64,000 bases of DNA, taken from positions 558,001-622,000 of the forward strand of contig NZ_CP033367.1 in assembly GCF_013170845.1 (NCBI RefSeq), in the 5' to 3' direction. The position numbers and the translations under genes were made by a program. The notes under the pieces were generated by a model. That model was not told the DNA's origin. It made no database searches and saw nothing but the letters and a program-made list of their open reading frames with translations. The stretch comes from Mesorhizobium loti R88b (GTDB lineage Bacteria; Pseudomonadota; Alphaproteobacteria; Rhizobiales; Rhizobiaceae). The first letter of the stretch is position 1; the number at the start of each line of letters is the position of its first letter. Below are positions 1-64,000 of this stretch, piece by piece.

Positions 1-528
1 CTCGACAACCGCAAGGTCGGCCGCAGCGCGGCCTGGATGATCTCGAAAGCGGCGAAACGGCCGGGCAAGGTCGCGCTGTTCGTCGGCAGCCACCGCTTTC
101 ACGGCCACGAACTGCGCGAGATCGGCTTTCGCTCCTTCTTCCGCGAACAGGCGCCGGACTTCACCTTGTTGGAAACGCTGGTCAATCTCGAGGCCAACCA
201 GATCACGCAGGACACGCTGCTCAAACTTCTCGGCCGCCACCCTGACCTGGTCGGCTGTTACGTCGCCGGCGGCGGCATGGAAGGCGCGGTCGCGGCGCTA
301 AGGCAGGCCAGGCCGGCCGAGATGCCGGCGGTGGTCTGCAACGAGATCACGGCGGTCTCCCGTTCGGCTCTCGCCGACGGTATCCTGACCATGGTTATCT
401 CGACGCCGCTGGCCGCACTTTGCCGCGAACTGGTCGAGCTGATGGCGCACGCCATCGAGACGGGCGCTGCGAACGCCCCAGGGCAGACCTTCCTGCCGTT
501 CGAGATTTATCTGCCCGAGAATATTTAG
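1..528 (+). CDS. LacI-family regulator, C-terminal part (5'-truncated by window edge)
   Basis: The frame is open from base 1 to the stop at 526-528, giving the last 175 residues of a LacI/GalR-type transcription factor. Its DNA-binding helix-turn-helix lies before the window. The stretch 'DNRKVGR' followed by 'KVALFVGSHRF' and 'GCYVAGGGMEGAVAAL' fits the periplasmic-binding-protein-like sensor domain of the family, which binds a sugar effector between two lobes. An internal ATG at 37 is unlikely to be the start because the homologous frame continues upstream. It reads towards the inositol ABC transporter 341 bases downstream and may respond to a related sugar; that link is inference from position. 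Its effector cannot be read from the sequence. Confidence 0.75.
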   Translation, partial: LDNRKVGRSAAWMISKAAKRPGKVALFVGSHRFHGHELREIGFRSFFREQAPDFTLLETLVNLEANQITQDTLLKLLGRHPDLVGCYVAGGGMEGAVAALRQARPAEMPAVVCNEITAVSRSALADGILTMVISTPLAALCRELVELMAHAIETGAANAPGQTFLPFEIYLPENI

Positions 529-543
529 CGATCTCGACGTCGA

Positions 544-606
544 GACATCCCTGCCTTCGTCATCGCGGCGAAACAGGAGCGAAGCTCCGTCCGTGGATGA
601 CGAAGC
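544..606. repeat. Degenerate short palindromic repeat
   Basis: The ends CGTCATC and GGATGACG are inverted, and the interior carries 'GGCGAAACAGGAGCGAAG'. These features match the arms of the much longer palindromic element at 5758-5943, so this is probably a shortened or decayed member of the same intergenic family. Confidence 0.5.
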
Positions 607-672
607 AAGCGTGACTTCCTCCGAAAATCCTCCAACCGGTTTTGGAATGGCCCTTGACGTCTCGCGGAAAAA

Positions 673-688
673 TGGAATAAATATTTCA
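673..688. promoter_or_regulatory. Putative IolR operator upstream of inositol transporter
   Basis: TGGAAT-N4-ATTTCA, an imperfect inverted repeat. The same two half-sites with the same spacing occur at 11019-11034 in front of iolC, and a related palindrome lies before iolR at 9946-9967. I assign it to the RpiR-type IolR encoded at 10036-10902; binding is inferred. The rest of the 529-869 gap holds the degenerate repeat at 544 and the palindromes at 713-752. Confidence 0.6.
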
Positions 689-712
689 CCAACTAGGTAT
701 TTTGGTCCTTTC

Positions 713-752
713 GTTCCGGAACATCTGTTTCAAACAGGGAACCTGGCGTTCC
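713..752. promoter_or_regulatory. Cluster of short palindromes before the inositol transporter
   Basis: Three dyads lie in 40 bases: GTTCCGGAAC at 713-722, CTGTTT-C-AAACAG just after it, and GGAAC-CTGGC-GTTCC at 738-752. They are plausible sites for a second regulator, for example the LacI-type protein whose 3' end opens the window. No clear -35/-10 pair could be fixed here. Confidence 0.4.
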
Positions 753-869
753 AATCCAGCGGAAAACGCCATCCGGAGCAGAAACGACATCAGGGAGAGA
801 TTCCCCGGGGAGATCGGGGATTCCGGATAGATCGGTGCAACCGGACACCAAAAGTGGAGGAGAGATACA

Positions 870-1811
870 ATGAAGAAACTGCTTTTGGGCGTCGCCTTCG
901 CGGCGCTGATGAGTTCATCCGCCATGGCCGCCAAGATCGGCGTGTCGATGGCCAAGTTCGACGACAACTTCCTCACCGTGCTGCGCAACGGCATGATCGC
1001 GCAGGCCAAGGGCATAAGCGGCGTCGAGCTGCAGGTCGAAGACGCCCAGAACGATGTTGCCAAGCAACTCGACCAGATCAAGAACTTCGCGGCTTCGGGC
1101 GTCGACGCCATCATCGTCAACCCGGTCGACACCTCGGCCACGCAGGCGATGTCGGACGCCGCAGCAGCAGCCAAGATTCCGCTGGTCTACGTCAATCGTC
1201 AGCCGGTCAATGTCGACACACTGCCCGACAACCAAGCGTTCGTCGCGTCGAACGAGGCCGATTCCGGCACGCTCGAAACCAAGGAAGTCTGCCGCCTGTT
1301 CAAGGAAGCCGGCAAGAAGGAAGCCAATGTCTATGTGATCATGGGCGAGCTTTCCAACCAGGCCGCCGTACAGCGCACCAAGGACATCGACGACGTGATC
1401 GCCACGCCGGATTGCAGCTTCATCAAGATCATCGACAAGCAGACATCGAACTGGAACCGCGACGAAGCGCAGAATCTGATGACCAACTGGCTGTCGACGG
1501 GCAAGAAGTTCGATGGCGTCATCGCCAACAACGACGAGAGCGCCATCGGCGCCATCCAGGCGATGAAGGCCGCCAACATCGACATGAAGACTGTCGTCGT
1601 CGGCGGTGTCGACGCCACCCAGGACGCACTGGTGGCAATGCAGGCAGGCGACCTCGACGCAACCGTGTTCCAGGATGCGGCCGGCCAGGGCGCAGGCGCT
1701 CTGGATGCGGCGCTGAAGCTGGCCAAGGGCGAGAAGGTCGACCACAAGGTCTACATCCCCTTCCAGCTCGTCACCCCTGCCAACATCGACAAGTTCCTGA
1801 AGAAGAACTGA
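870..1811 (+). CDS. ibpA: myo-Inositol ABC transporter, periplasmic binding protein
   Basis: A 313-aa CUT2-type sugar-binding protein (Peripla_BP_4 fold) that would capture inositol in the periplasm and deliver it to the permease downstream. The N-terminus has a lysine pair, a hydrophobic core and an 'AMA-AKIGV' cleavage site near residue 20. 'VSMAKFDDNFLTVLRNGM', 'IIVNPVDT' and 'VYVNRQPVNVDTLPDNQAFV' are, as I recall them, typical of rhizobial and Caulobacter inositol-binding proteins. GGAGGAGAG precedes the ATG. It is the first gene of a run with permease, ATPase, inositol dehydrogenase and an SDR, and a putative IolR site lies upstream. The inositol assignment rests on sequence memory plus context; a related polyol remains possible. 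Confidence 0.82.
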   Translation: MKKLLLGVAFAALMSSSAMAAKIGVSMAKFDDNFLTVLRNGMIAQAKGISGVELQVEDAQNDVAKQLDQIKNFAASGVDAIIVNPVDTSATQAMSDAAAAAKIPLVYVNRQPVNVDTLPDNQAFVASNEADSGTLETKEVCRLFKEAGKKEANVYVIMGELSNQAAVQRTKDIDDVIATPDCSFIKIIDKQTSNWNRDEAQNLMTNWLSTGKKFDGVIANNDESAIGAIQAMKAANIDMKTVVVGGVDATQDALVAMQAGDLDATVFQDAAGQGAGALDAALKLAKGEKVDHKVYIPFQLVTPANIDKFLKKN

Positions 1812-1917
1812 GCCACGGATATACGGAGCGGCGCTCTCGCGCAAAGACAGTGCCGCTCCTCTTCCCTCAGCGCCGCCAGGTGCTGAGGAACGACCGCGGC
1901 TGACGGAGGATAGAAGA

Positions 1918-2994
1918 TTGTCACAGACATCGCATGGCGTCGGCGGGGTCAGCTATGACGCGAAGAAGCGCACATGGCCGGCCGAATTCAACGTCTTCCT
2001 GGCGCTCGTCATTCTCGTCGTCATCTTCGAACTGATTGGGCGCATCTTTCTCGGCGATAGTTTCCTGTTCAACACGCGCAGCGATGTCGGCGGCCTCTTC
2101 AACGAGGCGCGGCTGCAGATCATCATCCTGCAGGTGTCGATCGTCGGCATCATCGCCATCGGCGTGACGCAAGTGATCATTTGCGGCGGCATCGACCTGT
2201 CCTCGGGTTCGATCGTCGGCGCCACGGCAATGATCGCCATGAGTTTCGCCCAGGTGGCAACCGTCAACGGCAATCCCAATCCCAAGGCGATGTTCCTGGC
2301 GCAAGGCTGGACCGACCTGCCTGTCATCGTGCCCGTGCTGGTGGCGATCGGCTGTGGGCTTCTGGCCGGCCTCGTCAATGGCTCGTTGATCGCCTACACG
2401 CGCATTCCGCCGTTCATCGCCACGCTCGGCATGATGGTCACCGCGCGCGGCATTGCCAAATGGTGGTCCAAGGGCCAACCGATCTCGTTTCCCACCGACA
2501 GTTTTGCGGCAATCGGCAAGGGCCTGATGCCGGTCATCATCTTCCTGTCGCTGGCGGTTCTGTTCCAGTTGATCATGACCTACACAAAATACGGAAAGCA
2601 CAGTTACGCCATCGGCTCCAACGAAGACGCTGCGCGCATGTCCGGCATCAAGATCGCCAACCACAAGATCCTCGTCTACGTCATCGCCGGCATACTCGCC
2701 TCGCTCGCCGCAGTGGTGCTGAGCTCCAAGAACCTGACCGCGCAGTCCGGCATGGGTGTGATGTACGAACTCGACGCCATCGCCATGGCGGTCATCGGCG
2801 GCGTCTCGCTGTCGGGCGGCCGCGGCTCGATCATCGGCACGGTCATCGGCTCGCTGATCTTCGGCGTCATCATCTCCGGCTTCACCTTCCTGCGCCTCGA
2901 CGCCTACTACCAGGAGATGGTGAAAGGCGTGATTATCGTCGGCGCGGTCGTTCTCGACCAGTGGCGTCAACGCATGCGGGCATTGAGGGCTTGA
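1918..2994 (+). CDS. Inositol/sugar ABC transporter permease (CUT2)
   Basis: A 358-aa integral membrane protein of the BPD_transp_2 family with about ten hydrophobic segments. It should form the inner-membrane channel for the binding protein at 870. The CUT2 signature 'GGIDLSSGSIVG' lies near residue 85 and 'AVIGGVSLSGGRGSIIGTVIG' near 290. The start is TTG at 1918, chosen because GGAGGA sits 6-10 bases upstream and no ATG precedes the first hydrophobic segment. The gene lies 106 bases after the binding-protein gene, with no obvious terminator between, and its stop is two bases from the ATPase start. It corresponds in role to IatP of Caulobacter. Confidence 0.85.
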   Translation: MSQTSHGVGGVSYDAKKRTWPAEFNVFLALVILVVIFELIGRIFLGDSFLFNTRSDVGGLFNEARLQIIILQVSIVGIIAIGVTQVIICGGIDLSSGSIVGATAMIAMSFAQVATVNGNPNPKAMFLAQGWTDLPVIVPVLVAIGCGLLAGLVNGSLIAYTRIPPFIATLGMMVTARGIAKWWSKGQPISFPTDSFAAIGKGLMPVIIFLSLAVLFQLIMTYTKYGKHSYAIGSNEDAARMSGIKIANHKILVYVIAGILASLAAVVLSSKNLTAQSGMGVMYELDAIAMAVIGGVSLSGGRGSIIGTVIGSLIFGVIISGFTFLRLDAYYQEMVKGVIIVGAVVLDQWRQRMRALRA

Positions 2995-2996
2995 CC

Positions 2997-3779
2997 ATGC
3001 CAGATATCTCCACGACAGACATCGTCCTGAAGACCGAAAACCTGACCAAGCGCTATGGCGGCGTGCATGCGCTGGAAGGCGCGAATTTCGAGCTGCGCAA
3101 GGGCGAGCATGTCGCCATCATGGGTGACAATGGCGCCGGCAAGTCGACCTTCGTGCGCCAGATCACCGCGGTCGAGCAGCGCACCAGCGGCCAGATCTGG
3201 TTCGACGGCAAGGAAGTGAATTTTGCCGGGCCGATCGAGGCCCGCACGGCAGGCATCGAGACCGTGTTCCAGAACCTGGCGCTGGCCGACGACCTCGACG
3301 TGCCGTCGAACCTGTTCCTCGGTCGCGAAAAGGTGCTGTTCAATCTCGGGCCCTTCTCGATCCTCGACCGCAAATATATGCGCAAGGCGACCGAAGCGGC
3401 GCTGATCCGCACGGCGGTGAAGATCCCCAACCTCTCCAACACCATCCGCCACATGTCGGGCGGCCAGCGCCAGTGCGTGGCGATCGCCAGGACCGCGACC
3501 TTCGCTTCCAAGCTCGTCATCATGGATGAACCGACGGCGGCGCTCGGCGTGCAGGAAACCGCGCAGGTCGAAAACATCATCCGCACGCTGAAGGACAATG
3601 GCGAATCGTTGATCCTGGTCAGCCACAATATGCGCCAGGTGTTCGACCTTTGCGACCGTATCGTTGTCTTTCGGCGTGGCCGCATCGTCGCCAATCTGCG
3701 CAAGGAAAACACCGACGGGCAGGACATCGTCTCCTACATCACCGGCGCCAAGACCGGAGAGGCGGAGCTCGCGGCCTGA
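2997..3779 (+). CDS. Inositol/sugar ABC transporter ATP-binding protein, single domain
   Basis: A 260-aa cytoplasmic ATPase that powers the permease. Walker A 'GDNGAGKST' lies near residue 43, the signature 'MSGGQRQCVAIAR' near 152, Walker B 'LVIMDEPTA' near 174, and the H-loop 'LVSHNMRQV' near 210. CUT2 ATPases are usually about 500 aa with two fused ABC domains; this one has only one, like rhizobial FrcA, so a homodimer is expected. The frame is open far upstream, but the ATG at 2997 follows the permease stop directly and begins the conserved domain. The gap to 3906 holds only an imperfect hairpin (CACCTTTCC/GGAAGGTG, 3840-3862) without a T-run, so readthrough into idhA is plausible. Confidence 0.88.
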   Translation: MPDISTTDIVLKTENLTKRYGGVHALEGANFELRKGEHVAIMGDNGAGKSTFVRQITAVEQRTSGQIWFDGKEVNFAGPIEARTAGIETVFQNLALADDLDVPSNLFLGREKVLFNLGPFSILDRKYMRKATEAALIRTAVKIPNLSNTIRHMSGGQRQCVAIARTATFASKLVIMDEPTAALGVQETAQVENIIRTLKDNGESLILVSHNMRQVFDLCDRIVVFRRGRIVANLRKENTDGQDIVSYITGAKTGEAELAA

Positions 3780-3905
3780 AGCTGGGCGGGTAGCCTCCCT
3801 GCTGCGGGACCATCTGCCGCGCCAAGAAAATACCCTAATCACCTTTCCCTGACAGGAAGGTGCGGACACAACGCTCTCGAACCATCCCCTTAGAGGAAAA
3901 TATCC

Positions 3906-4901
3906 ATGACTCTCCGCTTCGCCCTCCTCGGTGCCGGCCGCATCGGCAAGGTCCACGCCCGCGCCGTCGGCTCCAACCCGCAGGCCAAACTGGTTGCCGT
4001 CGCCGACGCCTTCGAGAAGGCGGCAAAAGAGCTGGCATCACCCTATGGCGCCGAAGTGCGCACGATCGACGCGATCGAGAAATCCGAAGATATCGACGCC
4101 GTCGTCATCTGCACGCCGACCGACACCCATGCCGATTTGATCGAGCGTTTCGCCAAGGCCGGCAAGGCGATCTTCTGCGAGAAGCCGATCGACCTCAACG
4201 TCAAGCGTGTGGAAAAATGCCTGGCCGTGGTCGAGAAGACCAAGGCGACGCTGATGGTCGGCTTCAACAGGCGCTTCGACCCGCATTTCGCCGCCGTGCG
4301 CAAAGCGATCGACGACGGCGCCATCGGCACTGTCGAGATGGTCACCATCACGTCGCGCGATCCCGGCGCGCCGCCGATCGATTACATCAAGCGCTCGGGC
4401 GGCATTTTCCGCGACATGACCATCCATGATTTCGACATGGCGCGCTTCCTGCTCGGCGAGGAGGTGGTTGCGGTCAGCGCGCATGCCTCGGTGCTGGTCG
4501 ACAAGAAGATTGGCGCGGCTGGCGATTTCGACTCGGTCAGCGTCATCCTGGAAACCGCTTCCGGCAAGCAGGCCATCATCTCCAACTCGCGCCGCGCCAC
4601 CTATGGCTATGACCAGCGCATCGAGGTTCATGGTTCCAAAGGCATGGTCGCGGCCGAGAACCAGCGGCCTGTGTCGATCGAAGTGGCGAACGAGAAGGGC
4701 TATACACGCCCGCCGCTGCACGACTTCTTCATGACGCGCTATCTCGATGCCTATGCCCTTGAGATCGCTGCCTTCATCACGGCGGCAACGTCGGGCAAGA
4801 AGGCGGCACCGAGCGGCGCCGACGGCCTTGTGGCGCTGAAGCTGGCCGATGCGGCGCTGAAGTCGGCGACAACAGGCAAGACCGTCCGTCTCGACAAGTA
4901 A
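3906..4901 (+). CDS. idhA: Inositol 2-dehydrogenase
   Basis: A 331-aa Gfo/Idh/MocA oxidoreductase that oxidises myo-inositol to 2-keto-myo-inositol (scyllo-inosose) with NAD, the first step of inositol breakdown in the cytoplasm. The Rossmann motif 'GAGRIGKVHA' is at residues 8-17, 'CEKPID' near 95 carries the catalytic lysine, and 'GGIFRDMTIHDFDMARFLLGEE' near 165 holds the conserved Asp-His pair of inositol dehydrogenases. Length and order match IolG/IdhA. A purine-rich AGAGGAAAA precedes the ATG. It follows the inositol ABC genes, whereas the other pathway genes (iolCDEB) lie 7 kb away. Confidence 0.92.
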   Translation: MTLRFALLGAGRIGKVHARAVGSNPQAKLVAVADAFEKAAKELASPYGAEVRTIDAIEKSEDIDAVVICTPTDTHADLIERFAKAGKAIFCEKPIDLNVKRVEKCLAVVEKTKATLMVGFNRRFDPHFAAVRKAIDDGAIGTVEMVTITSRDPGAPPIDYIKRSGGIFRDMTIHDFDMARFLLGEEVVAVSAHASVLVDKKIGAAGDFDSVSVILETASGKQAIISNSRRATYGYDQRIEVHGSKGMVAAENQRPVSIEVANEKGYTRPPLHDFFMTRYLDAYALEIAAFITAATSGKKAAPSGADGLVALKLADAALKSATTGKTVRLDK

Positions 4902-4930
4902 GGTCACTTAGAAACCACAGGAGCAGAGCG

Positions 4931-5725
4931 ATGAGCGCATCCGCCGATCGCAATCATGAGACACGCGCCATCGTCACCGGCGGCGCGCAAGGCATCGGCT
5001 TCGCCGTTGCCGAGGCGCTGGCCGACGAGGGCTGCCGTGCTCTGGCGCTTATCGGCCGCTCGCAGGAGAAGGGCGACAAGGCGGTCGCCCGCTTCAAGAC
5101 GCTGGGCGTCGACGCGATCTTCGTCAGCGCGGACGTCTCAAAAGTGGCTGACTGCAAACGCGCGGTGGCGACCGCGCTCTCGCATTTCGGCACGCTGAAC
5201 GCGCTGGTCAACGCCGCCGCGACCTCGGCGCGCGGCTCGCTGGTCGAAACGTCGGAAGAGCTTTTCGACCAGATCTTCGACACCAATGTGCGCGGGCCAT
5301 TCTTCCTGATGCAGGGCCTGGTCGCCCATCTCCTGGAGCGCAAGGCGCCGGGCTCGATCGTCAACGTGCTGTCGATGTCGGCGCATGCCGGCCAGTCCTT
5401 CCTGACACCCTACTCGACCAGCAAGGGCGCGCTGATGACGCTGACCAAGAACGTCGCCAGCTCCTACCGGCGGAACCGCATCCGCTGCAACGCCGTGCTG
5501 CCCGGCTGGATGGACACAGAGGGCGAGGCGATCGTGCAGAAGAAGTGGCACGATGCGCCGGATGACTGGCTGGAAAAGGCCGAAGCGGCACAACCGATGG
5601 GCCAACTGGTGAAACCTGCACAGCTCGCCCGGCTGATCAGCTACATGGTCAGCCCGCAGGCCGGCGTGATGACCGGATCGCTGGTCGATTACGACCAGAA
5701 CATCGCGGGAGTGGTTGGCGAGTAG
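4931..5725 (+). CDS. SDR-family oxidoreductase
   Basis: A 264-aa classical short-chain dehydrogenase. It has the cofactor motif 'TGGAQGIG' at residues 16-23, a variant 'VNAAA' in place of the usual NNAG, and a catalytic Ser...Tyr-X3-Lys in 'SMSAHAGQSF' and 'PYSTSK'. It lies 29 bases after idhA with AGGAGCAGAG before its ATG, so it is probably co-transcribed and may act on an inositol-derived or other cyclic polyol. The substrate cannot be told from sequence; the role is inferred from position only. Confidence 0.8.
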   Translation: MSASADRNHETRAIVTGGAQGIGFAVAEALADEGCRALALIGRSQEKGDKAVARFKTLGVDAIFVSADVSKVADCKRAVATALSHFGTLNALVNAAATSARGSLVETSEELFDQIFDTNVRGPFFLMQGLVAHLLERKAPGSIVNVLSMSAHAGQSFLTPYSTSKGALMTLTKNVASSYRRNRIRCNAVLPGWMDTEGEAIVQKKWHDAPDDWLEKAEAAQPMGQLVKPAQLARLISYMVSPQAGVMTGSLVDYDQNIAGVVGE

Positions 5726-5757
5726 CAGCAGGTGAACCCAGCAGAAACGCCCCTCAC

Positions 5758-5943
5758 TTCGTCATCCACGGGCGAAGCAAGGAGCGAAGCGACGCGGCGC
5801 AGACCCGAGGATCCATGCCGGGACTCCGGAGCGCCGCCACGGTGCAGATTTCTGCACCGCCGCATCCTTTGGCTAATGTCACGGAATGGATCCCAGGGTC
5901 TTCGCGACGGAGCTTCGCTCCTGCTTCGCCCTGGGATGACGAA
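5758..5943. repeat. 186-bp near-perfect palindromic intergenic element
   Basis: Terminal arms TTCGTCATCC (5758-5767) and GGATGACGAA (5934-5943) are exact inverted copies. Inside them 'GGGCGAAGCAAGGAGCGAAG' matches the complement of 'CTTCGCTCCTGCTTCGCCC', and 'GAGGATCCATGCCG' matches the complement of the segment before 5901. The centre is a perfect hairpin, GGTGCAG-ATTT-CTGCACC (5841-5858). The whole unit can fold into one long stem. There is no ORF with recognisable coding content. It resembles the MITE/REP-like intergenic palindromes of Mesorhizobium genomes. With the aroG leader it fills the 5726-6181 gap. Confidence 0.8.
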
Positions 5944-5985
5944 ATCGCGTGGGTTTGGCCCATCCGAATGGATGCCAACACCCCC

Positions 5986-6014
5986 GTGACAAACGTCTCC
6001 GCATCGACTATATG
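5986..6014 (+). promoter_or_regulatory. Putative promoter of the aroG leader
   Basis: GTGACA (5986-5991), a 17-base spacer and TATATG (6009-6014). The expected transcription start is close to 6021, which is exactly the second in-frame ATG of the leader peptide. That would give a leaderless mRNA, the same arrangement as the trpL leader of Sinorhizobium. Confidence 0.5.
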
Positions 6015-6020
6015 AGCCGC

Positions 6021-6092
6021 ATGATCAACCTGTCCGCCACATATTGGTACTTTAGGAGCTCGCTGGCGGCGGGAGGATTGCGCTCGATCTGA
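6021..6092 (+). CDS. Aromatic-rich leader peptide of the aroG attenuator
   Basis: A 23-codon ORF, or 26 codons if the ATG at 6012 is used, encoding Thr-Tyr-Trp-Tyr-Phe at 6039-6053 and ending in TGA at 6090-6092. Four aromatic codons in a row in so short a peptide, directly ahead of a DAHP synthase gene and a terminator with an alternative pairing partner, are the hallmark of ribosome-mediated attenuation. No Shine-Dalgarno sequence is visible, which fits initiation at or near the 5' end of the transcript. Stalling on Tyr, Trp or Phe codons would place a ribosome just short of the antiterminator segment at 6063-6070. The peptide itself probably has no other required role, though leader peptides acting in trans are known in Sinorhizobium. 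Confidence 0.7.
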   Translation: MINLSATYWYFRSSLAAGGLRSI

Positions 6093-6141
6093 AGATTGCA
6101 GCAACAACATCCGAACAGCCGCCAGACCTGGCGGCTTTTTT
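6063..6141 (+). terminator. Attenuator: antiterminator segment plus intrinsic terminator before aroG
   Basis: The segment CTGGCGGC occurs twice, at 6063-6070 inside the leader ORF and at 6128-6135. Its complement GCCGCCAG lies between them at 6118-6125. Pairing 6118-6125 with 6128-6135 makes a GC-rich terminator hairpin followed by six T (6136-6141). Pairing 6118-6125 with 6063-6070 prevents it. A ribosome that reaches the stop at 6090 would cover 6063-6070 and allow termination. A ribosome stalled at the aromatic codons would leave it free and allow aroG expression. Confidence 0.72.
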
Positions 6142-6181
6142 GTTTCAGCCGGCAGGTCTCCTAAACCAGGAGCAGAAAGCC

Positions 6182-7273
6182 GTGTTGACCACCACAGACG
6201 ACCTTCGGGTCACCGAAATCAGAGCATTGAGCGCGCCGGAAGAGGTGATGCGCGAGATACCGCGCACGCTGACGGCGACGCGCACCGTCGCCACCGCGCG
6301 CAACGCGATCCATTCCATCCTTACGGGGGCCGACGATCGACTGCTTGTCATCGTTGGCCCTTGTTCCATCCACGATCCGGTCGCGGCCGTTGACTATGCC
6401 AGCCGTCTGGCGGCGCTGCGCGAGACCCTGTCCGACCGGCTCGAGATCGTCATGCGCGTCTATTTCGAGAAGCCACGGACCACGGTCGGCTGGAAAGGCC
6501 TGATCAACGATCCGGACCTCGACGGCAGCTTCAACATCGAGAAAGGGTTGCGCATGGCGCGCAACGTCTTGTCGGCCGTCAACAATCTCGGCCTGCCGGC
6601 AGCGACCGAATTCCTCGACATGACCATTCCGCAATACATCGCCGACCTCGTCGCCTGGGGCGCCATCGGCGCGCGCACCACCGAGAGCCAGATCCATCGC
6701 GAGCTGGCCTCGGGCCTGTCCTGCCCGGTCGGCTTCAAGAACGGCACCGACGGCAATTTGCGGATCGCCGCCGAGGCGGTGAAATCCGCCGCCCAGCCGC
6801 ACCATTTCATGGCGGTGACCAAGGGCGGACGCAGCGCCATCGCGACCACCACCGGCAATGAAGACTGCCACGTCATCCTGCGCGGCGGCGTTCAGCCGAA
6901 CTATGACGCGACAAGTGTCGAGGCCGCGAGCGCCGAACTCGCCCGCATCGGTATCGCGCCCCGGCTGATGATCGATGTCAGCCATGCCAACTCGGCCAAG
7001 AAGCCGGAGAACCAGCCGAAGGTCGCCGCCGACGTGGCGGGCCAGGTCGCTGCCGGCGACGAGCGCATCATCGGCCTTATGATCGAGAGCAATCTCGTCG
7101 CCGGCCGCCAGGACGTCGTGCCAGGCAAGCCGCTCGTCTACGGCCAGAGCATCACCGATGGCTGCATCGACTGGGCGACCACCGAGACCGTGCTGCACGG
7201 CCTTGCCGGTGCCGTCGAATGGCGCCGTTCGGCCCGCCGCGCCATGCTGGAAAGCCGGCAGGGCGCCGCCTGA
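6182..7273 (+). CDS. aroG: 3-Deoxy-7-phosphoheptulonate (DAHP) synthase, class I
   Basis: A 363-aa cytoplasmic enzyme that condenses phosphoenolpyruvate and erythrose 4-phosphate, the entry step of the shikimate pathway. Family motifs include 'VIVGPCSIHDP' near residue 58, 'RVYFEKPRTTVGWKG' near 98, 'GARTTESQIHRELASGLSCPVGFKNGTDG' near 166 and 'DVSHANS' near 268. Length matches AroF/AroG/AroH of E. coli. The GTG at 6182 is chosen because CAGGAG lies about 9 bases upstream; an upstream TTG at 6140 falls inside the terminator and is unlikely. Regulation by an aromatic-codon attenuator is strongly suggested. Which amino acid inhibits the enzyme cannot be read here. Confidence 0.93.
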   Translation: MLTTTDDLRVTEIRALSAPEEVMREIPRTLTATRTVATARNAIHSILTGADDRLLVIVGPCSIHDPVAAVDYASRLAALRETLSDRLEIVMRVYFEKPRTTVGWKGLINDPDLDGSFNIEKGLRMARNVLSAVNNLGLPAATEFLDMTIPQYIADLVAWGAIGARTTESQIHRELASGLSCPVGFKNGTDGNLRIAAEAVKSAAQPHHFMAVTKGGRSAIATTTGNEDCHVILRGGVQPNYDATSVEAASAELARIGIAPRLMIDVSHANSAKKPENQPKVAADVAGQVAAGDERIIGLMIESNLVAGRQDVVPGKPLVYGQSITDGCIDWATTETVLHGLAGAVEWRRSARRAMLESRQGAA

Positions 7274-7290
7274 TAGGATGACAATGTGAA

Positions 7291-7321
7291 AGGGCGGCGT
7301 TGACGGAAATTACGCCGCCCT
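7291..7321. terminator. Hairpin between convergent aroG and LysE-type gene
   Basis: AGGGCGGCG (7291-7299) pairs perfectly with CGCCGCCCT (7313-7321). It lies just after aroG, and its right arm overlaps the last codons of the convergent lysE-type gene. There is no long T-run on either strand, so it is a weak bidirectional terminator candidate. Confidence 0.4.
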
Positions 7322-7945
7322 CAGTCCCTCCCAAGCGGTGAACACCGACACCGCAAACAGCAGCAGCCCGGCCGCCCGGCCCGCAAGAATGGTTGCCTGT
7401 GGATTGGCGATCAGAAGCTTGCGGCTGCGTCCGGCCGTGATCGCGAGCCCCCCATAGATCGCGGCCTGGGTCAGGACCGTCATCAGGCCCATGACCGTCG
7501 CCTGAATCCAGATCGGGCCGTAGTCCGGCTTGAGGAACTGCGGATAGACAGCAAGCACGAACAAGTACGCCTTCGGATTGATCAGGCAGGTGACAAAGCC
7601 CTGGCGAAACGCCTTCCATGCGGTGCGGCTGCCGGCAGGCCCGTCCTGGCCGACGGTGATGGAGCTGCGCATCAGCGTGATGCCGATGAAGGCCATGTAA
7701 GCGGCGCCGGCAAGCAGCAGCGGCGTGAACAAGATCGGCACGAAATGCATCAGCAGGCCGACGCCGATGGCACCGTTCAGCGTGTGCACCATGCCTCCGA
7801 CCATGATGCCACCCGTTGCGGCCAGACCCCTGTCGCGCCCGCCGGTCAGTGCATTGGCCAGCACGAACAGCATGTCCATGCCCGGGACGACGATGATGCC
7901 GAACAGAAGGATAAAGAAAAGCCAGAGATTTTCCGCATAACCCAT
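7310..7945 (-). CDS. LysE/RhtB-family translocator (putative amino-acid exporter)
   Basis: A 211-aa inner-membrane protein with about six hydrophobic segments. It has 'VVPGMDMLFVLANALTGGR' near residue 20 and 'LINPKAYLFVLAVYPQF' near 120, the two conserved stretches of the LysE/RhtB exporter family. Such proteins export amino acids or related compounds; the substrate is not predictable. The ATG at 7945 is chosen because the residues from a longer upstream frame are not membrane-like and would run into the divergent promoter. It is divergent from the WYL regulator at 8075, which may control it. Confidence 0.82.
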   Translation of the reverse strand: MGYAENLWLFFILLFGIIVVPGMDMLFVLANALTGGRDRGLAATGGIMVGGMVHTLNGAIGVGLLMHFVPILFTPLLLAGAAYMAFIGITLMRSSITVGQDGPAGSRTAWKAFRQGFVTCLINPKAYLFVLAVYPQFLKPDYGPIWIQATVMGLMTVLTQAAIYGGLAITAGRSRKLLIANPQATILAGRAAGLLLFAVSVFTAWEGLRAA

Positions 7946-8074
7946 GTCAGTTGCCTGCCGCCTCGCTCCGCCAAGCCGCAGCGGAACCTGTTGATTTTCA
8001 ATTTGATAGGCGATCCTATATCCAGACCCAACTGACGATGGTGTGTCAGTTGTGATCGGCACCGGGTGAGAAAA

Positions 8075-8773
8075 ATGCGCAAGGCGTCACGCCTGTTCGA
8101 GATCATCCAGGTCCTGCGACTGGCGCGGCAACCAGTGACGGCGGCGATGATTGCCGAGCGGCTGGAAGTGACAGTGCGCTCGATCTATCGCGACATCGCG
8201 GCCCTGCAGGCAATGCGCGTGCCGATCGAGGGCGGGCGCGGCATCGGCTACATACTGCGCCCCGGCTTCGACCTGCCGCCGCTGATGTTTTCGATCGAGG
8301 AGATGGAGGCGATCGTCCTGTCGCTGGCGCTGCTGGAGCGCACGGGGGATGATGAGCTCAAGCAGGCGGCCAAGCGGGTCAGCGCCAAGATCGCCGGCGC
8401 GGTGCCGCCGCCTTTGCGCCAGACATTCGAAGCCAACGCGCTGCATGCCTGGGGTTTCGCCGCGCCGTCGGCCGGCTCGATCGACCTGGCGCTGGTGCGC
8501 CGCGCCATCCGTGACGAGGAGAAGCTCGACCTCTCCTATCGCGACGAAATGGGCCGCGCCTCCGAACGCCTGATCCGCCCAATCGCGCTGATCTACTATG
8601 CCGAAACCGCCAACATCGTCGCCTGGTGCGAACTGCGCCAGGCGATCCGCAATTTCCGCAGCGACCGCATCGAGGATTGCCAGCCGACAGGCCTGCGCTT
8701 CAAGGGCGAAGGCGATCGCCTGCGGCAGGTCTGGGTCAATGGCTGGGAGACAACCGCCGCTGCCGGCGGTTGA
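8075..8773 (+). CDS. YafY-type HTH/WYL-domain transcriptional regulator
   Basis: A 232-aa regulator. The N-terminal winged helix, residues 1-60, contains 'PVTAAMIAERLEVTVRSIYRDIAAL'. It is followed by 'GYILRPGFDLPPLMFSIEEMEAIVL' and a WYL domain around residues 135-210 ('LDLSYRDEMGRASERLIRPIALIYY'). WYL domains are thought to sense ligands, often nucleic-acid related. The ATG at 8075 follows GGTGAG; a GTG three codons earlier is possible. It is divergent from the LysE-type exporter with about 130 bases between the two starts, so it probably regulates that promoter. I see no well-defined palindrome in this gap. Confidence 0.82.
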   Translation: MRKASRLFEIIQVLRLARQPVTAAMIAERLEVTVRSIYRDIAALQAMRVPIEGGRGIGYILRPGFDLPPLMFSIEEMEAIVLSLALLERTGDDELKQAAKRVSAKIAGAVPPPLRQTFEANALHAWGFAAPSAGSIDLALVRRAIRDEEKLDLSYRDEMGRASERLIRPIALIYYAETANIVAWCELRQAIRNFRSDRIEDCQPTGLRFKGEGDRLRQVWVNGWETTAAAGG

Positions 8774-8791
8774 GATGGCCTCGCGAAGGGC

Positions 8792-9901
8792 CTACCGCAC
8801 GTCCACCCAGCGCTTTTCATCAAACGACCTTGCCATTGCGTGCACGGTGCGCTCGATCTCCAGCCCCTGCGCGAACTCGATGAGCCGCGCCGGTCTGGCG
8901 GCGAGCCGCGTCAGCAATTCGTGGCACTCGATGATCTTTAGGTCGTTGAAGCCAAGATTGTGGCCGGGCGCCGGCAGGAAAGCGTCGTAGGGCCTGTGAT
9001 GCGGCGCCATCAGGATGGTGCGATAGCCCTGCTCGGTCGGGCGATCTGCGGTGACATAGAGCTGGATTTCGTTCATCCGCTCCTGGTCGAACAGGATCGA
9101 CCCCTTGGAGCCGAAAATCTGGATGGCGATGCGGCCCTTGCGGCCCCAGGCCGAGCGGTTGACCTGCAGCGTGCCGGCAATGCCGTTTTCCAGATGCATC
9201 AAGACGCTGGCGATATCATAGGTCTCGACCGCTCGGCGCCCGCCCGCCGCCAGCTTGCGGTCGGCATAGGGCTTGGCCATGTCGCAGATGACGCTGGCGA
9301 CGCGGCCGAACAGCGCCGAGACCAGTGACAGCGGGTGCACGGCGAAATCGTCGAGCGCGCCGTAGCCGGAAGACGCCTCGTGCTTCCAGAAAAACAGCGC
9401 CTCGGGATCGGCCATGAAATCCTCGTCCATCTCGATGCGCAGATGGTTGACCTCGCCGATGATCTTCTCGTCGAGCAGCGCGCCGATATGGCGGATGGCC
9501 GGGCTCTGGATATAGTTATAGCCAAGGGCGGCGATCTTGCCGGACTTCTTTGCCGCTTCCGCCATCGCCTCGGCCTCGGCAAAGCTCGGTGCCATCGGCT
9601 TTTCGCACCACAGATGCTTGCCGGCTTCCAGAATGGCGATGGCCATTTCCGGATGGAACTGGTTGGGCGTGGTCAGCGAGACGATGTCGACCTCGGGGTC
9701 GTTGACGACGGCGCGCCAGTCGCCTGAGGCCTTGGCGAAGCCGAACTCGCTTGCCTTGCGTTTGGCAAGCTCTTCATTGACCTCGCCGAGATGGACCAGC
9801 CTGGGCTTGGCCACATCGGGAAAGACGGCGCCGACAGCGCTCCATGCGATGGCGTGGCATTTGCCCATGAAACCCGTGCCGATAAGACCGACGCCGACCA
9901 T
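8792..9901 (-). CDS. Gfo/Idh/MocA-family oxidoreductase
   Basis: A 369-aa NAD(P)-dependent oxidoreductase. 'VGLIGTGFMGKCHA' at the N-terminus is the Rossmann motif, 'CEKPMA' near residue 100 carries the conserved Glu-Lys-Pro, and 'GYNYIQSPAIRHIG' near 134 begins the C-terminal substrate domain. The ATG at 9901 is preferred over an upstream GTG at 9916 because GTGGAG is then placed correctly as ribosome site. It is divergent from iolR with a putative operator between. A role in inositol-isomer or sugar oxidation is likely, for example as a scyllo- or chiro-inositol dehydrogenase, but it is not close enough to a characterised enzyme for me to name it. Confidence 0.8.
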   Translation of the reverse strand: MVGVGLIGTGFMGKCHAIAWSAVGAVFPDVAKPRLVHLGEVNEELAKRKASEFGFAKASGDWRAVVNDPEVDIVSLTTPNQFHPEMAIAILEAGKHLWCEKPMAPSFAEAEAMAEAAKKSGKIAALGYNYIQSPAIRHIGALLDEKIIGEVNHLRIEMDEDFMADPEALFFWKHEASSGYGALDDFAVHPLSLVSALFGRVASVICDMAKPYADRKLAAGGRRAVETYDIASVLMHLENGIAGTLQVNRSAWGRKGRIAIQIFGSKGSILFDQERMNEIQLYVTADRPTEQGYRTILMAPHHRPYDAFLPAPGHNLGFNDLKIIECHELLTRLAARPARLIEFAQGLEIERTVHAMARSFDEKRWVDVR

Positions 9902-9945
9902 TTTCCATTTCTCCACTGCCTGAAGCGCTGGTGGATGAATTAGTC

Positions 9946-9967
9946 CATTTCATTTCGGAATGGAATG
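9946..9967. promoter_or_regulatory. 22-bp inverted repeat in the iolR/oxidoreductase divergent promoter
   Basis: CATTTCATTTC followed directly by GGAATGGAATG. The arms match at 9 of 11 positions. The half-sites resemble TGGAAT/ATTTCA at 673 and 11019, so IolR autoregulation is likely. The remainder of the gap from 9902 to 10035 shows no other strong signal. Confidence 0.5.
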
Positions 9968-10035
9968 TCTGCCTCATTTTTATTGGTGTTCTTGCGCAGG
10001 CTCGCTATGATGGGGCACAGAGGACGCTTTCACCG

Positions 10036-10902
10036 ATGAGCTTGGACGGGCCGACGATGGATGAACGGGTACCTCGCGACTTCGAGACGCTGCGCGCCAC
10101 AATCCTTGATCGGCGCGAAAGCCTGCCCAAGCGCATCGCCCAGATCGCCGCCTACGCGCTCGACAATCCCGATGACATCGCCTTCGGCACCGCCGCCAGC
10201 ATCGCCGCCTCGGCCGGCGTGCAGCCTTCGACCCTGATCCGTTTTGCCCAGCAGCTCGGCTTCGACGGTTTCACCAGCCTGCAGCAGGTGTTCCGCGAGC
10301 GGCTGCGCGAGCGCAACTCTTCCTATGACGAGCGCTTGCAGGCGCTGCGCGCCAAGGCCGAAGGCGGCGCGGGTCACCGCGCGATCTTCGACGGCTTCGT
10401 CGCCGCCGCCAGCACCTCGCTCAACGACATTTCCCGCACCCTGGATGACGCGCATCTGGAAGATGCGATTGCGCTGCTGGCAAAGGCGCAGACCATCTAT
10501 GTCTTGGCCAAGCGGCGCTCCTATCCGGTGGCGACCTACATCGCCTATGCCTTGGGCAAATTGAAGATCCGCAACCAGCTGATCGAATCGGCGGCCGGAC
10601 TGAACGCCGAGATGATCAGTTTCGCCACGCCGGCGGACGCCGTCATTGCCATCTCCTTCTCGCCCTATGCGCCGGCCACGATCGAGGAGGCGCGCACCAT
10701 TTCGGAACAGGGCGTGCCGATCGTCGCCATCACCGACAGCGCGTTTTCGCCGCTGGCGCAGTTCGCCAGGGTCTGGTTCGAGGTTGCCGAGGCGGATTTC
10801 GCAGGCTTCCGTTCGCTGTCGGCAACGATGGCTCTGGCCATGGCGCTGACGGTCGGTGTCGGCGAGAAGCGGCGCGACGCAGGCCGAAAGCGCAAAGCCT
10901 GA
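10036..10902 (+). CDS. iolR: RpiR/MurR-family regulator of inositol catabolism
   Basis: A 288-aa transcription factor. The N-terminal RpiR helix-turn-helix, about residues 10-85, contains 'IAASAGVQPSTLIRFAQQLGFDGFTSLQQVF'. The C-terminal sugar isomerase (SIS) domain, about 130-270, contains 'IYVLAKRRSYPVATYIAYAL' and binds phosphosugars in this family. In rhizobia IolR is an RpiR-type repressor encoded just before iolCDEB, as here. The ATG at 10036 was chosen over an upstream in-frame ATG at 9931 because that one overlaps the putative operator. Three related operators in the window suggest it controls the transporter, its own promoter and iolCDEB; the inducer is probably a phosphorylated inositol intermediate. 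Confidence 0.85.
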   Translation: MSLDGPTMDERVPRDFETLRATILDRRESLPKRIAQIAAYALDNPDDIAFGTAASIAASAGVQPSTLIRFAQQLGFDGFTSLQQVFRERLRERNSSYDERLQALRAKAEGGAGHRAIFDGFVAAASTSLNDISRTLDDAHLEDAIALLAKAQTIYVLAKRRSYPVATYIAYALGKLKIRNQLIESAAGLNAEMISFATPADAVIAISFSPYAPATIEEARTISEQGVPIVAITDSAFSPLAQFARVWFEVAEADFAGFRSLSATMALAMALTVGVGEKRRDAGRKRKA

Positions 10903-10926
10903 GCTTACGCTCCTTTCTTCTTTGAC

Positions 10927-10970
10927 CATGACCTTCTCCGAAAACCGGCAACCACTTTTCGGGATCATGA
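10927..10970. repeat. Rhizobial 'GCATGATC' palindromic repeat, copy 1
   Basis: Contains 'CCGAAAACCGGCAACCAC' and ends in 'TTTTCGGGATCATG', with outer ends CATGACC and GGATCATG inverted. The same words occur at 22643-22712 and 51331-51398. It lies between iolR and the iolC promoter, where it may also act as an RNA hairpin. Confidence 0.6.
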
Positions 10971-11006
10971 TCGGGCAATTTTAGACCGGGGAATGCTCAT
11001 TCCATA

Positions 11007-11034
11007 TTGACTATGGATTGGAATTATTATTTCA
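11007..11034 (+). promoter_or_regulatory. iolCDEB promoter region with putative IolR operator
   Basis: TTGACT at 11007-11012 is a good -35 candidate, although the -10 is not obvious. Overlapping the downstream part is TGGAAT-N4-ATTTCA (11019-11034), identical in half-sites and spacing to 673-688. A repressor bound here would block RNA polymerase. A partial dyad TCCAT...ATGGA flanks the -35. Confidence 0.62.
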
Positions 11035-11114
11035 TATTGCCGGCACCACGCTGCCGCTCGCGCGTGTTACCCAAACAATGTTGTCCATGACAACAAGACT
11101 GACGGGAGGTTCCA

Positions 11115-13049
11115 ATGAGCGAAGCCGTGGACGCCAAACAGGCGCCGCTCGACGTCATCACCATCGGCCGCGCTTCCGTCGACCTCTATGGCCAGCAGAT
11201 CGGCTCGCGGCTGGAAGACATCTCCTCCTTCGCCAAGTCGGTCGGCGGCTGCCCGGCCAATATTTCGGTCGGCACGGCCAGGCTTGGCCTGCGTTCGGCG
11301 CTGCTGACGCGCGTTGGCGACGAGCAGATGGGCCGCTTCATCCGCGAACAGCTGAAACGCGAAGGCGTCAACACCGACGGGTTGAAGACCGACAGGGAGC
11401 GGCTGACGGCGCTGGTGTTGCTGTCGGTCGAGAGCGAAGGCGTCTCGCCGATGATCTTTTACCGCACCGACTGCGCCGACATGGCGCTTTCGGAAGAGGA
11501 TATCGACGAGGCCTTCATCACCTCGGCCCGCTCGATCGTCGTCACCGGCACGCATTTTTCCCGCCCCAACAGCGACGCCGCCCAGCGCAAGGCGATCCGC
11601 ATCATGAAGGCCAAGGGCGGCAAGGTTGTCTTCGACATCGACTATCGCCCCAACCTTTGGGGCCTTGCCGGCCATGCCGAAGGCTTCGAGCGCTATGTCA
11701 AATCGGACCGGGTCTCGGCCCAATTGAAGACGGTGCTGCCCGATTGCGATCTCATCGTCGGCACAGAGGAAGAGATCATGATTGCGTCGGGCGCCGACGA
11801 CTGCCTGAGCGCGCTGAAGACGATCCGCTCGCTGTCGTCGGCCACCATCGTCTTGAAGCGTGGCGCCATGGGCTGCATTGTCTATGACGGACCGATCAGC
11901 GACGATCTGGAAGACGGTGTCGTCGGCAAGGGTTTCCCGATCGAGATCTACAATGTGCTGGGCGCCGGTGACGCCTTCATGTCCGGCTTCCTGCGCGGAT
12001 GGCTGGGTGGCGAAGATCATGCGACGGCAGCGACCTGGGCCAATGCCTGCGGTGCCTTCGCCGTGTCGCGGCTGCTCTGCGCACCGGAATATCCGACCTT
12101 CGAGGAGCTGCAATTCTTCCTCAAGAACGGCAGCAAGCATCTCGCCCTGCGCAAGGACGAGGCGATCAACCACATCCATTGGGCAACGACGCGCCGGCGC
12201 GACATCCCCTCGCTGATGGCGCTCGCCTGCGACCACCGGGTGCAGCTCGAGGACGTGGCGGCCAAGACCGGCGCCGATCCGGTGCGCATCCACGATTTCA
12301 AGGTGCTGGCGGTCAAGGCCGCGGCGAAGGTCGCCGCCGGCCGCGACGGTTACGGCATGCTGATCGACGAGAAACATGGCCGCGAAGCGATGTTCGAATT
12401 CGCCAGGCATCCCTTTGCCTGGCTCGGGCGCCCGGTGGAACTGCCGGGCTCGCGGCCACTGCGTTTCGAATTCTCGCAGGACATCGGCTCGCAGCTTACC
12501 GAATGGCCTGTCGATCACTGCATCAAATGCCTGTGCTTCTACCATCCCGACGATCCCCAAGCGCTCAAGGAAGAACAGCAGCAGAAGCTGCGCGCGCTGT
12601 TCGAGGCAGCGCGGAAAGTCGGCCGGGAACTGCTTATCGAAATCATCGCCGGCAAGCACGGCAAGCTCGATGACACGACCATTCCGCGCGCGCTGGAGGA
12701 ACTCTATGCGCTCGGCATCAAGCCCGACTGGTGGAAGCTCGAGCCGCAGGCGTCGAGCGCCGCATGGGCCAAGATCGAAGCGGTCATCCTGAAGCATGAT
12801 CCGTGGTGCCGTGGCATCGTGCTGCTTGGCCTGGAAGCGCCGCAGGACGAGCTGGAGGCGGCTTTCGCCGCCACCGCCAAAGCGCCGATCGTCAAAGGGT
12901 TTGCCGTCGGCCGCACCATCTTCGTGCACGCGGCCGAACAGTGGCTGGCGGGCAAGATGTCGGATGACGAGGCTGTCGCCGACATGGCGTCGCGCTTCGA
13001 ACAGTTGACCGAGGCGTGGCTTGCCGCGCGCGGCCGCAAAGCTGCATAA
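11115..13049 (+). CDS. iolC: 5-Dehydro-2-deoxygluconokinase fused to DUF2090 aldolase-like domain
   Basis: A 644-aa two-domain protein. Residues 1-340 are a PfkB-type kinase ('GRASVDLYG', 'VGGCPANISVGTARLGLRSAL', and the catalytic 'GAGDAFMSGF' near 283) that phosphorylates 5-dehydro-2-deoxygluconate. Residues 355-644 are DUF2090 ('LMALACDHRVQLED', 'HDFKVLAVKAA'), related to class I aldolases and thought to cleave the product to malonate semialdehyde and dihydroxyacetone phosphate, the IolJ step. The fusion is common in rhizobia and explains the absence of a separate iolJ. ACGGGAGG precedes the ATG. It heads the iolC-iolD-iolE-DUF3329-iolB operon. Confidence 0.92.
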   Translation: MSEAVDAKQAPLDVITIGRASVDLYGQQIGSRLEDISSFAKSVGGCPANISVGTARLGLRSALLTRVGDEQMGRFIREQLKREGVNTDGLKTDRERLTALVLLSVESEGVSPMIFYRTDCADMALSEEDIDEAFITSARSIVVTGTHFSRPNSDAAQRKAIRIMKAKGGKVVFDIDYRPNLWGLAGHAEGFERYVKSDRVSAQLKTVLPDCDLIVGTEEEIMIASGADDCLSALKTIRSLSSATIVLKRGAMGCIVYDGPISDDLEDGVVGKGFPIEIYNVLGAGDAFMSGFLRGWLGGEDHATAATWANACGAFAVSRLLCAPEYPTFEELQFFLKNGSKHLALRKDEAINHIHWATTRRRDIPSLMALACDHRVQLEDVAAKTGADPVRIHDFKVLAVKAAAKVAAGRDGYGMLIDEKHGREAMFEFARHPFAWLGRPVELPGSRPLRFEFSQDIGSQLTEWPVDHCIKCLCFYHPDDPQALKEEQQQKLRALFEAARKVGRELLIEIIAGKHGKLDDTTIPRALEELYALGIKPDWWKLEPQASSAAWAKIEAVILKHDPWCRGIVLLGLEAPQDELEAAFAATAKAPIVKGFAVGRTIFVHAAEQWLAGKMSDDEAVADMASRFEQLTEAWLAARGRKAA

Positions 13050-13069
13050 GGACTGCGGAGGAAACCACC

Positions 13070-14920
13070 ATGAGCAAGACAATCCGCCTGACGATGGCGC
13101 AGGCGCTGACCCGCTTCCTCAGCCGGCAGATGACCGAGATCGACGGCAAGACTGTACCGATATTCGGCGGTGTCTGGGCGATTTTCGGCCATGGCAATGT
13201 CGCCGGCATCGGCGAAGCGCTCTACCAGGTGCGCGACGAGCTGCCGACCTTCCGCGCCCATAACGAACAAGCGATGGCGCATGCGGCGATCGCCTATGGC
13301 AAGGCCAATTTCCGCCGCCGCTTCATGGCGGCGACCTCTTCGATCGGCCCCGGCGCGCTCAACATGGTGACGGCGGCCGCACTCGCGCATGTCAATCGGC
13401 TGCCTGTCCTGTTTTTGCCCGGCGATGTCTTCGCCAACCGCATCCCCGATCCGGTGCTGCAGCAGGCCGAGGACTTTTCCGACGGCACGGCAACGGTCAA
13501 CGACTGCTTCCGTCCCGTGTCGCGCTATTTCGACCGCATCACCCGGCCCGAGCAGATCATTCCGGCGCTGGCGCGAACCATGCAGGTGCTGACCGATCCG
13601 GCCGAGTGCGGCCCGGTGACGCTGTCGCTCTGCCAGGATGTGCAAGCCGAGGCCTATGACTATCCCGAGAGCTTTTTCGCCGAACGCGTCTGGCACCAGC
13701 GCCGGCCACGCCCGGACCGCCACGAGCTTGCGGCAGCGGTGGCGGCGCTAAAGGGGGCGAAGAAGCCGCTGGTGATCGCCGGCGGTGGCGTCCTCTATTC
13801 GCAGGCCTCCGATGAGCTGGCCAAGTTCGTCGAAGGCGCCGGCATTCCGGTTTGCGAGACGCAGGGCGGCAAATCCTCGTTGCCGGACACACATCCGCTC
13901 AACATGGCGGCGGTCGGCGTCACCGGCACTTCGGCCGCCAACCGGCTGGCGGAAGAGGCCGATGTCGTGCTGGCCATAGGCACGCGTTTGCAGGATTTCA
14001 CCACCGGCTCATGGGCGCTGTTCAAGAATTCCGGCAAGACCATCATCGGCTTGAACGTGCAACCTTTCGATGCCGGCAAGCACCGAGCTTTGCCGCTGGT
14101 CGCCGATGCGGCCGAGGGGCTCGCTGAACTCGGTGCGGCGCTTAAAGGTTGGAAGGCGCCTGCCGCATGGACCGACAATTCGGCCGAGGGCAAAAAGGAA
14201 TGGCAGGTCGATGCGGCCAAGGTGACGGCTTCGACCAATACAGCTTTCCCATCGGATGCGCAGGTGATCGGCGCGGTGCAGCGCGCGATGGGATCCGGCG
14301 TGACACTGTTGCATGCCGCCGGCGGGCTGCCGGGCGAATTGCACAAGCTTTGGCAGGCCGGCGCGCCTGGCTCCTACCACGCCGAATACGGCTTCTCGAC
14401 CATGGGCTACGAGATTGCCGGCGGACTCGGCACCAAGATGGCCAAGCCCGACGAAGAGGTCGTCGTCATGATCGGCGACGGCTCCTACCTGATGCTGAAT
14501 TCCGAGATCGCCACCTCGGTGATGCTTGGCCTGAAGCTGACCATCGTGCTGCTCGACAACCGTGGCTATGGCTGCATCAACCGGCTGCAGATGGCCACCG
14601 GCGGCGCCAACTTCAACAATCTCCTGAGGGACTCGCGCCACGAGATCCTGCCCGACATCGATTTCGCCGCGCATGCGGCGAGCCTGGGTGCGATATCAGA
14701 GAAAGTGCCATCGATCGCCGGCCTTGAGAACGCGCTGCAAAAGGCGAAGACAAATGACCGCACCACCGTTTTGGTCATCGACACCGATCCGCTGGTCTCC
14801 ACCGACGCTGGTGGCCATTGGTGGGATGTGGCGGTGCCGGAAGTCTCGGCGCGCCCGCAAGTCAATGCGGCACGCAAGGCCTATGACGAGAAGCGGCAGA
14901 TGCAGAGCGTTGGCGATTGA
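13070..14920 (+). CDS. iolD: 3D-(3,5/4)-trihydroxycyclohexane-1,2-dione acylhydrolase
   Basis: A 616-aa thiamine-diphosphate enzyme that opens the ring of the diketone made by IolE, giving 5-deoxy-glucuronate. The ThDP activation glutamate lies in 'AHNEQAMAHAAIAYGKA' near residue 66. The central domain is around 210-345. The metal/ThDP-binding motif 'GDGSYLMLNSEIATSVML...DNRGYG' begins near 468. The frame is open 54 bases upstream, but the ATG at 13070 with GCGGAGG upstream is the real start, since the earlier part overlaps iolC. It follows iolC by 20 bases. Length and motifs match IolD of Bacillus and Rhizobium. Confidence 0.94.
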   Translation: MSKTIRLTMAQALTRFLSRQMTEIDGKTVPIFGGVWAIFGHGNVAGIGEALYQVRDELPTFRAHNEQAMAHAAIAYGKANFRRRFMAATSSIGPGALNMVTAAALAHVNRLPVLFLPGDVFANRIPDPVLQQAEDFSDGTATVNDCFRPVSRYFDRITRPEQIIPALARTMQVLTDPAECGPVTLSLCQDVQAEAYDYPESFFAERVWHQRRPRPDRHELAAAVAALKGAKKPLVIAGGGVLYSQASDELAKFVEGAGIPVCETQGGKSSLPDTHPLNMAAVGVTGTSAANRLAEEADVVLAIGTRLQDFTTGSWALFKNSGKTIIGLNVQPFDAGKHRALPLVADAAEGLAELGAALKGWKAPAAWTDNSAEGKKEWQVDAAKVTASTNTAFPSDAQVIGAVQRAMGSGVTLLHAAGGLPGELHKLWQAGAPGSYHAEYGFSTMGYEIAGGLGTKMAKPDEEVVVMIGDGSYLMLNSEIATSVMLGLKLTIVLLDNRGYGCINRLQMATGGANFNNLLRDSRHEILPDIDFAAHAASLGAISEKVPSIAGLENALQKAKTNDRTTVLVIDTDPLVSTDAGGHWWDVAVPEVSARPQVNAARKAYDEKRQMQSVGD

Positions 14921-14985
14921 TGCCAGGCGGATGAGGGGCGGCGCCAGCGGCCAAAAAATGAACTGTTTTGATCTGGAGTGACGAC

Positions 14986-15903
14986 TTGAAAGCCAAACTG
15001 GGCATGTCCCCCATCGCGTGGTGGAACGACGATCTTGCGGAATTGAGCGATGACGTGTCGCTGGAAGAGTGCCTGCGCCAATCGCGCTCGGCCGGCTTCA
15101 CCGGCATGGAAATGGGCCGGCGCTTTCCCAACGACCCCGCCGTCATGCTGCCGATCCTGAAAGCAGCCGATGTGACGCTGTGCGGCGGCTGGTTTTCGGG
15201 CACGCTGGTCGATGAGGAGATGAGCAAGAACAAGGATCGCATCCAGCCGATGATCGACCTGTTCAAGGCGGTCAACGCGCCTTGCATTGTCTATGGCGAG
15301 GTCGGCCGCTCGATCCAGGGTGACCGCTCGAAGCCGCTCGCTACCAAGCCGAAACTCTCGGACGACGAGATGAAAGCCTATGCGAAGCGCCTGACCGAAT
15401 TCGGCGAATGGTGCGCCGAGCAAGGCATGCCGCTCTCCTATCACCATCATATGGCGGCGGTGGTCGAGACGGAGCCGGAACTCGATGCCTTCATGCGCCA
15501 TTCCGGGGCCGGCATTCCGCTGCTGCTCGACGCCGGCCACCTGGCCTTTGCCGGCGGCGACGTGCTGCGCGCCATCGACAACCACCACAAGCGCATCAGC
15601 CATGTGCATGTGAAGGATGTGCGCATGGGTGTGATCGATGGGCTCGACCGCACCAAGCAATCCTTCCTCGACGCCGTGGCGCTCGGCGCCTTCACCGTGC
15701 CGGGCGACGGCTCGCTGGATTTCGGGGCCATCGTGCAACGCTTCGCCGACCATGGCTATGAAGGCTGGTTCGTGGTCGAGGCCGAGCAGGACCCAAAGAA
15801 GAACCCGCCTCTCAAGATGGCGCAGGTTGGCCACAAGGAATTGATGCGGGTGATGACATCAGCCGGCTACACAGTGGAGACACAGGGGTTCCCGAATGCT
15901 TGA
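14986..15903 (+). CDS. iolE: 2-Keto-myo-inositol (inosose) dehydratase
   Basis: A 305-aa TIM-barrel protein of the xylose-isomerase-like family that removes water from 2-keto-myo-inositol, the second step of the pathway. Characteristic stretches are 'GMSPIAWWNDD' at the N-terminus, 'GFTGMEMGRRFP', 'SYHHHMAAVVETEPELDAFM', 'LLLDAGHLAFAGGD', 'HVHVKDVR' and 'FVVEAEQDP', which include the likely divalent-metal ligands (Glu, Asp, His). The TTG at 14986 was chosen because GGAG lies 7 bases before it; another in-frame TTG at 14968 has no ribosome site. It is 65 bases after iolD and co-directional. Confidence 0.92.
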   Translation: MKAKLGMSPIAWWNDDLAELSDDVSLEECLRQSRSAGFTGMEMGRRFPNDPAVMLPILKAADVTLCGGWFSGTLVDEEMSKNKDRIQPMIDLFKAVNAPCIVYGEVGRSIQGDRSKPLATKPKLSDDEMKAYAKRLTEFGEWCAEQGMPLSYHHHMAAVVETEPELDAFMRHSGAGIPLLLDAGHLAFAGGDVLRAIDNHHKRISHVHVKDVRMGVIDGLDRTKQSFLDAVALGAFTVPGDGSLDFGAIVQRFADHGYEGWFVVEAEQDPKKNPPLKMAQVGHKELMRVMTSAGYTVETQGFPNA

Positions 15904-15945
15904 TGCGAGGGTTCCCGGCGAGCCAGGTTGCTGTAGATTGGCCCG

Positions 15946-16164
15946 ATGAAAGATTCCGAGCACCCGTTCTTCCGCCCGTTGTGGCGTCGTGTCGCCGTCG
16001 TCGCGGTCTGCGTCATCTGGTCGATCATCGAGTTCGCCACCGGCACACCGTTCTGGGGCGTCATCGCGCTCGGCTTTGCCGGCTACGGCGTCTGGCAGTT
16101 TTTTTATCTCTACAAGCCGGTCGACGAGGTGAAGCCTCCCGTCGAGGCCGAACCGAAGGAGTAA
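15946..16164 (+). CDS. Small DUF3329-like membrane protein within the iol operon
   Basis: A 72-aa protein with 'HPFFRPLWRRVAVV' at the N-terminus, two hydrophobic stretches (about residues 15-31 and 36-54) and a charged tail rich in Glu, Lys and Pro. This resembles short DUF3329-annotated proteins of Rhizobiales; I recognise the pattern but cannot verify the family. It lies between iolE and iolB, four bases before iolB, so it is translated with the operon. No catalytic residues are evident. Its function is unknown; a role at the inner membrane is the only inference. Confidence 0.7.
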   Translation: MKDSEHPFFRPLWRRVAVVAVCVIWSIIEFATGTPFWGVIALGFAGYGVWQFFYLYKPVDEVKPPVEAEPKE

Positions 16165-16167
16165 CGA

Positions 16168-16980
16168 ATGTCGAAGCTGCTGGTGAAGGCCGACAAGGGC
16201 CATGGCCGCGTTGCCCATGTGACGCCGAAGAACGCCGGCTGGACCTATGTCGGTTTCGACCTGCACCGGCTTCAACCCGGCGAAAGCGCCTCGGGCAAAA
16301 CGGGCGACCGCGAGGTTTGCCTGGTGTTCGTCACCGGCAAGGGCACGGCAAAAGCGGGCGGCCAGGATCTCGGCCTGCTCGGAGAGCGCATGTCGCCCTT
16401 CGAGGGCAAGCCGTGGTCGGTCTATGTGCCCGAGGGATCGGACTGGTCGGTGACGGCGGATACGGGCCTCGAACTCGCTGTGTGCTCCGCGCCTGGTCTC
16501 GGTGGCGGCCTGCCGGTTCGGGTGATAGCACCCGACGATCTCGGCCAGGAGGTGCGCGGCAAGGGCACCAACACGCGCTACGTCACCAACATCCTGCCCG
16601 AAGGCAAGCCAGCCGATTCCTTGCTGGTGGTCGAGGTCATCACGCCTGGCGGCCACACGTCGAGCTATCCGCCGCACAAGCATGACCAGGACAATCTGCC
16701 AGCCGAGTCCTATCTCGAGGAAACCTATTATCACCGCCTCAACCCGCCGCAGGGCTTTGCCTTCCAGCGCGTCTATACCGACGCCGACGGGAGCGGCCAT
16801 CGCGCGCTCGACGAAGCGATGGCCATTGAGGACGGCGATGTGGTGCTGGTGCCCAGGGGTTATCATCCCTGTGCCGCCTGCCATGGCTATGATCTCTACT
16901 ATTTGAACGTCATGGCCGGGCCGAAGCGGACGTGGAAATTCCACAATGCGCCCGAGCACGAATGGTTGATGAAGGCCTGA
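16168..16980 (+). CDS. iolB: 5-Deoxy-glucuronate isomerase
   Basis: A 270-aa bicupin protein that isomerises 5-deoxy-D-glucuronate to 5-dehydro-2-deoxy-D-gluconate, supplying the IolC kinase. Motifs of the KduI/IolB family are 'GWTYVGFDLHRLQPGES' near residue 22, 'GGHTSSYPPHKHDQD' near 162 with the likely metal-binding histidines, 'ESYLEETYYHRLNPPQGFAFQRVYT' near 178 and 'VLVPRGYHPCAACHGYDLYYLNVMAGP' near 227. AAGGAG precedes the ATG. It is the last gene of the iol operon. The 152 bases that follow contain no convincing terminator. Confidence 0.94.
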   Translation: MSKLLVKADKGHGRVAHVTPKNAGWTYVGFDLHRLQPGESASGKTGDREVCLVFVTGKGTAKAGGQDLGLLGERMSPFEGKPWSVYVPEGSDWSVTADTGLELAVCSAPGLGGGLPVRVIAPDDLGQEVRGKGTNTRYVTNILPEGKPADSLLVVEVITPGGHTSSYPPHKHDQDNLPAESYLEETYYHRLNPPQGFAFQRVYTDADGSGHRALDEAMAIEDGDVVLVPRGYHPCAACHGYDLYYLNVMAGPKRTWKFHNAPEHEWLMKA

Positions 16981-17132
16981 CCAACCAGCCTTTCCGGGAG
17001 AAGCTATTGGTCCAGCTCGGAAAAATCGTCGGCTAAAGACTTCTTGGGGCGATTTGCCTTCGAAAACCCTTCAAAGCTTCGTCAATCCGTCATGGAAATC
17101 ACCTATGGCAGCGAGACTGACGAGGATTTTCG

Positions 17133-17840
17133 ATGCGTTATGCCATCTACTTCACCCCAAGGCAGGACGAACCGCTGGCGCGGATCGCCGCCAACTGGCT
17201 GGGCCGCGACCCGTTCGGCGCCGCGACGAAGCCAGTCGAGGCCGTGGCCGATCTGGCGGCGGCGGAAGTGGCCTTCCACACCGCTTCTGCCCGTCGCTAC
17301 GGCTTCCATGCGACGCTGAAAGCGCCATTCCGCCTGGCCGCCAACGAGACGGAAAGCTCGCTGCGCGCCGCACTCGACCATTTTGCCGAGGCGACGCCGG
17401 TGGTGACGATCCCGCGTCTCGTCGTCAGCCAGATCGACAGCTTCTTCGCGCTGGTGCCGGAAGGCCCGCTGCCGCCGCTCAACCGCTTCGCCGACGAGGT
17501 CGTGCGCGATTTCGACCGCTTTCGTGCGCCGCTGAGCGATGCCGAGATCGAGCGGCGCAGCCCGGACTCGCTGAAGCCGGCCGAGTTTCGCAATCTCTGC
17601 CAGTGGGGCTACCCCTATGTCTTTGAGACCTTCCGCTTCCACATGACGCTCTCGGGCCGGGCCGGGCCACAGGAAAGCCCTCGTCTGCGTGCAGCAATCG
17701 ACAGCCTTTTCGCGGATATACTGCGGCAGCCGGTTCTGGTCGACGCGCTGACGCTGTTTGTCGAACCTGAACCGGGCGCGCCGTTCATGGTGCTTTCCCA
17801 GCATGCGCTGGGACGCCGCCCCGCCAGAAAGATCGCCTGA
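17133..17840 (+). CDS. DUF1045 phosphonate-metabolism-associated protein
   Basis: A 235-aa protein of the DUF1045 family, which is related to 2H phosphoesterases and regularly found with C-P lyase genes. It begins 'MRYAIYFTPRQDEPLARIAANWLGRDPFG' and has the paired 2H-type motifs 'YGFHATLKAPF' near residue 55 and 'FHMTLSGRAG' near 169, each with a His-X-Thr element. Such proteins could act as cyclic phosphodiesterases on ribosyl phosphonate intermediates, but the family role is not established. It is 49 bases before phnM, in the same direction. Confidence 0.82.
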   Translation: MRYAIYFTPRQDEPLARIAANWLGRDPFGAATKPVEAVADLAAAEVAFHTASARRYGFHATLKAPFRLAANETESSLRAALDHFAEATPVVTIPRLVVSQIDSFFALVPEGPLPPLNRFADEVVRDFDRFRAPLSDAEIERRSPDSLKPAEFRNLCQWGYPYVFETFRFHMTLSGRAGPQESPRLRAAIDSLFADILRQPVLVDALTLFVEPEPGAPFMVLSQHALGRRPARKIA

Positions 17841-17889
17841 ACAAGCCCTGCCCCAAGTATCAAGGCCAAATGATCAAGGACTGCCTGAA

Positions 17890-19029
17890 ATGACCGCCGA
17901 GACCGTTCTTTCCAACGCCCGCATCGTGCTTGCCGACGAGATCGTCGAGGGGTCGCTGGTGCTGCGTGACGGCTTTATAGCCGGCATCAATGCCGGTACC
18001 AGCCGGACCGGCGAGGACATGGGCGGCGACTATATCATTCCCGGGCTGGTCGAGCTGCACACCGACCACCTGGAGGGCCATTATGCGCCACGGCCGAAGG
18101 TGCGCTGGAACCCGATCGCCGCCGTGCTTGCCCATGACGCGCAAGTGGCGACCGCGGGCATCACCACTGTGCTCGACGCCTTGCGCGTCGGCATGGATGA
18201 GGACGCCGACCTGACATCGGACGACATCCGCAAATTGGCCGACGCGATCGAGGACAGTGTGCAGCAGGATCGCCTGCGTGCCGACCACTTCCTGCATCTG
18301 CGCTGTGAGGTCTCGGCGCCGGACTGCCTGCAGGCCTTCGCCAATTTCGACGAGGACGAACGGGTCAAGCTGGCATCGCTGATGGACCACGCACCCGGCC
18401 AGCGCCAGTTCGTCAATCTCGAAACCTATGCCTATTATTACCAGCGCAAGCTGAAGCTGACCGACCGTGACTTCAAGCTGTTCTGCGAGAAGCGGATGAG
18501 CGAATCGGCGCGCAATTCGGCACCGAACCGGGCGGTGATCGCCGCCGCCTGCCATGAGCGCGGCATCGTACTGGCCAGCCATGACGACGCAACTATTGGC
18601 CATGTCGGCGAGGCGATCGAACAGGGCGTGCGCGTTGCCGAATTCCCGACCACGCAAGAGGCTGCTCGGGCCTCGAAAGAGGCCGGGCTCGGCGTTCTGA
18701 TGGGCGCGCCGAATGTCATGCGCGGTTCCTCACATTCGGGCAATGTCTCGGCCCGCACGCTGGCCAGCGATGGCCTGCTCGACATATTGTCATCCGACTA
18801 CATTCCCTTCAGCCTTATCCAGTCCGCTTTCTTCCTCGGCGACGTGGTCGAAGGCATTTCGCTGCCGCAGGCGGTCGCGATGGTGTCGAAGAACCCGGCC
18901 GAAGCCGTTGGCCTCAACGACCGCGGCATGATCGAACAGGGCCGACGCGCCGATCTGGTGCGCGTGCGCGTCGACGACCATGTTCCTGTCGTGCGCACTG
19001 TCTGGCGGCAGGGACGGCGGGTCGCATGA
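17890..19029 (+). CDS. phnM: Alpha-D-ribose 1-methylphosphonate 5-triphosphate diphosphatase
   Basis: A 379-aa amidohydrolase-fold enzyme that removes pyrophosphate from the ribosyl methylphosphonate triphosphate intermediate, one step before the C-P lyase reaction. 'IPGLVELHTDHLEGHY' near residue 45 carries the first metal ligands. 'GITTVLDALRVGMDED', 'LASHDDATIGHV' near 222 and 'LSSDYIPFSLIQSAFFL' near 300 are typical of PhnM. The ATG at 17890 is taken as start; an upstream open frame overlaps DUF1045. Its stop overlaps the phnN start (ATGA), so the two are translationally coupled. The C-P lyase core genes phnG-L are not in this window. Confidence 0.92.
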   Translation: MTAETVLSNARIVLADEIVEGSLVLRDGFIAGINAGTSRTGEDMGGDYIIPGLVELHTDHLEGHYAPRPKVRWNPIAAVLAHDAQVATAGITTVLDALRVGMDEDADLTSDDIRKLADAIEDSVQQDRLRADHFLHLRCEVSAPDCLQAFANFDEDERVKLASLMDHAPGQRQFVNLETYAYYYQRKLKLTDRDFKLFCEKRMSESARNSAPNRAVIAAACHERGIVLASHDDATIGHVGEAIEQGVRVAEFPTTQEAARASKEAGLGVLMGAPNVMRGSSHSGNVSARTLASDGLLDILSSDYIPFSLIQSAFFLGDVVEGISLPQAVAMVSKNPAEAVGLNDRGMIEQGRRADLVRVRVDDHVPVVRTVWRQGRRVA

Positions 19030-19655
19030 TGGTGTCGGCATCGATCGAGCGTGAGTTGTCGGCGGAAGAGTTTCCGATCCGAAACGGAGTCTTTGTCGCC
19101 GTTGTCGGCCCCAGTGGCGCCGGCAAGGACACGGTGATTGGCTATGCCCGCGCGCTTTTCGCTGATGAGACCCGGCTGGAGTTCGTCCGCCGCGTCATCA
19201 CCCGGCCGAGCGATGCGGCGAGCGAGGACCACGACACGCTGGCCGACGCCGCCTTCATCGAAGCCGAGGCCGACGGCGCCTTCGCCATTTCGTGGGAAGC
19301 GCATGGCTTGCGCTATGGCCTGCCCGCCGATGTCGACTGGTCCGTCACCAATGGCCATGTCGCGGTCGCGAATGTATCGCGCGCGATTATTCCGGTGCTG
19401 CGCGAGCGCTATGCCAATCTGGCCATCGTCGAAATCACCGCTTCGCCTGATGTGCTGGCCGAGCGACTGGCGATGCGCGGTCGTGAGTCGCGCGGCGAAG
19501 TGCTGGCGCGATTGGCGCGCAGCGCCAATGTGACCCTGACCGGCGCTGGCGTGACCTCGATCGACAACAGCGGCCCGCGCGAAGTGGCCGGCGAGCGCTT
19601 CGCCGAAGTGCTGCGCAAGGCAATGGCCTTCTCCGACATGTCGGGATTGATCTGA
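19026..19655 (+). CDS. phnN: Ribose 1,5-bisphosphate phosphokinase
   Basis: A 209-aa kinase that converts ribose 1,5-bisphosphate, a product of phosphonate breakdown, to PRPP. The P-loop 'GPSGAGKDTVIGYARA' lies at about residues 29-44. 'VRRVITRPSDAASEDHD' follows, and 'FAISWEAHGLRYGLPAD' is typical of the guanylate-kinase-like PhnN family. Its ATG overlaps the phnM stop by four bases. It ends the DUF1045-phnM-phnN run. Confidence 0.9.
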   Translation: MMVSASIERELSAEEFPIRNGVFVAVVGPSGAGKDTVIGYARALFADETRLEFVRRVITRPSDAASEDHDTLADAAFIEAEADGAFAISWEAHGLRYGLPADVDWSVTNGHVAVANVSRAIIPVLRERYANLAIVEITASPDVLAERLAMRGRESRGEVLARLARSANVTLTGAGVTSIDNSGPREVAGERFAEVLRKAMAFSDMSGLI

Positions 19656-19852
19656 TTTAAGCGTACGCATCCTCGGGCCTCGGCGTGTGGGCTCGACGGG
19701 GCTCAAACTGCTGCCCATCGGCAGTTCACTTGCTTTCCCGACGCCTCCGGAGCCCTATGTGGTGCTGACCACACATGTGATTCCGGGCCATTCCCGGGGG
19801 CACCGGCCTGAAGGTCCAGGGCGAACGAGAGAGACGACGACAGGAAGCCTTA
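19656..19852 (+). other. Leader region with two hairpins before the COG4280-like gene
   Basis: A 197-base gap. It holds AACTGC/GCAGTT (19706-19711 with 19721-19726) and TGTGGT-GCTG-ACCACA (19758-19773), then a GC-rich stretch and a purine-rich ribosome region. These could be parts of a structured 5' leader or cation-responsive element, but no known riboswitch consensus is recognised. Confidence 0.35.
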
Positions 19853-20602
19853 ATGCAGACGCTGACGCCCATCCTCTCGACGATCACGGCGGCATTTCTC
19901 GCTTCTTTCGTCGAAGTCGTCGAAGCCTTCACCATCGTGCTTGCGGTCGGCGTGACGCGCGGCTGGCGCCCAGCCCTGACCGGTGCCACCTTGGCGCTGG
20001 TGGTATTGGCGGCCCTGGTGCTAGCGTTCGGACCGCTGCTGGCGCTGGTACCCATCGCCACGCTGCAATTCGTCGTCGGCGTTCTGCTGATCCTGTTCGG
20101 CATGCGCTGGCTGCGAAAGGCCATCCTACGCAGCGTCGGTGTCATCGCGCTGCATGACGAGGAGGCGGCCTTCTCCAAGGAAACGGCGGCCCTGAACCAG
20201 CAGGCCAATGACCGCCGCGCCGACTATCTCGCCGGACTTGCGTCGTTCAAGGCGGTGCTGCTCGAGGGTGTCGAGGTGGTGTTCATCGTCATCGCGGTCG
20301 GCGCCGCGCACGGCCAGACGCTTTACGCCGGCCTTGGCGCGCTGGCGGCCTTCATCCTGGTGATGCTTGTCGGCCTGGCCGTCCACCGGCCGCTGGCGCG
20401 CGTGCCGGAGAATGCGCTGAAATTCGTGGTGGGGCTGATGCTGACCAGCTTCGGCATCTTCTGGACCGGCGAGGGCATCGGTGCCGACTGGCCGGGCGCC
20501 GATCTCGCTCTGCTCGCCATCTTCGCCATCGTGGCGCTGGCGTCCTTCGCCATGGTGCGCTGGCTGCGCAGCACCTATCCCGCTGGAGGGCTCGCCCGGT
20601 GA
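19853..20602 (+). CDS. COG4280-like integral membrane protein
   Basis: A 249-aa protein with about seven hydrophobic segments and an internal duplication. 'ASFVEVVEAFTIVLAVGVTRGW' near residue 18 and 'AVLLEGVEVVFIVIAVGAAHGQ' near 135 both carry a Glu-X-X-Glu motif inside a membrane helix. The pattern recalls predicted membrane proteins of COG4280 and, distantly, the acidic motif of iron permeases (FTR1/EfeU). Transport of a cation is a reasonable guess but unproven. Its stop overlaps the GTG start of the next small gene by four bases, so the two are coupled. Confidence 0.7.
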   Translation: MQTLTPILSTITAAFLASFVEVVEAFTIVLAVGVTRGWRPALTGATLALVVLAALVLAFGPLLALVPIATLQFVVGVLLILFGMRWLRKAILRSVGVIALHDEEAAFSKETAALNQQANDRRADYLAGLASFKAVLLEGVEVVFIVIAVGAAHGQTLYAGLGALAAFILVMLVGLAVHRPLARVPENALKFVVGLMLTSFGIFWTGEGIGADWPGADLALLAIFAIVALASFAMVRWLRSTYPAGGLAR

Positions 20603-20814
20603 ACGCCATTCGTCTTGTTGCCAAGGAATTCCTCGGCATGTTCGTCGATGACGGCAATCTGGCGCTGCTGGCGCTGGTGCTGGTGGCCGCCGTCGTGGCG
20701 GCGGTGAAGCTGCTTGCACTGCCGCCACTGCTCGGTGGCGCGGTGCTGCTGGTCGGCTGCCTCGTCATCCTGCTGCAAAGCGTTCGCCGCGCCGCGCGCG
20801 CGATCAAGCGGTAG
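20599..20814 (+). CDS. Small hydrophobic partner protein
   Basis: A 71-aa protein starting with GTG inside the stop of the previous gene. It has two hydrophobic stretches ('LALLALVLVAAVVAAVKLLAL' region and 'LLGGAVLLVGCLVILLQ') and a basic tail 'RRAARAIKR', so it is a two-helix membrane peptide with its positive end probably cytoplasmic. No family is recognised. Coupled translation suggests it is an accessory subunit of the COG4280-like protein. Confidence 0.6.
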   Translation: MNAIRLVAKEFLGMFVDDGNLALLALVLVAAVVAAVKLLALPPLLGGAVLLVGCLVILLQSVRRAARAIKR

Positions 20815-20861
20815 CTTTGACAAGCACCATCTACCGACGTCGAAACCGTTACCGCCGGATT

Positions 20862-20891
20862 TTGGATCGACGACGATGGTACCGGTATTAA
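20862..20891 (+). promoter_or_regulatory. Putative promoter with LacI/GntR-type operator
   Basis: TTGGAT (20862-20867), an 18-base spacer and TATTAA (20886-20891). The palindrome TGGTACCGGTATTA (20877-20890, core TACCGGTA) covers the -10. The same palindrome overlaps the -10 of the promoters at 30189-30217 and 36801-36829. Confidence 0.55.
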
Positions 20892-20937
20892 ATCAGTAAA
20901 AACTTCCTGCCTGGACCATCGTAGACAGGCGAATAAC

Positions 20938-20950
20938 ATTATAATAGCAT
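20938..20950. promoter_or_regulatory. 13-mer operator (ATTATAATAGCAT), site 1
   Basis: The complement of the exact 13-mer also found at 30316 and 48659, and the same strand as at 35475. GTAGACAG lies exactly ten bases before TTATAATAGCAT, an arrangement repeated at the 30.3-kb site. Assigned to the GntR regulator at 30382-31146 by recurrence; binding is inferred. The rest of the 20815-21102 gap contains the LacI-type operator and the ribosome site GGGAGG of the next gene. Confidence 0.55.
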
Positions 20951-21102
20951 ACCATTATAACTCGCCGAGGAGCCGCTGAATCCCAAGTTTGCAAGGGATG
21001 GCAGCGGGCGGGAACCCATCTGTTTCAAATCCTTGGGCGGCCAGCGCGCCCCGCCCGAACGATATTGACGCGAGGCACCCAAAAAATGCATGGGAGGAAA
21101 AC

Positions 21103-21912
21103 ATGCGGACTTTCCTGGGAAGGGCCGGTGCATTGCTGGCTGGCATGGTACTGGCGCTGTCGGCGTTGATGCCATCCATCGCTTCGGCGCAATCGGTCGA
21201 GGATATCATTTCGCGCGGCAAGCTGGTCGTCGCCATCGACACCACGACGCCGCCCTACGGCTTTCTCGATGCCAATCTGAAGCCGACCGGCTTCGACATC
21301 GAGGTCGCCAACAAGATGGGCGAGGCGCTCGGCGTGCCCGTCGAATTCGTTACCGTCACCTCGCCCGGCCGCATTCCGGCGCTGCTGACCAAGCAGGTCG
21401 ACGCGGTAATCTCGATCTTCTCGATCACGCCGGCGCGCGCCATCCAGATCGACTATTCGATCCCCTATGCCGGCCAGTCGGCGGTGGTGATCGCGCCGAA
21501 GAGCACCAATATCAAGGGCGTCGCCGATCTCGTCGGCAAGAAGGTTGGCCTGACCCGCGGCACCGGCGAGGACGGGCTGCTGACCAAAGCCGCGGAAGCC
21601 AACCCAGGCATCGAGATCCTGCGCTTCGACGACTATTCCTCGCTGCTACAGGCAATGGTGTCTGGCCAGATCGACGCCATGGGTGGCGGCGACTATGGCG
21701 AGATCTATTTGAAGAAGGCGCAGAATGGTGACGCCTTCGAGCAGAAATACGTGCTGAAGACTTTCTATTTCGGCATCGGCGTCGCCAAGGGCAACGACAA
21801 TCTGCGCCAGTGGATCAACACCTGGCTGTTCACCATGAAGACCGACGGCACGCTGGACGCGCTGTCGATGAAATACCGCAACCAGCCGCTGCCGGTGCTG
21901 CCGGTTTTCTGA
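21103..21912 (+). CDS. Amino-acid-type (PAAT) ABC transporter binding protein
   Basis: A 269-aa periplasmic solute-binding protein of family 3 (SBP_bac_3). A signal peptide spans about residues 1-30 ('LLAGMVLALSALMPSIASAQ'). The mature part has 'GKLVVAIDTTTPPYGFLDANLKPTGFDIEVANKMGEALG', the standard opening of polar amino-acid binding proteins, and 'ISIFSITPARAIQIDYSIPY'. The ATG at 21103 was chosen over an upstream ATG because TGGGAGGAAA lies just before it and the signal peptide begins there. Two permeases follow but no ATPase. Control by sugar-type operators suggests the ligand may be an organic acid or amino-sugar derivative; the ligand is unknown. Confidence 0.85.
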   Translation: MRTFLGRAGALLAGMVLALSALMPSIASAQSVEDIISRGKLVVAIDTTTPPYGFLDANLKPTGFDIEVANKMGEALGVPVEFVTVTSPGRIPALLTKQVDAVISIFSITPARAIQIDYSIPYAGQSAVVIAPKSTNIKGVADLVGKKVGLTRGTGEDGLLTKAAEANPGIEILRFDDYSSLLQAMVSGQIDAMGGGDYGEIYLKKAQNGDAFEQKYVLKTFYFGIGVAKGNDNLRQWINTWLFTMKTDGTLDALSMKYRNQPLPVLPVF

Positions 21913-21977
21913 TCACGCATATGGGGCCGGGCGGGGCCAGATCGGCCCCGCTTCCTTGACCTTGTGACGGGATATCC

Positions 21978-22643
21978 ATGCAAACCGCCCTGCAATTCGG
22001 CCCGATCCTGGTCCATCTCGACCTGCTGCTGCGCGGGCTGGGGAAGACGATCCAGTTGGCGGCGCTGTCGATCCTGTTCGGCACCGCCATCGGCGTTCTC
22101 GGCGCCGTCGGCCGCAGTTTCGGGCCGCGTTTCGTCTCATGGATCATCGCCGCCTATGTCGAACTGATCCGCAACACACCGCTGCTGATCCAGCTCTATT
22201 TCGTCTTCTTCTCGCTGCCGCTGTTCGGCTTCAAGCTGTCGAGCAACACGGCCGCCGTCGTCGCGCTGTCGATCCATCTCGGCGCCTATGGGACGGAGAT
22301 CTTGCGCGCCGGGATCGAGGCCATTCCCGAAGGGCAGATCGAGGCGGCCAAGTCGCTCGGCCTCAGCCGCTACCGCATCATCCGCCATGTCATGCTGGTG
22401 CCGGCGGCGAGTGCAGTCTACCCGTCGCTCTCGGCGCAATTCATCCTGCAGATCATGGGCACCTCGATCGTCGGCGCCATCGCGGCGGAGGAACTGACGG
22501 CGGTCGCCAACAATCTGGTCATGCAGACCTTCAGGAGTTTCGAGGTCTACATCATCATCGCCGTCATCTATTTCGTGCTGGTGCAGGCCGCCAGCCTGCT
22601 GTTTGCCGGCATCGGCAAGCTCATGTTCCGCTGGAAGGTCTAG
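21978..22643 (+). CDS. Amino-acid-type ABC transporter permease 1
   Basis: A 221-aa inner-membrane permease of the HisM/GlnP family with about five hydrophobic helices. The EAA loop, which contacts the ATPase, reads 'GIEAIPEGQIEAAKSLGLSRYRIIRHVMLV' from about residue 112. 'YVELIRNTPLLIQLYFVFFSLP' near 58 is characteristic of polar amino-acid systems. It lies 65 bases after the binding-protein gene. An intact EAA loop shows it is built to work with an ATPase even though none is encoded nearby. Confidence 0.87.
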   Translation: MQTALQFGPILVHLDLLLRGLGKTIQLAALSILFGTAIGVLGAVGRSFGPRFVSWIIAAYVELIRNTPLLIQLYFVFFSLPLFGFKLSSNTAAVVALSIHLGAYGTEILRAGIEAIPEGQIEAAKSLGLSRYRIIRHVMLVPAASAVYPSLSAQFILQIMGTSIVGAIAAEELTAVANNLVMQTFRSFEVYIIIAVIYFVLVQAASLLFAGIGKLMFRWKV

Positions 22644-22712
22644 AGCATGATCCCGAAAAGTGGAATCCGGTTTTCTCGGACAAACGGAACCGTTTGTCCA
22701 GAGATCATGCTC
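22643..22712. repeat. Rhizobial 'GCATGATC' palindromic repeat, copy 2
   Basis: GAGCATGATC (22643-22652) and GATCATGCTC (22703-22712) are exact inverted ends. Inside are 'CCGAAAAGTGGAATCCGG' and the dyad ACAAACGG-AA-CCGTTTGT. A second small hairpin ATCCCGA-TTCCA-TCGGGAT follows at 22733-22751. The element sits between the two permease genes and could act as an mRNA stabiliser or partial terminator. Confidence 0.7.
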
Positions 22713-22768
22713 AAGCAAGAAGATAGGGCCGCATCCCGATTCCATCGGGATGGAACAGGCGCTAGACC

Positions 22769-23461
22769 ATGAGTCTGCGCGATTTCGGCCCCAACGAACT
22801 CATGTTCCTGCTCTTGGCGACACGCTGGACGATCCTTCTGGCGCTGATCGCCTTTGCCGGCGGCGGCCTGATCGGCCTCATCGTGGCGGCGATCCGGGTG
22901 GCGCCGGCGCGGCCGCTCCGCTGGCTGGCCGCCGGTTACATCCAGTTCTTCATGGGCACGCCGATCCTGATCCAGCTGTTCATGGCCTATTACGGATCTT
23001 CGTTCCTTGGGTACCGGCCGGACCCGTGGGTGGCTGCGGCGGTGACATTCTCGCTCAATGGCGGCGCCTTCTTCGGCGAGATTTTTCGCGGCGCCATCGA
23101 GGCGATTCCCAAGGGGCAATGGGAGGCGGCAACCGCGCTCGGCTTCCGCTTTGTCAGGACGCTGCGGCTGGTGATCATCCCGCAGGCGGCGCGGCTGATG
23201 CTGCCGCCAACCGTCGGCTTCATGGTGCAGATCGTCAAGACGACATCGATCGCCTCGCTGATCGGACTGACCGAGCTTGCCCGCGCCGCCACGCAGGTCA
23301 ACACCGTCACCTTCCAGCCGGTGATGGTGTTCGGCATAGTGTCGATCATCTACTTCGCGCTGTGCTGGCCGCTGTCGCTCTATGCCAGCTATCTCGAGCG
23401 TCGTTTCGCTACCGGAATGACGCGCAAGGTCGAGAACCCGCTGGTGATGTCGGCGGTCTAG
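22769..23461 (+). CDS. Amino-acid-type ABC transporter permease 2
   Basis: A 230-aa permease paralogous to the one at 21978. It has 'YIQFFMGTPILIQLFMAYYG' near residue 58 and the EAA loop 'GAIEAIPKGQWEAATALGFRFVRTLRLVIIP' from about 109. The two would form a heterodimeric channel in the inner membrane. It is separated from permease 1 by a palindromic repeat of about 120 bases. A conventional ATPase gene is missing; the next gene is convergent. Confidence 0.87.
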   Translation: MSLRDFGPNELMFLLLATRWTILLALIAFAGGGLIGLIVAAIRVAPARPLRWLAAGYIQFFMGTPILIQLFMAYYGSSFLGYRPDPWVAAAVTFSLNGGAFFGEIFRGAIEAIPKGQWEAATALGFRFVRTLRLVIIPQAARLMLPPTVGFMVQIVKTTSIASLIGLTELARAATQVNTVTFQPVMVFGIVSIIYFALCWPLSLYASYLERRFATGMTRKVENPLVMSAV

Positions 23462-23469
23462 CGACGCCG

Positions 23470-24351
23470 TCAGCCCTTGAACGCCGGCAAGGTCAGGCCC
23501 TTGACGCCGACATCGAGCGCGAACAATCCGCCCGGATTCTTCTGGCCAATGAAGTGGCTATTGGGGCGCTTGAGCACGGCGGAGGTGACATAGAGGATGT
23601 CGAGATCCTTGCCACCGAATTCGCAGCAGGTCGGCAGGTCGGTCGGCAGCAGGACGGTCTGCATCAGGCGGCCGTCGGGGTCGTAGCGGCAGACCTTGCT
23701 GGTCACCGGGATGGTCACCCAGTAGCAGCCTTCGGCGTCCACCGTGGCGCCATCGGCGACGCCGCCGGTCACCGTCATGTCGATGAAAGTGCGGCGGTTC
23801 TCGATGTCGCCGGTGGCAAGGTCGAAATCATAGGCCCAGACCGCGCCGGCATGACTGTCGGAGAAATACATGGTTTTCGAATCCGGGCTCCAGGCGAGCC
23901 CGTTGGAGCAGCCGATGCCGTCGATCATCTTGTGCACCGAAAGGTCGGGATCGAGCCTGTAAAGCGCGCCGACGAATTCGATCGGCTCTCCCGGCACCTC
24001 GAACATCGTGCCCGACCAGAATCGGCCCTGGCGGTCCGGCTTGCCGTCATTGAAGCGGGTTTCGGGCATATGGGATTCCGGATCGACGATCGCCTCGAAT
24101 TTGCCGGTCGCAGGGTCGAAGAAATGGAAGCCGTTGGTCATGGTCAGCACCAGGCCGCCCTTTTCGCGCAGGCCGAGGCAACCGAGATATTCCGGCGTGG
24201 CGAAGACCTCGTCCTTGCCGGTGGCGGGATCGTAGCGGTGGATCAACTTCTTCCAGATGTCGATCCACCACAGCACCCCAGCCTTGGGGTCCCAGAGCGT
24301 GCCCTCGCCGAGTTCGGCCCGGGCGTCGACGACGCACGTGATTTCGACCAT
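23470..24351 (-). CDS. SMP-30/gluconolactonase-family lactonase
   Basis: A 293-aa six-bladed beta-propeller enzyme expected to open a sugar lactone. 'AELGEGTLWDPKAGVLWWIDI' near residue 12 carries the first metal-binding Glu. 'RFNDGKPDRQGRFWSGTM' near 97 and 'GCSNGLAWSPDSKTMYFSDSHAG' near 146 carry the other metal ligands and the catalytic Asp of the SGL family. The ATG at 24351 was chosen because the conserved domain begins there. It is the last gene of a minus-strand operon headed by two sugar-binding proteins at 30.1 kb, so the imported sugar is probably oxidised to a lactone first. Confidence 0.87.
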   Translation of the reverse strand: MVEITCVVDARAELGEGTLWDPKAGVLWWIDIWKKLIHRYDPATGKDEVFATPEYLGCLGLREKGGLVLTMTNGFHFFDPATGKFEAIVDPESHMPETRFNDGKPDRQGRFWSGTMFEVPGEPIEFVGALYRLDPDLSVHKMIDGIGCSNGLAWSPDSKTMYFSDSHAGAVWAYDFDLATGDIENRRTFIDMTVTGGVADGATVDAEGCYWVTIPVTSKVCRYDPDGRLMQTVLLPTDLPTCCEFGGKDLDILYVTSAVLKRPNSHFIGQKNPGGLFALDVGVKGLTLPAFKG

Positions 24352-24353
24352 GG

Positions 24354-25322
24354 TCAGCCCTCTTTTCTGCGCAGCCTGCCGCCAAGGCCGGCGAAGGTTT
24401 CGCTGCCGATCGAGACGGTGAGCAGGATAACCGCGCCATAGACGATGAGCAGCGCGCCGCTCGACAGGTTTAGCGCCGGCAAAAGACCGGTGAGGATGGT
24501 CAGCACCATGGCGCCGGCGACCGTGCCGAGATAGTGGCCGCTGCCGCCGAGGATTGAGGCGCCACCGATGGCGACCGCAGCGATCGAGGTGAACAGATAG
24601 GCGTCGCCCATGCCGAGATAGGCCTGGCCGGAATAGCCGGTCAAAAGCATGCCGGCGAAGGCGGCGGTGAGGCCCGAGATGACATAGGTGAGGATGGTGG
24701 TGCGCGCGGTCGGCACGCCGGAGAATTCGGCCACCGTGGCGCTGGTGCCGAGCGCATAGAGATGGCGGCCGAACGCCGCCTTGGAGAGCAGCAGCGTCGC
24801 AACGAGAGTCAGCGCCAGCCAGATCGGCGCGATGACCGGAAAGCCACCGATGCGCCCAACCGACAGGAACTGGATCAGGGCCGGAGCGGATGGTGTCGGC
24901 GAGCCGCCGGTCAGCACCAGGATCAGGCCTTGCAGGATGACGTTGGTGGCCAACGTCATGATGATCGGTGGCACACCGAACTGGGCGACGCCGACACCGT
25001 TGATCAGGCCGATGAAGGCGCCGCCGGCGAGCAGCAGCGGCATGACCCAGACCAGCGGGAGATCCTGCCCGCCGCACAGCAGCGCCATGACGATGGCCGC
25101 CGAATTCAGCACCCATGGCACCGACAGGTCGATGCCGCCGCCAATGATGACAAAGGTCTGGCCGAGCGCGACGATGCCGACGAAGGCCGCCAGCACCACG
25201 GTCGAGCGCATGTTGGACACCGACAGGAAACCCGGCGAGAACAGAGCGGTGACCAGGAGCAGCACGACCATGCCGGCATAGGCGAGCACGATCAGCCGGT
25301 TGCGGGAGAGCAAGGCGTTCAT
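24354..25322 (-). CDS. Sugar ABC transporter permease (CUT2), second of pair
   Basis: A 322-aa BPD_transp_2 membrane protein with about nine or ten hydrophobic helices. 'GGGIDLSVPWVLNSAAIVMAL' near residue 58 is a slightly changed form of the CUT2 motif GGxDLSVG. 'AIGGASILGGSGHYLGTVAGAMVLTIL' near 245 is the EAA-like loop. The ATG at 25322 overlaps the stop of the upstream permease by four bases. With the permease at 25319-26350 it probably forms a heterodimer. Confidence 0.87.
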   Translation of the reverse strand: MNALLSRNRLIVLAYAGMVVLLLVTALFSPGFLSVSNMRSTVVLAAFVGIVALGQTFVIIGGGIDLSVPWVLNSAAIVMALLCGGQDLPLVWVMPLLLAGGAFIGLINGVGVAQFGVPPIIMTLATNVILQGLILVLTGGSPTPSAPALIQFLSVGRIGGFPVIAPIWLALTLVATLLLSKAAFGRHLYALGTSATVAEFSGVPTARTTILTYVISGLTAAFAGMLLTGYSGQAYLGMGDAYLFTSIAAVAIGGASILGGSGHYLGTVAGAMVLTILTGLLPALNLSSGALLIVYGAVILLTVSIGSETFAGLGGRLRRKEG

Positions 25323-26350
25323 TGGACGCGGTTCCTTGCGGCTTTTTCGGCGACGGAACTGGCCAGCACCGAGAGCAGCAGGATGACGCCGGATGCGACC
25401 GGCTGCCAGTAGCTCGACACATGCAGCACGAAGACGAGGTTGCCGATCAGGGTCAGCACGAAGGCGCCGATCAGCGTGCCGGCGAGATGGCCCCGGCCGC
25501 CGAACAGGCTGACGCCGCCGATGACCGCCGCCGCAACTGAAGGCAGGATATAGTCCTTGCCGATGGTCGGCGAGCCGGCGCCGGTCTGCGTCACCAGAAA
25601 CAACGCGGCGCTCGCCGCAAACAGGCCGGACAGGCCATAGGTGACGAGATTGACCCTTGTGATCGAGACCCCGGACAGGAAGGCCGACTTTTCGTTGGAG
25701 CCAGTGGCCTGGATGGTGAGGCCGACGCCGGTGGCGCGGAACCACCACCAGAACAGCAGCAGTGCCAGCAGCATCCAGACCGGGCTGGTCAGGCCAAAGA
25801 GCTGCGCAGAGGCGAAGCCGACCCACCAAGAGGGGATGCTGCCGCCATCGGTCGGCAGGATGATCATGGCGACGCCGTTGAGGATCGACCAGGTGGCGAG
25901 CGTGACCAGGAAGGGCTGCAGCTTGAGCAGCGAGATGAGCAGGCCGTTGAGTGCGCCGATCGCGAAGCCAAGCGCGAGAATGATCAGGGTCCAGAGCGCC
26001 ACGGTCGAAGGATCGTCGGTGAAGCGCGTCGCCGCAACCACCGTGCCGAGGCTGATCATGCCGCCGATCGAGAGATCGATGCCGCCACGCACCAGCACAA
26101 TGGTCTGGCCGGTTGCCGCCAGCATCAGCGTCATTGCCGCAGCTGTATCGAGGTTGATCTCATCCAGTGTAAAGACGCCGGACTGCAGGCTGCCGTAGAT
26201 GCCAATGATCAACGCCAGCATCAGGCAGGCGACCAGGAACGGCGCACGGTCGAGCAAGCGGCCACGCCAATCGATGCCCAGTCTGGCTTGCTTCTCTTCA
26301 GCTGGCCTTTGCGCCATCTCCAACGGTCTCTCCGCAGCTGACATCACCAT
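25319..26350 (-). CDS. Sugar ABC transporter permease (CUT2), first of pair
   Basis: A 343-aa membrane protein with an N-terminal cytoplasmic segment of about 35 residues and then about nine hydrophobic helices. 'VRGGIDLSIGGMISLGTVVAA' near residue 86 is the CUT2 signature. 'AAVIGGVSLFGGRGHLAGTLIGAFVL' near 280 is the coupling region. GAGG lies eight bases before an in-frame ATG at 26344, so the true start may be two codons later. It follows the ATPase by a few bases. Confidence 0.87.
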   Translation of the reverse strand: MVMSAAERPLEMAQRPAEEKQARLGIDWRGRLLDRAPFLVACLMLALIIGIYGSLQSGVFTLDEINLDTAAAMTLMLAATGQTIVLVRGGIDLSIGGMISLGTVVAATRFTDDPSTVALWTLIILALGFAIGALNGLLISLLKLQPFLVTLATWSILNGVAMIILPTDGGSIPSWWVGFASAQLFGLTSPVWMLLALLLFWWWFRATGVGLTIQATGSNEKSAFLSGVSITRVNLVTYGLSGLFAASAALFLVTQTGAGSPTIGKDYILPSVAAAVIGGVSLFGGRGHLAGTLIGAFVLTLIGNLVFVLHVSSYWQPVASGVILLLSVLASSVAEKAARNRVQ

Positions 26351-26353
26351 GCC

Positions 26354-27856
26354 TCAGGCCGCCCTGGTTTCAAGCATGGCGGCGCGCAAAATTTCCTCCT
26401 CGGAGATATGATCCCCGTCCAGCGTCGCCGCGATGCGGCCGTTGCGCATGACCATCACACGATCGGCGACATGGACGAGCTCGGGCATGTCGCTGGAATG
26501 GAACAGGATCGCGTAGCCCTTGGCCGCGAGGTCGCGCATCAGCTGAAAGATCTCGCCCTTGGTGCCGACATCGACGCCGCGCGTCGGATCGTAGAGCAGG
26601 AGCACGCGTGCCTGCGTGAGCAGCATCTTGCCGAAGATCACCTTCTGCTGGTTGCCGCCCGACAGCGTGCCGGCAAGCTGCTCCGATGTGCCGGCCTTGA
26701 TGCGCAGGAAGTCGACCATCTCCTTGACCAGCGCCGCTTCCTTTTGCCGGCTCAGCAATCCGTTTTCGCTAAAGCGCTTGATGACCGACAAGGTGAGATT
26801 CTCGCGCACGCTCTTGGTCAGCAGCAGGCCCTGCCCGCGCCGATCCTCGGGCACCAGCGCGATGCCGTCCTTGCCGGTCAGCGCCTGGCGCGGATTGTTG
26901 ATTGAAACCGGCTTGCCCCAGAGTTCAATGTTGCCACTGGCCCTGGTGGCGCCGAACAGCGCCTGGAACAGTTCGCGCTGGCCATGCCCCTGCAGACCAC
27001 CGACGCCCAGCACCTCGCCTTCACGCAGCGCGAAATCGACCTGGGAAAGCCGACTGCCGCTGGAGAAATTCTTGACCCTGAGCGCGACACGGTCGGTCGC
27101 TGTGGTCACCCGTTCGGGGTAGAGCCTGTCGAGATGCCGGCCGATCATCTGGGTGACGATCTCGTTGTCAGACACGGCATTGGCCTCATGCGCGGCAACG
27201 GTGCTGCCATTGCGGAATATGGTCAGCCGGTCGGCGATGGCGCGCACCTCGGCCATGCGGTGTGAGATGAAGATGACCAGCCTGCCTTCGGCCGCCAGTT
27301 GGCGGGTGAGCTTTAGCAGCCACCCGGCTTCCCGCGCCGGCAATGCCGAGGTCGCCTCGTCGAGGATCAGGATGCGCGGATCCTTGGCGAGGCCCTTGGC
27401 GATCTCGACGATCTGGCGTTCAGCTAGGGTCAGCCGCCGCAGTTCCTGTTCGGGGCGCAGCGTCGGGAAATCATATTTTTCCAGCAATGCAAGTGTCTTG
27501 CGGCGCATCTCGCTGCGGTTGACGGTGCGCAGCCACGTTCGCGGTTCGTGGCGAAACCAGATGTTCTGCTCGACGCTCAGATCGGGGATCAGCGACAATT
27601 CCTGGAAGACCGCGGCAATGCCCAACGCCTGGGCAGCGTCCGGATTGGCGGGACGATAGTCCTGGCCATCGACCAGGATCGAGCCGCCGTCATGCTGCAC
27701 AGCGCCAGACAGGATCTGGATGAAGGTGCTCTTGCCCGCGCCATTCTCGCCGAGCAGTGCGTGCACTTCGCCGGCACGGGCACTGAATGTCGCCTCGCTC
27801 AGCGCGACAATGCCGCCATAGCGTTTGGACAGGCCTTTGACGGTGACGAGGTCCAT
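26354..27856 (-). CDS. Sugar ABC transporter ATP-binding protein, two domains
   Basis: A 500-aa tandem ABC ATPase of the RbsA/XylG type. Domain 1 has Walker A 'GENGAGKST' near residue 36, the degenerate signature 'LTLAERQIVEIAK' and Walker B 'ILILDEATS'. Domain 2 has a degenerate P-loop 'GLQGHGQRE' near 275 but a proper signature 'LSGGNQQKVIFGK'. This asymmetry is normal for CUT2 ATPases. The ATG at 27856 was chosen since the conserved sequence begins there; an earlier frame reaches into the intergenic gap. Confidence 0.88.
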   Translation of the reverse strand: MDLVTVKGLSKRYGGIVALSEATFSARAGEVHALLGENGAGKSTFIQILSGAVQHDGGSILVDGQDYRPANPDAAQALGIAAVFQELSLIPDLSVEQNIWFRHEPRTWLRTVNRSEMRRKTLALLEKYDFPTLRPEQELRRLTLAERQIVEIAKGLAKDPRILILDEATSALPAREAGWLLKLTRQLAAEGRLVIFISHRMAEVRAIADRLTIFRNGSTVAAHEANAVSDNEIVTQMIGRHLDRLYPERVTTATDRVALRVKNFSSGSRLSQVDFALREGEVLGVGGLQGHGQRELFQALFGATRASGNIELWGKPVSINNPRQALTGKDGIALVPEDRRGQGLLLTKSVRENLTLSVIKRFSENGLLSRQKEAALVKEMVDFLRIKAGTSEQLAGTLSGGNQQKVIFGKMLLTQARVLLLYDPTRGVDVGTKGEIFQLMRDLAAKGYAILFHSSDMPELVHVADRVMVMRNGRIAATLDGDHISEEEILRAAMLETRAA

Positions 27857-27924
27857 GAATGTGCCTTCGAAAAGCTCTCCCGACATCTTGCGATGCCGGG
27901 AGACAGGGTCGTGGTCAGAAGATG

Positions 27925-28992
27925 TTACTTCGCCCCAGCGGCTTCCGCAGCGGTGATCTCGACCCAATCGGGCGTGATCGGCAGCGTCAGGCCAGGAGCC
28001 TGGTCGGGGAAGGCATTCTCGCCGACCGCGATCTTGATCATCTTGGTGCCCGGATAGAGCTTGGACTCGAAGGGGTCGGTGGTGACGAAGTCACCCTTGA
28101 CCGAGACGGAGCGTTCCGCCGGCTTCTTGCCGGTGTCGAGAATGTCGACCGCCAGCTTGATCGCTTCCGAGGAGAGATAGGCCGGGTTGGAGCCGAGGAT
28201 GCACTTGGCGCCTTGCGTCTGCGCGCAAGTGACGGCCGCGACATTGTAGGAGAAGCCGACGACCGGGACGATCGGCCGGCCGGCATCCTTCAACGCCTGG
28301 ATGGCGCCGGAGCCGTAACCCTGCGTCATGATGCCGTCGATCTTCGGATTGGCGGCAAGCAGCGCCGCGACACCCGACTGTTCAGGCCCAAGCGCGTAAT
28401 TGCCATTGTAGTAACCGACGACCTTGATGTCGGGATACTTGGCCAGCACCTTTTCATAGCCTCCTTGCAGCTGCGCCGAGATCGGTGCGCCGGCAAGGCC
28501 GCGGTCGAGGATGATGTTGCCCTTGCCGCCCAGCTGCGTGGCCATCCACTCGGCCATGACCGAAGGGATACGGTCCCAGTCGGAAGCGACGGCAAAAGCG
28601 CAGGGCTCGGTCACCACCTGGTCAAAGGAGATGACGACGATACCGGCGTCGCAGGCCTTCTTGATGGTCGGGTTCAATGCCGAATCCGAACCGGCATCGA
28701 CGAGGATGGCATCCGGTTTCTGGCGGATGATGTTGTTGAGCGAATTGATCTGCGCCTGGACGGTGTTCTCGACATTCTCGATCTTGAGGTCGACGCGGCC
28801 TTTCAGCGGGCCCTTGTTGACCGATACGGTGGCCACGCGCTCCATCTGCTGGCGCCAGTCATTGCCGACGAAATTGTTGGAGATATAGATGGTGTAGGGC
28901 TTCTTGTCTTCGGCATGGCCGGCCTGCAGGCCCACCGTCATCATGGCGGCTGCAAGCGCTGCAAGGCCGATGTTACGGCTCAATGATTTCAT
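27925..28992 (-). CDS. Sugar ABC transporter binding protein, paralogue A
   Basis: A 355-aa Peripla_BP_4 protein with a signal peptide (about residues 1-27, ending 'LQAGHAED'). The mature part begins 'KKPYTIYISNNFVGNDWRQQ'. It is closely similar over its whole length to the next protein upstream (29053-30117), sharing 'NKGPLKGRVDLKIEN', 'VQAQINSLNNIIRQKP' and 'IKLAVDILDTGKKPA'. GGGAGGAGAAA precedes the ATG. Two successive binding proteins for one set of permeases suggest a widened or divided ligand range. The sugar is unknown. Confidence 0.86.
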   Translation of the reverse strand: MKSLSRNIGLAALAAAMMTVGLQAGHAEDKKPYTIYISNNFVGNDWRQQMERVATVSVNKGPLKGRVDLKIENVENTVQAQINSLNNIIRQKPDAILVDAGSDSALNPTIKKACDAGIVVISFDQVVTEPCAFAVASDWDRIPSVMAEWMATQLGGKGNIILDRGLAGAPISAQLQGGYEKVLAKYPDIKVVGYYNGNYALGPEQSGVAALLAANPKIDGIMTQGYGSGAIQALKDAGRPIVPVVGFSYNVAAVTCAQTQGAKCILGSNPAYLSSEAIKLAVDILDTGKKPAERSVSVKGDFVTTDPFESKLYPGTKMIKIAVGENAFPDQAPGLTLPITPDWVEITAAEAAGAK

Positions 28993-29052
28993 GATTTTTC
29001 TCCTCCCGTTTTGTTTCGAAACAGTGGCGCCAAATACGACGCTTTGCACGCG

Positions 29053-30117
29053 TCAGGTTCCCGAGGCCTCCTTCGGGGTAATCTCGACCCAGCTCGGTGA
29101 CACCGGCAAGGAAAGGCCCGGTGCCAGATCCGGAAATACGGTCTTGCCGAGTTCAATCTTCACCGCCGAGGAATTCGGGGCGTATTTGGCATCGACCATA
29201 TCCGTGGTCAGGCCAGGTGAGTTGAACAGCACGGTGGTGTCGGCCGGCTTCTTGCCGGTGTCGAGTATGTCGACAGCCAGCTTGATCGCCTCGGCCGACA
29301 GCGAGGGCGGATTGGCGCCAAGCCAGCACTTTGCCCCCTTTGTCTGGGCGCAGGTGACGCCGGTACCGTTGAAGGCGGCGGCGACGATCGGCACCATCGG
29401 CCGGTCGGCATTCTGCAGTGCCTTGATCGCGCCGGTGCCGTAGCCCTGCGAAAAGATGCCGTCGACTTCCGGATGGGCGGCAAGCAGGCTGGCGACGCCT
29501 TCCTGTTCCGGGCCGGCGGCATAATTGCCGTTGAAATAGCCGACGATCTCGATGCCCGGATACTTTTTCAGAACGGCGCCGAAATTCTTCTCGAACTGCT
29601 CCGAGATCGGCGCGCCGGCAAGACCACGATCCATTAGCACCTTGCCCTTGCCGCCGAGGATGGAGGCCATCCATTCGGCCTGGTTGTTGGCCATGATGTC
29701 GAAATCGGAATGCATCTTGTAGGCGCATTCGGCCGACACAGTCTGGTCGAAACTGACGACGATGATGCCGGCGTCGCAAGCCTTCTTGATGGTTGGATTG
29801 AGCGCCTCGGCCGACGACGCATCGATGAGGATGGCGGCCGGTTTCTGGCGGATGATGTTGTTCAGCGAATTGATCTGCGCCTGGACGGTACCTTCGGCAT
29901 TTTCGATCTTGAGGTCGACGCGGCCTTTCAGCGGACCCTTGTTGACCGCCACATTGGCAACGCGCTCCATTTGCTGGCGCCAGTCATTGCCGACAAAATT
30001 GTTGGAGAGATAGATGACGTAAGGTTTTTGGGTCGCGGTATGGCCAGGCATCGCACCCATCGAGACTGCGAACCCTGCCAGCGCCACGAAGCAGGCGCTC
30101 AAGCTCCTTAATTTCAT
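29053..30117 (-). CDS. Sugar ABC transporter binding protein, paralogue B
   Basis: A 354-aa periplasmic binding protein, the tandem duplicate of the gene downstream. A signal peptide spans about residues 1-28. The ligand-lobe sequences differ most around 'VSAECAYKMHSDFDIMANNQAEW' compared with 'VTEPCAFAVASDWDRIPSVMAEW' in the other copy, which is where a shift in sugar preference would be expected. Both copies keep two cysteines around 'GVTCAQTKGAKCWLG', a likely disulphide. ACTGGGAGGAAGA precedes the ATG. It is the first gene of the operon and has both operator types upstream. Confidence 0.86.
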   Translation of the reverse strand: MKLRSLSACFVALAGFAVSMGAMPGHTATQKPYVIYLSNNFVGNDWRQQMERVANVAVNKGPLKGRVDLKIENAEGTVQAQINSLNNIIRQKPAAILIDASSAEALNPTIKKACDAGIIVVSFDQTVSAECAYKMHSDFDIMANNQAEWMASILGGKGKVLMDRGLAGAPISEQFEKNFGAVLKKYPGIEIVGYFNGNYAAGPEQEGVASLLAAHPEVDGIFSQGYGTGAIKALQNADRPMVPIVAAAFNGTGVTCAQTKGAKCWLGANPPSLSAEAIKLAVDILDTGKKPADTTVLFNSPGLTTDMVDAKYAPNSSAVKIELGKTVFPDLAPGLSLPVSPSWVEITPKEASGT

Positions 30118-30188
30118 GGTCTTCCTCCCAGTGTTTCCTGTCCAGCCGGTGACGGACTGCGCCATCTTGATCGGATGAAGGTGACAAA

Positions 30189-30217
30189 TTGATACCGGTA
30201 CCAATTGCGAATGTCAA
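30189..30217 (-). promoter_or_regulatory. Promoter with LacI/GntR-type operator over the -10
   Basis: On the minus strand TTGACA (30217-30212), exactly 17 bases, then TATCAA (30194-30189). The palindrome TTGATACCGGTACCAA (30189-30204) covers the -10. The layout is the same as at 36801-36829. It drives the binding-protein B operon. Confidence 0.68.
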
Positions 30218-30315
30218 TTTGACCAGGCTCCCCCCGAGGCTGCGCCCGCGAGCCGAATTCGCCGGATTTCCTCCCTGGCGACTTCTCCCGTGGCCGGCAC
30301 TTCAGCCTAGCTATC

Positions 30316-30328
30316 ATGCTATTATAAT
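30316..30328. promoter_or_regulatory. 13-mer operator ATGCTATTATAAT, site 2
   Basis: An exact copy of the 13-mer at 48659, and the complement of 20938 and 35475. Read towards the binding-protein gene, GTAGACAG precedes TTATAATAGCAT by ten bases, as at 20.9 kb. It is about 100 bases upstream of the -35 at 30217, so it may mark a second promoter or a distant operator. The rest of the gap shows nothing else. Confidence 0.55.
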
Positions 30329-30381
30329 TTTACAGGTCTGTCTACGCGACCCGCATCAGAAAATGCCCGAGCGGGCGCGCC

Positions 30382-31146
30382 TCAGGACAGGTCGTTCGGC
30401 GCGTCGTAGGTGATGCTGAAGATGTCGGCGGGGTGACGGGCAACGGAGAATTCGATGCTGCGCTGGTCCGCCGACTGATAGAGCATCTCCACGGTCAGCA
30501 CCGGGCTGCCGAGCGTGATGCCAAGGTCGGCGGCAACGGCCTCCTCGGCGATTTCGGCACGCACCGTGACGTGCGCCACATCGAGCCGCAGGCCGAGATG
30601 TTTTTGCACCGAACGGAAGATCAGCACATCCGAAAAATCTTCTCGCTTCAGGCGGGCGCCGATGTCTGGCGGAAAGTAAGTGGTAATCTGCGCTTTCCGT
30701 TGTTCACCGATCGCCAGCACGCTGCGCAGGCAATAGCCCGCCTCGTCCTTGCCCATGCCGAAATGGCGCTGCAGCACGGGCGAGACTTCCTTGCGATAGG
30801 ATTTCACCGTCAGTTCAGCGTCCTTGGTGAAGGCCGCCATGTCGGCGAAGTTCTTGAACTTCCAGCTCAGATTGACGGAGGGGCTGCGCGCCGCGACCAC
30901 GGCAGGTTTGGCCGAGCGTTTCCGGATCAGACCGTCGGCCTCAAGGTCACGCAGCGCCTGGCGCACGGTGATCAGGCTGACGCCGAAATGCTCGGCAATG
31001 GTCGCTTCCTTCGGCAGTTCGCCGCCGACGGGGAAGGTGCCGTTGCCGATCGGCTCGCGCAGTATATCGGCAAGCTGGCGGTAAAGCGGGCCATTGGCGC
31101 GACCGAGCGTGCGCCTGGGAAGACTGTCGATGGTAGGATGGTCCAT
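30382..31146 (-). CDS. GntR-family regulator with UTRA ligand domain
   Basis: A 254-aa transcription factor. The winged helix at about residues 18-85 contains 'PLYRQLADILREPIGNGTFPVGGELPKEATIAEHFGVSLITVRQALRDLEADGLIRKR'-like family spacing (key residues are the Leu-Pro-Lys-Glu turn and the Thr-Val-Arg-Gln recognition helix). A UTRA (HutC-type) sensor follows at about 100-245, which in this family binds sugar phosphates, amino acids or organic acids. Its own promoter carries the palindrome at 31170-31187. Related sites occur at five other promoters in the window, so it is probably the master repressor of this catabolic region. Confidence 0.87.
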   Translation of the reverse strand: MDHPTIDSLPRRTLGRANGPLYRQLADILREPIGNGTFPVGGELPKEATIAEHFGVSLITVRQALRDLEADGLIRKRSAKPAVVAARSPSVNLSWKFKNFADMAAFTKDAELTVKSYRKEVSPVLQRHFGMGKDEAGYCLRSVLAIGEQRKAQITTYFPPDIGARLKREDFSDVLIFRSVQKHLGLRLDVAHVTVRAEIAEEAVAADLGITLGSPVLTVEMLYQSADQRSIEFSVARHPADIFSITYDAPNDLS

Positions 31147-31169
31147 GTGCCTCGTCGCGCCTCTTGTCG

Positions 31170-31187
31170 AAGCTTTTATAATAGCTT
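31170..31187. promoter_or_regulatory. Operator variant before gntR (site 3)
   Basis: AAGCTTTTATAATAGCTT, an 18-base palindrome with one mismatched pair, 24 bases upstream of the gntR ATG and downstream of the E2-like gene. Its core GCTATTATAA (minus strand) is shared with the 13-mer sites. Autoregulation is the simplest reading. Confidence 0.6.
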
Positions 31188-31229
31188 CCTGCGCCCGAGG
31201 CTAGGCAAGGTGGACGTCTATCAACCGTC

Positions 31230-31958
31230 TCAGACGAACAGGCGAAGAGGAAGCTCGATAGACGATTTCAGGGCAGCGAGCCATTTGACAGCCATCGCCT
31301 CGTCGACGTTTGCGGCATCCACTGTGAGCAGGCATTCGACATGATCACCCGCCATGTCGAGCGAGACGGTCAGGCGCATGGCGCGGCCGGGCAAGAGGGG
31401 CATCATGACCGGCCGGACCCCGCTGGCCGTAAGCAGCTTTAGGGACACCGCCGCCGGCTTTTCCGTTTCGTCACGGCTGTCGCTCAAAGTCGCAAGTCGC
31501 ATTGCGCGCAGCGATGTCAGGGACATCTCCGGGCTTGTCGCGAACACCGCTTGTCGGCCGGTCAATTCCAGCGCCACGGAGGGGGCGGCACCCTCGGCAA
31601 TCTCGGGGACTTCTGCGAACGCCCGACCTGCCGCACGCAGCAAGATATCCTCGATATCGAAGGTTTTCCCGGTGCTCTCCAGCGCCGCCAGCAACTCTCG
31701 CAATGCACTCAGCGCGACGGACGTGGCAAAGGCTGCGACCCGGGGCGCGGCGAGAGAATGTACCGCAGCCGTGGCCTCGCCAGCCGGCTGGCTGACAGGC
31801 ACTGCGACCACAACGAAACCCAGCACATCGGCCGCCAGGATACGGCCACCCGGGCCACTGCCGCGAAGCGTCCCAAGCGGCAGCGCGCGTTCGCGCGCCA
31901 ACCGGCGGGCATAGGGTGAAACCGCCAGTCGCCGCGCCTGCGCCATCGCCATGTTCAT
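31230..31958 (-). CDS. Degenerate E2-like protein: E3-binding domain plus inactive acyltransferase domain
   Basis: A 242-aa protein resembling the C-terminal two thirds of a 2-oxoacid dehydrogenase E2. A peripheral-subunit-binding motif ('VSPYARRLARERALPLGTLRGSGPGGRILAADV'-type; key residues Ser-Pro-X-Ala-Arg and Gly-Pro-Gly-Gly-Arg-Ile) lies at about residues 12-46. Residues 70-242 follow the catalytic domain. There is no N-terminal lipoyl domain, and the catalytic motif DHRxxDG is changed to Asp-Ala-Ala-Asn-Val-Asp-Glu at residues 214-220, so the active histidine is lost. It overlaps the upstream dehydrogenase gene by four bases. It may be a structural core that docks E3 to the lipoyl-bearing E1 at 32999-35392; this is inference. 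Confidence 0.75.
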   Translation of the reverse strand: MNMAMAQARRLAVSPYARRLARERALPLGTLRGSGPGGRILAADVLGFVVVAVPVSQPAGEATAAVHSLAAPRVAAFATSVALSALRELLAALESTGKTFDIEDILLRAAGRAFAEVPEIAEGAAPSVALELTGRQAVFATSPEMSLTSLRAMRLATLSDSRDETEKPAAVSLKLLTASGVRPVMMPLLPGRAMRLTVSLDMAGDHVECLLTVDAANVDEAMAVKWLAALKSSIELPLRLFV

Positions 31959-32965
31959 TTCAGATACTCTGAGTTGACGCAGTTGGTGAGCCGGCCCTCG
32001 GCGAGATAGGCGTGCACGACCTCGATCGACTTCAGCCGGAGGTCGCGCATCGATGCGGGGCTGTAGAAGGCGGCGTGCGGGGTCACGATCAGGCTATTGG
32101 CGATCCACGGCTCGCGGCGCCGCCATGCCGCCAGCAGCGGATGATCGAGATCGCCGGGTTCGTTCGGCAGCACATCCAGTCCGGCGCCGGCGACGGCACC
32201 CTTGCGCATCGCGGCTTCGAGCGCGTCGAGATCGACGATCGGGCCGCGTGCGGTGTTGATCAGCACAAGGCCGGGCTTGGCGGCGGCGAAGGCGGCTGCG
32301 CCGAGCAGCTTGCGGGTCTCCTCGCTCAGCGGCGTGTGGACACTGACGACATCCGCCCGCCCCATCAATTCACCCAGCGAATGGACCCGCTCGTAGCCGG
32401 TCGACAGGTCGACACCGGATAGAAGATGCGGGTCGTAGAATACCACCTTCATGTCGAAGGCGGCGGCACGGCGTGCGGTGGCGAGCCCGATGCGGCCGAG
32501 GCCGACAATGCCGAAAGTGGCGCCCTTGTGCCGGCGCACCAGCGGCGCCTTGGAGAAATGCCAGCCTTCGGCGCCATTGCCGGAAAGCTCGGGCCCATAG
32601 GCCGAAGTGCCGCGCGTTAGCGCCAGCACCAGGCCGATGGCGTGATCTGCAACTTCGGTCGTGCCATAGTCCGGCACGTTGCAGGTCGGAATTTTCCGCG
32701 CGCCCCAGCCCGCTGTGTCGATATTGTCGAAACCGACACCCGATCGCACGGCAATCCGAGCTTTGGGAAAGGCTGATGGCGCGACGGCGACATTATGGGT
32801 CGGCGAATAGTTGATAACGGCATCGACCGCCTCGCAGATGGCCGGATCGAGTGCCGCCGCCTTGTCGTTGGTCGACCGGGCGAGGATGAATTCGATGTCG
32901 GGATAATGTTCGCGCTCGAGTTCGGCCTCGTCGGCGGCTTGCCAGTTGGCGCACAGGATCTTCAT
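31955..32965 (-). CDS. D-isomer-specific 2-hydroxyacid dehydrogenase (CtBP-like)
   Basis: A 336-aa NAD-dependent dehydrogenase. The Rossmann motif 'GIVGLGRIGLATARRAAAFDMKVVFYDP' begins near residue 150. The catalytic set is Arg in 'NTARGPIVDLDAL' near 237, Glu in 'PNEPGDLDHPL' near 265 and His in 'TPHAAFYSPAS' near 295. It belongs to the C-terminal-binding-protein/phosphoglycerate-dehydrogenase-like group. It lies between the E1-lipoyl gene and the E2-like gene with tight spacing, so it probably interconverts a 2-oxoacid of the pathway with its hydroxyacid. Confidence 0.87.
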   Translation of the reverse strand: MKILCANWQAADEAELEREHYPDIEFILARSTNDKAAALDPAICEAVDAVINYSPTHNVAVAPSAFPKARIAVRSGVGFDNIDTAGWGARKIPTCNVPDYGTTEVADHAIGLVLALTRGTSAYGPELSGNGAEGWHFSKAPLVRRHKGATFGIVGLGRIGLATARRAAAFDMKVVFYDPHLLSGVDLSTGYERVHSLGELMGRADVVSVHTPLSEETRKLLGAAAFAAAKPGLVLINTARGPIVDLDALEAAMRKGAVAGAGLDVLPNEPGDLDHPLLAAWRRREPWIANSLIVTPHAAFYSPASMRDLRLKSIEVVHAYLAEGRLTNCVNSEYLK

Positions 32966-32998
32966 GCCAGCCCTTCGGATTTCACAATCTGGTGGTGG

Positions 32999-35392
32999 TT
33001 ACTTCTTGATGCCGCCGATCCGCCCGCCCATCGGCACCACGGCGCCAACCGGCTGATCGATCGCGCTGAGCGTACCGCTGATGGGCGCTTCGATCTCAAC
33101 CACGGCCTTGTCGGTCTCGATTTCGGCAATCAGTTCGCCCTCCTTGACCGGATCGCCGACCGCCTTCAGCCATTTGACCACGGTGCCTTCGCTGACGGTG
33201 AGATCACCGAACGGCATTGTTATTGCCTCGTCGTCGCTGGAAACGACGGCAACGACTGGTGCAGTGGGCTGCGCCTTGGCTGGCACAGCAACAGGATTAG
33301 CCGGCGCAGCGCTTTTCAGTCCGACCGTGTACCAGTGATCCGGCACCGGCGGTTTGCCCGCAATGACGTCGCGCATGCCTTGCGCAATGCGGGCGCTGTC
33401 GACCAGCATGGCGCGTTCCAGCACCGGGGCAAAGGGATGCGAGGTCGGCGCGGTGTGCAGCCTTCCCGGCGGTGCGTCGAGTTCGTCGAAGGCGAGCTCA
33501 TTGATGGCCTGGGCGATCTCGCCGCCAAGACCGCACATAGCCCAGGCCTCATCGACGATGAGCAGGCGGTGGGTTTTGCGGACGCTGGCGACAATCGTGT
33601 CGATATCGAGCGGCATGATGGTGCGCGGGTCGATGATTTCGGCCTCGATGCCCTCGCCGGCCAGGACTTCGGCAGCCTCCAGAGCACGCTGTACCATCTG
33701 GCCGGCGGCGACGATGGTGATGTCGGTGCCGGCGCGGGCGATGCGCGCGACGCCGAACGGAACGTAATGTTCGCCGACAGGCACCTCGCCCTTGGAGGCG
33801 AACAGCGCCTTGGGTTCCAGCATGATGACGGGATCGCCGGCCCGCAGCGCTGTCTTCATCAGCCCCTTAGCGTCGGCCGGGGTCGAAGGCACGCAGACGA
33901 TGAGGCCAGGCATATGGGCGAACACCGGATGGTAGATGCCGCTGTGATGCGGGCCGGAACTGCGCAGCGCACCAGCGCCGACGCGCACCACCATCGGCGC
34001 GCTCATCAGGCCGCTGGTCATGTAGCGCAGCTTGGCCGCCTGTAAAAAGATCTGACCGGCGGTCTCGAAGGCGAAGTCGGCGAACATCAGGTCCGAAACC
34101 GTGCGCGCCCCGGTGGCCGAGGCGCCGACGGCGGCGGCGGTAAAGCCCTGCTCGGAGATCGGCGTGTCGACCATGCGCTCGGCGCCGAACTCCTGCCAGA
34201 GGTTCCTGGTGTGGGCAAAACTGCCGCCACGCTCGCCGGTGCCCTCGCCGAAATAAAGGATCGCCGGATTGGCGCGCATTTCCTCGGCGATGCCATCGCG
34301 CACCGCTTCGAGCCAGCCTTGTGTGCGCGTCTCGCCGACGGCGCGCGGCTGCAGGGCTGCAGGCGGATTGATAGGGTCGGCAAAGACATGCAGGCGCACA
34401 GTGGCCGGATCTGGTTCCGGCGAGTTGCGGGCGAAGGTCAGCGCTTCCTCGACGACCTTCTCGATCCGCGCCTCGATGGCCGCCAACGCTTCGGCATCGG
34501 CAATGCCGTAATCCTCGATCAGCTTCTTGCGGAACATGTCGATCGGATCGCGCTTGATCCAGGCGTCGAGTTCCTCCTGCGTCCGGTAAGTGCCAATGAC
34601 CGGGTCGCCCTCGTGGTGCCCGACGGTGCGGTAAGTCTTGGCCTCGATCAGCGTCGGCCCCTTGCCGGAACGGGCGCGCTCTGTCGCCTCTTTCATGGCC
34701 AGCCAGACGGCGAAGACATCATTGCCGTCCACCGCCACACCAGGCATGCCGTAGGAGGCGGCCTTGGTCGCGATCTCGGGATTGAGCGTGATCGACTTGA
34801 GCGGCGTGGCGGTGGCGTAGAGGTTGTTCTCGCAGACGAACACCGCTGGCGCCCGTTGCACGGCGGCGAAGTTGAGCGCCTCGTGGAAGCCGCCATGGTT
34901 GGCGGCGCCGTCGCCGAAGAAGGCGACGCCGATATCGTCACGGCCCCGCTGACGCGCGCTCATGCCGATGCCGACGGCATGGCCGATGCCGGCGGCGACA
35001 ATGCCATTGGTGCCGAACAGGCCGACCGAGCGCTCATAGAGATGCATGGTGCCGCCACGGCCGCCGCAAATGCCGTCGGCCTTGCCGAACAATTCGGCCA
35101 TTACGCGGCCGGGGTTGGCGCCCTTGGCCAGTGCGTGGCCGTGGCCGCGATGGGTCGAGGTGACCCAGTCGGTCGGTCTGAGATGCGCGCAGACGCCAAC
35201 GCCTGTCGCCTCCTCGCCGATATAGAGATGCAGGAAGCCGGGGGTTTCGCCCTTGCGGCAGGCGATCTGGGCGATGCTTTCGAAGCGGCGCAACAGCACC
35301 ATGCGCTCGAACAGGTCGAGCAGAACCTGCCGGTCGGGCAGGTTCGGAGCGCCCTTGAAATCGTCGCGCGCCCGCGCCGCTGAAATTGCCAC
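32999..35392 (-). CDS. 2-Oxoacid dehydrogenase E1 alpha-beta fusion with C-terminal lipoyl domain
   Basis: A 797-aa three-part protein. Residues about 20-330 are E1-alpha, with the ThDP motif 'FGDGAANHGGFHEALNFAAV'. Residues about 370-690 are E1-beta ('YFGEGTGERGGSF', 'DTPISEQGFTAAAVGASATG', 'VRVGAGALRSSGPHHSG'). Residues about 720-797 are a lipoyl domain with the acceptor Lys762 in 'IETDKAVVEIEAP', joined by an Ala/Pro-rich linker. It should decarboxylate a 2-oxoacid and transfer the acyl group to its own lipoyl arm. The GTG at 35392 follows GGGAGG; a longer upstream frame crosses the operator at 35475. The oxoacid is unknown. No E3 gene is in the window. Confidence 0.85.
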   Translation of the reverse strand: MAISAARARDDFKGAPNLPDRQVLLDLFERMVLLRRFESIAQIACRKGETPGFLHLYIGEEATGVGVCAHLRPTDWVTSTHRGHGHALAKGANPGRVMAELFGKADGICGGRGGTMHLYERSVGLFGTNGIVAAGIGHAVGIGMSARQRGRDDIGVAFFGDGAANHGGFHEALNFAAVQRAPAVFVCENNLYATATPLKSITLNPEIATKAASYGMPGVAVDGNDVFAVWLAMKEATERARSGKGPTLIEAKTYRTVGHHEGDPVIGTYRTQEELDAWIKRDPIDMFRKKLIEDYGIADAEALAAIEARIEKVVEEALTFARNSPEPDPATVRLHVFADPINPPAALQPRAVGETRTQGWLEAVRDGIAEEMRANPAILYFGEGTGERGGSFAHTRNLWQEFGAERMVDTPISEQGFTAAAVGASATGARTVSDLMFADFAFETAGQIFLQAAKLRYMTSGLMSAPMVVRVGAGALRSSGPHHSGIYHPVFAHMPGLIVCVPSTPADAKGLMKTALRAGDPVIMLEPKALFASKGEVPVGEHYVPFGVARIARAGTDITIVAAGQMVQRALEAAEVLAGEGIEAEIIDPRTIMPLDIDTIVASVRKTHRLLIVDEAWAMCGLGGEIAQAINELAFDELDAPPGRLHTAPTSHPFAPVLERAMLVDSARIAQGMRDVIAGKPPVPDHWYTVGLKSAAPANPVAVPAKAQPTAPVVAVVSSDDEAITMPFGDLTVSEGTVVKWLKAVGDPVKEGELIAEIETDKAVVEIEAPISGTLSAIDQPVGAVVPMGGRIGGIKK

Positions 35393-35474
35393 CGAGGCCT
35401 CCCTGAATCCATCTGGTGCCGGGCGACAGCTGCCGGCGGCGAGCTTGTTGGCCGCTCGCTTCGGTGCATCATAG

Positions 35475-35487
35475 ATTATAATAGCAT
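35475..35487. promoter_or_regulatory. 13-mer operator ATTATAATAGCAT, site 4
   Basis: An exact 13-mer between the enolase-superfamily gene and the E1-lipoyl gene, 83 bases upstream of the E1 GTG. On the gene strand it contains TATAAT, and GTAGAC lies three bases before ATGCTATTATAA. Indicates separate control of the E1/dehydrogenase/E2-like operon. Confidence 0.58.
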
Positions 35488-35522
35488 AATGTCTACTGGC
35501 TCTGAATGGAGCCATTCACGCG

Positions 35523-36743
35523 CTAGATTTTCGTAATCCGCACGGTGGCGTCGGGCCGCTGGAACAGCTCCGGCCGCAGGGTGAGGCCGAGCCCCGGCCC
35601 TTCGAGCGGCGCGACCTGGCCGTCCTTGACCCGTGGAATGTCGGCGACGATTTCGGTGTACCAGCCGGTGAAATAGGCGCGCACTGCTTCCTGGTAGTTG
35701 ACGTTCGGCAAGGTCGCCGACAGCGCGCAGCTGGCGGCATAGACGATCGGCCCGGTGCAGTCGTGCAAGGTGACAGGCAGCTCGCTGGCCTCGGCCATGT
35801 TGGCGATCTTGCGCGCTTCGGAAAGGCCGCCGCACCAGGCGAGGTCGATCATGATCACGCTCGCCGCGCGCTTGTCTATCAACTGCTTGAACATCTGCCG
35901 CGAGGCCAGCCGCTCGCTGGCGGCGACCGGTATGGAGGTGCGGCGAGCGAGTTCGGCCATGGAATCGAGCTCATTGTAGCGGATGGGCTCCTCCAGCCAG
36001 GCGACGTCATAGGGTTTCAACGCCTCGGCGATGCGCAGCACCGGCGGCAAGGTCCACAGGCCATGCAACTCGACCATGATTTCCATGTCGCGGCCAACAG
36101 CGTCGCGGATTTTCTGGAACGGCTCCAGCGCCTTGTCGAGATCGGAAAGCGAAATACGGGTGCCGTTCGAGGCCTCGGCGGCGATGTCGAAGGGCCATAC
36201 CTTCATCGCGCCGATGCTTTCGGATTTGAGGCTTTTGGCGAGGTCGCCAGCATTGTAACGCCAGGCGAGCAGGTCCTCATACGGGCCTTCGTTGGAATCA
36301 CCAGCCTTGAGCGACCAGTCCTCGCCGCGCTCGAACAGGGCGTTTTTCTTCGTAGCGCGGACATGTTTGTAGCCGGCGCAGGTGTTGTAGATCGGCACGG
36401 TTTTGTGCGTGCGCCCGCCAAGCAGCCGCCAGACCGGCTCGCCGAGCGCCTGGCCATAGATATCCCACAGCGCGATGTTGACGGCGGAATTGCCACGCAC
36501 CTCGGCGCCGGAATCGCGCGCGCCGACATAGACGCTGCCCAATGTGCGGTCATGCAACTCGATGTCGCGCGGATCCTTGCCCAAGAGATAGGACGCGACA
36601 TTGTCGTGGATATAAGAGGCGACAGGTCCCGGCGCCCAAAAGGTCTCGCCGGTGCCGATGATGCCGGCATCGGTGTGGACGCGCAGCCAGAACAGGAACG
36701 GGAACTCGGCCAGTTGCAGCGTTTCGAGCGCGACGACTTTCAT
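35523..36743 (-). CDS. Mandelate racemase/muconate lactonizing enzyme-family dehydratase
   Basis: A 406-aa enolase-superfamily protein, probably an acid-sugar dehydratase. 'GAMKVWPFD' near residue 187 supplies a catalytic lysine. The metal ligands are Glu in 'IMVELHG' near 225, Glu in 'AWLEEPIR' near 250 and Glu in 'VAASERLASR' near 276. 'VTLHDCTGPIVYAAS' near 325 holds the His expected as acid/base. GGGAGGAAAGAG precedes the ATG at 36743. It is divergent from the SDR/transketolase operon across a shared promoter region. The exact sugar acid cannot be named from sequence. Confidence 0.83.
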   Translation of the reverse strand: MKVVALETLQLAEFPFLFWLRVHTDAGIIGTGETFWAPGPVASYIHDNVASYLLGKDPRDIELHDRTLGSVYVGARDSGAEVRGNSAVNIALWDIYGQALGEPVWRLLGGRTHKTVPIYNTCAGYKHVRATKKNALFERGEDWSLKAGDSNEGPYEDLLAWRYNAGDLAKSLKSESIGAMKVWPFDIAAEASNGTRISLSDLDKALEPFQKIRDAVGRDMEIMVELHGLWTLPPVLRIAEALKPYDVAWLEEPIRYNELDSMAELARRTSIPVAASERLASRQMFKQLIDKRAASVIMIDLAWCGGLSEARKIANMAEASELPVTLHDCTGPIVYAASCALSATLPNVNYQEAVRAYFTGWYTEIVADIPRVKDGQVAPLEGPGLGLTLRPELFQRPDATVRITKI

Positions 36744-36800
36744 CTCTTTCCTCCCGGCTGCGACGGACCCTGTGGCCCAACGGACAATAGCACATCCTCG

Positions 36801-36829
36801 TTGACAGCCATTTATGGTACCGGTATCAA
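36801..36829 (+). promoter_or_regulatory. Promoter with LacI/GntR-type operator over the -10
   Basis: TTGACA (36801-36806), 17 bases, TATCAA (36824-36829). The palindrome TGGTACCGGTATCA (36815-36828) covers the -10. Same design as 30189-30217. It drives the SDR-transketolase-dehydratase operon and may also affect the divergent enolase-family gene. Confidence 0.68.
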
Positions 36830-36862
36830 TCCCGTCAAGATGGCCACCGGGAGGGTGCTCGT

Positions 36863-37657
36863 TTGCCTGCCGAAAATCAAAACGCGACACCAAAGAGAGC
36901 GCTGGTCACCGGCGCCGCGGGCGGCCTCGGCCGCGAGGTGGCGATCCAGTTGGCCCGGCGAGGCTGTGTCGTCGCGGTCACCGACATCAACGGCGAAGGA
37001 CTGGCCGAGACCGCCAGGCTGATCAGCGAAACCCGCGCGGAAAGCGAAACCATCGTCAGCGATTTCACTGGGGAAGGCGCGCCGGAAGCGGCCGTGGAAA
37101 AAGTGGTCGCGCGCTGGGGCGGCATCGACATTCTCGTCAACAATGCCGGCTATGGCGTGATCGAGCCGTTCCTCGACGCCACCTTCAAGGCCTGGACGCG
37201 GACGCTGGCGCTTAATGTCACGGCCCTGGCCATGGCCTGCAAGGCGGCGGGCCGGGTGATGCGCGAGCAGCGCTCGGGGCGCATCGTCAACATCACCTCG
37301 CCCGGCTCGCGCATGGCGCTGCCCGATTACACCGCCTACACGGCGAGCAAGGCCGGCGTCGATTCCATCACCCGCGCCGCTGCCGTGGCGTTGGCGCCCT
37401 ATGGCGTGCTGGTCAACAGCCTGGCGCCCGGCATGATGGACACCGAGATGCAGCGTTCGACCGAGATCGACCTCGCCCGCGCTAACGGCCGCAACGACCT
37501 GCAGGCCTTCCTCGACGAGCGAACGCGACGGATCCCGATTGGCCGGCGCGCCGAGATTTCCGAGGTCGCCGAGGCGGTCGTCTGGCTCTGCCTCGACGCG
37601 CCAAGATACATGACCGCCGAGCGCCTCAACATGTCGGGCGGGCTCGACAAGGACTGA
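36863..37657 (+). CDS. SDR-family oxidoreductase
   Basis: A 264-aa classical short-chain dehydrogenase. The cofactor motif 'TGAAGGLG' lies near residue 16, 'NNAG' near 93, and the catalytic Ser with 'YTASK' near 155 shows normal Ser-Tyr-Lys spacing. The start is TTG at 36863 with GGGAGG 8 bases upstream. It is the first gene of a four-gene operon with the split transketolase and a DgoD-like dehydratase, so it probably oxidises or reduces the sugar that feeds them. Confidence 0.83.
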   Translation: MPAENQNATPKRALVTGAAGGLGREVAIQLARRGCVVAVTDINGEGLAETARLISETRAESETIVSDFTGEGAPEAAVEKVVARWGGIDILVNNAGYGVIEPFLDATFKAWTRTLALNVTALAMACKAAGRVMREQRSGRIVNITSPGSRMALPDYTAYTASKAGVDSITRAAAVALAPYGVLVNSLAPGMMDTEMQRSTEIDLARANGRNDLQAFLDERTRRIPIGRRAEISEVAEAVVWLCLDAPRYMTAERLNMSGGLDKD

Positions 37658-37661
37658 TCCC

Positions 37662-38510
37662 ATGCTGCGAAATTCTCCACCCGGCACCGCCGATATCGGC
37701 GCGCTCGAACGCAAGGCGACACAATTGCGTCGCCACATGCTGACCATGGCGCGCGGCCAGGGCCAGGGCTATATCGGCCAGGGCCTCGGTATCGCCGATG
37801 CACTGGCAGCCCTGTATTTCCACGAACTGCGCTACGACCCGCACAATCTGGACTGGTCTGACCGCGATCGCTTCCTGCTGTCGACCGGTCACTATTCGAT
37901 CGCGCTGTGGGCGGCCCTGGCCGAGGCCGGCATCCTTCCGATCGAGGAACTCGTCACCTACGGCGCCGACAACAGCCGGCTCGAAATGTCGACGCTCGAC
38001 ACCACGCCCGGCGTCGAGATGATCGGCGGCTCGCTCGGCCATGGGCTGGGGCAAGGTGTGGGCCAGGCGCTGGGCTTGCGCGTCGACAAATCCGATGCGC
38101 GCGTCTTTGTCGAGCTTTCCGATGGCGAGATGCAGGAAGGCTCGACCTGGGAAGCGGCGATGTCGGCCAGCCATTTCAAGCTCGACGGGCTGGTGGCGCT
38201 GATCGACTGCAATGGCATCCAGGCCGACGGTCCCGTGGTGCTCGACATGGAGCCGGTTGCCGACAAATGGCGCGCCTTCGGCTGGGAGACGTTCGAGATC
38301 AACGGCAATGACATGACCGCGATCGTCGGCGTGCTGGCGGACGCAAGGAACAGCAACGGCAAGCCGAAGGCGATCGTGCTGCGGACGCTGCCGGGCAAGG
38401 GTGTGCCGCGCATCGAAACCTCTGAGAAATCGCATTTCTTCCGCATCGACGTGGCGCAGTGGGACGGCATCATCGCCGAGTTCGACAAGACCGTGGGAGC
38501 GGCCCAATGA
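37662..38510 (+). CDS. Transketolase, N-terminal subunit
   Basis: A 282-aa ThDP-binding half of a split transketolase. 'GLGIADALAALYFHELRYDP' near residue 45, 'GGSLGHGLGQGVGQALGLR' near 122 and 'SDGEMQEGSTWEAAMSASHFKLDGLVALIDCNG' near 147 (key residues Asp-Gly, Glu-Gly and the Asn metal ligand) are the family hallmarks. It transfers a two-carbon ketol unit together with the C-terminal subunit that follows, with a four-base overlap. Split transketolases often serve special sugar routes rather than the pentose phosphate pathway. Confidence 0.88.
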   Translation: MLRNSPPGTADIGALERKATQLRRHMLTMARGQGQGYIGQGLGIADALAALYFHELRYDPHNLDWSDRDRFLLSTGHYSIALWAALAEAGILPIEELVTYGADNSRLEMSTLDTTPGVEMIGGSLGHGLGQGVGQALGLRVDKSDARVFVELSDGEMQEGSTWEAAMSASHFKLDGLVALIDCNGIQADGPVVLDMEPVADKWRAFGWETFEINGNDMTAIVGVLADARNSNGKPKAIVLRTLPGKGVPRIETSEKSHFFRIDVAQWDGIIAEFDKTVGAAQ

Positions 38511-39496
38511 GCGGCGCAGCGATGGAGGCCGGCCGCACGCTGGCCATGGGCCAGGACGAAGCGGTCGGCGGCGGGCGGCAGAGTGTCGAGGCGCCATTCG
38601 GCCGGGCATTGGCGCGGCTTGGCAAGAGCCGACCCGACATTGTCGGGCTGACCGCCGATCTCGGCAAATATACCGACATTCTGCCGTTCCGCGATGCCTT
38701 TCCCGAGCGTTTCTTCAATGTCGGCATGGCCGAGCAGAATCTGGTCGCCGTCGCGGCCGGGCTGGCGCGCACCGGCAAGGTGCCGTTCGCCACCACCTAT
38801 GGCGTATTCGCGACGCGGCGCGCCTATGATTTCGTTGCCATTGCGCTCGCCCACTCCAACCTCGACGTCAAGATTGTCGCCGGCCTGCCGGGCCTGACGA
38901 CCGGCTATGGCGGCACGCACCAGGCGATCGAGGATCTGGCGCTGATGCGCATGATCCCCGGCCTCACCATCATCGACCCCTGCGACGCCACCGAGATCGA
39001 GGCGGCAACCGAAGCGATCGCGGAGCATCGGGGGCCGGTGTATATGCGCCTCTTGCGCGGCAGCGTGCCTGTCGTGTTCGAACCTGGCTATCGCTTCGAG
39101 ATCGGCAAGGCGCGGCGTCTTCGGGAAGGCAGCGATGTCGGCATCATCTCGACCGGCTTCATGACCGAGCGAGCACTGGATGCGGCGGATGCCTTGCGCA
39201 AACTGGGCATTTCGGCAGGCGTGCTGCATGTGCCGACCATCAAGCCGTTCGATGCAAAGGCGGTAACGGAATTCTCTGCTTCAGTTGACCGTATCGTTAC
39301 GGCCGAAAACCACGTTGTCGTCGGGGGGCTGGCGAGCCTCGTGGTCGAGACCTTGTTCGACGCCGGCATTGCCAAGAAGGTAACACGCATCGGTTTGCCG
39401 GACCGCTATATCGAATGTGGCGCGGTGCCGACCTTGCAGGCCAAATACGGCCTGACGACCGAGGCCATTGTCGCAAAGATTGCCGCGCTTAGTTAG
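38507..39496 (+). CDS. Transketolase, C-terminal subunit
   Basis: A 329-aa partner of the preceding gene. It carries the pyrimidine-binding domain with 'FFNVGMAEQNLVAVAAGLARTG' near residue 75, where the Glu activates ThDP, and 'LPGLTTGYGGTHQAIEDLALMRMIPGL' near 132. The C-terminal domain contains 'VTAENHVVVGGLASLVVETL'. The ATG at 38507 overlaps the stop of the N-terminal subunit (ATGA); an earlier open frame lies within that gene. Which ketose is split is unknown. Confidence 0.88.
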   Translation: MSGAAMEAGRTLAMGQDEAVGGGRQSVEAPFGRALARLGKSRPDIVGLTADLGKYTDILPFRDAFPERFFNVGMAEQNLVAVAAGLARTGKVPFATTYGVFATRRAYDFVAIALAHSNLDVKIVAGLPGLTTGYGGTHQAIEDLALMRMIPGLTIIDPCDATEIEAATEAIAEHRGPVYMRLLRGSVPVVFEPGYRFEIGKARRLREGSDVGIISTGFMTERALDAADALRKLGISAGVLHVPTIKPFDAKAVTEFSASVDRIVTAENHVVVGGLASLVVETLFDAGIAKKVTRIGLPDRYIECGAVPTLQAKYGLTTEAIVAKIAALS

Positions 39497-39504
39497 GGTT
39501 CATC

Positions 39505-40674
39505 ATGAAGATCACCGAGATCGAGACCTTCGCTGTCGGCGCCGGCTGGAAGAACTGGCTGTTCATCAAAGTCCACACCGATAAGGGCATTCACGGTGTG
39601 GGCGAAGGCACGCTGAACGGTTTTATCAAGACCACCGAAGCCGGCGTGTACGAGCTCAAGCATCTCGCCATCGGCCAGGATCCGCGCCGCATCAACGCGC
39701 TGGCCAAGCGCATGCTGGACAGCGTCTCGCTCGATGGCGGCCATATCCACCGCACGGTGATCGCTGCGATCGAGGTCGCCTGCTGGGACATCCTGGGCAA
39801 AAGCCTTGGCGTCCCGATCCATCAGTTGCTCGGCGGCCAGGTGCGCGACAGCGTGCTCGGCTACGCCAATGGCTGGTATCGCACCGAGCGCACGCCGGAA
39901 GCCTTTCTGGAGGCCGCGAAGGTTGTGCTGGCCAAAGGCTTCAAGGCCTTCAAGCTCGACCCGTTCGGCACCGCGCAAGGCTTTATCTCGCGTGAAGAGC
40001 TGGATCTCTCCTATGCGATCTGCCGAAAGTTGCGCGACGACCTGCCCGGGGACACGCTGATCCTGATCGACGTCCATGCCCGTTTCACCGAGATCGCCGC
40101 GCTACAGGCGGCGCAGAAATTCGCCGACCTCGACATCTACTGGTGGGAGGAGCCGACCTCGCGCGACCGTCAGGAGACCGTGCACGAGGTGGCGCATCGT
40201 TCGCCTATCCCGGTGGCGACCGGCGAGATGTACGACACGGTCGGCCAGTTCTACACGTTAGCCGCTGGCGGCGGCGTCAACATCTTCCAGCCCGAGCCGA
40301 TGTCGCTCGGCGGTATCGGACCATCGATGCAGGTGGCCAATCTGGCGCTGGCGCACGGCAGCCACATCGCCCCGCACCAGAGTGGTGGGCCGGTGGCGAC
40401 GGCGGTATGTCTGCAACTGGCGGCCGCGGTGCCGAACTTCCTCATCCAGGAACATTTCGACGCCTTCAACGACCCGTGGACACGCGAGCTGGTGACATGG
40501 CACCCGACCGTCAATCCGCACAACGGACATCTGTCGCTGCCGGACGCGCCAGGGCTCGGCATCGATCTCAACATCGATGCGATTAGGGATCATCCCTACG
40601 ATCCCAACGCCTATCTCAACGTCCACGCCGAGGGGTGGGAAAAGCGGCTCGGGCGGCGGGAGCAGAAGCCCTGA
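39505..40674 (+). CDS. Galactonate dehydratase-like enolase-superfamily protein
   Basis: A 389-aa enzyme resembling D-galactonate dehydratase (DgoD). 'AFKLDPFG' near residue 150 includes the catalytic Lys, and 'LILIDVHARFT' near 190 gives the first metal ligand Asp. 'YWWEEPTSRDRQE' near 213 and 'VATGEMYDTVGQF' near 240 give two Glu ligands. 'SHIAPHQSGGPVATAVC' near 288 holds the general acid His. It would convert a sugar acid to a 2-keto-3-deoxy acid. It is nine bases after the transketolase and ends next to the convergent LacI gene. The stereochemistry of its substrate is not decided. Confidence 0.83.
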   Translation: MKITEIETFAVGAGWKNWLFIKVHTDKGIHGVGEGTLNGFIKTTEAGVYELKHLAIGQDPRRINALAKRMLDSVSLDGGHIHRTVIAAIEVACWDILGKSLGVPIHQLLGGQVRDSVLGYANGWYRTERTPEAFLEAAKVVLAKGFKAFKLDPFGTAQGFISREELDLSYAICRKLRDDLPGDTLILIDVHARFTEIAALQAAQKFADLDIYWWEEPTSRDRQETVHEVAHRSPIPVATGEMYDTVGQFYTLAAGGGVNIFQPEPMSLGGIGPSMQVANLALAHGSHIAPHQSGGPVATAVCLQLAAAVPNFLIQEHFDAFNDPWTRELVTWHPTVNPHNGHLSLPDAPGLGIDLNIDAIRDHPYDPNAYLNVHAEGWEKRLGRREQKP

Positions 40675-41706
40675 TCACGCACTCTCCCGGTCGACGATCT
40701 CGAAGCCGAGGCTGGTGATGGTCGGCACCTTGGTGTTGCCGCCGAGCCTTGCCAGCAATTGCCGCACCGCACGGCGGCCCATCTCGTAGCGATTGACCTT
40801 GACCGTGGTCAGCGGCGGATAGAGCTGCGCGGCGAGGTCGATGTCGCCATAGCCGGCAATCGCGATCCTGCCCGGCACTGCCCAGCGTCGGCGGTGGCAT
40901 TCCTGCACGGCGCCAACGGCAAGCGTGTCGCTAGAAAAGAAGATGGCGTCGATGTCTTTGTGACGGGAGGTCAGCGTGACCAGCGCCTCGGCGCCGCCCT
41001 GCGCGGTGATCGGCACCTCGACCTCCATGTCGGCATGGTTCTTGATGCCGAGTTCGGTGAGTGCCGCGTGATGGCCGGTGCGGCGCTGCTGCAAGCGGTC
41101 ATTGCCGTGGATCGGCGTCGAGACGAAGCCGATGCGCTTGTAGCCCTTGGCGGCCAGATGCATGGTCATGGCATAGGCAGTCTCGAAGTTGGAGACGCCA
41201 ACCACCATGTCGATCGGCTTGCGGCCCTTGATCTCTGAAATTTCGACCACCGGCGCGCCGCTGTTCTTCAGAAGCGCTCGCGCCGTCTCGCTTTGCACGA
41301 AGCTCTGCAGGATCATGCCGACCGGACGCCAGCCGAGCAGGTTGCGGATGGATTTCTCCTCGGCTTCCTGCGTGAACTCGCCCTGCACCAGTAGCATCGA
41401 ATAGCCGCTCTCGTGGCACTCGTCCGACATGCCTTGCACCTGTTCGGCGATGCCCGAATTGATCAGCGGCGGCACCACCGTGCCGATCATGCGGCCATTG
41501 CCGCGCATGCTCGACGCCAGCCGATTGGGCACGAACCCGGCCTGCTCGATCGCCTCGAGCACCTTGGCGCGCGTTTCCGGCGACACCATGTCGGGATTGG
41601 ACAGCGCGCGCGACACCGTCATCGGCGCCACGCCGACGCGCTTGGCGATCTCGCGGACGCCGAGGCGTTGCGGCTTCTTCTCGCCCGCCGGCTGCTTGTC
41701 GGTCAT
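40675..41706 (-). CDS. LacI-family regulator, gluconate-repressor (GntR)-like
   Basis: A 343-aa regulator. The helix-turn-helix 'VREIAKRVGVAPMTVSRALSNPDMVS' lies at about residues 17-42. The hinge helix 'RLASSMRGNG' follows, and a Peripla_BP_3 sensor domain runs to the C-terminus. As I recall it, the sequence is close in style to E. coli GntR ('GTVVPPLINSGIAEQVQGMSDE'). E. coli GntR/IdnR operators are TGTTACCGGTAACA, and three promoters here carry TGRTACCGGTAYYA-type sites, so this protein is the natural candidate to bind them. The ATG at 41706 was chosen with GGAG upstream. Confidence 0.86.
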   Translation of the reverse strand: MTDKQPAGEKKPQRLGVREIAKRVGVAPMTVSRALSNPDMVSPETRAKVLEAIEQAGFVPNRLASSMRGNGRMIGTVVPPLINSGIAEQVQGMSDECHESGYSMLLVQGEFTQEAEEKSIRNLLGWRPVGMILQSFVQSETARALLKNSGAPVVEISEIKGRKPIDMVVGVSNFETAYAMTMHLAAKGYKRIGFVSTPIHGNDRLQQRRTGHHAALTELGIKNHADMEVEVPITAQGGAEALVTLTSRHKDIDAIFFSSDTLAVGAVQECHRRRWAVPGRIAIAGYGDIDLAAQLYPPLTTVKVNRYEMGRRAVRQLLARLGGNTKVPTITSLGFEIVDRESA

Positions 41707-41840
41707 CACCCTGCTCCGAGAGAACGCGATCCGGCAAAGCAATGTTCTGCAGACCGTGTCGTAAGCGCCCATTCATAGCGGTTGCGGCCGAGGCTTTCCA
41801 GCTACGTGCCCCGGCTATGCACCGCCGGAAAATTTCCTCG

Positions 41841-41866
41841 TTGACAAGTTATAATATTATAATCTT
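41841..41866 (+). promoter_or_regulatory. Operator variant with -35 before ABC permease (site 5)
   Basis: TTGACA (41841-41846) is followed by the perfect 14-base palindrome TTATAATATTATAA (41849-41862), which includes two overlapping TATAAT-like boxes. It shares TATTATAA with the GntR 13-mer. It lies in the divergent region between the LacI gene and the permease at 41953, so it may control both. Confidence 0.5.
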
Positions 41867-41952
41867 AATGGTTGCGAGGAGCGTGCCAGGGTTGGCACGG
41901 GTGCATGTGCCGGCCGCAAGAGCTGGCAACAGGCGCCGTCAGGGAGGTAAGG

Positions 41953-42963
41953 ATGAACAGCGCGGCCGAGGTGAGCTCGCCGCCGCGGGACGCGAAATCG
42001 TTCCGACGGCGATTGATCAGCTTCATCGCCGTCGGCGAAGTCGGCGTGCTGGCGGCGATGGCCCTGCTGATCGCCTTCTTCTGGCTGCTTGAGCCGGCCT
42101 TCCTGTCGGAGCGCAACATCCGCGCCATTCTCAACGTCGTCTCCTTTGTCGGCATCATCGCCATTGGCCAGACCATCCTACTGGTCGCCGGCGAGTTCGA
42201 CCTGTCGGTCGGCTCGGTCGCCGGCCTGTCCGCCGTGGTCGCCGGCAAGCTGATGACCGCCGCCGCCCTGCCGGTATCGATCGCCATTCTCGGCGGCATC
42301 GGCGTCGGCGCCCTGATCGGCCTCCTCAACGGGCTGATCGTCGTCCGGCTCGGCATTCCCGCCTTCATCCAGACGCTCGGCATGCTGTTCATCGGCCAGG
42401 GCCTGATCCAGGTGGTGACAGGCGGCTATCCCGTCTACCCACTGCCGGATGCGATCAATGATATTGGCGGCACCGATCTCGTCTTCGGTCTCGGCTGGAG
42501 TTTTGCCTTCTTCATCATCGCGGCCGTGGTTGCCGACTTCGTGCTGCGGCGCACAGTGCTTGGGCGCAACATGTATGCCACCGGCGGCAACAAGGAAGTG
42601 GCGCACCTCGTCGGCATCAACACCAATGCCTACAAGATCGGCGCCTTCATCACCGTCGGCGCGCTGTCGGCGATCGCCGGCATGTTCGTCATGGCCGATC
42701 TCGGCAGCGGCGGCACCTCGATTGGCAGCGGCTGGGAACTGACCGTCATCGCCGGTGTCGTGGTCGGCGGCGTCAGCCTGTTCGGCGGCGCCGGCACGGT
42801 GGCCGGCGGTGTTGTCGGCATCCTTTTGCTGAAAATCGTGCAGAGCGGCCTCGTGGTCATCGGCGTCAACTCCAACTGGCAGCAGATCGCGGTCGGCGTG
42901 ATCATGGTGATGGCCGTCGGCCTCGACATCGTGCGTCGCCGATACTTCATCGCCGGGGCCTGA
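41953..42963 (+). CDS. Sugar ABC transporter permease (CUT2)
   Basis: A 336-aa BPD_transp_2 membrane protein with about ten hydrophobic helices. 'VAGEFDLSVGSVAGLSAVVAG' near residue 78 is the CUT2 signature, with Glu in place of the usual Gly-Gly. 'GVVVGGVSLFGGAGTVAGGVVGILLL' near 270 is the coupling loop. AGGGAGGTAAGG precedes the ATG at 41953; the frame is open earlier but without a ribosome site. Here the permease gene comes first, followed by binding protein, ATPase and an SDR. Confidence 0.87.
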   Translation: MNSAAEVSSPPRDAKSFRRRLISFIAVGEVGVLAAMALLIAFFWLLEPAFLSERNIRAILNVVSFVGIIAIGQTILLVAGEFDLSVGSVAGLSAVVAGKLMTAAALPVSIAILGGIGVGALIGLLNGLIVVRLGIPAFIQTLGMLFIGQGLIQVVTGGYPVYPLPDAINDIGGTDLVFGLGWSFAFFIIAAVVADFVLRRTVLGRNMYATGGNKEVAHLVGINTNAYKIGAFITVGALSAIAGMFVMADLGSGGTSIGSGWELTVIAGVVVGGVSLFGGAGTVAGGVVGILLLKIVQSGLVVIGVNSNWQQIAVGVIMVMAVGLDIVRRRYFIAGA

Positions 42964-43025
42964 GACTCACGAGAGAACAGTGATATTGCGCCGGCAAAAA
43001 GCCGGCGAACCAAGGGAGGTAAGGC

Positions 43026-44000
43026 ATGAAAATCCATTTGAAAAAGCGGCTGATCCGCGCCGCGTTGGCGGCGGCGGTGGTTGCAACATCGCTGGGCTCG
43101 GTTGGTCTTGCCAAGGCAGCCGACATTCACCTGCTCTGGGTGCAGGCCATGAAAGATCATCCCGTGCACCGGCTGATGCAGGCTGGCTTCCTCAACAAAT
43201 GCAAGGAGCTTGGCTACACCTGCGAAGTCGTCGGCGACCCGAGTGCGACCAACTGGGACATACCCGCGACGCTGCCGCTGGCCGAAGCCGCGCTCGCCCG
43301 CACCAAATATGACGCCATCGGTGTCTATGGGGTCGATCCGGCGATCTTTTCCTACATCACCAAGCTCGCCAGGGAAGGCTTCCCGATCGTCACCTGGCAT
43401 GTCCTGCCGCCCGAAGGCACCGTCAAGGGCTTGAAGGCGGCGACCGGCGAAAACATCGCCGAGGTCGGCGCCAATGCGGCAATCGCCATCGGCGACAAGC
43501 TCGGCGGCAAGGGTACCGTGGCGCTGACGCAAGGTGCCTCCAACGACACGGAGAACGCCATGTCGGATGCCTTCCGCAAGACCATTGCGGCGAAGTATCC
43601 CGGCATCAAGGTGCTCGATACGCAGATGGAAGGTTTTGAGCCTTCGGCGGCGGAAGCCAAGGCGGTGGCGATCCTGCAAGGCAATCCTGATGTGACCGCC
43701 GCCTTCGGCACCACCGGCAACAGCATTCAGACCTGGTCGGGCGCTGCCCGCAAGGCCGGGCGCGACGTCGTCATCATCGGCATGGATTACATCAGGCAGA
43801 ACCTCGATCTGGTGAAATCGGGCGCCGCCTACGGCATCGTCGCACAGCCTCTCTACGAGGAGAGCGCCAAGGTGGCCGAATTGCTGGGCGATCTCGCCCA
43901 GGGCAAGACCGTGCCCTACAGCAATCCGTTACCGGCCAAGGTGATAACCGCCGCCGATCTCGCCCCCTATTACAAGATGCTCGACGGCGCCGGCCAGTAA
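43026..44000 (+). CDS. Sugar ABC transporter binding protein
   Basis: A 324-aa Peripla_BP_4 protein with a signal peptide (about residues 1-31, 'AALAAAVVATSLGSVGLAKAA'). The mature protein begins 'DIHLLWVQAMKDHPVHRLMQAGFLNKCKELGYTCEVVG', unlike ribose-type proteins, so its ligand may be unusual. Two cysteines (in 'NKCKELGYTC') may form a disulphide. CAAGGGAGG precedes the ATG. It is followed by a strong hairpin that may protect this part of the mRNA so that binding protein is made in excess. Confidence 0.85.
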   Translation: MKIHLKKRLIRAALAAAVVATSLGSVGLAKAADIHLLWVQAMKDHPVHRLMQAGFLNKCKELGYTCEVVGDPSATNWDIPATLPLAEAALARTKYDAIGVYGVDPAIFSYITKLAREGFPIVTWHVLPPEGTVKGLKAATGENIAEVGANAAIAIGDKLGGKGTVALTQGASNDTENAMSDAFRKTIAAKYPGIKVLDTQMEGFEPSAAEAKAVAILQGNPDVTAAFGTTGNSIQTWSGAARKAGRDVVIIGMDYIRQNLDLVKSGAAYGIVAQPLYEESAKVAELLGDLAQGKTVPYSNPLPAKVITAADLAPYYKMLDGAGQ

Positions 44001-44008
44001 CGCCCGCC

Positions 44009-44035
44009 GCCGGGTCCGCGCTTTGCGGACCCGGC
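44009..44035 (+). terminator. Strong intercistronic hairpin after the binding-protein gene
   Basis: GCCGGGTCCGC (44009-44019) and GCGGACCCGGC (44025-44035) form a perfect 11-bp stem with a five-base loop. No T-run follows, so it is more likely an mRNA-stabilising or attenuating hairpin than a full terminator. Confidence 0.6.
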
Positions 44036-44054
44036 GCCCTTCCGGGGAATCATC

Positions 44055-45617
44055 GTGTCTGAAACCACCCAAGAGCCGCTGTTCTCAGCAACCGGAATCG
44101 TCAAGAGTTTTGGCGGTGTGCAGGCATTGCGCGGCGTGGATTTCGATGTGATCCCGGGCGAGATCCACGCTTTGCTGGGCCAGAACGGCGCCGGCAAGTC
44201 GACGCTGGTCAAGATCCTCAACGGCGTGCATCCGGCCGGCTCCTACAGCGGCACGATCCAACTCGACGGCCAGGACGTCAGTTTCGCCTCCCCGGCCGAT
44301 GCGCGGTCGAGCGGTGTCGGCTACGTGCCGCAGGAAATCGAGGTGCTCGAACAGCTTTCGGTCGCCGAGAATGTCTTCGCCGGCCGCACCGGGCTGGGCG
44401 CCGGCATGCTGGTGTACCAACGGAAACTCGAGCAGCGCGCCGGCGAGATCTTTGCCGACCTCGGCATCGACATCAATCCCAGGGCCTATGTCGCGTCGCT
44501 GACCTCGGCGCAGCGCCATCTGGTGATGATCGCGCGTGCCATCGTCATGAAGCCCCGCGTCCTGATGCTGGACGAGCCAACCGCCTCGCTTTCCGGAACG
44601 GAGGTCGATGCCCTGTTCAGCGTGCTGCGCCGTCTCAAGGCGCAGGGCGTGGCGATGATCTACATCACCCACCGCCTGCCCGAAGTGCTAGCCATCTGCG
44701 ACCGCGCCACCGTGCTGCGTGACGGGCAGGTGGCGGTGCGCATCGCGCGTGAGGACTTCGATGCCGAGACCTTCATCTTCTCGATGTCGGGCCAGAGGTT
44801 GCAGCGGCTGTTTCCGGAACACGCCGCGCCCGTTGGTGCACCGACCGCGCTGGAGGTTCGCCATCTCACGGTCGCCGGCCACAGCGGCGCCGTTCATGGT
44901 GCGAAAGACATCAACCTGTCCGTGGCCGCGGGCGAGATCGTCGGGCTGGCAGGGTTGCTTGGCTCCGGTCGCAGTGAGATCCTTCACGGCATCTACGGCC
45001 GCGTGCCTGCCGAAGGTGAAATCCGCGTCATGGATCAGCCTGTACAGGTAAGGTCCCCAGCCGATGCCCGCGCGGCCGGCATTGCGCTGTTGACCGAGGA
45101 CCGCAAGCGCGACGGCCTGCTGTTCAACCTGCCGGTCGGCGCCAACATCACCATCGGCAATCTGGCGCCTTTGTCGCGGCACGGCATGGTGCGCGGCGGG
45201 CTGGAGCGCAGCTCCATCCACGGCGCCATGCGCGCGCTCAACGTCAAGGCATCGTCGCCGCAAGCCTCAGTGACCCACCTGTCGGGCGGCAACCAGCAGA
45301 AGCTGCTGTTCGCCCGCGTGCTGATGCGGGCGCCGAAGGTGCTGCTGCTCGACGAACCGACCAAGGGCGTCGATGCGGCAACCCGGCACGAAATCTACCG
45401 GCTCGTCGTCGAACTCGCCGAGAAAGGCGTGGCCTTGCTCATCGTCGCGTCGGAACTCGAAGAACTGATCGGCCTTTGCGACCGTTGCCTCGTCGTGGCC
45501 GATGGCCGCATCGTCGATGAATTCAACCGTGGCGACGGTGGCGAGGACCGCGTGTTGCGTTCGGTGACAGCGGCGCAGGCAGAACGCCACGCCATGGCTG
45601 CACAGGCTTCGTCATGA
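44055..45617 (+). CDS. Sugar ABC transporter ATP-binding protein, two domains
   Basis: A 520-aa tandem ABC ATPase. Domain 1 has Walker A 'GQNGAGKST' near residue 43, a poor signature 'LTSAQRHLVMIAR' and Walker B 'VLMLDEPTA'. Domain 2 has a degenerate P-loop 'GLLGSGRSE' near 300, a good signature 'LSGGNQQKLLFAR' and Walker B 'VLLLDEPTKG'. The start is GTG at 44055 with CCGGGGA upstream. It powers the permease at 41953. Its stop overlaps the following SDR start (ATGA). Confidence 0.87.
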   Translation: MSETTQEPLFSATGIVKSFGGVQALRGVDFDVIPGEIHALLGQNGAGKSTLVKILNGVHPAGSYSGTIQLDGQDVSFASPADARSSGVGYVPQEIEVLEQLSVAENVFAGRTGLGAGMLVYQRKLEQRAGEIFADLGIDINPRAYVASLTSAQRHLVMIARAIVMKPRVLMLDEPTASLSGTEVDALFSVLRRLKAQGVAMIYITHRLPEVLAICDRATVLRDGQVAVRIAREDFDAETFIFSMSGQRLQRLFPEHAAPVGAPTALEVRHLTVAGHSGAVHGAKDINLSVAAGEIVGLAGLLGSGRSEILHGIYGRVPAEGEIRVMDQPVQVRSPADARAAGIALLTEDRKRDGLLFNLPVGANITIGNLAPLSRHGMVRGGLERSSIHGAMRALNVKASSPQASVTHLSGGNQQKLLFARVLMRAPKVLLLDEPTKGVDAATRHEIYRLVVELAEKGVALLIVASELEELIGLCDRCLVVADGRIVDEFNRGDGGEDRVLRSVTAAQAERHAMAAQASS

Positions 45618-46375
45618 TATTCGCCGGCAAACGTATTTTTATCACCGGGGCCGCGACAGGCATCGGTCGCGCGACAGCGGAGTACCTTGTTGCCGCGGGC
45701 GCGATGGTGTTCGGCGCCGGGCTGGATGGCGATGAGGGAAGGACGCTCGCCAGCCGCTATGACGAGAGCCAGTTGATCTTTCGCGAGAGCGACCTCACGC
45801 GTGAGGTCGAGGTGCAGGCAGCAGTGGCGGAGGCGACAAGGCGGCTTGGCGGGCTTGACGCGGTCGTCAACTGTGCCGGTATTTATCCTACCGGTAAGCG
45901 GCTTGAAGAGGTTTCCGACGAGGACTGGGAGAAAACCGTCGCTGTCAATCTGACCGCTATATTCCGCGTCTGCCGCGTGACCTTGCCGTTGCTGCGGGCA
46001 GCGGGCGGCGGCTCGATTGTCAACATCGCTTCCGTGCACGCCGACGCCACCGTCCCCGGCGTACCGGCCTATGCGGCGACCAAGGCGGCGGTCGTCGGCC
46101 TGTCGCGGCAGATGGCGCTCGACTATGCGGTCGACCGCATCCGCGTCAACGCCGTGCTGGTCGGCTCCGTCGCCACCCGCATGACGCTGGATGGGCTGGA
46201 AGCGGCCGGCGGTGCGGAAGCGCTGGGCCTGTCGTTCGAGCCCAACCGGATCGCCCGCATCGCCAACCCCTCCGAGATCGCCACGGCCATCGGCTTCCTG
46301 ATCTCGGATGCCGCGTCCTTCGTCACCGGCAGCGCCATGCAGGTGGATGGTGGGCTGCTGGCGCGGCTGCTTTAA
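45614..46375 (+). CDS. SDR-family oxidoreductase
   Basis: A 253-aa short-chain dehydrogenase with cofactor motif 'TGAATGIG' near residue 10, 'VNCAG' near 85 and a normal catalytic set: Ser in 'NIASVHAD' and 'YAATK' 13 residues later. It overlaps the ATPase stop by four bases, so it is part of the same operon and probably acts on the imported sugar or polyol. It ends convergently on the aldose epimerase gene with a four-base overlap. Confidence 0.84.
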   Translation: MIFAGKRIFITGAATGIGRATAEYLVAAGAMVFGAGLDGDEGRTLASRYDESQLIFRESDLTREVEVQAAVAEATRRLGGLDAVVNCAGIYPTGKRLEEVSDEDWEKTVAVNLTAIFRVCRVTLPLLRAAGGGSIVNIASVHADATVPGVPAYAATKAAVVGLSRQMALDYAVDRIRVNAVLVGSVATRMTLDGLEAAGGAEALGLSFEPNRIARIANPSEIATAIGFLISDAASFVTGSAMQVDGGLLARLL

Positions 46376-47271
46376 AGTTCGAGCTCGAAGGGCGTGAACG
46401 TAACTGTGCCGGCGGCGCTTTCGCCTGGAGCCAGCACGATCACGCCTTCTTCTGGATCATCCCACCGGCCGCGGTTGAATGCACCTGAGGCATTGGTTTG
46501 CGGCTCGACACAGAAGTATGGTTTGGTGGGATCGCCATAGAGCATCAGGTGCTTGAAGACTGGATCGGCCTTGATGCGCAGGCCTGCGCCGCGCGCTGGA
46601 AAGCGGATGGTCGCCTCGCCGCCCCAGCCGCCATAATCATTGTTGCGCCAGCCGTCCGGCAAGGGTCGATCCCCGGCGAAGTCCAGTTCAGGTGGCAGCG
46701 TGATCGGATCGCCGGAAAGGCCATCGGGTTCTTCGAGATAGAAGCGCCCGGCCCTGAACTGCACTGTCACGTCGGGGTCGCGGTCGAACCAGGGATGCAG
46801 GCCGAAGCCGAACGGCATTGGCATCGGCCCGGTGTTGGTCAGTGTCATGGCTACGCTGAGGCTCTCCTCGGAAACCAGGAAGGTCTGCGTCGCGCGGTAG
46901 GAATAGGGCTCGTCTCCAGCCACGATATCCAGCGCAAGGGTCGCCTTACCGGCCCCTGCCTCGGTGACTGTCCAGGCGTGTTGCCAGCCGCTGCCATGGA
47001 CGTTGAATTTTTCCGGCGGATTGTTGGGCTGGACCCGCCAGCGTTTTGCCGCGAAATCGAAGGTGTTTCCGGCGATGCGGTTGGCATAAGGTGTCATCGG
47101 GAACATGGCGACGCCGAGCACATTGCCGGCTTTGCGATCGTCGTCCGATAGCCGGCGCATGAGGTCGATGCCGCGCCAACGCAGTGCACTGACGGAGCCG
47201 CCGATCTGCGGCACCAGCCCGACCTCGAGCGCTCCGGCCTTCAGTATCACCGGTTCAGAAATTGCGCCCAT
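46372..47271 (-). CDS. Aldose 1-epimerase
   Basis: A 299-aa galactose-mutarotase-like protein that interconverts alpha and beta sugar anomers. 'PYANRIAGNTF' near residue 62, 'NVHGSGWQHAW' near 90 and 'GFGLHPWFDRD' near 158 give the conserved Arg and two His. 'YFCVEPQTNASGAFNRG' near 255 carries the catalytic Glu. The ATG at 47271 starts inside the end of the upstream SDR-like gene. An open frame further upstream is the antisense-like reading of that gene. It is the last gene of an operon with two SDR-like proteins. Confidence 0.85.
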   Translation of the reverse strand: MGAISEPVILKAGALEVGLVPQIGGSVSALRWRGIDLMRRLSDDDRKAGNVLGVAMFPMTPYANRIAGNTFDFAAKRWRVQPNNPPEKFNVHGSGWQHAWTVTEAGAGKATLALDIVAGDEPYSYRATQTFLVSEESLSVAMTLTNTGPMPMPFGFGLHPWFDRDPDVTVQFRAGRFYLEEPDGLSGDPITLPPELDFAGDRPLPDGWRNNDYGGWGGEATIRFPARGAGLRIKADPVFKHLMLYGDPTKPYFCVEPQTNASGAFNRGRWDDPEEGVIVLAPGESAAGTVTFTPFELEL

Positions 47272-47851
47272 AGCCTGCCATCCATCCCCCGTCGACGCCC
47301 AGCATCTGGCCCGTCGTGTAGGTGTTGAGTGGATCGCAGAAGAACAGCACGGCCGCAACCGCTTCCTCGATGCTGCCGGCACGGGCGACCGGCGTGTGGC
47401 TGAGCATCGCCTTGTCGCCCGAGACCATGGTCTCATCCTCGATCGCACCCACGCCAACGGCATTGACCAGCACCTTGGGGCCGAACTCCATGGCCAACGT
47501 GCGCATGCCTGCAAGAATCGAAGCGTTCTCCATGGAAAAGCGCGGGTGGCGGCGCATCGGCATGCCGGCGGTGGCCGACAGCAGGAAGACGATGCGTCCG
47601 CTGCCGCGCTCGGTCATGGTCACCGCGGCCTTGCGCGCATCGGCATAGAGCGATCTCGGATCTCCGGCCACATTTCCCGGTCGCAACGGGCAGGACATCA
47701 GCAGAATGTCGGCTTGTCGCGCGTCGGAGCCCTCGACAAGAATGCCGCCATTGGCCAGCAACGCAGTGATCGCTGCTTCGGCGACCGGGTTGCTGTCGCC
47801 ATCCAGCGCCACCGTTGCACGGTTGAGGTCGATTTCCATGGCTGCACTCAC
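47255..47851 (-). CDS. Truncated, catalytically altered SDR-like protein
   Basis: A 198-aa protein that aligns with the C-terminal three quarters of short-chain dehydrogenases ('GRIVFLLSATAG', 'EFGPKVLVNAVGVGAI', 'TGQMLGVDGGWMAGYG') but lacks the N-terminal TGxxxGxG cofactor motif. At the catalytic positions Ser is kept, while Tyr and Lys are replaced (Phe-Ser-Met-Glu-Asn). It starts with GTG overlapping the stop of the upstream SDR by four bases and ends inside the epimerase gene, so it is translated as part of the operon. It may be a non-catalytic partner of the neighbouring SDR. Confidence 0.72.
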   Translation of the reverse strand: MSAAMEIDLNRATVALDGDSNPVAEAAITALLANGGILVEGSDARQADILLMSCPLRPGNVAGDPRSLYADARKAAVTMTERGSGRIVFLLSATAGMPMRRHPRFSMENASILAGMRTLAMEFGPKVLVNAVGVGAIEDETMVSGDKAMLSHTPVARAGSIEEAVAAVLFFCDPLNTYTTGQMLGVDGGWMAGYGRNF

Positions 47852-48627
47852 ATCATGTATCCCGCCGTCCAGCCGCCATCGACAGCCAGAATTTGGCCGT
47901 TGACGTAGCTGGCAGCAGGTGAGGCCAGGAACAGCACGGTCTCGGCGATCTCCTGCGGCTCAGCCGGCCGGCCGAGCGGCACATGGGCGAGGAATTCCTG
48001 GGTCCGGCCGGCGAACTTGCCGTCCTCACCATAAAACAGCTTGGCCGTCAGCGCCGTCATCACCGAGCCCGGTGCGATGGCATTGGTCAGGATGCCCCTG
48101 GCCCCGAGTTCGATCGCCATCGAGCGTGTCAGATGGATGATGCCGGCCTTGGCGGCGACGAACGGGCTCTGCAGGCGCATGGCGGCAAGGCCGACGACGG
48201 AGGCAATGTTGACGATACGCCCGCCCTTGCCGGCGGCAAGCATCGGAGCCAGCGCGGCGCGGCTCATAGTGTAGAGGCCGTCGAGGTCGATGCCGGTGAT
48301 GCGGTCCCATTCCTCGGCCGGGAATTCGTCGATGGTGACGCGGTGCGCCAGCGTGTTGACGCCGGCATTGTTGACGAGGATGTCGAGGCGGCCGTAGCGC
48401 TGCATGATCGCGGCGATGGTGCTATCGACCGAAGCGGTGTCACGGATGTCGGTGGCGCACGCCATGGCATTGCCCAAGCCGGCCGCGACCTGGCTTGCAC
48501 CCTCGCCATTGATATCGGCAACAATGACGGCGGCACCATTGTCGGACAGGCGCCTGGCGATCGAACTGCCGATCGCCCCTGCCGCCCCTGTAACCAGCGC
48601 TACCTTGCCTCGCAAATCGCAGCGCAT
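47848..48627 (-). CDS. SDR-family protein with Tyr-to-Phe change at the active site
   Basis: A 259-aa short-chain dehydrogenase-like protein with a normal cofactor motif 'TGAAGAIG' near residue 14, 'NNAG' near 87 and Ser in 'NIASVVG' near 141. Exactly 13 residues after that Ser the usual Tyr is Phe ('PFVAAK'; the codon is TTC), with Lys kept. The loss of the hydroxyl would be expected to weaken or change catalysis. The site-6 operator lies 32 bases upstream of the ATG. It is the first gene of the operon with the truncated SDR and the epimerase. Confidence 0.8.
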   Translation of the reverse strand: MRCDLRGKVALVTGAAGAIGSSIARRLSDNGAAVIVADINGEGASQVAAGLGNAMACATDIRDTASVDSTIAAIMQRYGRLDILVNNAGVNTLAHRVTIDEFPAEEWDRITGIDLDGLYTMSRAALAPMLAAGKGGRIVNIASVVGLAAMRLQSPFVAAKAGIIHLTRSMAIELGARGILTNAIAPGSVMTALTAKLFYGEDGKFAGRTQEFLAHVPLGRPAEPQEIAETVLFLASPAASYVNGQILAVDGGWTAGYMM

Positions 48628-48658
48628 GCCTCGTCCGCCCCCGAACCAATTTCGGGTT

Positions 48659-48671
48659 ATGCTATTATAAT
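48659..48671. promoter_or_regulatory. 13-mer operator ATGCTATTATAAT, site 6
   Basis: An exact copy of the 13-mer, upstream of the SDR/SDR-like/epimerase operon. On the gene strand it contains TATAAT in a suitable position for a -10 box, so a bound repressor would block the promoter directly. Confidence 0.58.
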
Positions 48672-48712
48672 ATTCTCAAGTCGCGAACAAGCAATTGCGG
48701 CGTATCGCGGCG

Positions 48713-49708
48713 TTATTCCGCCGCCGCACCGACAATGTTTTTGCGGGCCGCATCGATCATCAGGCGTCGCGCCCGGAACGCACCCCATTGCTGGTCGACC
48801 AGCACGCCGATCAGAATGACGCCACCCATCACCGCGAAGTTGAGGGAGGAGGGAATGCCGAGCAGATTGACGAGATTCTGCAACTCCTGCAGCAGCACGG
48901 TGCCCAGCACAACGCCAATCAGCGAGCCTTCGCCGCCACGCAGCGAGAAGCCGCCGAGCACGGCGGCGGCGATGGCGTAGAGCTCGTAGAACTGGCCATG
49001 GCTGGCCGGCGAGATCGAGCGCGTGTACATGGCGAAATAGATTGCCGACAACGCTGTCAGCACGCCGCAGATGACGTAAGCTGCCATGACGATACGGCCG
49101 GTGCGGATGCCCGAATATTTCGCCGCCTCCTCGTTCTTGCCGATGGCATAGAGATAGCGGCCGAACACCGAGCGGTGCAGCACCACCCACATGATGACGG
49201 CGATGATGATCAGCGCGATGAAGCTGTTGGGCACGCCATACGAGCGGCCGGCGGTGAGAAATTCCAGCTCCGGAAAATTCTGGCCGAAAGCAAAGCCCGC
49301 GGTGCCGTCGGCGGTATAGAAGCGCGCCACGCCGCGATAGATCAAAAGGCCGCACAGCGTCACGACAAAAGGCTGTAATTTCAGCCGCGTGATCAGCCAG
49401 CCATGCGCAAGACCGATGATGGCGCCGAGCACCAGGATGAGCACGAAGGCGATCGGCCAGCCCATGCCACGCGTGGCAATGAAGTCGATGAACAGCGTTC
49501 CGAGCAGAGCGACCACCGAGCCGACCGACAGTTCGATGCCGCCGGTGATGATGACGAAGGCCTGACCGATCGACAGGATGCCGAAGAGGCCGATCAGGTT
49601 CGAGGTGTTGGCGAGGTTGATCGGCAACAGGAAGCGCGGATTGATGATGGCGACGATTGCGCCCACCACCAGGATCAGGATCAGCAGGCCGAGATCTTTC
49701 TTGGTCAT
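48713..49708 (-). CDS. Sugar ABC transporter permease (CUT2)
   Basis: A 331-aa BPD_transp_2 membrane protein with about nine hydrophobic helices. 'TGGIELSVGSVVALLGTLF' near residue 56 is the CUT2 signature with Glu for Asp, and 'AAVLGGFSLRGGEGSLIGVVLGTVLL' near 250 is the coupling loop. It is the last gene of a minus-strand transporter operon: binding protein (51493), ATPase (49759), permease. AGAAGA is the only ribosome-like sequence before its ATG. Confidence 0.86.
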   Translation of the reverse strand: MTKKDLGLLILILVVGAIVAIINPRFLLPINLANTSNLIGLFGILSIGQAFVIITGGIELSVGSVVALLGTLFIDFIATRGMGWPIAFVLILVLGAIIGLAHGWLITRLKLQPFVVTLCGLLIYRGVARFYTADGTAGFAFGQNFPELEFLTAGRSYGVPNSFIALIIIAVIMWVVLHRSVFGRYLYAIGKNEEAAKYSGIRTGRIVMAAYVICGVLTALSAIYFAMYTRSISPASHGQFYELYAIAAAVLGGFSLRGGEGSLIGVVLGTVLLQELQNLVNLLGIPSSLNFAVMGGVILIGVLVDQQWGAFRARRLMIDAARKNIVGAAAE

Positions 49709-49758
49709 CGTCTTCTCCCAATGCCTGCCTGCGCTCTTCTAGCGACGCCGCGGCAAAC

Positions 49759-51300
<1,542 letters not shown>

Positions 51301-51330
51301 GCCTGACAGCGATTGGCGGGACAACTTCTG

Positions 51331-51398
51331 AGCATGATCTTGTCCGAAAACCGGTTCCCACTTTTCGCTGGCGCGGTCCTTCGGTTCGGGATCATGCT
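51331..51398. repeat. Rhizobial 'GCATGATC' palindromic repeat, copy 3
   Basis: AGCATGATC (51331-51339) and GATCATGCT (51390-51398) are exact inverted ends, with 'CCGAAAACCGGTTCCCAC' inside. It matches copies 1 and 2 in the shared words. It lies between the binding-protein and ATPase genes of one operon, where it can fold in the mRNA. Confidence 0.68.
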
Positions 51399-51492
51399 TG
51401 TGAACCCATCCGCAGACTGACGGTCCCAGCAGGCTTCGTCAATGCGAACAGCCGGCTCAAGCGAAGTTGAGCCGGCTGAACTGCCTGTGGTC

Positions 51493-52455
51493 TTAGTTTC
51501 CAGACATCGCCTTCAGATTGGCGGCATAGGCGTCGACGTCATCCTTGCCGATGATCTTGGTCGGGATGATGATCAGGTTGCCGGCCGGAATGCCCGACTT
51601 GTCGCCCTTGAGATAGGCAGCCATCAGCTTCATGCCCTGATAGGCCCATTCAAAGGGCTGCTGCACGACGGTGGCGGCAATGGTGCCTTCCTTGACGCCG
51701 CCCAGCGTGATCGGATCGTCATCGAAGCCGACGACCGTGATCGAGCCGAGCTTGCCGGCATCGCGCAGCGCTTCATAGATGCGCGGCGTGTTGTAGGAAT
51801 AGAAGCCGACCATGCAGGTCACGTCGGGGCTGGCGACCAGCGCGTCCTCGACGTTCTTCTTGGCGCGGGCCTGGTCGATATCGTCGCCACGCACGTCGTC
51901 GAGCGTGATCTTGGTGCCGGCCAGACCATCCTTGAAGCCCTGGATGCGCTCCTTGGCATTGTCGGCGCCGAGCAGGCCGACGAAGCCGAGGCACTTGCCG
52001 CCATTGGGCATCGCCTTCTTGGCGATATCGGCCGCCTGCTTGCCGGCGTCGACGTTCGACGAGCCGATATAGGCGACACGCTTGGTCTGCGGGGCGTCGC
52101 TGTCGGTGGTGAACAGCGCTGTCTGCGAGGCGATCTTGTTCAGGCCATCGGTCGAGGTCTTGGGATCGACGGCCGAAACCATGATGCCCTTGACGCCGGC
52201 CGTCACCAGATCGTCCATCAGACGCTGCTGGATGGCGACCGAGGACTGCTCGGGATATTTGAGCTCAAGCGTGTAGCCAGGCAGTTCGCCCTGCGCCTTC
52301 TTGACGCCGGCTTCGGCCGCCTTCCAGAAATCGGAAGCGCCGTTGACGACGAAGGCCAGCGTCGGCTTGTCGTCGGCGCGCGCGATTGCCATGGCCGACA
52401 GGCCAAGCAGCAGCGCCGTGGCGGCTACGGATGCATTGCGTATCAAGGATTTCAT
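51493..52455 (-). CDS. Sugar ABC transporter binding protein
   Basis: A 320-aa Peripla_BP_4 protein with a signal peptide (about residues 1-27, 'AATALLLGLSAMAIARAD'). The mature part begins 'DKPTLAFVVNGASDFWKAAEAGVKKAQGELPGY'. 'MVSAVDPKTSTDGLNKIA', 'YIGSSNVDAGKQAADIAKKAMPNGGKC' and 'VVGFDDDPITLGGVKEG' are typical of ribose/galactose-type binding proteins. ACGGGAGGTT precedes the ATG at 52455. It is the first gene of the operon and divergent from the LacI regulator at 53064, which probably represses it. The sugar is not identified. Confidence 0.86.
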   Translation of the reverse strand: MKSLIRNASVAATALLLGLSAMAIARADDKPTLAFVVNGASDFWKAAEAGVKKAQGELPGYTLELKYPEQSSVAIQQRLMDDLVTAGVKGIMVSAVDPKTSTDGLNKIASQTALFTTDSDAPQTKRVAYIGSSNVDAGKQAADIAKKAMPNGGKCLGFVGLLGADNAKERIQGFKDGLAGTKITLDDVRGDDIDQARAKKNVEDALVASPDVTCMVGFYSYNTPRIYEALRDAGKLGSITVVGFDDDPITLGGVKEGTIAATVVQQPFEWAYQGMKLMAAYLKGDKSGIPAGNLIIIPTKIIGKDDVDAYAANLKAMSGN

Positions 52456-52499
52456 GTTCAACCTCCCGTTTTGGTCCAGCCGTTCGGCTGACCGGTCTT

Positions 52500-52540
52500 G
52501 CTCACTAGAATTTCTGGCTCACTAGAATTTCTTGCTCACC
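52500..52540. repeat. Short tandem repeat, 17-bp unit
   Basis: GCTCACTAGAATTTCTG is followed by GCTCACTAGAATTTCTT and then the start of a third copy, GCTCACC. It lies 45 bases upstream of the binding-protein ATG in its 5' region. It may be a slipped duplication or a regulatory direct repeat. Confidence 0.6.
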
Positions 52541-53063
52541 TGATTTGCCGTTTGCAGCTTGGACGCCCTCCTCCTCAGGGTTCCCGGCACTGAAAGAATG
52601 GCGTCGCTCCAGCCACGATCACGGACTTTAGAGACTCATCCCTGTTTCGTAAATAGTCCGATTTGTCTGACATATCACATATCTGCTACAAGGTTAGCGG
52701 AGGCAATACCCGCTCGCCATCAGACCATTCACGAGCACTCCCGGATCCAACGACCCGGACGCGACGGATTGACGTTACAGCGCATTTTTGTATTAGTAAA
52801 CAGTATTAGTTCCAGACCTGTATCCGGACATATCGCTGCGGCTTCGCAGCCGATATGCCCGACGACCCCAAGCCTCGACATAAGGCATTTCAGGCCCGAA
52901 AATCCGGATATTTCCTGGTATCCGGCGTGCAAGAGCAATGGACCTCGACGCTACTAATAGATATAAACTGCCCAGTGCTTTCTATAAATCGGCGCCGCCG
53001 CGTCATCTTGTCGATCCGGCAGGCTGCCGCTAGACAGGACCGGGGATTGGGGACACCAACGCA
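52541..53063. other. Long divergent intergenic region with hairpin and direct repeats
   Basis: About 520 bases between a transporter operon and its likely LacI regulator, more AT-rich than the flanks. CATATCG-CTGCG-GCTT-CGCAG-C-CGATATG forms a strong hairpin at 52829-52857. GTATTAGT occurs twice near 52790-52815, and ATCCGGA-type words recur around 52822, 52903 and 52920; these are candidate operator elements. No gene or known RNA is recognised. Confidence 0.4.
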
Positions 53064-54170
53064 ATGAGCGAAACCATCGAAACCGCGAAGCGCCGCAAGG
53101 CGCCGGCGAAGCCAAAGGGGCGGGTCACCATGACCGACATCGCCAGGGCCGCCGGCTGTTCGCAGGCGACCGTATCCTTCGTGCTCAACAATTCGCCAGG
53201 CATCCGGCTGTCGCAGCAGACCCGCAATCGGGTGGTCGAGGCGGCAAGGGCGCTGGGCTACAGCGCGCCTGCCTTCTCGGCGCTGCAGAAGCCCGTCGCT
53301 GCCTTCGAAGGTCCGGCCTTCGATGGACTTGACGGGGTGATCGGCTTTGCCGTCGACCAGCTCGCCACCAGCCCGGAGGCGGTGGTGGCCATCGAAGGCG
53401 CGCGCCAGGCCTCTTGGAATGCCGGCAACGTGCTGCTGGTGGCGCAGACCATGGGCGACGCCGTGATGGAGCCGCGCGCCATACAGGCGCTGACCAGGCG
53501 GGGTATTTCGGCGCTGATCTACATGACCATCTTCACCCGCGAGATCACGGCGCCCGACTTCCTCTACAGCCTCGACATTCCGGTGATCCTGCTCAACTGC
53601 TACACGGCGGACTACGCCTTCCCGGCCGTGGTGCCTTCAGAGATCGCCGGCGGCCAGAGCTCGACCCGCCATCTGATCAGCCACGGCCATCGCCGCATCG
53701 CCACCATCACCGGCGAGCCGTGGATGCAAGCGGCACAGGACCGGCTGAAGGGTTATCGGCGCGCGCTCGCCACCGCAGACATCCCGTTCGATGGAGAGTT
53801 GGTGGTCGAGGGTGACTGGTCGGCCAGCGCCGGCTATGCCGCAACCGTGAAGCTGTTGGCGCTGAAAGACCGCCCGACCGCCATCTTCTGCCAGAACGAT
53901 CGCACCGCGATCGGCTGCTACGAAGCGCTGAAGGAGGCCGGCCTGCACATCCCGCAGGACATTTCCGTGGTCGGCTACGACGACGAGGAAATCGCCCGGC
54001 ATTTGTTTCCGCCGCTGACCACCTCGATCCTGCCGCATATGGCGATGGGCCAATGGGCGATCGAACAACTCGAGGCGCCCTCGCCGCCCGGACGGGGGCG
54101 TTATCCCATCACCAAGCTCGAATGCCCGCTGGTTGAACGGGAGAGCGTGAGGGCGGTGAAAGCCGGCTGA
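53064..54170 (+). CDS. LacI-family transcriptional regulator
   Basis: A 368-aa regulator with an unusual basic N-terminal extension. The helix-turn-helix 'MTDIARAAGCSQATVSFVLNNSPGIRLSQQTRNRV' (key residues Ala-Thr-Val-Ser) lies at about residues 23-57. The sensor domain contains 'HRRIATITGEPWMQAAQDRLKGYRRAL' near 210 and 'AIFCQNDRTAIGCYEALKEAGL' near 273. It is divergent from the CUT2 operon at 48.7-52.5 kb and probably represses it. Its 3' end is copied in decayed form at 56434-56683. Confidence 0.87.
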   Translation: MSETIETAKRRKAPAKPKGRVTMTDIARAAGCSQATVSFVLNNSPGIRLSQQTRNRVVEAARALGYSAPAFSALQKPVAAFEGPAFDGLDGVIGFAVDQLATSPEAVVAIEGARQASWNAGNVLLVAQTMGDAVMEPRAIQALTRRGISALIYMTIFTREITAPDFLYSLDIPVILLNCYTADYAFPAVVPSEIAGGQSSTRHLISHGHRRIATITGEPWMQAAQDRLKGYRRALATADIPFDGELVVEGDWSASAGYAATVKLLALKDRPTAIFCQNDRTAIGCYEALKEAGLHIPQDISVVGYDDEEIARHLFPPLTTSILPHMAMGQWAIEQLEAPSPPGRGRYPITKLECPLVERESVRAVKAG

Positions 54171-54210
54171 TTGCTACCGCCGACCGCTATCGCCCGCCTT
54201 GACGCCAGCG

Positions 54211-55557
54211 CTACCTGTCGATGTCGACATCCCTGGTCTCCTGCCCGATCAGCAGCGCGATCAGCGTCAGCACGGCCATCGCCGAGAGATAGACGCCGAC
54301 CCAGAACGGGCTGCCGCCGCCCACGCGCCACAGCGCCACCGCGATGAACGGCGCGACGGCGGCGCCAAGGATCGAGGAGACATTGTAGGAGATGCCCGAG
54401 CCTGTATAGCGCACGCTGGCCGGGAACAGTTCCGGCAGCAGGGCGCCCATCGGCCCGAAGGTCATGCCCATCAGCGTGAAGCCGATGACGAGCCAGGCCA
54501 TGACACCGGCGGTGCCCGCCGCCAGCATGGGAACCCAGAGCAAGCCGAAGACGATGATGCCGAGCGTGATCGCGATCAGCGTCTTGCGCCGTCCCCAGCG
54601 CTCCGCCCACGGGCCGGACACCAGGGTGAAGATGCCGAAGAACACCACGCCGATGATCATCATCAGCACGAAGGTCGTGTAGTCGTAGCCGAGGCCCGGA
54701 ACCGCGCCCGTGGGTGCCGCCCGGCCATAGCTCAGCGAGAAGGTCGTCATCAGGTAGAACAGCACGTAGGTCGCCAGCATGTAGAAGGTGCCGAGGATCA
54801 GCTGCCGCCAATGCGTCTTCACCGCGGCCGCCAGCGGCACCTTCTTGACCTCGCCCTTGCGGACCGTGTTCTCGAAGGCAGCACTTTCAACCAGGCTGAG
54901 GCGCACCCACAGGCCGATGACGACCATGACGACCGAAAACAGGAACGGGATGCGCCATCCCCACGCCAGGAAGTCGAGCGAAGGTCGCGACGGATCGTCG
55001 GAAGGCAATGCGGCCGCGATGACCAGGAACAGCCCGTTGGCGATGATGAACCCGATGGGCGCGCCAAGCTGCGGAAACGTGCCATAGATCGCGCGCTTGC
55101 CCTTGGGCGCATTCTCCGTCGCGACCAGCGCCGCACCACTCCATTCGCCGCCAAGCGCGAAGCCTTGCGCCAGCCGCAGCAGCACCAGAAGTGCTGGCGC
55201 AAACCAGCCGGCCACCGGATAGGTTGGCAACAGCCCGATCAGGAACGTCGCGATGCCCATGGTGAGCAGCGCGCCGACAAGCGTGATCTTGCGCCCGCGC
55301 CTGTCGCCCAGATGGCCAAAGAAGATGGCGCCCAGCGGCCGCGCGATCATCGCCGCGCCGAACACGGCAAAGGAGGCCAGAAGTGCGGTCGTCTCATTGC
55401 CCGCCGGAAAGAACAGATGCGGGAACACCAGCACGGCGGCCGTGGCGTAGACATAGAAATCGTAGAATTCGATGGTGGTGCCGATCAGGCTGGCCAGGAT
55501 GACACGCGAACGCGGATTGGCGGGACTGGCGGACGCTGCGGCGGCTGAGATGGACAC
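54211..55557 (-). CDS. MFS transporter, metabolite:H+ symporter (MHS) family
   Basis: A 448-aa inner-membrane protein with twelve predicted helices. 'TTIEFYDFYVYATAAVLVFPHLFFP' at the N-terminus, 'FGHLGDRRGRKITLVGALLTMG' near residue 75 (MFS motif A) and 'LLRLAQGFALGGEWSGAALVATENAP' near 125 are diagnostic of MHS symporters for organic acids and betaines such as shikimate, citrate or proline betaine. The GTG at 55557 was chosen since CGGAG is 9 bases upstream and a longer open frame has no membrane-like sequence. The substrate is unknown. Confidence 0.85.
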   Translation of the reverse strand: MSISAAAASASPANPRSRVILASLIGTTIEFYDFYVYATAAVLVFPHLFFPAGNETTALLASFAVFGAAMIARPLGAIFFGHLGDRRGRKITLVGALLTMGIATFLIGLLPTYPVAGWFAPALLVLLRLAQGFALGGEWSGAALVATENAPKGKRAIYGTFPQLGAPIGFIIANGLFLVIAAALPSDDPSRPSLDFLAWGWRIPFLFSVVMVVIGLWVRLSLVESAAFENTVRKGEVKKVPLAAAVKTHWRQLILGTFYMLATYVLFYLMTTFSLSYGRAAPTGAVPGLGYDYTTFVLMMIIGVVFFGIFTLVSGPWAERWGRRKTLIAITLGIIVFGLLWVPMLAAGTAGVMAWLVIGFTLMGMTFGPMGALLPELFPASVRYTGSGISYNVSSILGAAVAPFIAVALWRVGGGSPFWVGVYLSAMAVLTLIALLIGQETRDVDIDR

Positions 55558-55784
55558 TGGAACATACTCCGACGGGGCTGACGTCGCAGGCCCTGTTCTG
55601 TTGTCGACGAGGCCGAATGGGACCTCATCAAGATCGATGGGAGCGAAATAGGGGGCGTGCGCATCATTGGCAATGATGGATGGCCAACCAGACGCCGGGA
55701 AACGATCGGCCAGATTGTTGTGCAGGTTTGCGAGCAGGTAACCGGCCAGTATGCGGCCGGGTAATTGTCGTCCATACTCGGACC

Positions 55785-56381
55785 ATGACGCGTCCAGGCT
55801 TGCGCTGTGTGCAGGTAGTCGCGGCTTTGCTGGCCGCAAGCTGCCTGCGCGCGCAAGCCGGCGGGATCTTCGAGACCGGAGCCTACTCGTTCTCCGACGA
55901 ACTCGGCGGCTTCCGGATCCTTTCGGCCACCGGCACAGGAACCCGCGCCGACCCGATCGTGGTGACCGAGGAACTGGACACCGCCGACCCGGTGACGCTG
56001 ACCATCCGCGCCACCAGGCCGATCCAGCCCTTCGGATCGGCGGGCAACTACGCGACCGGCTTCCTGCCGCTAAAAATCGTCACCCGCAACAACAGCGGCG
56101 ACGCCTGGATCGAATTCGGCTTCGAGCTGCAGGCGATCATGAACAGGCCGAGCGACTATGGCGACGGCCTGTCCTTCGACCAGGCGCAGCGCGAGGACGA
56201 CATGATCAAGTCCGACAGCTTCGCCGAATTCAAACGCGATTTTGAGCCCTATGACCGGCTGCTGTTCAGCAAAGGCAAGGTCGACCCGAGAGAGAGTGCT
56301 TCGTTTTCGTTTTTGGTGACGGACTTTTCGCCGAAGGACAGGTTTTATCTGGTGGAGGAGCCGAGGCTGCCTTCGTCGTAG
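55785..56381 (+). CDS. Secreted protein of unknown function
   Basis: A 198-aa protein with an N-terminal hydrophobic signal ('VQVVAALLAASCLRAQAGG') and probable cleavage after 'AQA'. A Cys in that region gives only a poor lipobox. The remainder is acidic and beta-rich in appearance: 'GAYSFSDELGGFRILSATGTGTRADPIVVTEEL', 'PLKIVTRNNSGDAWIEFGFELQ', 'SFSFLVTDFSPKDRFYLVEEP'. I do not recognise a family. It may bind at the cell envelope. It is divergent from the MFS transporter. Confidence 0.65.
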   Translation: MTRPGLRCVQVVAALLAASCLRAQAGGIFETGAYSFSDELGGFRILSATGTGTRADPIVVTEELDTADPVTLTIRATRPIQPFGSAGNYATGFLPLKIVTRNNSGDAWIEFGFELQAIMNRPSDYGDGLSFDQAQREDDMIKSDSFAEFKRDFEPYDRLLFSKGKVDPRESASFSFLVTDFSPKDRFYLVEEPRLPSS

Positions 56382-56433
56382 GGGGTGGGACTGGATTTCT
56401 TGGGGGTCCTCATGATTCCGCCGCCCCGCCCTA

Positions 56434-56683
56434 ACGGCCATCTTCTGCCAGAACGACCGCACCGCGATCGGCTGCTACGAGGCGCTTATGGAAGCCGGAC
56501 TGCACATTCCGCAAGACATTCCGTGGTCGGCTACGACGACGAGGAGATCGCCCGGCACCTCTTCCCGCCGCTGATCACCTCGATCCTGCCGCTTATGGCG
56601 ATGGGCTAATGGGCGATCGGGCAGTTCGAGGCGCCGGCGGCGCCGGGACGGGGTTATCCGATCACCAAGCTGGAGTGCCCGCT
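56434..56683 (+). pseudogene. Decayed duplicate of the 3' end of the LacI gene at 53064
   Basis: The bases match the segment of the LacI gene from about 53880 to 54130 almost throughout ('GCCATCTTCTGCCAGAACGA', 'GGCTACGACGACGAGGA', 'TATGGCGATGGGC'). One T is lost in the ATTTCCGTGG segment (frameshift), and a CAA codon has become TAA after 'ATGGCGATGGGC'. There is no helix-turn-helix part. This is the remnant of a second LacI-type gene or of a duplication, left next to the defence island. The 56684-56783 stretch that follows shows nothing else. Confidence 0.8.
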
Positions 56684-56783
56684 GCCCTCGGCAGCACTGG
56701 TGAGGCCGTCAGGACTTGAGCGCGCCACCCGTGAACAGTAGCAAGAAGCTAGCCATGGCTTGCTGCGCGAGCCCACGCCTCGA

Positions 56784-57500
56784 TCATGCCGCCTCGGTCT
56801 TGTACTGGTCAAACTCCGGGGGTAGAAGCTCCAGAATTCTTTCCGTGGTCAGGTCTGTCATGTCCCATGTGACATCGAGTTGCTTGCGCACAGCGGCCAG
56901 TCTCCTCGGGATACCGGGCCCCTTTGTGAGCCCAGCACCGCGTTTGACGGTCCCATTCTCGTCACTAAAGTAGAGCACCCTTGCGACGCGCTGGAAATTG
57001 CTGCTGAACATGTCCTGCTGGCTGGTCAGCTGCTCTCTGATGTCAGGACCAGTTCTCGGTTTTCCGCAGATGAGGTGGTCCGCATCGTTGCCGAAAGCCG
57101 CGTAGAGAAGTGTAGGCATGCGAACCAAGTGACGCTGCGCCTTCTGCCAGTGATTAGGAGCGCTTGGATACCAGCGGTGGTATTCGAGGATTTTGCGAGC
57201 GCCATTCGTTATGGGAAATAGATTATCGAGAAGAACGAATGTCAGCCAGGCCCAGAGGCCGATATTGCCGACGAAATTCTGAGGCGAGTTTTTTTCAAAG
57301 CTCGCACAGATAGCGACCGCCATTTCCTTGGCCGTCGTAAACTCACCACCCGTGAAAGCGGTAGTCCCTTCGACAGGCGTCGCGTAGCGGCGATTGGACA
57401 GATCCAAAGCTTCCTCGGAAAGCTGGCGGGTCATCACCCGCTCGAACACCTGCAGTCCCTCGGGCGTGAGCTGGAACAGCGATTGATAAGTTGTGCTCAT
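56784..57500 (-). CDS. Unknown protein, last gene of the GHKL-ATPase operon
   Basis: A 238-aa soluble protein with no recognised family. It begins 'MSTTYQSLFQLTPEGLQVFERVM' and is mostly helical in appearance. 'FVGNIGLWAWLTFVLLDNLFPI' near residue 76 is hydrophobic but too interrupted to be a clear membrane helix. 'KAQRHLVRMPTLLYAAFGNDADHLICGKP' and 'DMFSSNFQRVARVLYFSDENGTVKRGAG' follow. It overlaps the upstream gene by four bases, so it is translated with the ATPase operon. No nuclease motif of the PD-(D/E)XK or HNH type is evident by eye. Confidence 0.7.
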   Translation of the reverse strand: MSTTYQSLFQLTPEGLQVFERVMTRQLSEEALDLSNRRYATPVEGTTAFTGGEFTTAKEMAVAICASFEKNSPQNFVGNIGLWAWLTFVLLDNLFPITNGARKILEYHRWYPSAPNHWQKAQRHLVRMPTLLYAAFGNDADHLICGKPRTGPDIREQLTSQQDMFSSNFQRVARVLYFSDENGTVKRGAGLTKGPGIPRRLAAVRKQLDVTWDMTDLTTERILELLPPEFDQYKTEAA

Positions 57501-58246
57501 GATTTGTCCTCAGCGGGTGCTAGGGCAGCGCGCGCACCTGCCACGAAATTGTGCCGCGCCGCAAAGGCGTCCAGCAGTTCATCGATCCACTTTGTTTTCT
57601 CCTCATATGAAGCGCCGAAGGGCGGCTTTGTGTTCGGCAACAGTTCCATTACCCAAGTCATCCAGTCATCTTCCCAGCCGCCTTCGGGAGCTTCTCTGGA
57701 TTCTAAGATCGCGCGCATGATCTCGGTGACGACGGCTGGCACAACACACGCACCGAAGACCGGATCAGTCCGGGCCCACAAGCCAGCATTAGGAATACTT
57801 TCATCGATGTACACGATCGGGGGCTCCTGATCGCGAATATCAAGCGACCACAGGCGTGGCGCGATTGGAGCCGCCTGAAACAGGAGAATGCCGTCAGGCT
57901 CTCCCCCTGATGTCAGGGTCCATTCACGGGTACTTCCCAGAAGCATGCCGTCGCGATCCTGTGCCCGATTGACGATGCGTACCTGACAGGATGGCGCCCT
58001 GAATACCTCACTATCGATATCGGCAACGGTTGCAGGCTTCGCAATCGTACCGAACGAAAGTACGCGGACCAGCTTGTTCTCCGTGAGCTTGACCCTGATC
58101 TCTGACGTCGCGGGAAACCCGCGCAAAGCAGCAGGATCAGATATGGCAAGGGTGCCGACGGGCCTGCCACCGAGTTCGCTGAAGCGGAAGTCGAAGGCAG
58201 CCTGCGCAAGCTGACGGCGACCGGTCAGGCGGATTGTCTTACGCAT
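57497..58246 (-). CDS. Unknown protein, third gene of the GHKL-ATPase operon
   Basis: A 249-aa protein with no recognised family. The N-terminal half looks beta-rich ('KTIRLTGRRQLAQAAFDFRFSELGGRPVGTLAI', 'LVRVLSFGTIAKPATVADI'). The middle holds 'PRLWSLDIRDQEPPIVYIDESIPN' and the C-terminus is helical ('WEDDWMTWVMELLP', 'KTKWIDELLDAFAARHNFV'). Its start overlaps the ATPase stop by eight bases. Such coupling suggests it forms a complex with the GHKL protein. Conserved acidic residues could be catalytic, but no active-site pattern can be named. Confidence 0.7.
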   Translation of the reverse strand: MRKTIRLTGRRQLAQAAFDFRFSELGGRPVGTLAISDPAALRGFPATSEIRVKLTENKLVRVLSFGTIAKPATVADIDSEVFRAPSCQVRIVNRAQDRDGMLLGSTREWTLTSGGEPDGILLFQAAPIAPRLWSLDIRDQEPPIVYIDESIPNAGLWARTDPVFGACVVPAVVTEIMRAILESREAPEGGWEDDWMTWVMELLPNTKPPFGASYEEKTKWIDELLDAFAARHNFVAGARAALAPAEDKS

Positions 58247-60107
58247 CCCGGAACCCTTTCACGTTAGTGATGAGTTCCCGGCGCACATCAAAGCCACGGA
58301 TCTCGATCGCAAAATCGGGGCCGCAGTCGCGGACGGTCAAAACGTTCTTCTTGATCGCCAATGCACCGCTCGTCCCGTATCGTACGATAGGCATGCCGTT
58401 CAGTGCGAAGTCGTATTCACTCCATTTTGGCACGCGCGAGCCGTCCGCGTAGACGATCTCAGCGCGCATGTTGGCGGGCCAGCTTTTCTGATCAGGGTTG
58501 GCGCGCACGCGGAACCCGTCGGGTAGCTCATCAACGAGAAAGATGTTGGGCTGTTTTGGAAGTGATGGCGGTGGTGGCGGTGGCGGCACGCCGGGTTGCT
58601 TGTTACCGGTGCCACCCGGCTTGTTTGTCGTGTCCGGCGTGTGCTTCGGAATTGAAAAGTAGCCGCTGAACACGCTGGCGTCAGGCTGGGTTGCATCAGG
58701 CAGGACCGTCGCACGAAGCTCATCCATGAGGCGGCGGACGAAGCGTTTGACGATATAGCCATCAAGAAAACCATTCTCGACAAGCTTGGCACGCACTTCC
58801 TTGTTCTCGATCAGGCCGAGATGTGCCTTGCCCTCGCAGAAGTTCAGATAGGAGACCAGTTCTCCTTCGTTCGATTGAATGATCAGGTCGACCTCCGCCG
58901 CATGGCGCGCTTCGACTTCAGGCAGACTCATGCCTTCGCGAAAGAAGAGGTCAATCGACTTGCGCCCTTTTGGGGTGTGCGCGACCGCGGCACAAAGGCG
59001 TGAGACCGATTTCACACCGCGCCGGGTCAGCGGGACTTCGATGCCGATACAGAGGCGATCTCCCGCGACAAAGTCCTTACGCAAGCGCTCATGCTCCTCG
59101 GGAGAGAGAGCTTCTTCAACCCGTGCGGAGGGGCGGGTGATACTGATTACAAACGTTGGTTTATCCATTGAATGGCGGATCAGTTCGAGCTGGCGCGCTG
59201 GATCTTCGCGCATTGGGCCAACCGGAAATTCAGCAGTGACGCGCCGGGCCTGATCATCAATTGTCGAGTGGTTTATGATCTCATTGTCAACCTCGACGAC
59301 GAGGCTGCACGAGATGATTGCCGGAGCGAAATGCTCGATTGCGGCGGCAATTATGGCATCGGGTGCGAGTGTTTGATGCGGAAACGGAATAACCAGCGAA
59401 AGTCCACTGGTGCCTGCGCCTGCATAGTCGGCGACAGAAAAGGCCTCTACAAGTTCTTGGACAAATTCCGGGTCATCATAAAGCTTGTAGATGCTGCCTG
59501 ACGCGGCCTTGGCGAGGTAGGCATAGCTGCTTTTGAAATCATTGGCCATCATCCCCGGTTTAAGGAGACTCATGCCGCAAGCAGCCACCGATCCGTCCCC
59601 AGCGCGTCTTGTGATACCTATGACCGTACTGATACCCGACGCAATCAGGAAGGTGATGCGTCCAATGCCACGCCCGCCTCGCCCCGCACCGCTCTTGTTC
59701 GAGATGCCGAAATTCATCCAGTAGTTCCAGAAGTCACTGATGCGGCTACCGAGATCTCCATTCAGACCGGACGTATTGCTATCTTCCACAACGAGCCATG
59801 ACATCCGGCCTGTTTTCCATTCGTCTGGCCAAGCAAGTCCGCACAGCTGTTTGTGGCGAATAAGATCGCCAAGGAAATCAGCGCGCGAGCCTACGGCTCC
59901 TTCATAAAAGCCGAAGCGCACGTGCACCGGTTGGGTCTTGTCTAGCCTCGCATCCAAGCTGTTCTGGATTGCCTCACGCACAAATGTCTGGACGTGCGGA
60001 AATTTCTCCGAGTCGAAAATCTCGGTATCGAGCCCATAATTGACGGCCGTGGCGCCCATAGTAGGCCACTGCCATTCGCGCAGGGATGCAGCGGACGAGT
60101 TTACCAT
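58239..60107 (-). CDS. GHKL-type ATPase (MutL/MORC/Hsp90-like), putative defence protein
   Basis: A 622-aa protein. The GHKL ATPase core lies in the first 160 residues: motif I 'FVREAIQNSLDAR' (Glu45, Asn49, Asp52), motif II 'VVEDSNTSGLNG' near 107-118 and the glycine-rich lid 'GRGGRGIGRITF' near 142-153. A transducer-like region follows, to about 330. The C-terminal part contains a proline-rich linker (about 520-540) and a beta-rich end. ATP-driven dimer closure is the known mechanism of this superfamily. Comparative genomics has described MutL/MORC-like ATPases beside restriction-modification genes, as here. It overlaps the genes on both sides. Confidence 0.82.
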   Translation of the reverse strand: MVNSSAASLREWQWPTMGATAVNYGLDTEIFDSEKFPHVQTFVREAIQNSLDARLDKTQPVHVRFGFYEGAVGSRADFLGDLIRHKQLCGLAWPDEWKTGRMSWLVVEDSNTSGLNGDLGSRISDFWNYWMNFGISNKSGAGRGGRGIGRITFLIASGISTVIGITRRAGDGSVAACGMSLLKPGMMANDFKSSYAYLAKAASGSIYKLYDDPEFVQELVEAFSVADYAGAGTSGLSLVIPFPHQTLAPDAIIAAAIEHFAPAIISCSLVVEVDNEIINHSTIDDQARRVTAEFPVGPMREDPARQLELIRHSMDKPTFVISITRPSARVEEALSPEEHERLRKDFVAGDRLCIGIEVPLTRRGVKSVSRLCAAVAHTPKGRKSIDLFFREGMSLPEVEARHAAEVDLIIQSNEGELVSYLNFCEGKAHLGLIENKEVRAKLVENGFLDGYIVKRFVRRLMDELRATVLPDATQPDASVFSGYFSIPKHTPDTTNKPGGTGNKQPGVPPPPPPPSLPKQPNIFLVDELPDGFRVRANPDQKSWPANMRAEIVYADGSRVPKWSEYDFALNGMPIVRYGTSGALAIKKNVLTVRDCGPDFAIEIRGFDVRRELITNVKGFRDA

Positions 60108-60328
60108 CAGAGCTTGAACTCCCCGCTTGCGCCCTCGCCGTCTTTCGTGAAACGACCTTTCGCACCGTCGAGTGCCTTCTGAAGAGCGCCGAAAATCTTG
60201 CGCACATCAGCGTCGGTGAATTCGTAGGCCGCCTTGTTCGACAGATTACCTATCAGTTGCAGGTCTTTAAGGGCCTTGCCGACGCGGGCTTCGGCAAGGT
60301 CCACAAACTTTTGTCTTTTGTCGCGCAT
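60107..60328 (-). CDS. Small protein, first gene of the GHKL-ATPase operon
   Basis: A 73-aa protein, probably helical ('KFVDLAEARVGKALKDLQLIGNLSNKAAYEFTDADVRKIFGALQKALD'-type spacing; many Lys, Ala and Leu). No family is recognised. Its stop and the ATPase start share one base (TGATG), so translation is coupled. AAAGGAGC precedes the ATG. It could be a regulator or a small subunit of the ATPase complex. Small leading genes with helical repeats occur in several defence operons, but that is only an analogy. Confidence 0.68.
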   Translation of the reverse strand: MRDKRQKFVDLAEARVGKALKDLQLIGNLSNKAAYEFTDADVRKIFGALQKALDGAKGRFTKDGEGASGEFKL

Positions 60329-60349
60329 GGAACTGCTCCTTTACGCACA

Positions 60350-60378
60350 TAGATAGAATCTCTATCAAATTTTTGCAA
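60350..60378 (-). promoter_or_regulatory. Promoter of the GHKL operon with overlapping palindrome
   Basis: On the minus strand TTGCAA (60378-60373), 17 bases, TATCTA (60355-60350). The palindrome GATAGA-ATC-TCTATC (60352-60366) covers the -10, so a repressor could switch the operon off. The core differs from the operator in front of the methyltransferase. Confidence 0.55.
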
Positions 60379-60550
60379 CGTTCCTTTGCAATATTCTTCG
60401 TACATTTTTAAAATGTAGTCGACGAGAGCGCCTTTCGAGCAGATTCCGATGCCAGCAAAACTGCGGCCGCCCTAGGACTGAGCGCCGCTCCATGTCAGAA
60501 GTTTATATGGAAACATGTCTTTGAATCTCCTGTGGATTTAATCCCCGCCT

Positions 60551-60591
60551 TTGTATTTGTTCTCTTTATGTTCCTATGACATCATGTCATA
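60551..60591 (+). promoter_or_regulatory. Promoter and putative operator of the methyltransferase operon
   Basis: TTGTAT (60551-60556), 18 bases, TATGAC (60575-60580). The perfect palindrome TATGACAT-C-ATGTCATA (60575-60591) covers the -10. Its GACA...TGTC core is like the operator of M.SsoII (AGGACAAATTGTCCT), a methyltransferase that also represses its own gene through an N-terminal helix-turn-helix. The rest of the 60329-60626 gap is AT-rich and otherwise featureless. Confidence 0.62.
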
Positions 60592-60626
60592 AATGTTCCC
60601 AGCGATTCTGTACCTAGGAGCCACCC

Positions 60627-61871
60627 ATGCATACATTCTCGGAACTCCGACAAAAGGCCGGCCTGACCATCCCGGAGGCTGCGCGGTGTGTGGGGTTTGA
60701 CGAGCGCACGGTTTACCGGTGGGAAAGCGGTGAGACCTCGCCACGCAAGTCGGCCATTGAACTGCTGCGGATCATGGCCGATAGCCGGATCGACAATCAC
60801 GCATCCTCGTTTTCGTTTATCGATCTGTTTGCCGGCATCGGTGGTTTACGCCGTGGTTTCGAGACGATCGGTGGGAAGTGTGTGTTCACGTCCGAATGGG
60901 ATCGTTTCAGCCAGGAGACATACCGGGCCAACTATCCGATGGATCATGAACTGGCGGGCGACATTACAAAGATAGAGGCGGATGATATTCCGGAGCACGA
61001 TGTGCTGCTTGCAGGCTTTCCCTGCCAGCCCTTCTCGCTCGCGGGCGTATCAAAAAAGAACTCACTCGGTCGAGCCCATGGATTCCAGTGCGACATGCAA
61101 GGCACGCTGTTTTTCGACGTTGCGCGCATTATCGCGCATCATCGCCCGAAGGCTTTCCTTCTCGAGAACGTGAAGAACCTGAAGAGTCATGACAAGGGGC
61201 GCACGTTCGATGTGATCATGAAGACGCTCCGGGAGGATTTGGGCTATCAGGTTCACACGCGCATCGTCGATGCGCGCTCATGGGTGCCGCAACACAGGGA
61301 GCGTATTTTCCTGGTGGGTTTCCGTGAGGAGAATGAGTTCAACCTAGACAACCTGAAGCTGCCCGATGCCGCGTCTGGCCCGCGTCTGTCTTCCATCTTG
61401 CATCCGGAGGACGGATCAGAAGTAGCGGACGGGCACTTTATCGAAGGCAATCAGGGCAAGGTTTCGCCACGTTATACGCTGTCAGGTCACCTTTGGGGTT
61501 ATCTTCAGGATTACGCAGAAAAACACCGCCTGAAGGGCAATGGATTTGGCTTCGGGCTGGTTGGACCCGGTGATGTGGCCCGCACGCTTTCGGCGCGCTA
61601 TCACAAGGACGGGTCTGAGATACTGGTCAAGCAAAAGCAAAAGAACCCCCGTCGCCTGACGCCGCGCGAATGTGCAAGACTCATGGGATTCGATAAACCG
61701 GGCCAACAGGAATTCAAGATTCCGGTTTCAGATACGCAGGCCTATCGCCAGTTCGGCAACGCGGTTGTTGTCCCCGTTGTGGAAGCGATGGCGCGGCATA
61801 TGGCGCCTTTTCTTCAGACAGCGATGGAAAAAGACACCGCTGGCCACAGGAAGGTAAAGGCTGTTGCCTGA
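60627..61871 (+). CDS. Dcm/M.EcoRII-like DNA (cytosine-5) methyltransferase with N-terminal HTH
   Basis: A 414-aa C5-methyltransferase. Residues 1-50 are an XRE-like helix-turn-helix ('IPEAARCVGFDERTVYRWESGE'). The methylase core follows: motif I 'FSFIDLFAGIGGLRRGFE' near 67, motif IV 'GFPCQPFSLAG' with catalytic Cys near 133, motif VI 'LENVKNL' near 176, motif VIII 'QHRERIFLVGF' near 223, and motifs IX-X 'LTPRECARLMGF' and 'QFGNAVVVPVV'. The target region 'GNGFGFGLVGP' and 'RTLSARYHKDGSEIL' is Dcm-like, so a CCWGG- or CCNGG-type site is likely. It protects host DNA against the endonuclease at 62316 and probably represses its own promoter. Its end overlaps vsr. Confidence 0.92.
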   Translation: MHTFSELRQKAGLTIPEAARCVGFDERTVYRWESGETSPRKSAIELLRIMADSRIDNHASSFSFIDLFAGIGGLRRGFETIGGKCVFTSEWDRFSQETYRANYPMDHELAGDITKIEADDIPEHDVLLAGFPCQPFSLAGVSKKNSLGRAHGFQCDMQGTLFFDVARIIAHHRPKAFLLENVKNLKSHDKGRTFDVIMKTLREDLGYQVHTRIVDARSWVPQHRERIFLVGFREENEFNLDNLKLPDAASGPRLSSILHPEDGSEVADGHFIEGNQGKVSPRYTLSGHLWGYLQDYAEKHRLKGNGFGFGLVGPGDVARTLSARYHKDGSEILVKQKQKNPRRLTPRECARLMGFDKPGQQEFKIPVSDTQAYRQFGNAVVVPVVEAMARHMAPFLQTAMEKDTAGHRKVKAVA

Positions 61872-62319
61872 TGTTGTAGACCAGCAAACCCGCAGCCGGA
61901 TGATGTCGGGCATCAGGGGCAAGAATACTCAGCCCGAGCTGGCGATCAGGCGCGGGCTTCATGCCATGGGCTTTCGCTTCCGCTTGCATGCTGCTGACGT
62001 GGCCGGCAAACCAGATCTGGTTCTGGCGCGTTTTCATGCGGCCATTTTTGTAAATGGCTGCTTCTGGCACCAACATGATTGTCATCTTTTTAAAATGCCT
62101 TCCACACGGCCAGAGTTCTGGCTGAAAAAGATCTCCGCCAATGTCGCTCGCGACCAAGCCGTGCGCGCCGCATTGGCGGAAAGTGGATGGCGCCAGATGG
62201 TCGTGTGGGAATGCGCTCTCAAGGGGCGAACGCGCCTTCAGCTTGACGCGGTGCTGCAACGGATCGGGGAGTGGCTTAAGGGGAGCGAGCAAACAGGAGA
62301 AATCAGAGGGACGGCATGA
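61864..62319 (+). CDS. vsr: Very-short-patch repair (Vsr) endonuclease
   Basis: A 151-aa DNA mismatch endonuclease that nicks next to T:G pairs made when 5-methylcytosine is deaminated. 'RSRMMSGIRGKNTQPELAIRRGLHAMGFRFRLH' begins the fold, 'GKPDLVLARFHAAIFVNGCFWHQHDC' near residue 48 holds the catalytic Asp and the metal-binding His-Cys group, and 'FWLKKISANVARD' and 'VVWECAL' complete the pattern. It is full length compared with E. coli Vsr. The start is TTG at 61864 inside the methyltransferase end. Coupling with a Dcm-like enzyme fits its normal role. Confidence 0.93.
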   Translation: MPDVVDQQTRSRMMSGIRGKNTQPELAIRRGLHAMGFRFRLHAADVAGKPDLVLARFHAAIFVNGCFWHQHDCHLFKMPSTRPEFWLKKISANVARDQAVRAALAESGWRQMVVWECALKGRTRLQLDAVLQRIGEWLKGSEQTGEIRGTA

Positions 62320-63719
62320 TCACACAGACAGGATTTGCATTTCAACAGTCAGGTGCCGATGCCGATCTTCTGACGAGGCTGCTGGAAAAGGCCGACCTCG
62401 TTTTGATCAAAAAGCTTTCAAACAATGATCGCCAATGGGCACACGAGAAGATTGATGACGACGGGCGCGTCATCCCGGGCAAGCGCAAGAACAATCAAGC
62501 CGGCGTCTATATTCCTCACGAACAGCGTGATAGCGGATTCTTCCCGCCGCTTCAGGTAAAGGATCGCGCAGGAGCAGATGGTGATGAAATTCGGGAAGTA
62601 TTTTTCCGCACCGTATGGCCACAGTCCGGAGTTGAGGAACGGGAGGATACCCGCCTCGTCCATTATACAAGGAAGGGACAGGAAACTCACCTCACGCGGG
62701 TACCGAAGCCGGCCTTTGCCGACCTTCTGCCTGCCTCCTTTCTGGTCATGGGCCGCATGAATGACAGAAAGGAAACGTTCTTCGAATGCTTGACCATCGA
62801 CTCGGACAGCGATGAAGCAACGCTTCTGGCCGATATTCTCAATCTTCAACCTGATTTCCTGATTGACATTTTCGAGCCGAACGAACGCAAGAAAGCGGAG
62901 CTCGAACGTATCCTGGACTTTGCTGAGCAGGTGATCGCAGCCTGGCTTGCCGGGAACATTACGAGCTTCGCGCACGACAACGCTTCGATGCCGCCGACCA
63001 TCGACCTAGCACGCATGGCGCGCAATTCCTTTCTCAGCAAATACAGGCTGGAGACGATCAATCCGTTCAAACTGGAAGCGCCAGGAGATGTCCTGCGCGA
63101 AATCAGCCGCATGATCGAGTGGGATCTGTTTCGCGAATACCAGCGCCGCGAGCGATCGGTCGAACTGGTCAGGCTGGTGCTGGGGGATGAACCGAAGGAA
63201 GTCGGCGCCAGTGCAATCATTCGCAAATTGATTGACGAACTTCCGTCAATTGATGCGCTGATGCTCTCAGCTAGCCAGCAGCGAAAGTCGCGGGCGGGCT
63301 ATTCGTACGAGCATCATATCGAGGCGATGCTGGGCGATGGAAATATCCCGTTCGAAAAACAGGTGATCCTGGCCTCGAAAAAGCGACCGGATTTCATCTT
63401 GCCATCACTGGCGTTCATTGACAGCGGCAAAGCCGGCTCTGAAACCGGCCTGATCCTCAGCGCGAAAACAACGCTGCGTGAGCGCTGGAAACAGGTCGAG
63501 CGCGAGAAGGGATCACGTCCGCTATTCCTGACCACCGTCGATGAAAACATCGCCGGCAGCGTGATCGAGGATATGGCGTCAATCGGCGTATCGTTAGTGA
63601 TCCCTGAGAGTCTTCGGAAAGCAAAGGAGACCGAGTACGATGGCCACTCCAACGTGCTGAGCTTTCGCGATTTCTGCGAAAATGCCGTACGACCACATTT
63701 GACTAACTGGACCGCCTGA
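62316..63719 (+). CDS. EcoRII-type restriction endonuclease
   Basis: A 467-aa protein. The C-terminal catalytic domain carries 'KKRPDFILPS' (Asp) near residue 352 and 'LILSAKTTLRERWKQV' (Lys and Arg) near 380, matching the modified PD-(D/E)XK active site of EcoRII. The N-terminal half (about 1-200) would correspond to the effector-binding domain, since EcoRII is a type IIE enzyme that must bind a second site; it is longer here than in EcoRII (404 aa). Its ATG overlaps the vsr stop by four bases. It cuts unmethylated foreign DNA, with the Dcm-like enzyme as partner. The cut site is inferred, not seen. Confidence 0.85.
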   Translation: MITQTGFAFQQSGADADLLTRLLEKADLVLIKKLSNNDRQWAHEKIDDDGRVIPGKRKNNQAGVYIPHEQRDSGFFPPLQVKDRAGADGDEIREVFFRTVWPQSGVEEREDTRLVHYTRKGQETHLTRVPKPAFADLLPASFLVMGRMNDRKETFFECLTIDSDSDEATLLADILNLQPDFLIDIFEPNERKKAELERILDFAEQVIAAWLAGNITSFAHDNASMPPTIDLARMARNSFLSKYRLETINPFKLEAPGDVLREISRMIEWDLFREYQRRERSVELVRLVLGDEPKEVGASAIIRKLIDELPSIDALMLSASQQRKSRAGYSYEHHIEAMLGDGNIPFEKQVILASKKRPDFILPSLAFIDSGKAGSETGLILSAKTTLRERWKQVEREKGSRPLFLTTVDENIAGSVIEDMASIGVSLVIPESLRKAKETEYDGHSNVLSFRDFCENAVRPHLTNWTA

Positions 63720-63811
63720 CGCTGCTGCGCCCTAGTGATCCACCGGCAATGTTTGTCACTTGCGTGAAAGCGGAGGCTCCGGGAGGCTCCTCAGCCAAGT
63801 AGTGAAAGGCT

Positions 63812-63888
<77 letters not shown>

Positions 63889-63936
63889 TTTCAGGATCAG
63901 CTATCCGGAAAACGAACCAGCCGGTGAACCGGCAAG

Positions 63937-64000
63937 TCACGGCTTCTTAGCGGAAGCCGGCGCGGGCTTCAACGGGCAATTGGCGATTGGCTGTGCAGCC
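63937..64000 (-). CDS. Possible C-terminus of a protein cut by the window end
   Basis: On the minus strand a frame enters from beyond base 64000 and stops at 63939-63937 after about 20 codons reading Ala-Ala-Gln-Pro-Ile-Ala-Asn-Cys-Pro-Leu-Lys-Pro-Ala-Pro... Too short for any assignment, and it could be chance. Confidence 0.3.
   Translation of the reverse strand, partial: AAQPIANCPLKPAPASAKKP

Follow-up and report, generated by a model that had tools for sequence, protein, structure and literature searches.

A four-gene operon with a putative paraMORC2-type ATPase accompanies cytosine restriction-modification genes in Mesorhizobium loti R88b

What is the role of a four-gene operon, built around a GHKL (MutL/MORC-like) ATPase, that stands head to head with a set of restriction-modification (R-M) genes? 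The operon lies on the minus strand of the window, the 64,000-nucleotide stretch of Mesorhizobium loti R88b analysed here. Its first gene encodes a small, basic protein of 73 residues (P0001, 60107..60328) and is followed by genes for the 622-residue ATPase (P0002, 58239..60107), a 249-residue protein (P0003, 57497..58246) and a 238-residue protein (P0004, 56784..57500). The initial annotation had proposed these four minus-strand genes, overlapping by 1, 8 and 4 bases, and the open reading frames at 56784-60328 agree on both counts; the gene set stands, with its span, which had ended at 60107, lengthened to 60328 to take in the whole of the first gene.

The R-M genes diverge from the operon on the plus strand and comprise a C5-cytosine methyltransferase (MTase) with an N-terminal HTH (P0005, 60627..61871), a Vsr endonuclease with a TTG start (P0006, 61864..62319) and an EcoRII-C/Ecl18kI-type restriction endonuclease (P0007, 62316..63719). 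Pfam matches are DNA_methylase at 1.9e-83, Vsr at 1.4e-27 and EcoRII-C at 1e-23, respectively, and P0007 also matches EcoRII (4.3e-16) and Ecl18kI (1.2e-13) in the PDB. The neighbours thus form a type II R-M system with an EcoRII-like nuclease, the complete divergent set that had been claimed. P0005 and P0006 are the sole PF00145 and PF03852 matches in the genome, so that the only C5-MTase gene and the only Vsr gene in 7.2 Mb adjoin the operon. Base composition confirms the proposed AT-rich island: between 57 and 64 kb of the window G+C stays at 52-58%, whereas of the eleven 1-kb steps between 46 and 57 kb ten reach 61-66% and one 57%. A tRNA-Arg(CCG) gene (63812..63888, minus strand) forms the right border of the island, and genus-conserved sequence mostly starts at or near its 3' end.

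Homologues of P0002, P0003 and P0004, together with a four-gene order that recurs at many other loci, indicate that the four genes are real. The search with P0003 returned 59 proteins including its own entry, the others being 38-87% identical to it; P0004 returned 419 and P0002 at least 325, own entries again included, with scoring for P0002 confined to the 7995 candidates sharing most words with the query. The R-M genes recur as well. Among 36 loci, scored with profiles grown from P0005-P0007 within the same set, a C5-MTase lies near the ATPase in 32, Vsr in 26 and an EcoRII-like endonuclease in 14. This set comprises 35 loci plus L120; L083 was dropped, and the short views L018-L025 were not counted, their loci being counted otherwise. 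It includes two loci from one metagenome-assembled genome (L013 and L015), two close relatives (L006 and L007), flanks of unequal length, some of them cut, and three loci in which the ATPase is split or truncated (L014, L016 and L017). A family survey found the ATPase in 8 of 297 genomes, the present one included, with a C5-MTase in the flank of all eight and Vsr in six.

The four loci lacking a C5-MTase match differ in kind. The flank of L013 ends at a contig end and holds no C5-MTase in the stretch covered, other R-M genes occur close by in L055 and L056, and L120, with an uncut flank, carries the ATPase and PDC-M33B/C-type genes and no match to the R-M profiles used. The survey of R-M co-occurrence suggested at the outset gives 32 loci of 36, with these four exceptions. 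The initial annotation had left open whether the operon is an accessory layer to the R-M system or an independent defence; the linkage to C5-MTase and Vsr genes, and the location of the genome's only copies of both, argue for an R-M-coupled module, the exceptions, L120 among them, notwithstanding.

The identification of P0002 as a GHKL ATPase holds. The motif I residues E45, N49 and D52 and the Gly-rich lid had been singled out from the sequence, and in an alignment of 29 complete relatives E45, D52, D109, G144, G147 and G149 are conserved in all, and N49 in 28. E425 and H429, which align as an ExxxH motif, and R390 are invariant in all 29. ParaMORC2 proteins are defined by GHKL motifs and a following S5-fold domain whose C-terminal part holds a strongly conserved ExxxH, and MORC proper by a GhXhhpXXRhl motif in S5 (PMC2292703); by its motifs, P0002 is best classified as a paraMORC2-type protein. 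P0002 matches no Pfam family at E up to 1, its sequence profile found no chain in the PDB, and its match to the PADLOC model PDC-M33A (5.6e-19) covers residues 38-291 only. Carriage of the ATPase by viruses was considered and set aside, as the searches gave no match in phages, one weak plasmid match and none confirmed in viral contigs.

The three proteins other than the ATPase had been said to match no known family, which is correct at the curated level of Pfam, NCBIfam and PHROGs and also for PADLOC; the one family match in the operon is that of PDC-M33A to the ATPase. Structure prediction, which had been recommended for both larger companions, gave two descriptions that are new here: P0003 is modelled as an N-terminal Ig/FN3-like beta-sandwich (about residues 9-114) with a helical C-terminal part, and P0004 has a confident, mostly helical model with no PDB match of note. 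The proposal that these two proteins are effectors was not sustained, since profile searches found no nuclease or other catalytic family in the ATPase, P0003 or P0004. The alternative that the partners are fragments of an R-M subunit likewise gained no support: family searches gave none, and hhalign against Vsr, MTase and endonuclease alignments gave at most 1.2%.

Sequence comparison suggests that the operon represents a distant version of the PADLOC candidate PDC-M33, one that is not listed. P0003 agrees with PDC-M33B in position and length, yet has no match to it at E up to 1, and hhalign of P0003-type against M33B alignments gave 0.2 to 4%, so that the equation was not adopted. P0004 likewise agrees in position and length with PDC-M33C, whose matching proteins also match Pfam DUF6339. 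Neither Pfam nor PADLOC searches matched P0004 to these models, DUF6339 is absent from the 12 families listed for 67 P0004-family members, and hhalign against M33C gave 6.2% for the P0004 family and 3.2% for distant members. Enlarged alignments raised this to 22% (E 9e-4), against at most 1.2% in seven control comparisons, with a default local match of 29 columns that became collinear over 238 columns only in forced mode (mact 0.05, or global at 20.9%). Profile comparison thus lends weak support that does not establish identity with DUF6339, and P0004 is possibly a very distant DUF6339 relative. It is also a good target for structure determination. A literature search found no paper naming PDC-M33 or DUF6339. 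The module is under-described and R-M-linked, as had been proposed, without being wholly undescribed: its ATPase type appears in the literature (PMC2292703), and related operons are listed as PDC-M33.

At 22 of the 24 places where a survey matched the 73-residue protein strongly, its gene shares an operon with a GHKL gene; it associates with several GHKL ATPase types, an association that is new here. The 24 matches (18 plus 6 from a further search) exclude the present genome and include two from the same operon (L094 and L095) and two in which the GHKL gene is apparently broken (L090 and L096). Eight weaker match rows (E above 1e-20) were kept outside the count; four of them, the long relatives L098-L101, were taken up and have no adjacent GHKL profile match. 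As an absolute marker of GHKL genes the protein fails at these four and at L047, L048 (IS-cut), L050 (phage), L051 (plasmids), L089 and L097. Pfam and family searches recognised no DNA-binding fold in P0001, and neither STAS nor wHTH occurs among its Pfam matches listed or, for 23 members, among the 25 weak families that head a list of 35.

Upstream of the 73-residue gene lies a perfect 17-bp palindrome, TACATTTTTAAAATGTA (60401..60417), that contains ACATT-N5-AATGT and, in its strict form, occurs once in the genome. Of the 46 upstream regions compared, 17 carry the motif and 29 lack it; 300 shuffles averaged 0.64 (sd 0.74, maximum 4). Each region covered 150 bp before the approximate start of a gene matching the 73-residue profile at E below 1e-20; L083 (a copy of L012), L095 (the operon of L094) and the degenerate copies in L006 and L007 were dropped, and L120 and L121 were not part of the set. 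By a hand tally of own-type loci, the motif is present at 12 of the 16 whose 73-residue gene is intact and at none of the five where that gene is absent or degenerate, a contrast that partly tracks phylogeny; Fisher values of 0.006 and 0.003 are indicative only, since the relatives are not independent. The palindrome is best described as an operator-like element, new here. General palindromes precede 3 of 5 GHKL2-type 73-residue genes, against 0.6 in shuffles (maximum 2), and 4 of the 9 GHKL3-type genes, where 60 shuffles gave 2.3 (maximum 4) and the count is not clearly higher. A second 17-bp palindrome, TATGACATCATGTCATA (60575..60591), precedes the MTase gene; a similar one at nearly equal distance occurs in L084 only, where the MTase is 78% identical, and a conserved MTase operator is for this reason not claimed.

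The usual placement of the four genes beside genes that methylate and cut DNA makes them look like a working part of an R-M antiviral system. Gene order, conservation, ATPase type, R-M linkage and palindrome enrichment are the observations from which we infer, with a confidence slightly above even, that the operon serves a C5-methylation R-M system as its ATPase arm, a clamp complex that helps restriction. By analogy with the biochemistry of GHKL, MutL and MORC proteins, P0002 would form an ATP-gated DNA clamp, with the Ig-sandwich protein P0003 and the helical P0004 as its dedicated subunits or adaptors. In an effector step, the clamp would help the neighbouring MTase, Vsr and endonuclease restrict invading DNA. 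The 73-residue protein may be a partner or autoregulator common to other GHKL ATPase operons, and is the leading candidate for a factor acting at the ACATT-N5-AATGT operator, which would keep the arm poised. A bolder extension, which we think would probably not hold, makes this protein a small partner that prokaryotic GHKL (MORC/MutL-like) defence ATPases share as an entire class, and a helix-rich DNA-binding autorepressor of a new type on operators of this kind; a clamp meeting cut or unmethylated DNA would remove it, and the R-M system would thereby bring into play a second layer of restriction, based on the clamp.

Vsr often accompanies C5 R-M systems that have no such operon, which weakens the view that P0002 works for Vsr as a private, MutL-like helper, repairing the T:G mismatches that deaminated 5-methylcytosine leaves, or R-M damage, and so guarding the host instead of attacking invaders. 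The frequencies of Vsr and C5-MTase near the ATPase suit this view, as does the Vsr gene between the 73-residue and ATPase genes in L034 or immediately before the ATPase in L014, and a MutL/MORC parallel with Vsr repair is discussed by Iyer 2008 (PMC2292703). The ATPase is nonetheless kept at 10 of the 36 loci with no Vsr in the flank (one cut by a contig end), and only 2 of 15 loci with 73-residue/GHKL pairs of types GHKL2-4 have a Vsr match; we regard repair as unlikely. Less likely still is that the four genes defend against phage on their own and just happen to lie in the same defence islands as R-M genes. PADLOC treats PDC-M33 as a candidate in its own right (A, B and C models), L120 has neither MTase nor Vsr match, and L055 and L053 adjoin AbiG genes and a Shedu gene, respectively; the C5-MTase, however, persists in 32 loci despite varying gene order, and here both the sole C5-MTase and the sole Vsr adjoin the operon.

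That a GHKL protein occurs here together with a small protein and a palindrome recalls CapK and CapS, as does the contrast of 12 of 16 against none of five. In that pair, CapS is a repressor that binds palindromes before immune operons and is phosphorylated by the GHKL protein CapK, and nearly 20% of capKS loci are flanked by an R-M operon on one side and an immune operon on the other (PMC13373217). By this analogy P0002 would be mainly a DNA-damage-sensing kinase or switch that frees the 73-residue repressor from its operator, and the defence output would come from the R-M genes or from the proteins encoded downstream. CapS, however, is a STAS-wHTH protein (PMC13373217), and no such domain is recognised in the 73-residue protein; P0002 bears the C-terminal ExxxH of paraMORC2, and the motif contrast owes part of its strength to phylogeny. 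We give this reading the same low credence as the stand-alone system.

The ATPase arm of an R-M system, our preferred reading, is open to experiment. The analysis defines the parts list of the module, adds the 73-residue partner, shows that the module accompanies cytosine R-M genes and provides a genome-unique promoter element; together, these make the role of bacterial MORC relatives in R-M testable with few constructs.

PDC-M33 has the same order of a homologous ATPase, a protein of about 235-290 residues and one of about 240-280, frequently with a 73-residue-type gene first, as in L043, L044, L045, L053 and the present operon, but its B and C models are unmatched by P0003 and P0004. ParaMORC2 proteins share with P0002 the N-terminal GHKL motifs and the ExxxH in the C-terminal region, and with the operon an R-M neighbourhood of cytosine methylases and Vsr (PMC2292703). 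The available portion of that source describes them as mainly cyanobacterial and Gram-positive, whereas the P0002 branch is mostly alphaproteobacterial by record titles, and mentions neither a 73-residue partner, nor companions of 249 and 238 residues, nor an operator (PMC2292703). The texts available from a literature search on paraMORC proteins include a tested paraMORC3 and no tested paraMORC2. Whereas that paraMORC3-Shedu protein, VcSduA, carries its own PD-(D/E)xK DUF4263 nuclease and P0002 matches no Pfam family at all, both appear to be paraMORC-type GHKL ATPases, and in VcSduA the defence role has been tested: protection against phage is lost when either the ATPase site or the nuclease site is mutated (PMC12137116).

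The initial annotation described four minus-strand open reading frames overlapping by 1, 8 and 4 bases, and the re-read coordinates and strands agree; the operon's first gene, the 73-aa gene P0001 (60107-60328, minus strand), lies beyond the end it had assigned. It likewise correctly placed the operon divergent from a plus-strand restriction-modification (R-M) set (a C5-methyltransferase with an N-terminal HTH, P0005; a Vsr endonuclease, P0006; an EcoRII-C-domain nuclease, P0007) in an AT-rich island, whose G+C is below that of most of the left flank. Its view that P0001, P0003 (249 aa) and P0004 (238 aa) belong to no recognised family holds in Pfam and NCBIfam, with no matches at curated cut-offs; the 622-aa ATPase P0002 is likewise unmatched there. 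A PHROGs scan of the four proteins gave a single match at chance level, and a PADLOC scan gave one, model A of the candidate system PDC-M33 on P0002 (5.6e-19, residues 38-291). Homologues, own entries included, number 325 for P0002 (best 120 of 325 listed; 7995 best-sharing candidates scored), 59 for P0003 and 419 for P0004 (best 120 of 419 listed).

An alignment of 29 complete ATPases from the fetched loci and the window, one duplicate locus removed, has R44, E45, Q48, D52, D109, G114, G144, G147, G149, R390, E425 and H429 invariant in all 29, and N49 kept in 28. Iyer et al. (2008; PMC2292703) distinguish paraMORC2 by an ExxxH motif that is strongly conserved and sits in the S5 domain's C-terminal part. 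Because E425-x3-H429 fits this description, P0002 is filed as a probable paraMORC2 member with a putative S5 fold. Next to the module in the comparison locus L032 lies a gene (11862-14030) for a 722-aa protein that matches HATPase_c_3 and HATPase_c and may belong to the HEF_HK type of PMC8011034; that paper reports a further paraMORC-related GHKL group in the neighbourhood of C5-MTases and Vsr.

AlphaFold2 models were built for the two companions. P0003 (pLDDT 88.4, pTM 0.58, on its alignment A3) begins with a sandwich that has Ig/FN3-like matches and is helical in its C-terminal part. P0004 (pLDDT 91.6, pTM 0.89, on alignment A4) has no match of note among PDB and viral models. In 19 relatives of P0004, both close and distant, G15, W83, R123, H124, A140, E156, Q157, Y177, G196, R200, Q207, L226, P227, E229 and F230 are invariant, pointing to a possible binding or active site.

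A tRNA-Arg gene (63812-63888) forms the right edge of the low-G+C stretch, and most of the genus matches listed for that region start no further than about 10 bases from its 3' end, the pattern that would be expected of an island at this gene. At the left edge, 56434-56653 partly duplicates the end of a LacI-type regulator gene (53877-54097; 88-90% identity). In the same-genus genome G155, a different paraMORC2-Vsr operon (L034, contig C28; 73-aa gene at 6794-7012) has a match to this tRNA-Arg region next to it (7573-7744), an arrangement that suggests a tRNA hot spot.

Loci were gathered through similarity to the operon proteins or their M33 counterparts, without R-M genes as bait, and MTase, Vsr and REase genes were detected by profiles that had been seeded with P0005, P0006 and P0007 and extended inside the fetched loci. 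The initial annotation had asked whether the operon travels apart from R-M genes. Mostly they occur together: with flanks of at most 10 kb per side (the window's own locus extends to 14 kb in one direction; some flanks are cut), a C5-MTase is present in 32 of 35 loci, Vsr in 26, an EcoRII-like REase in 14 and the 73-aa gene in 26, with profile matches to the proteins in the P0003 and P0004 positions in 29 and 30. L120, a 36th locus added later, carries 73-aa, M33A, M33B and M33C genes and matches none of the MTase, Vsr and REase profiles. The ATPase occurs in eight of 297 surveyed genomes from the family (the window's own included; three matches weak and partial), and the flank examined holds a C5-MTase in all eight and Vsr in six; the G054 and G114 flanks were taken from L011 and L010, named loci with identical tblastn figures. 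In the window's genome, Vsr and C5-MTase each have a single match, and each lies at the operon. Some MTases alignable with P0005 are 56-78% identical to it and others about 24-33%; given this diversity, the module is not bound to one specificity. In L037, an RVT_1 reverse-transcriptase gene (9280-10941) diverges from the 73-aa/ATPase operon.

GHKL ATPases of the MutL, topoisomerase and MORC kinds are established as ATP-gated dimers on DNA. For R-M MORCs, Iyer et al. (2008; PMC2292703) propose that DNA is looped between the sites of recognition and cleavage, and VcSduA (PMC12137116) illustrates that a paraMORC-type ATPase can be required for phage restriction. The operon would assist the R-M set in restriction, a role we rank first at slightly better than an even chance. 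Its rivals are an independent defence apart from R-M, to be weighed beside both the predominantly joint occurrence and L120; dedicated repair in place of an aid to restriction; and a switch like CapKS, as described in PMC13373217.

The 73-aa protein reaches beyond paraMORC2 operons. Its 23 aligned members (A5) are basic, match no known family and, from their sequence pattern, are probably helix-rich. Searches with A5 were positive in 22 of 385 genomes of the class and 9 of 398 in a phylum sample, all nine in the same class (own genome counted in both). Among the 24 strong matches (both surveys, minus the own genome and matches with E above 1e-20), a GHKL ATPase is the immediate next gene in 19 and the second gene in three: G155/L034, where Vsr intervenes, and L094 and L095, two assemblies carrying one and the same operon, where a 220-aa frame intervenes and GHKL was assigned by motif reading. 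The other two, L089 (next gene reads like DUF262) and L097, have no GHKL gene. The ATPases behind the 73-aa gene are paraMORC2, GHKL2 (Pfam HATPase matches), GHKL3 (about 825-850 aa) and GHKL4 (800 aa), the last two called GHKL by motif reading alone, with no Pfam match. On plasmids, a GHKL gene adjoins the 73-aa gene in 7 of 10 inspected records (exceptions L047, L048 and L051) from 13 with a match; by match figures, the other three resemble near-copies. Plasmids of Dinoroseobacter (L042) and Agrobacterium (L046) carry an operon of 73-aa gene, GHKL2 ATPase, ATP-binding protein and UvrD-type helicase, with one additional gene after the ATPase in L042; a PADLOC scan of two GHKL2 proteins gave no model match. 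Cyanophages carry a lone 73-aa-like gene (L050, 6001-6252, and two further Synechococcus phages, S-CRES1-3; 33-37% identity), possibly a phage copy interfering with the host protein.

The 298-bp divergent region contains two perfect 17-bp palindromes, and the one nearer the 73-aa gene recurs elsewhere as ACATT-N5-AATGT. Within 150 bp upstream, this motif occurs with at most one mismatch in 17 of 46 loci and exactly in seven, against 0.64 (sd 0.74, maximum 4) and 0.02 in 300 dinucleotide shuffles; half-sites at other spacings from 0 to 10 occur in only 0 to 3 loci. Fifteen of the 17 motif loci precede paraMORC2 operons (24 examined), one a GHKL2 operon (5 examined) and one a GHKL3 operon (9 examined). 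All eight paraMORC2 operons in which no 73-aa gene was recognised lack the motif, and the genome contains ACATTTNNNAAATGT just once, in the divergent region before the window's 73-aa gene. Upstream enrichment, absence without the 73-aa gene and uniqueness in the genome together make a local regulator likely. Since the site is also present next to MTases of low similarity to P0005 (L001, L004, L008 and L034), the 73-aa protein is the obvious candidate. In L006 and L007, Bradyrhizobiaceae-type MAGs, the 73-aa gene appears degenerate upstream of the ATPase, and the motif was absent upstream.

The closest listed system is PDC-M33. Loci on Planococcus, Priestia, Deinococcus and Arthrobacter plasmids run 73-aa-type gene, ATPase, PDC-M33B-type gene and DUF6339 (PDC-M33C) gene; Lactococcus and Ligilactobacillus plasmids carry the last three, and a haloarchaeal plasmid the ATPase and DUF6339 genes. 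The ATPases are homologues by hhalign (99% across the GHKL region), and P0003 and P0004 are similar in size to the B and C proteins. Comparison by hhalign found no homology between P0003 and PDC-M33B (0.2-4%). P0004 scored 3.2-6.2% against PDC-M33C in the first run and 22% (E 9e-4; default local match of only 29 columns) with enlarged alignments, for which seven control comparisons gave at most 1.2%, so homology is only suggested. With B homology not found and C homology only suggested, the operon is best placed as a variant module of this kind, outside the listed PDC-M33. This kind of system is already known in outline; so far as the literature searched shows, the 73-aa partner, the putative operator and the alphaproteobacterial companions are new to it.
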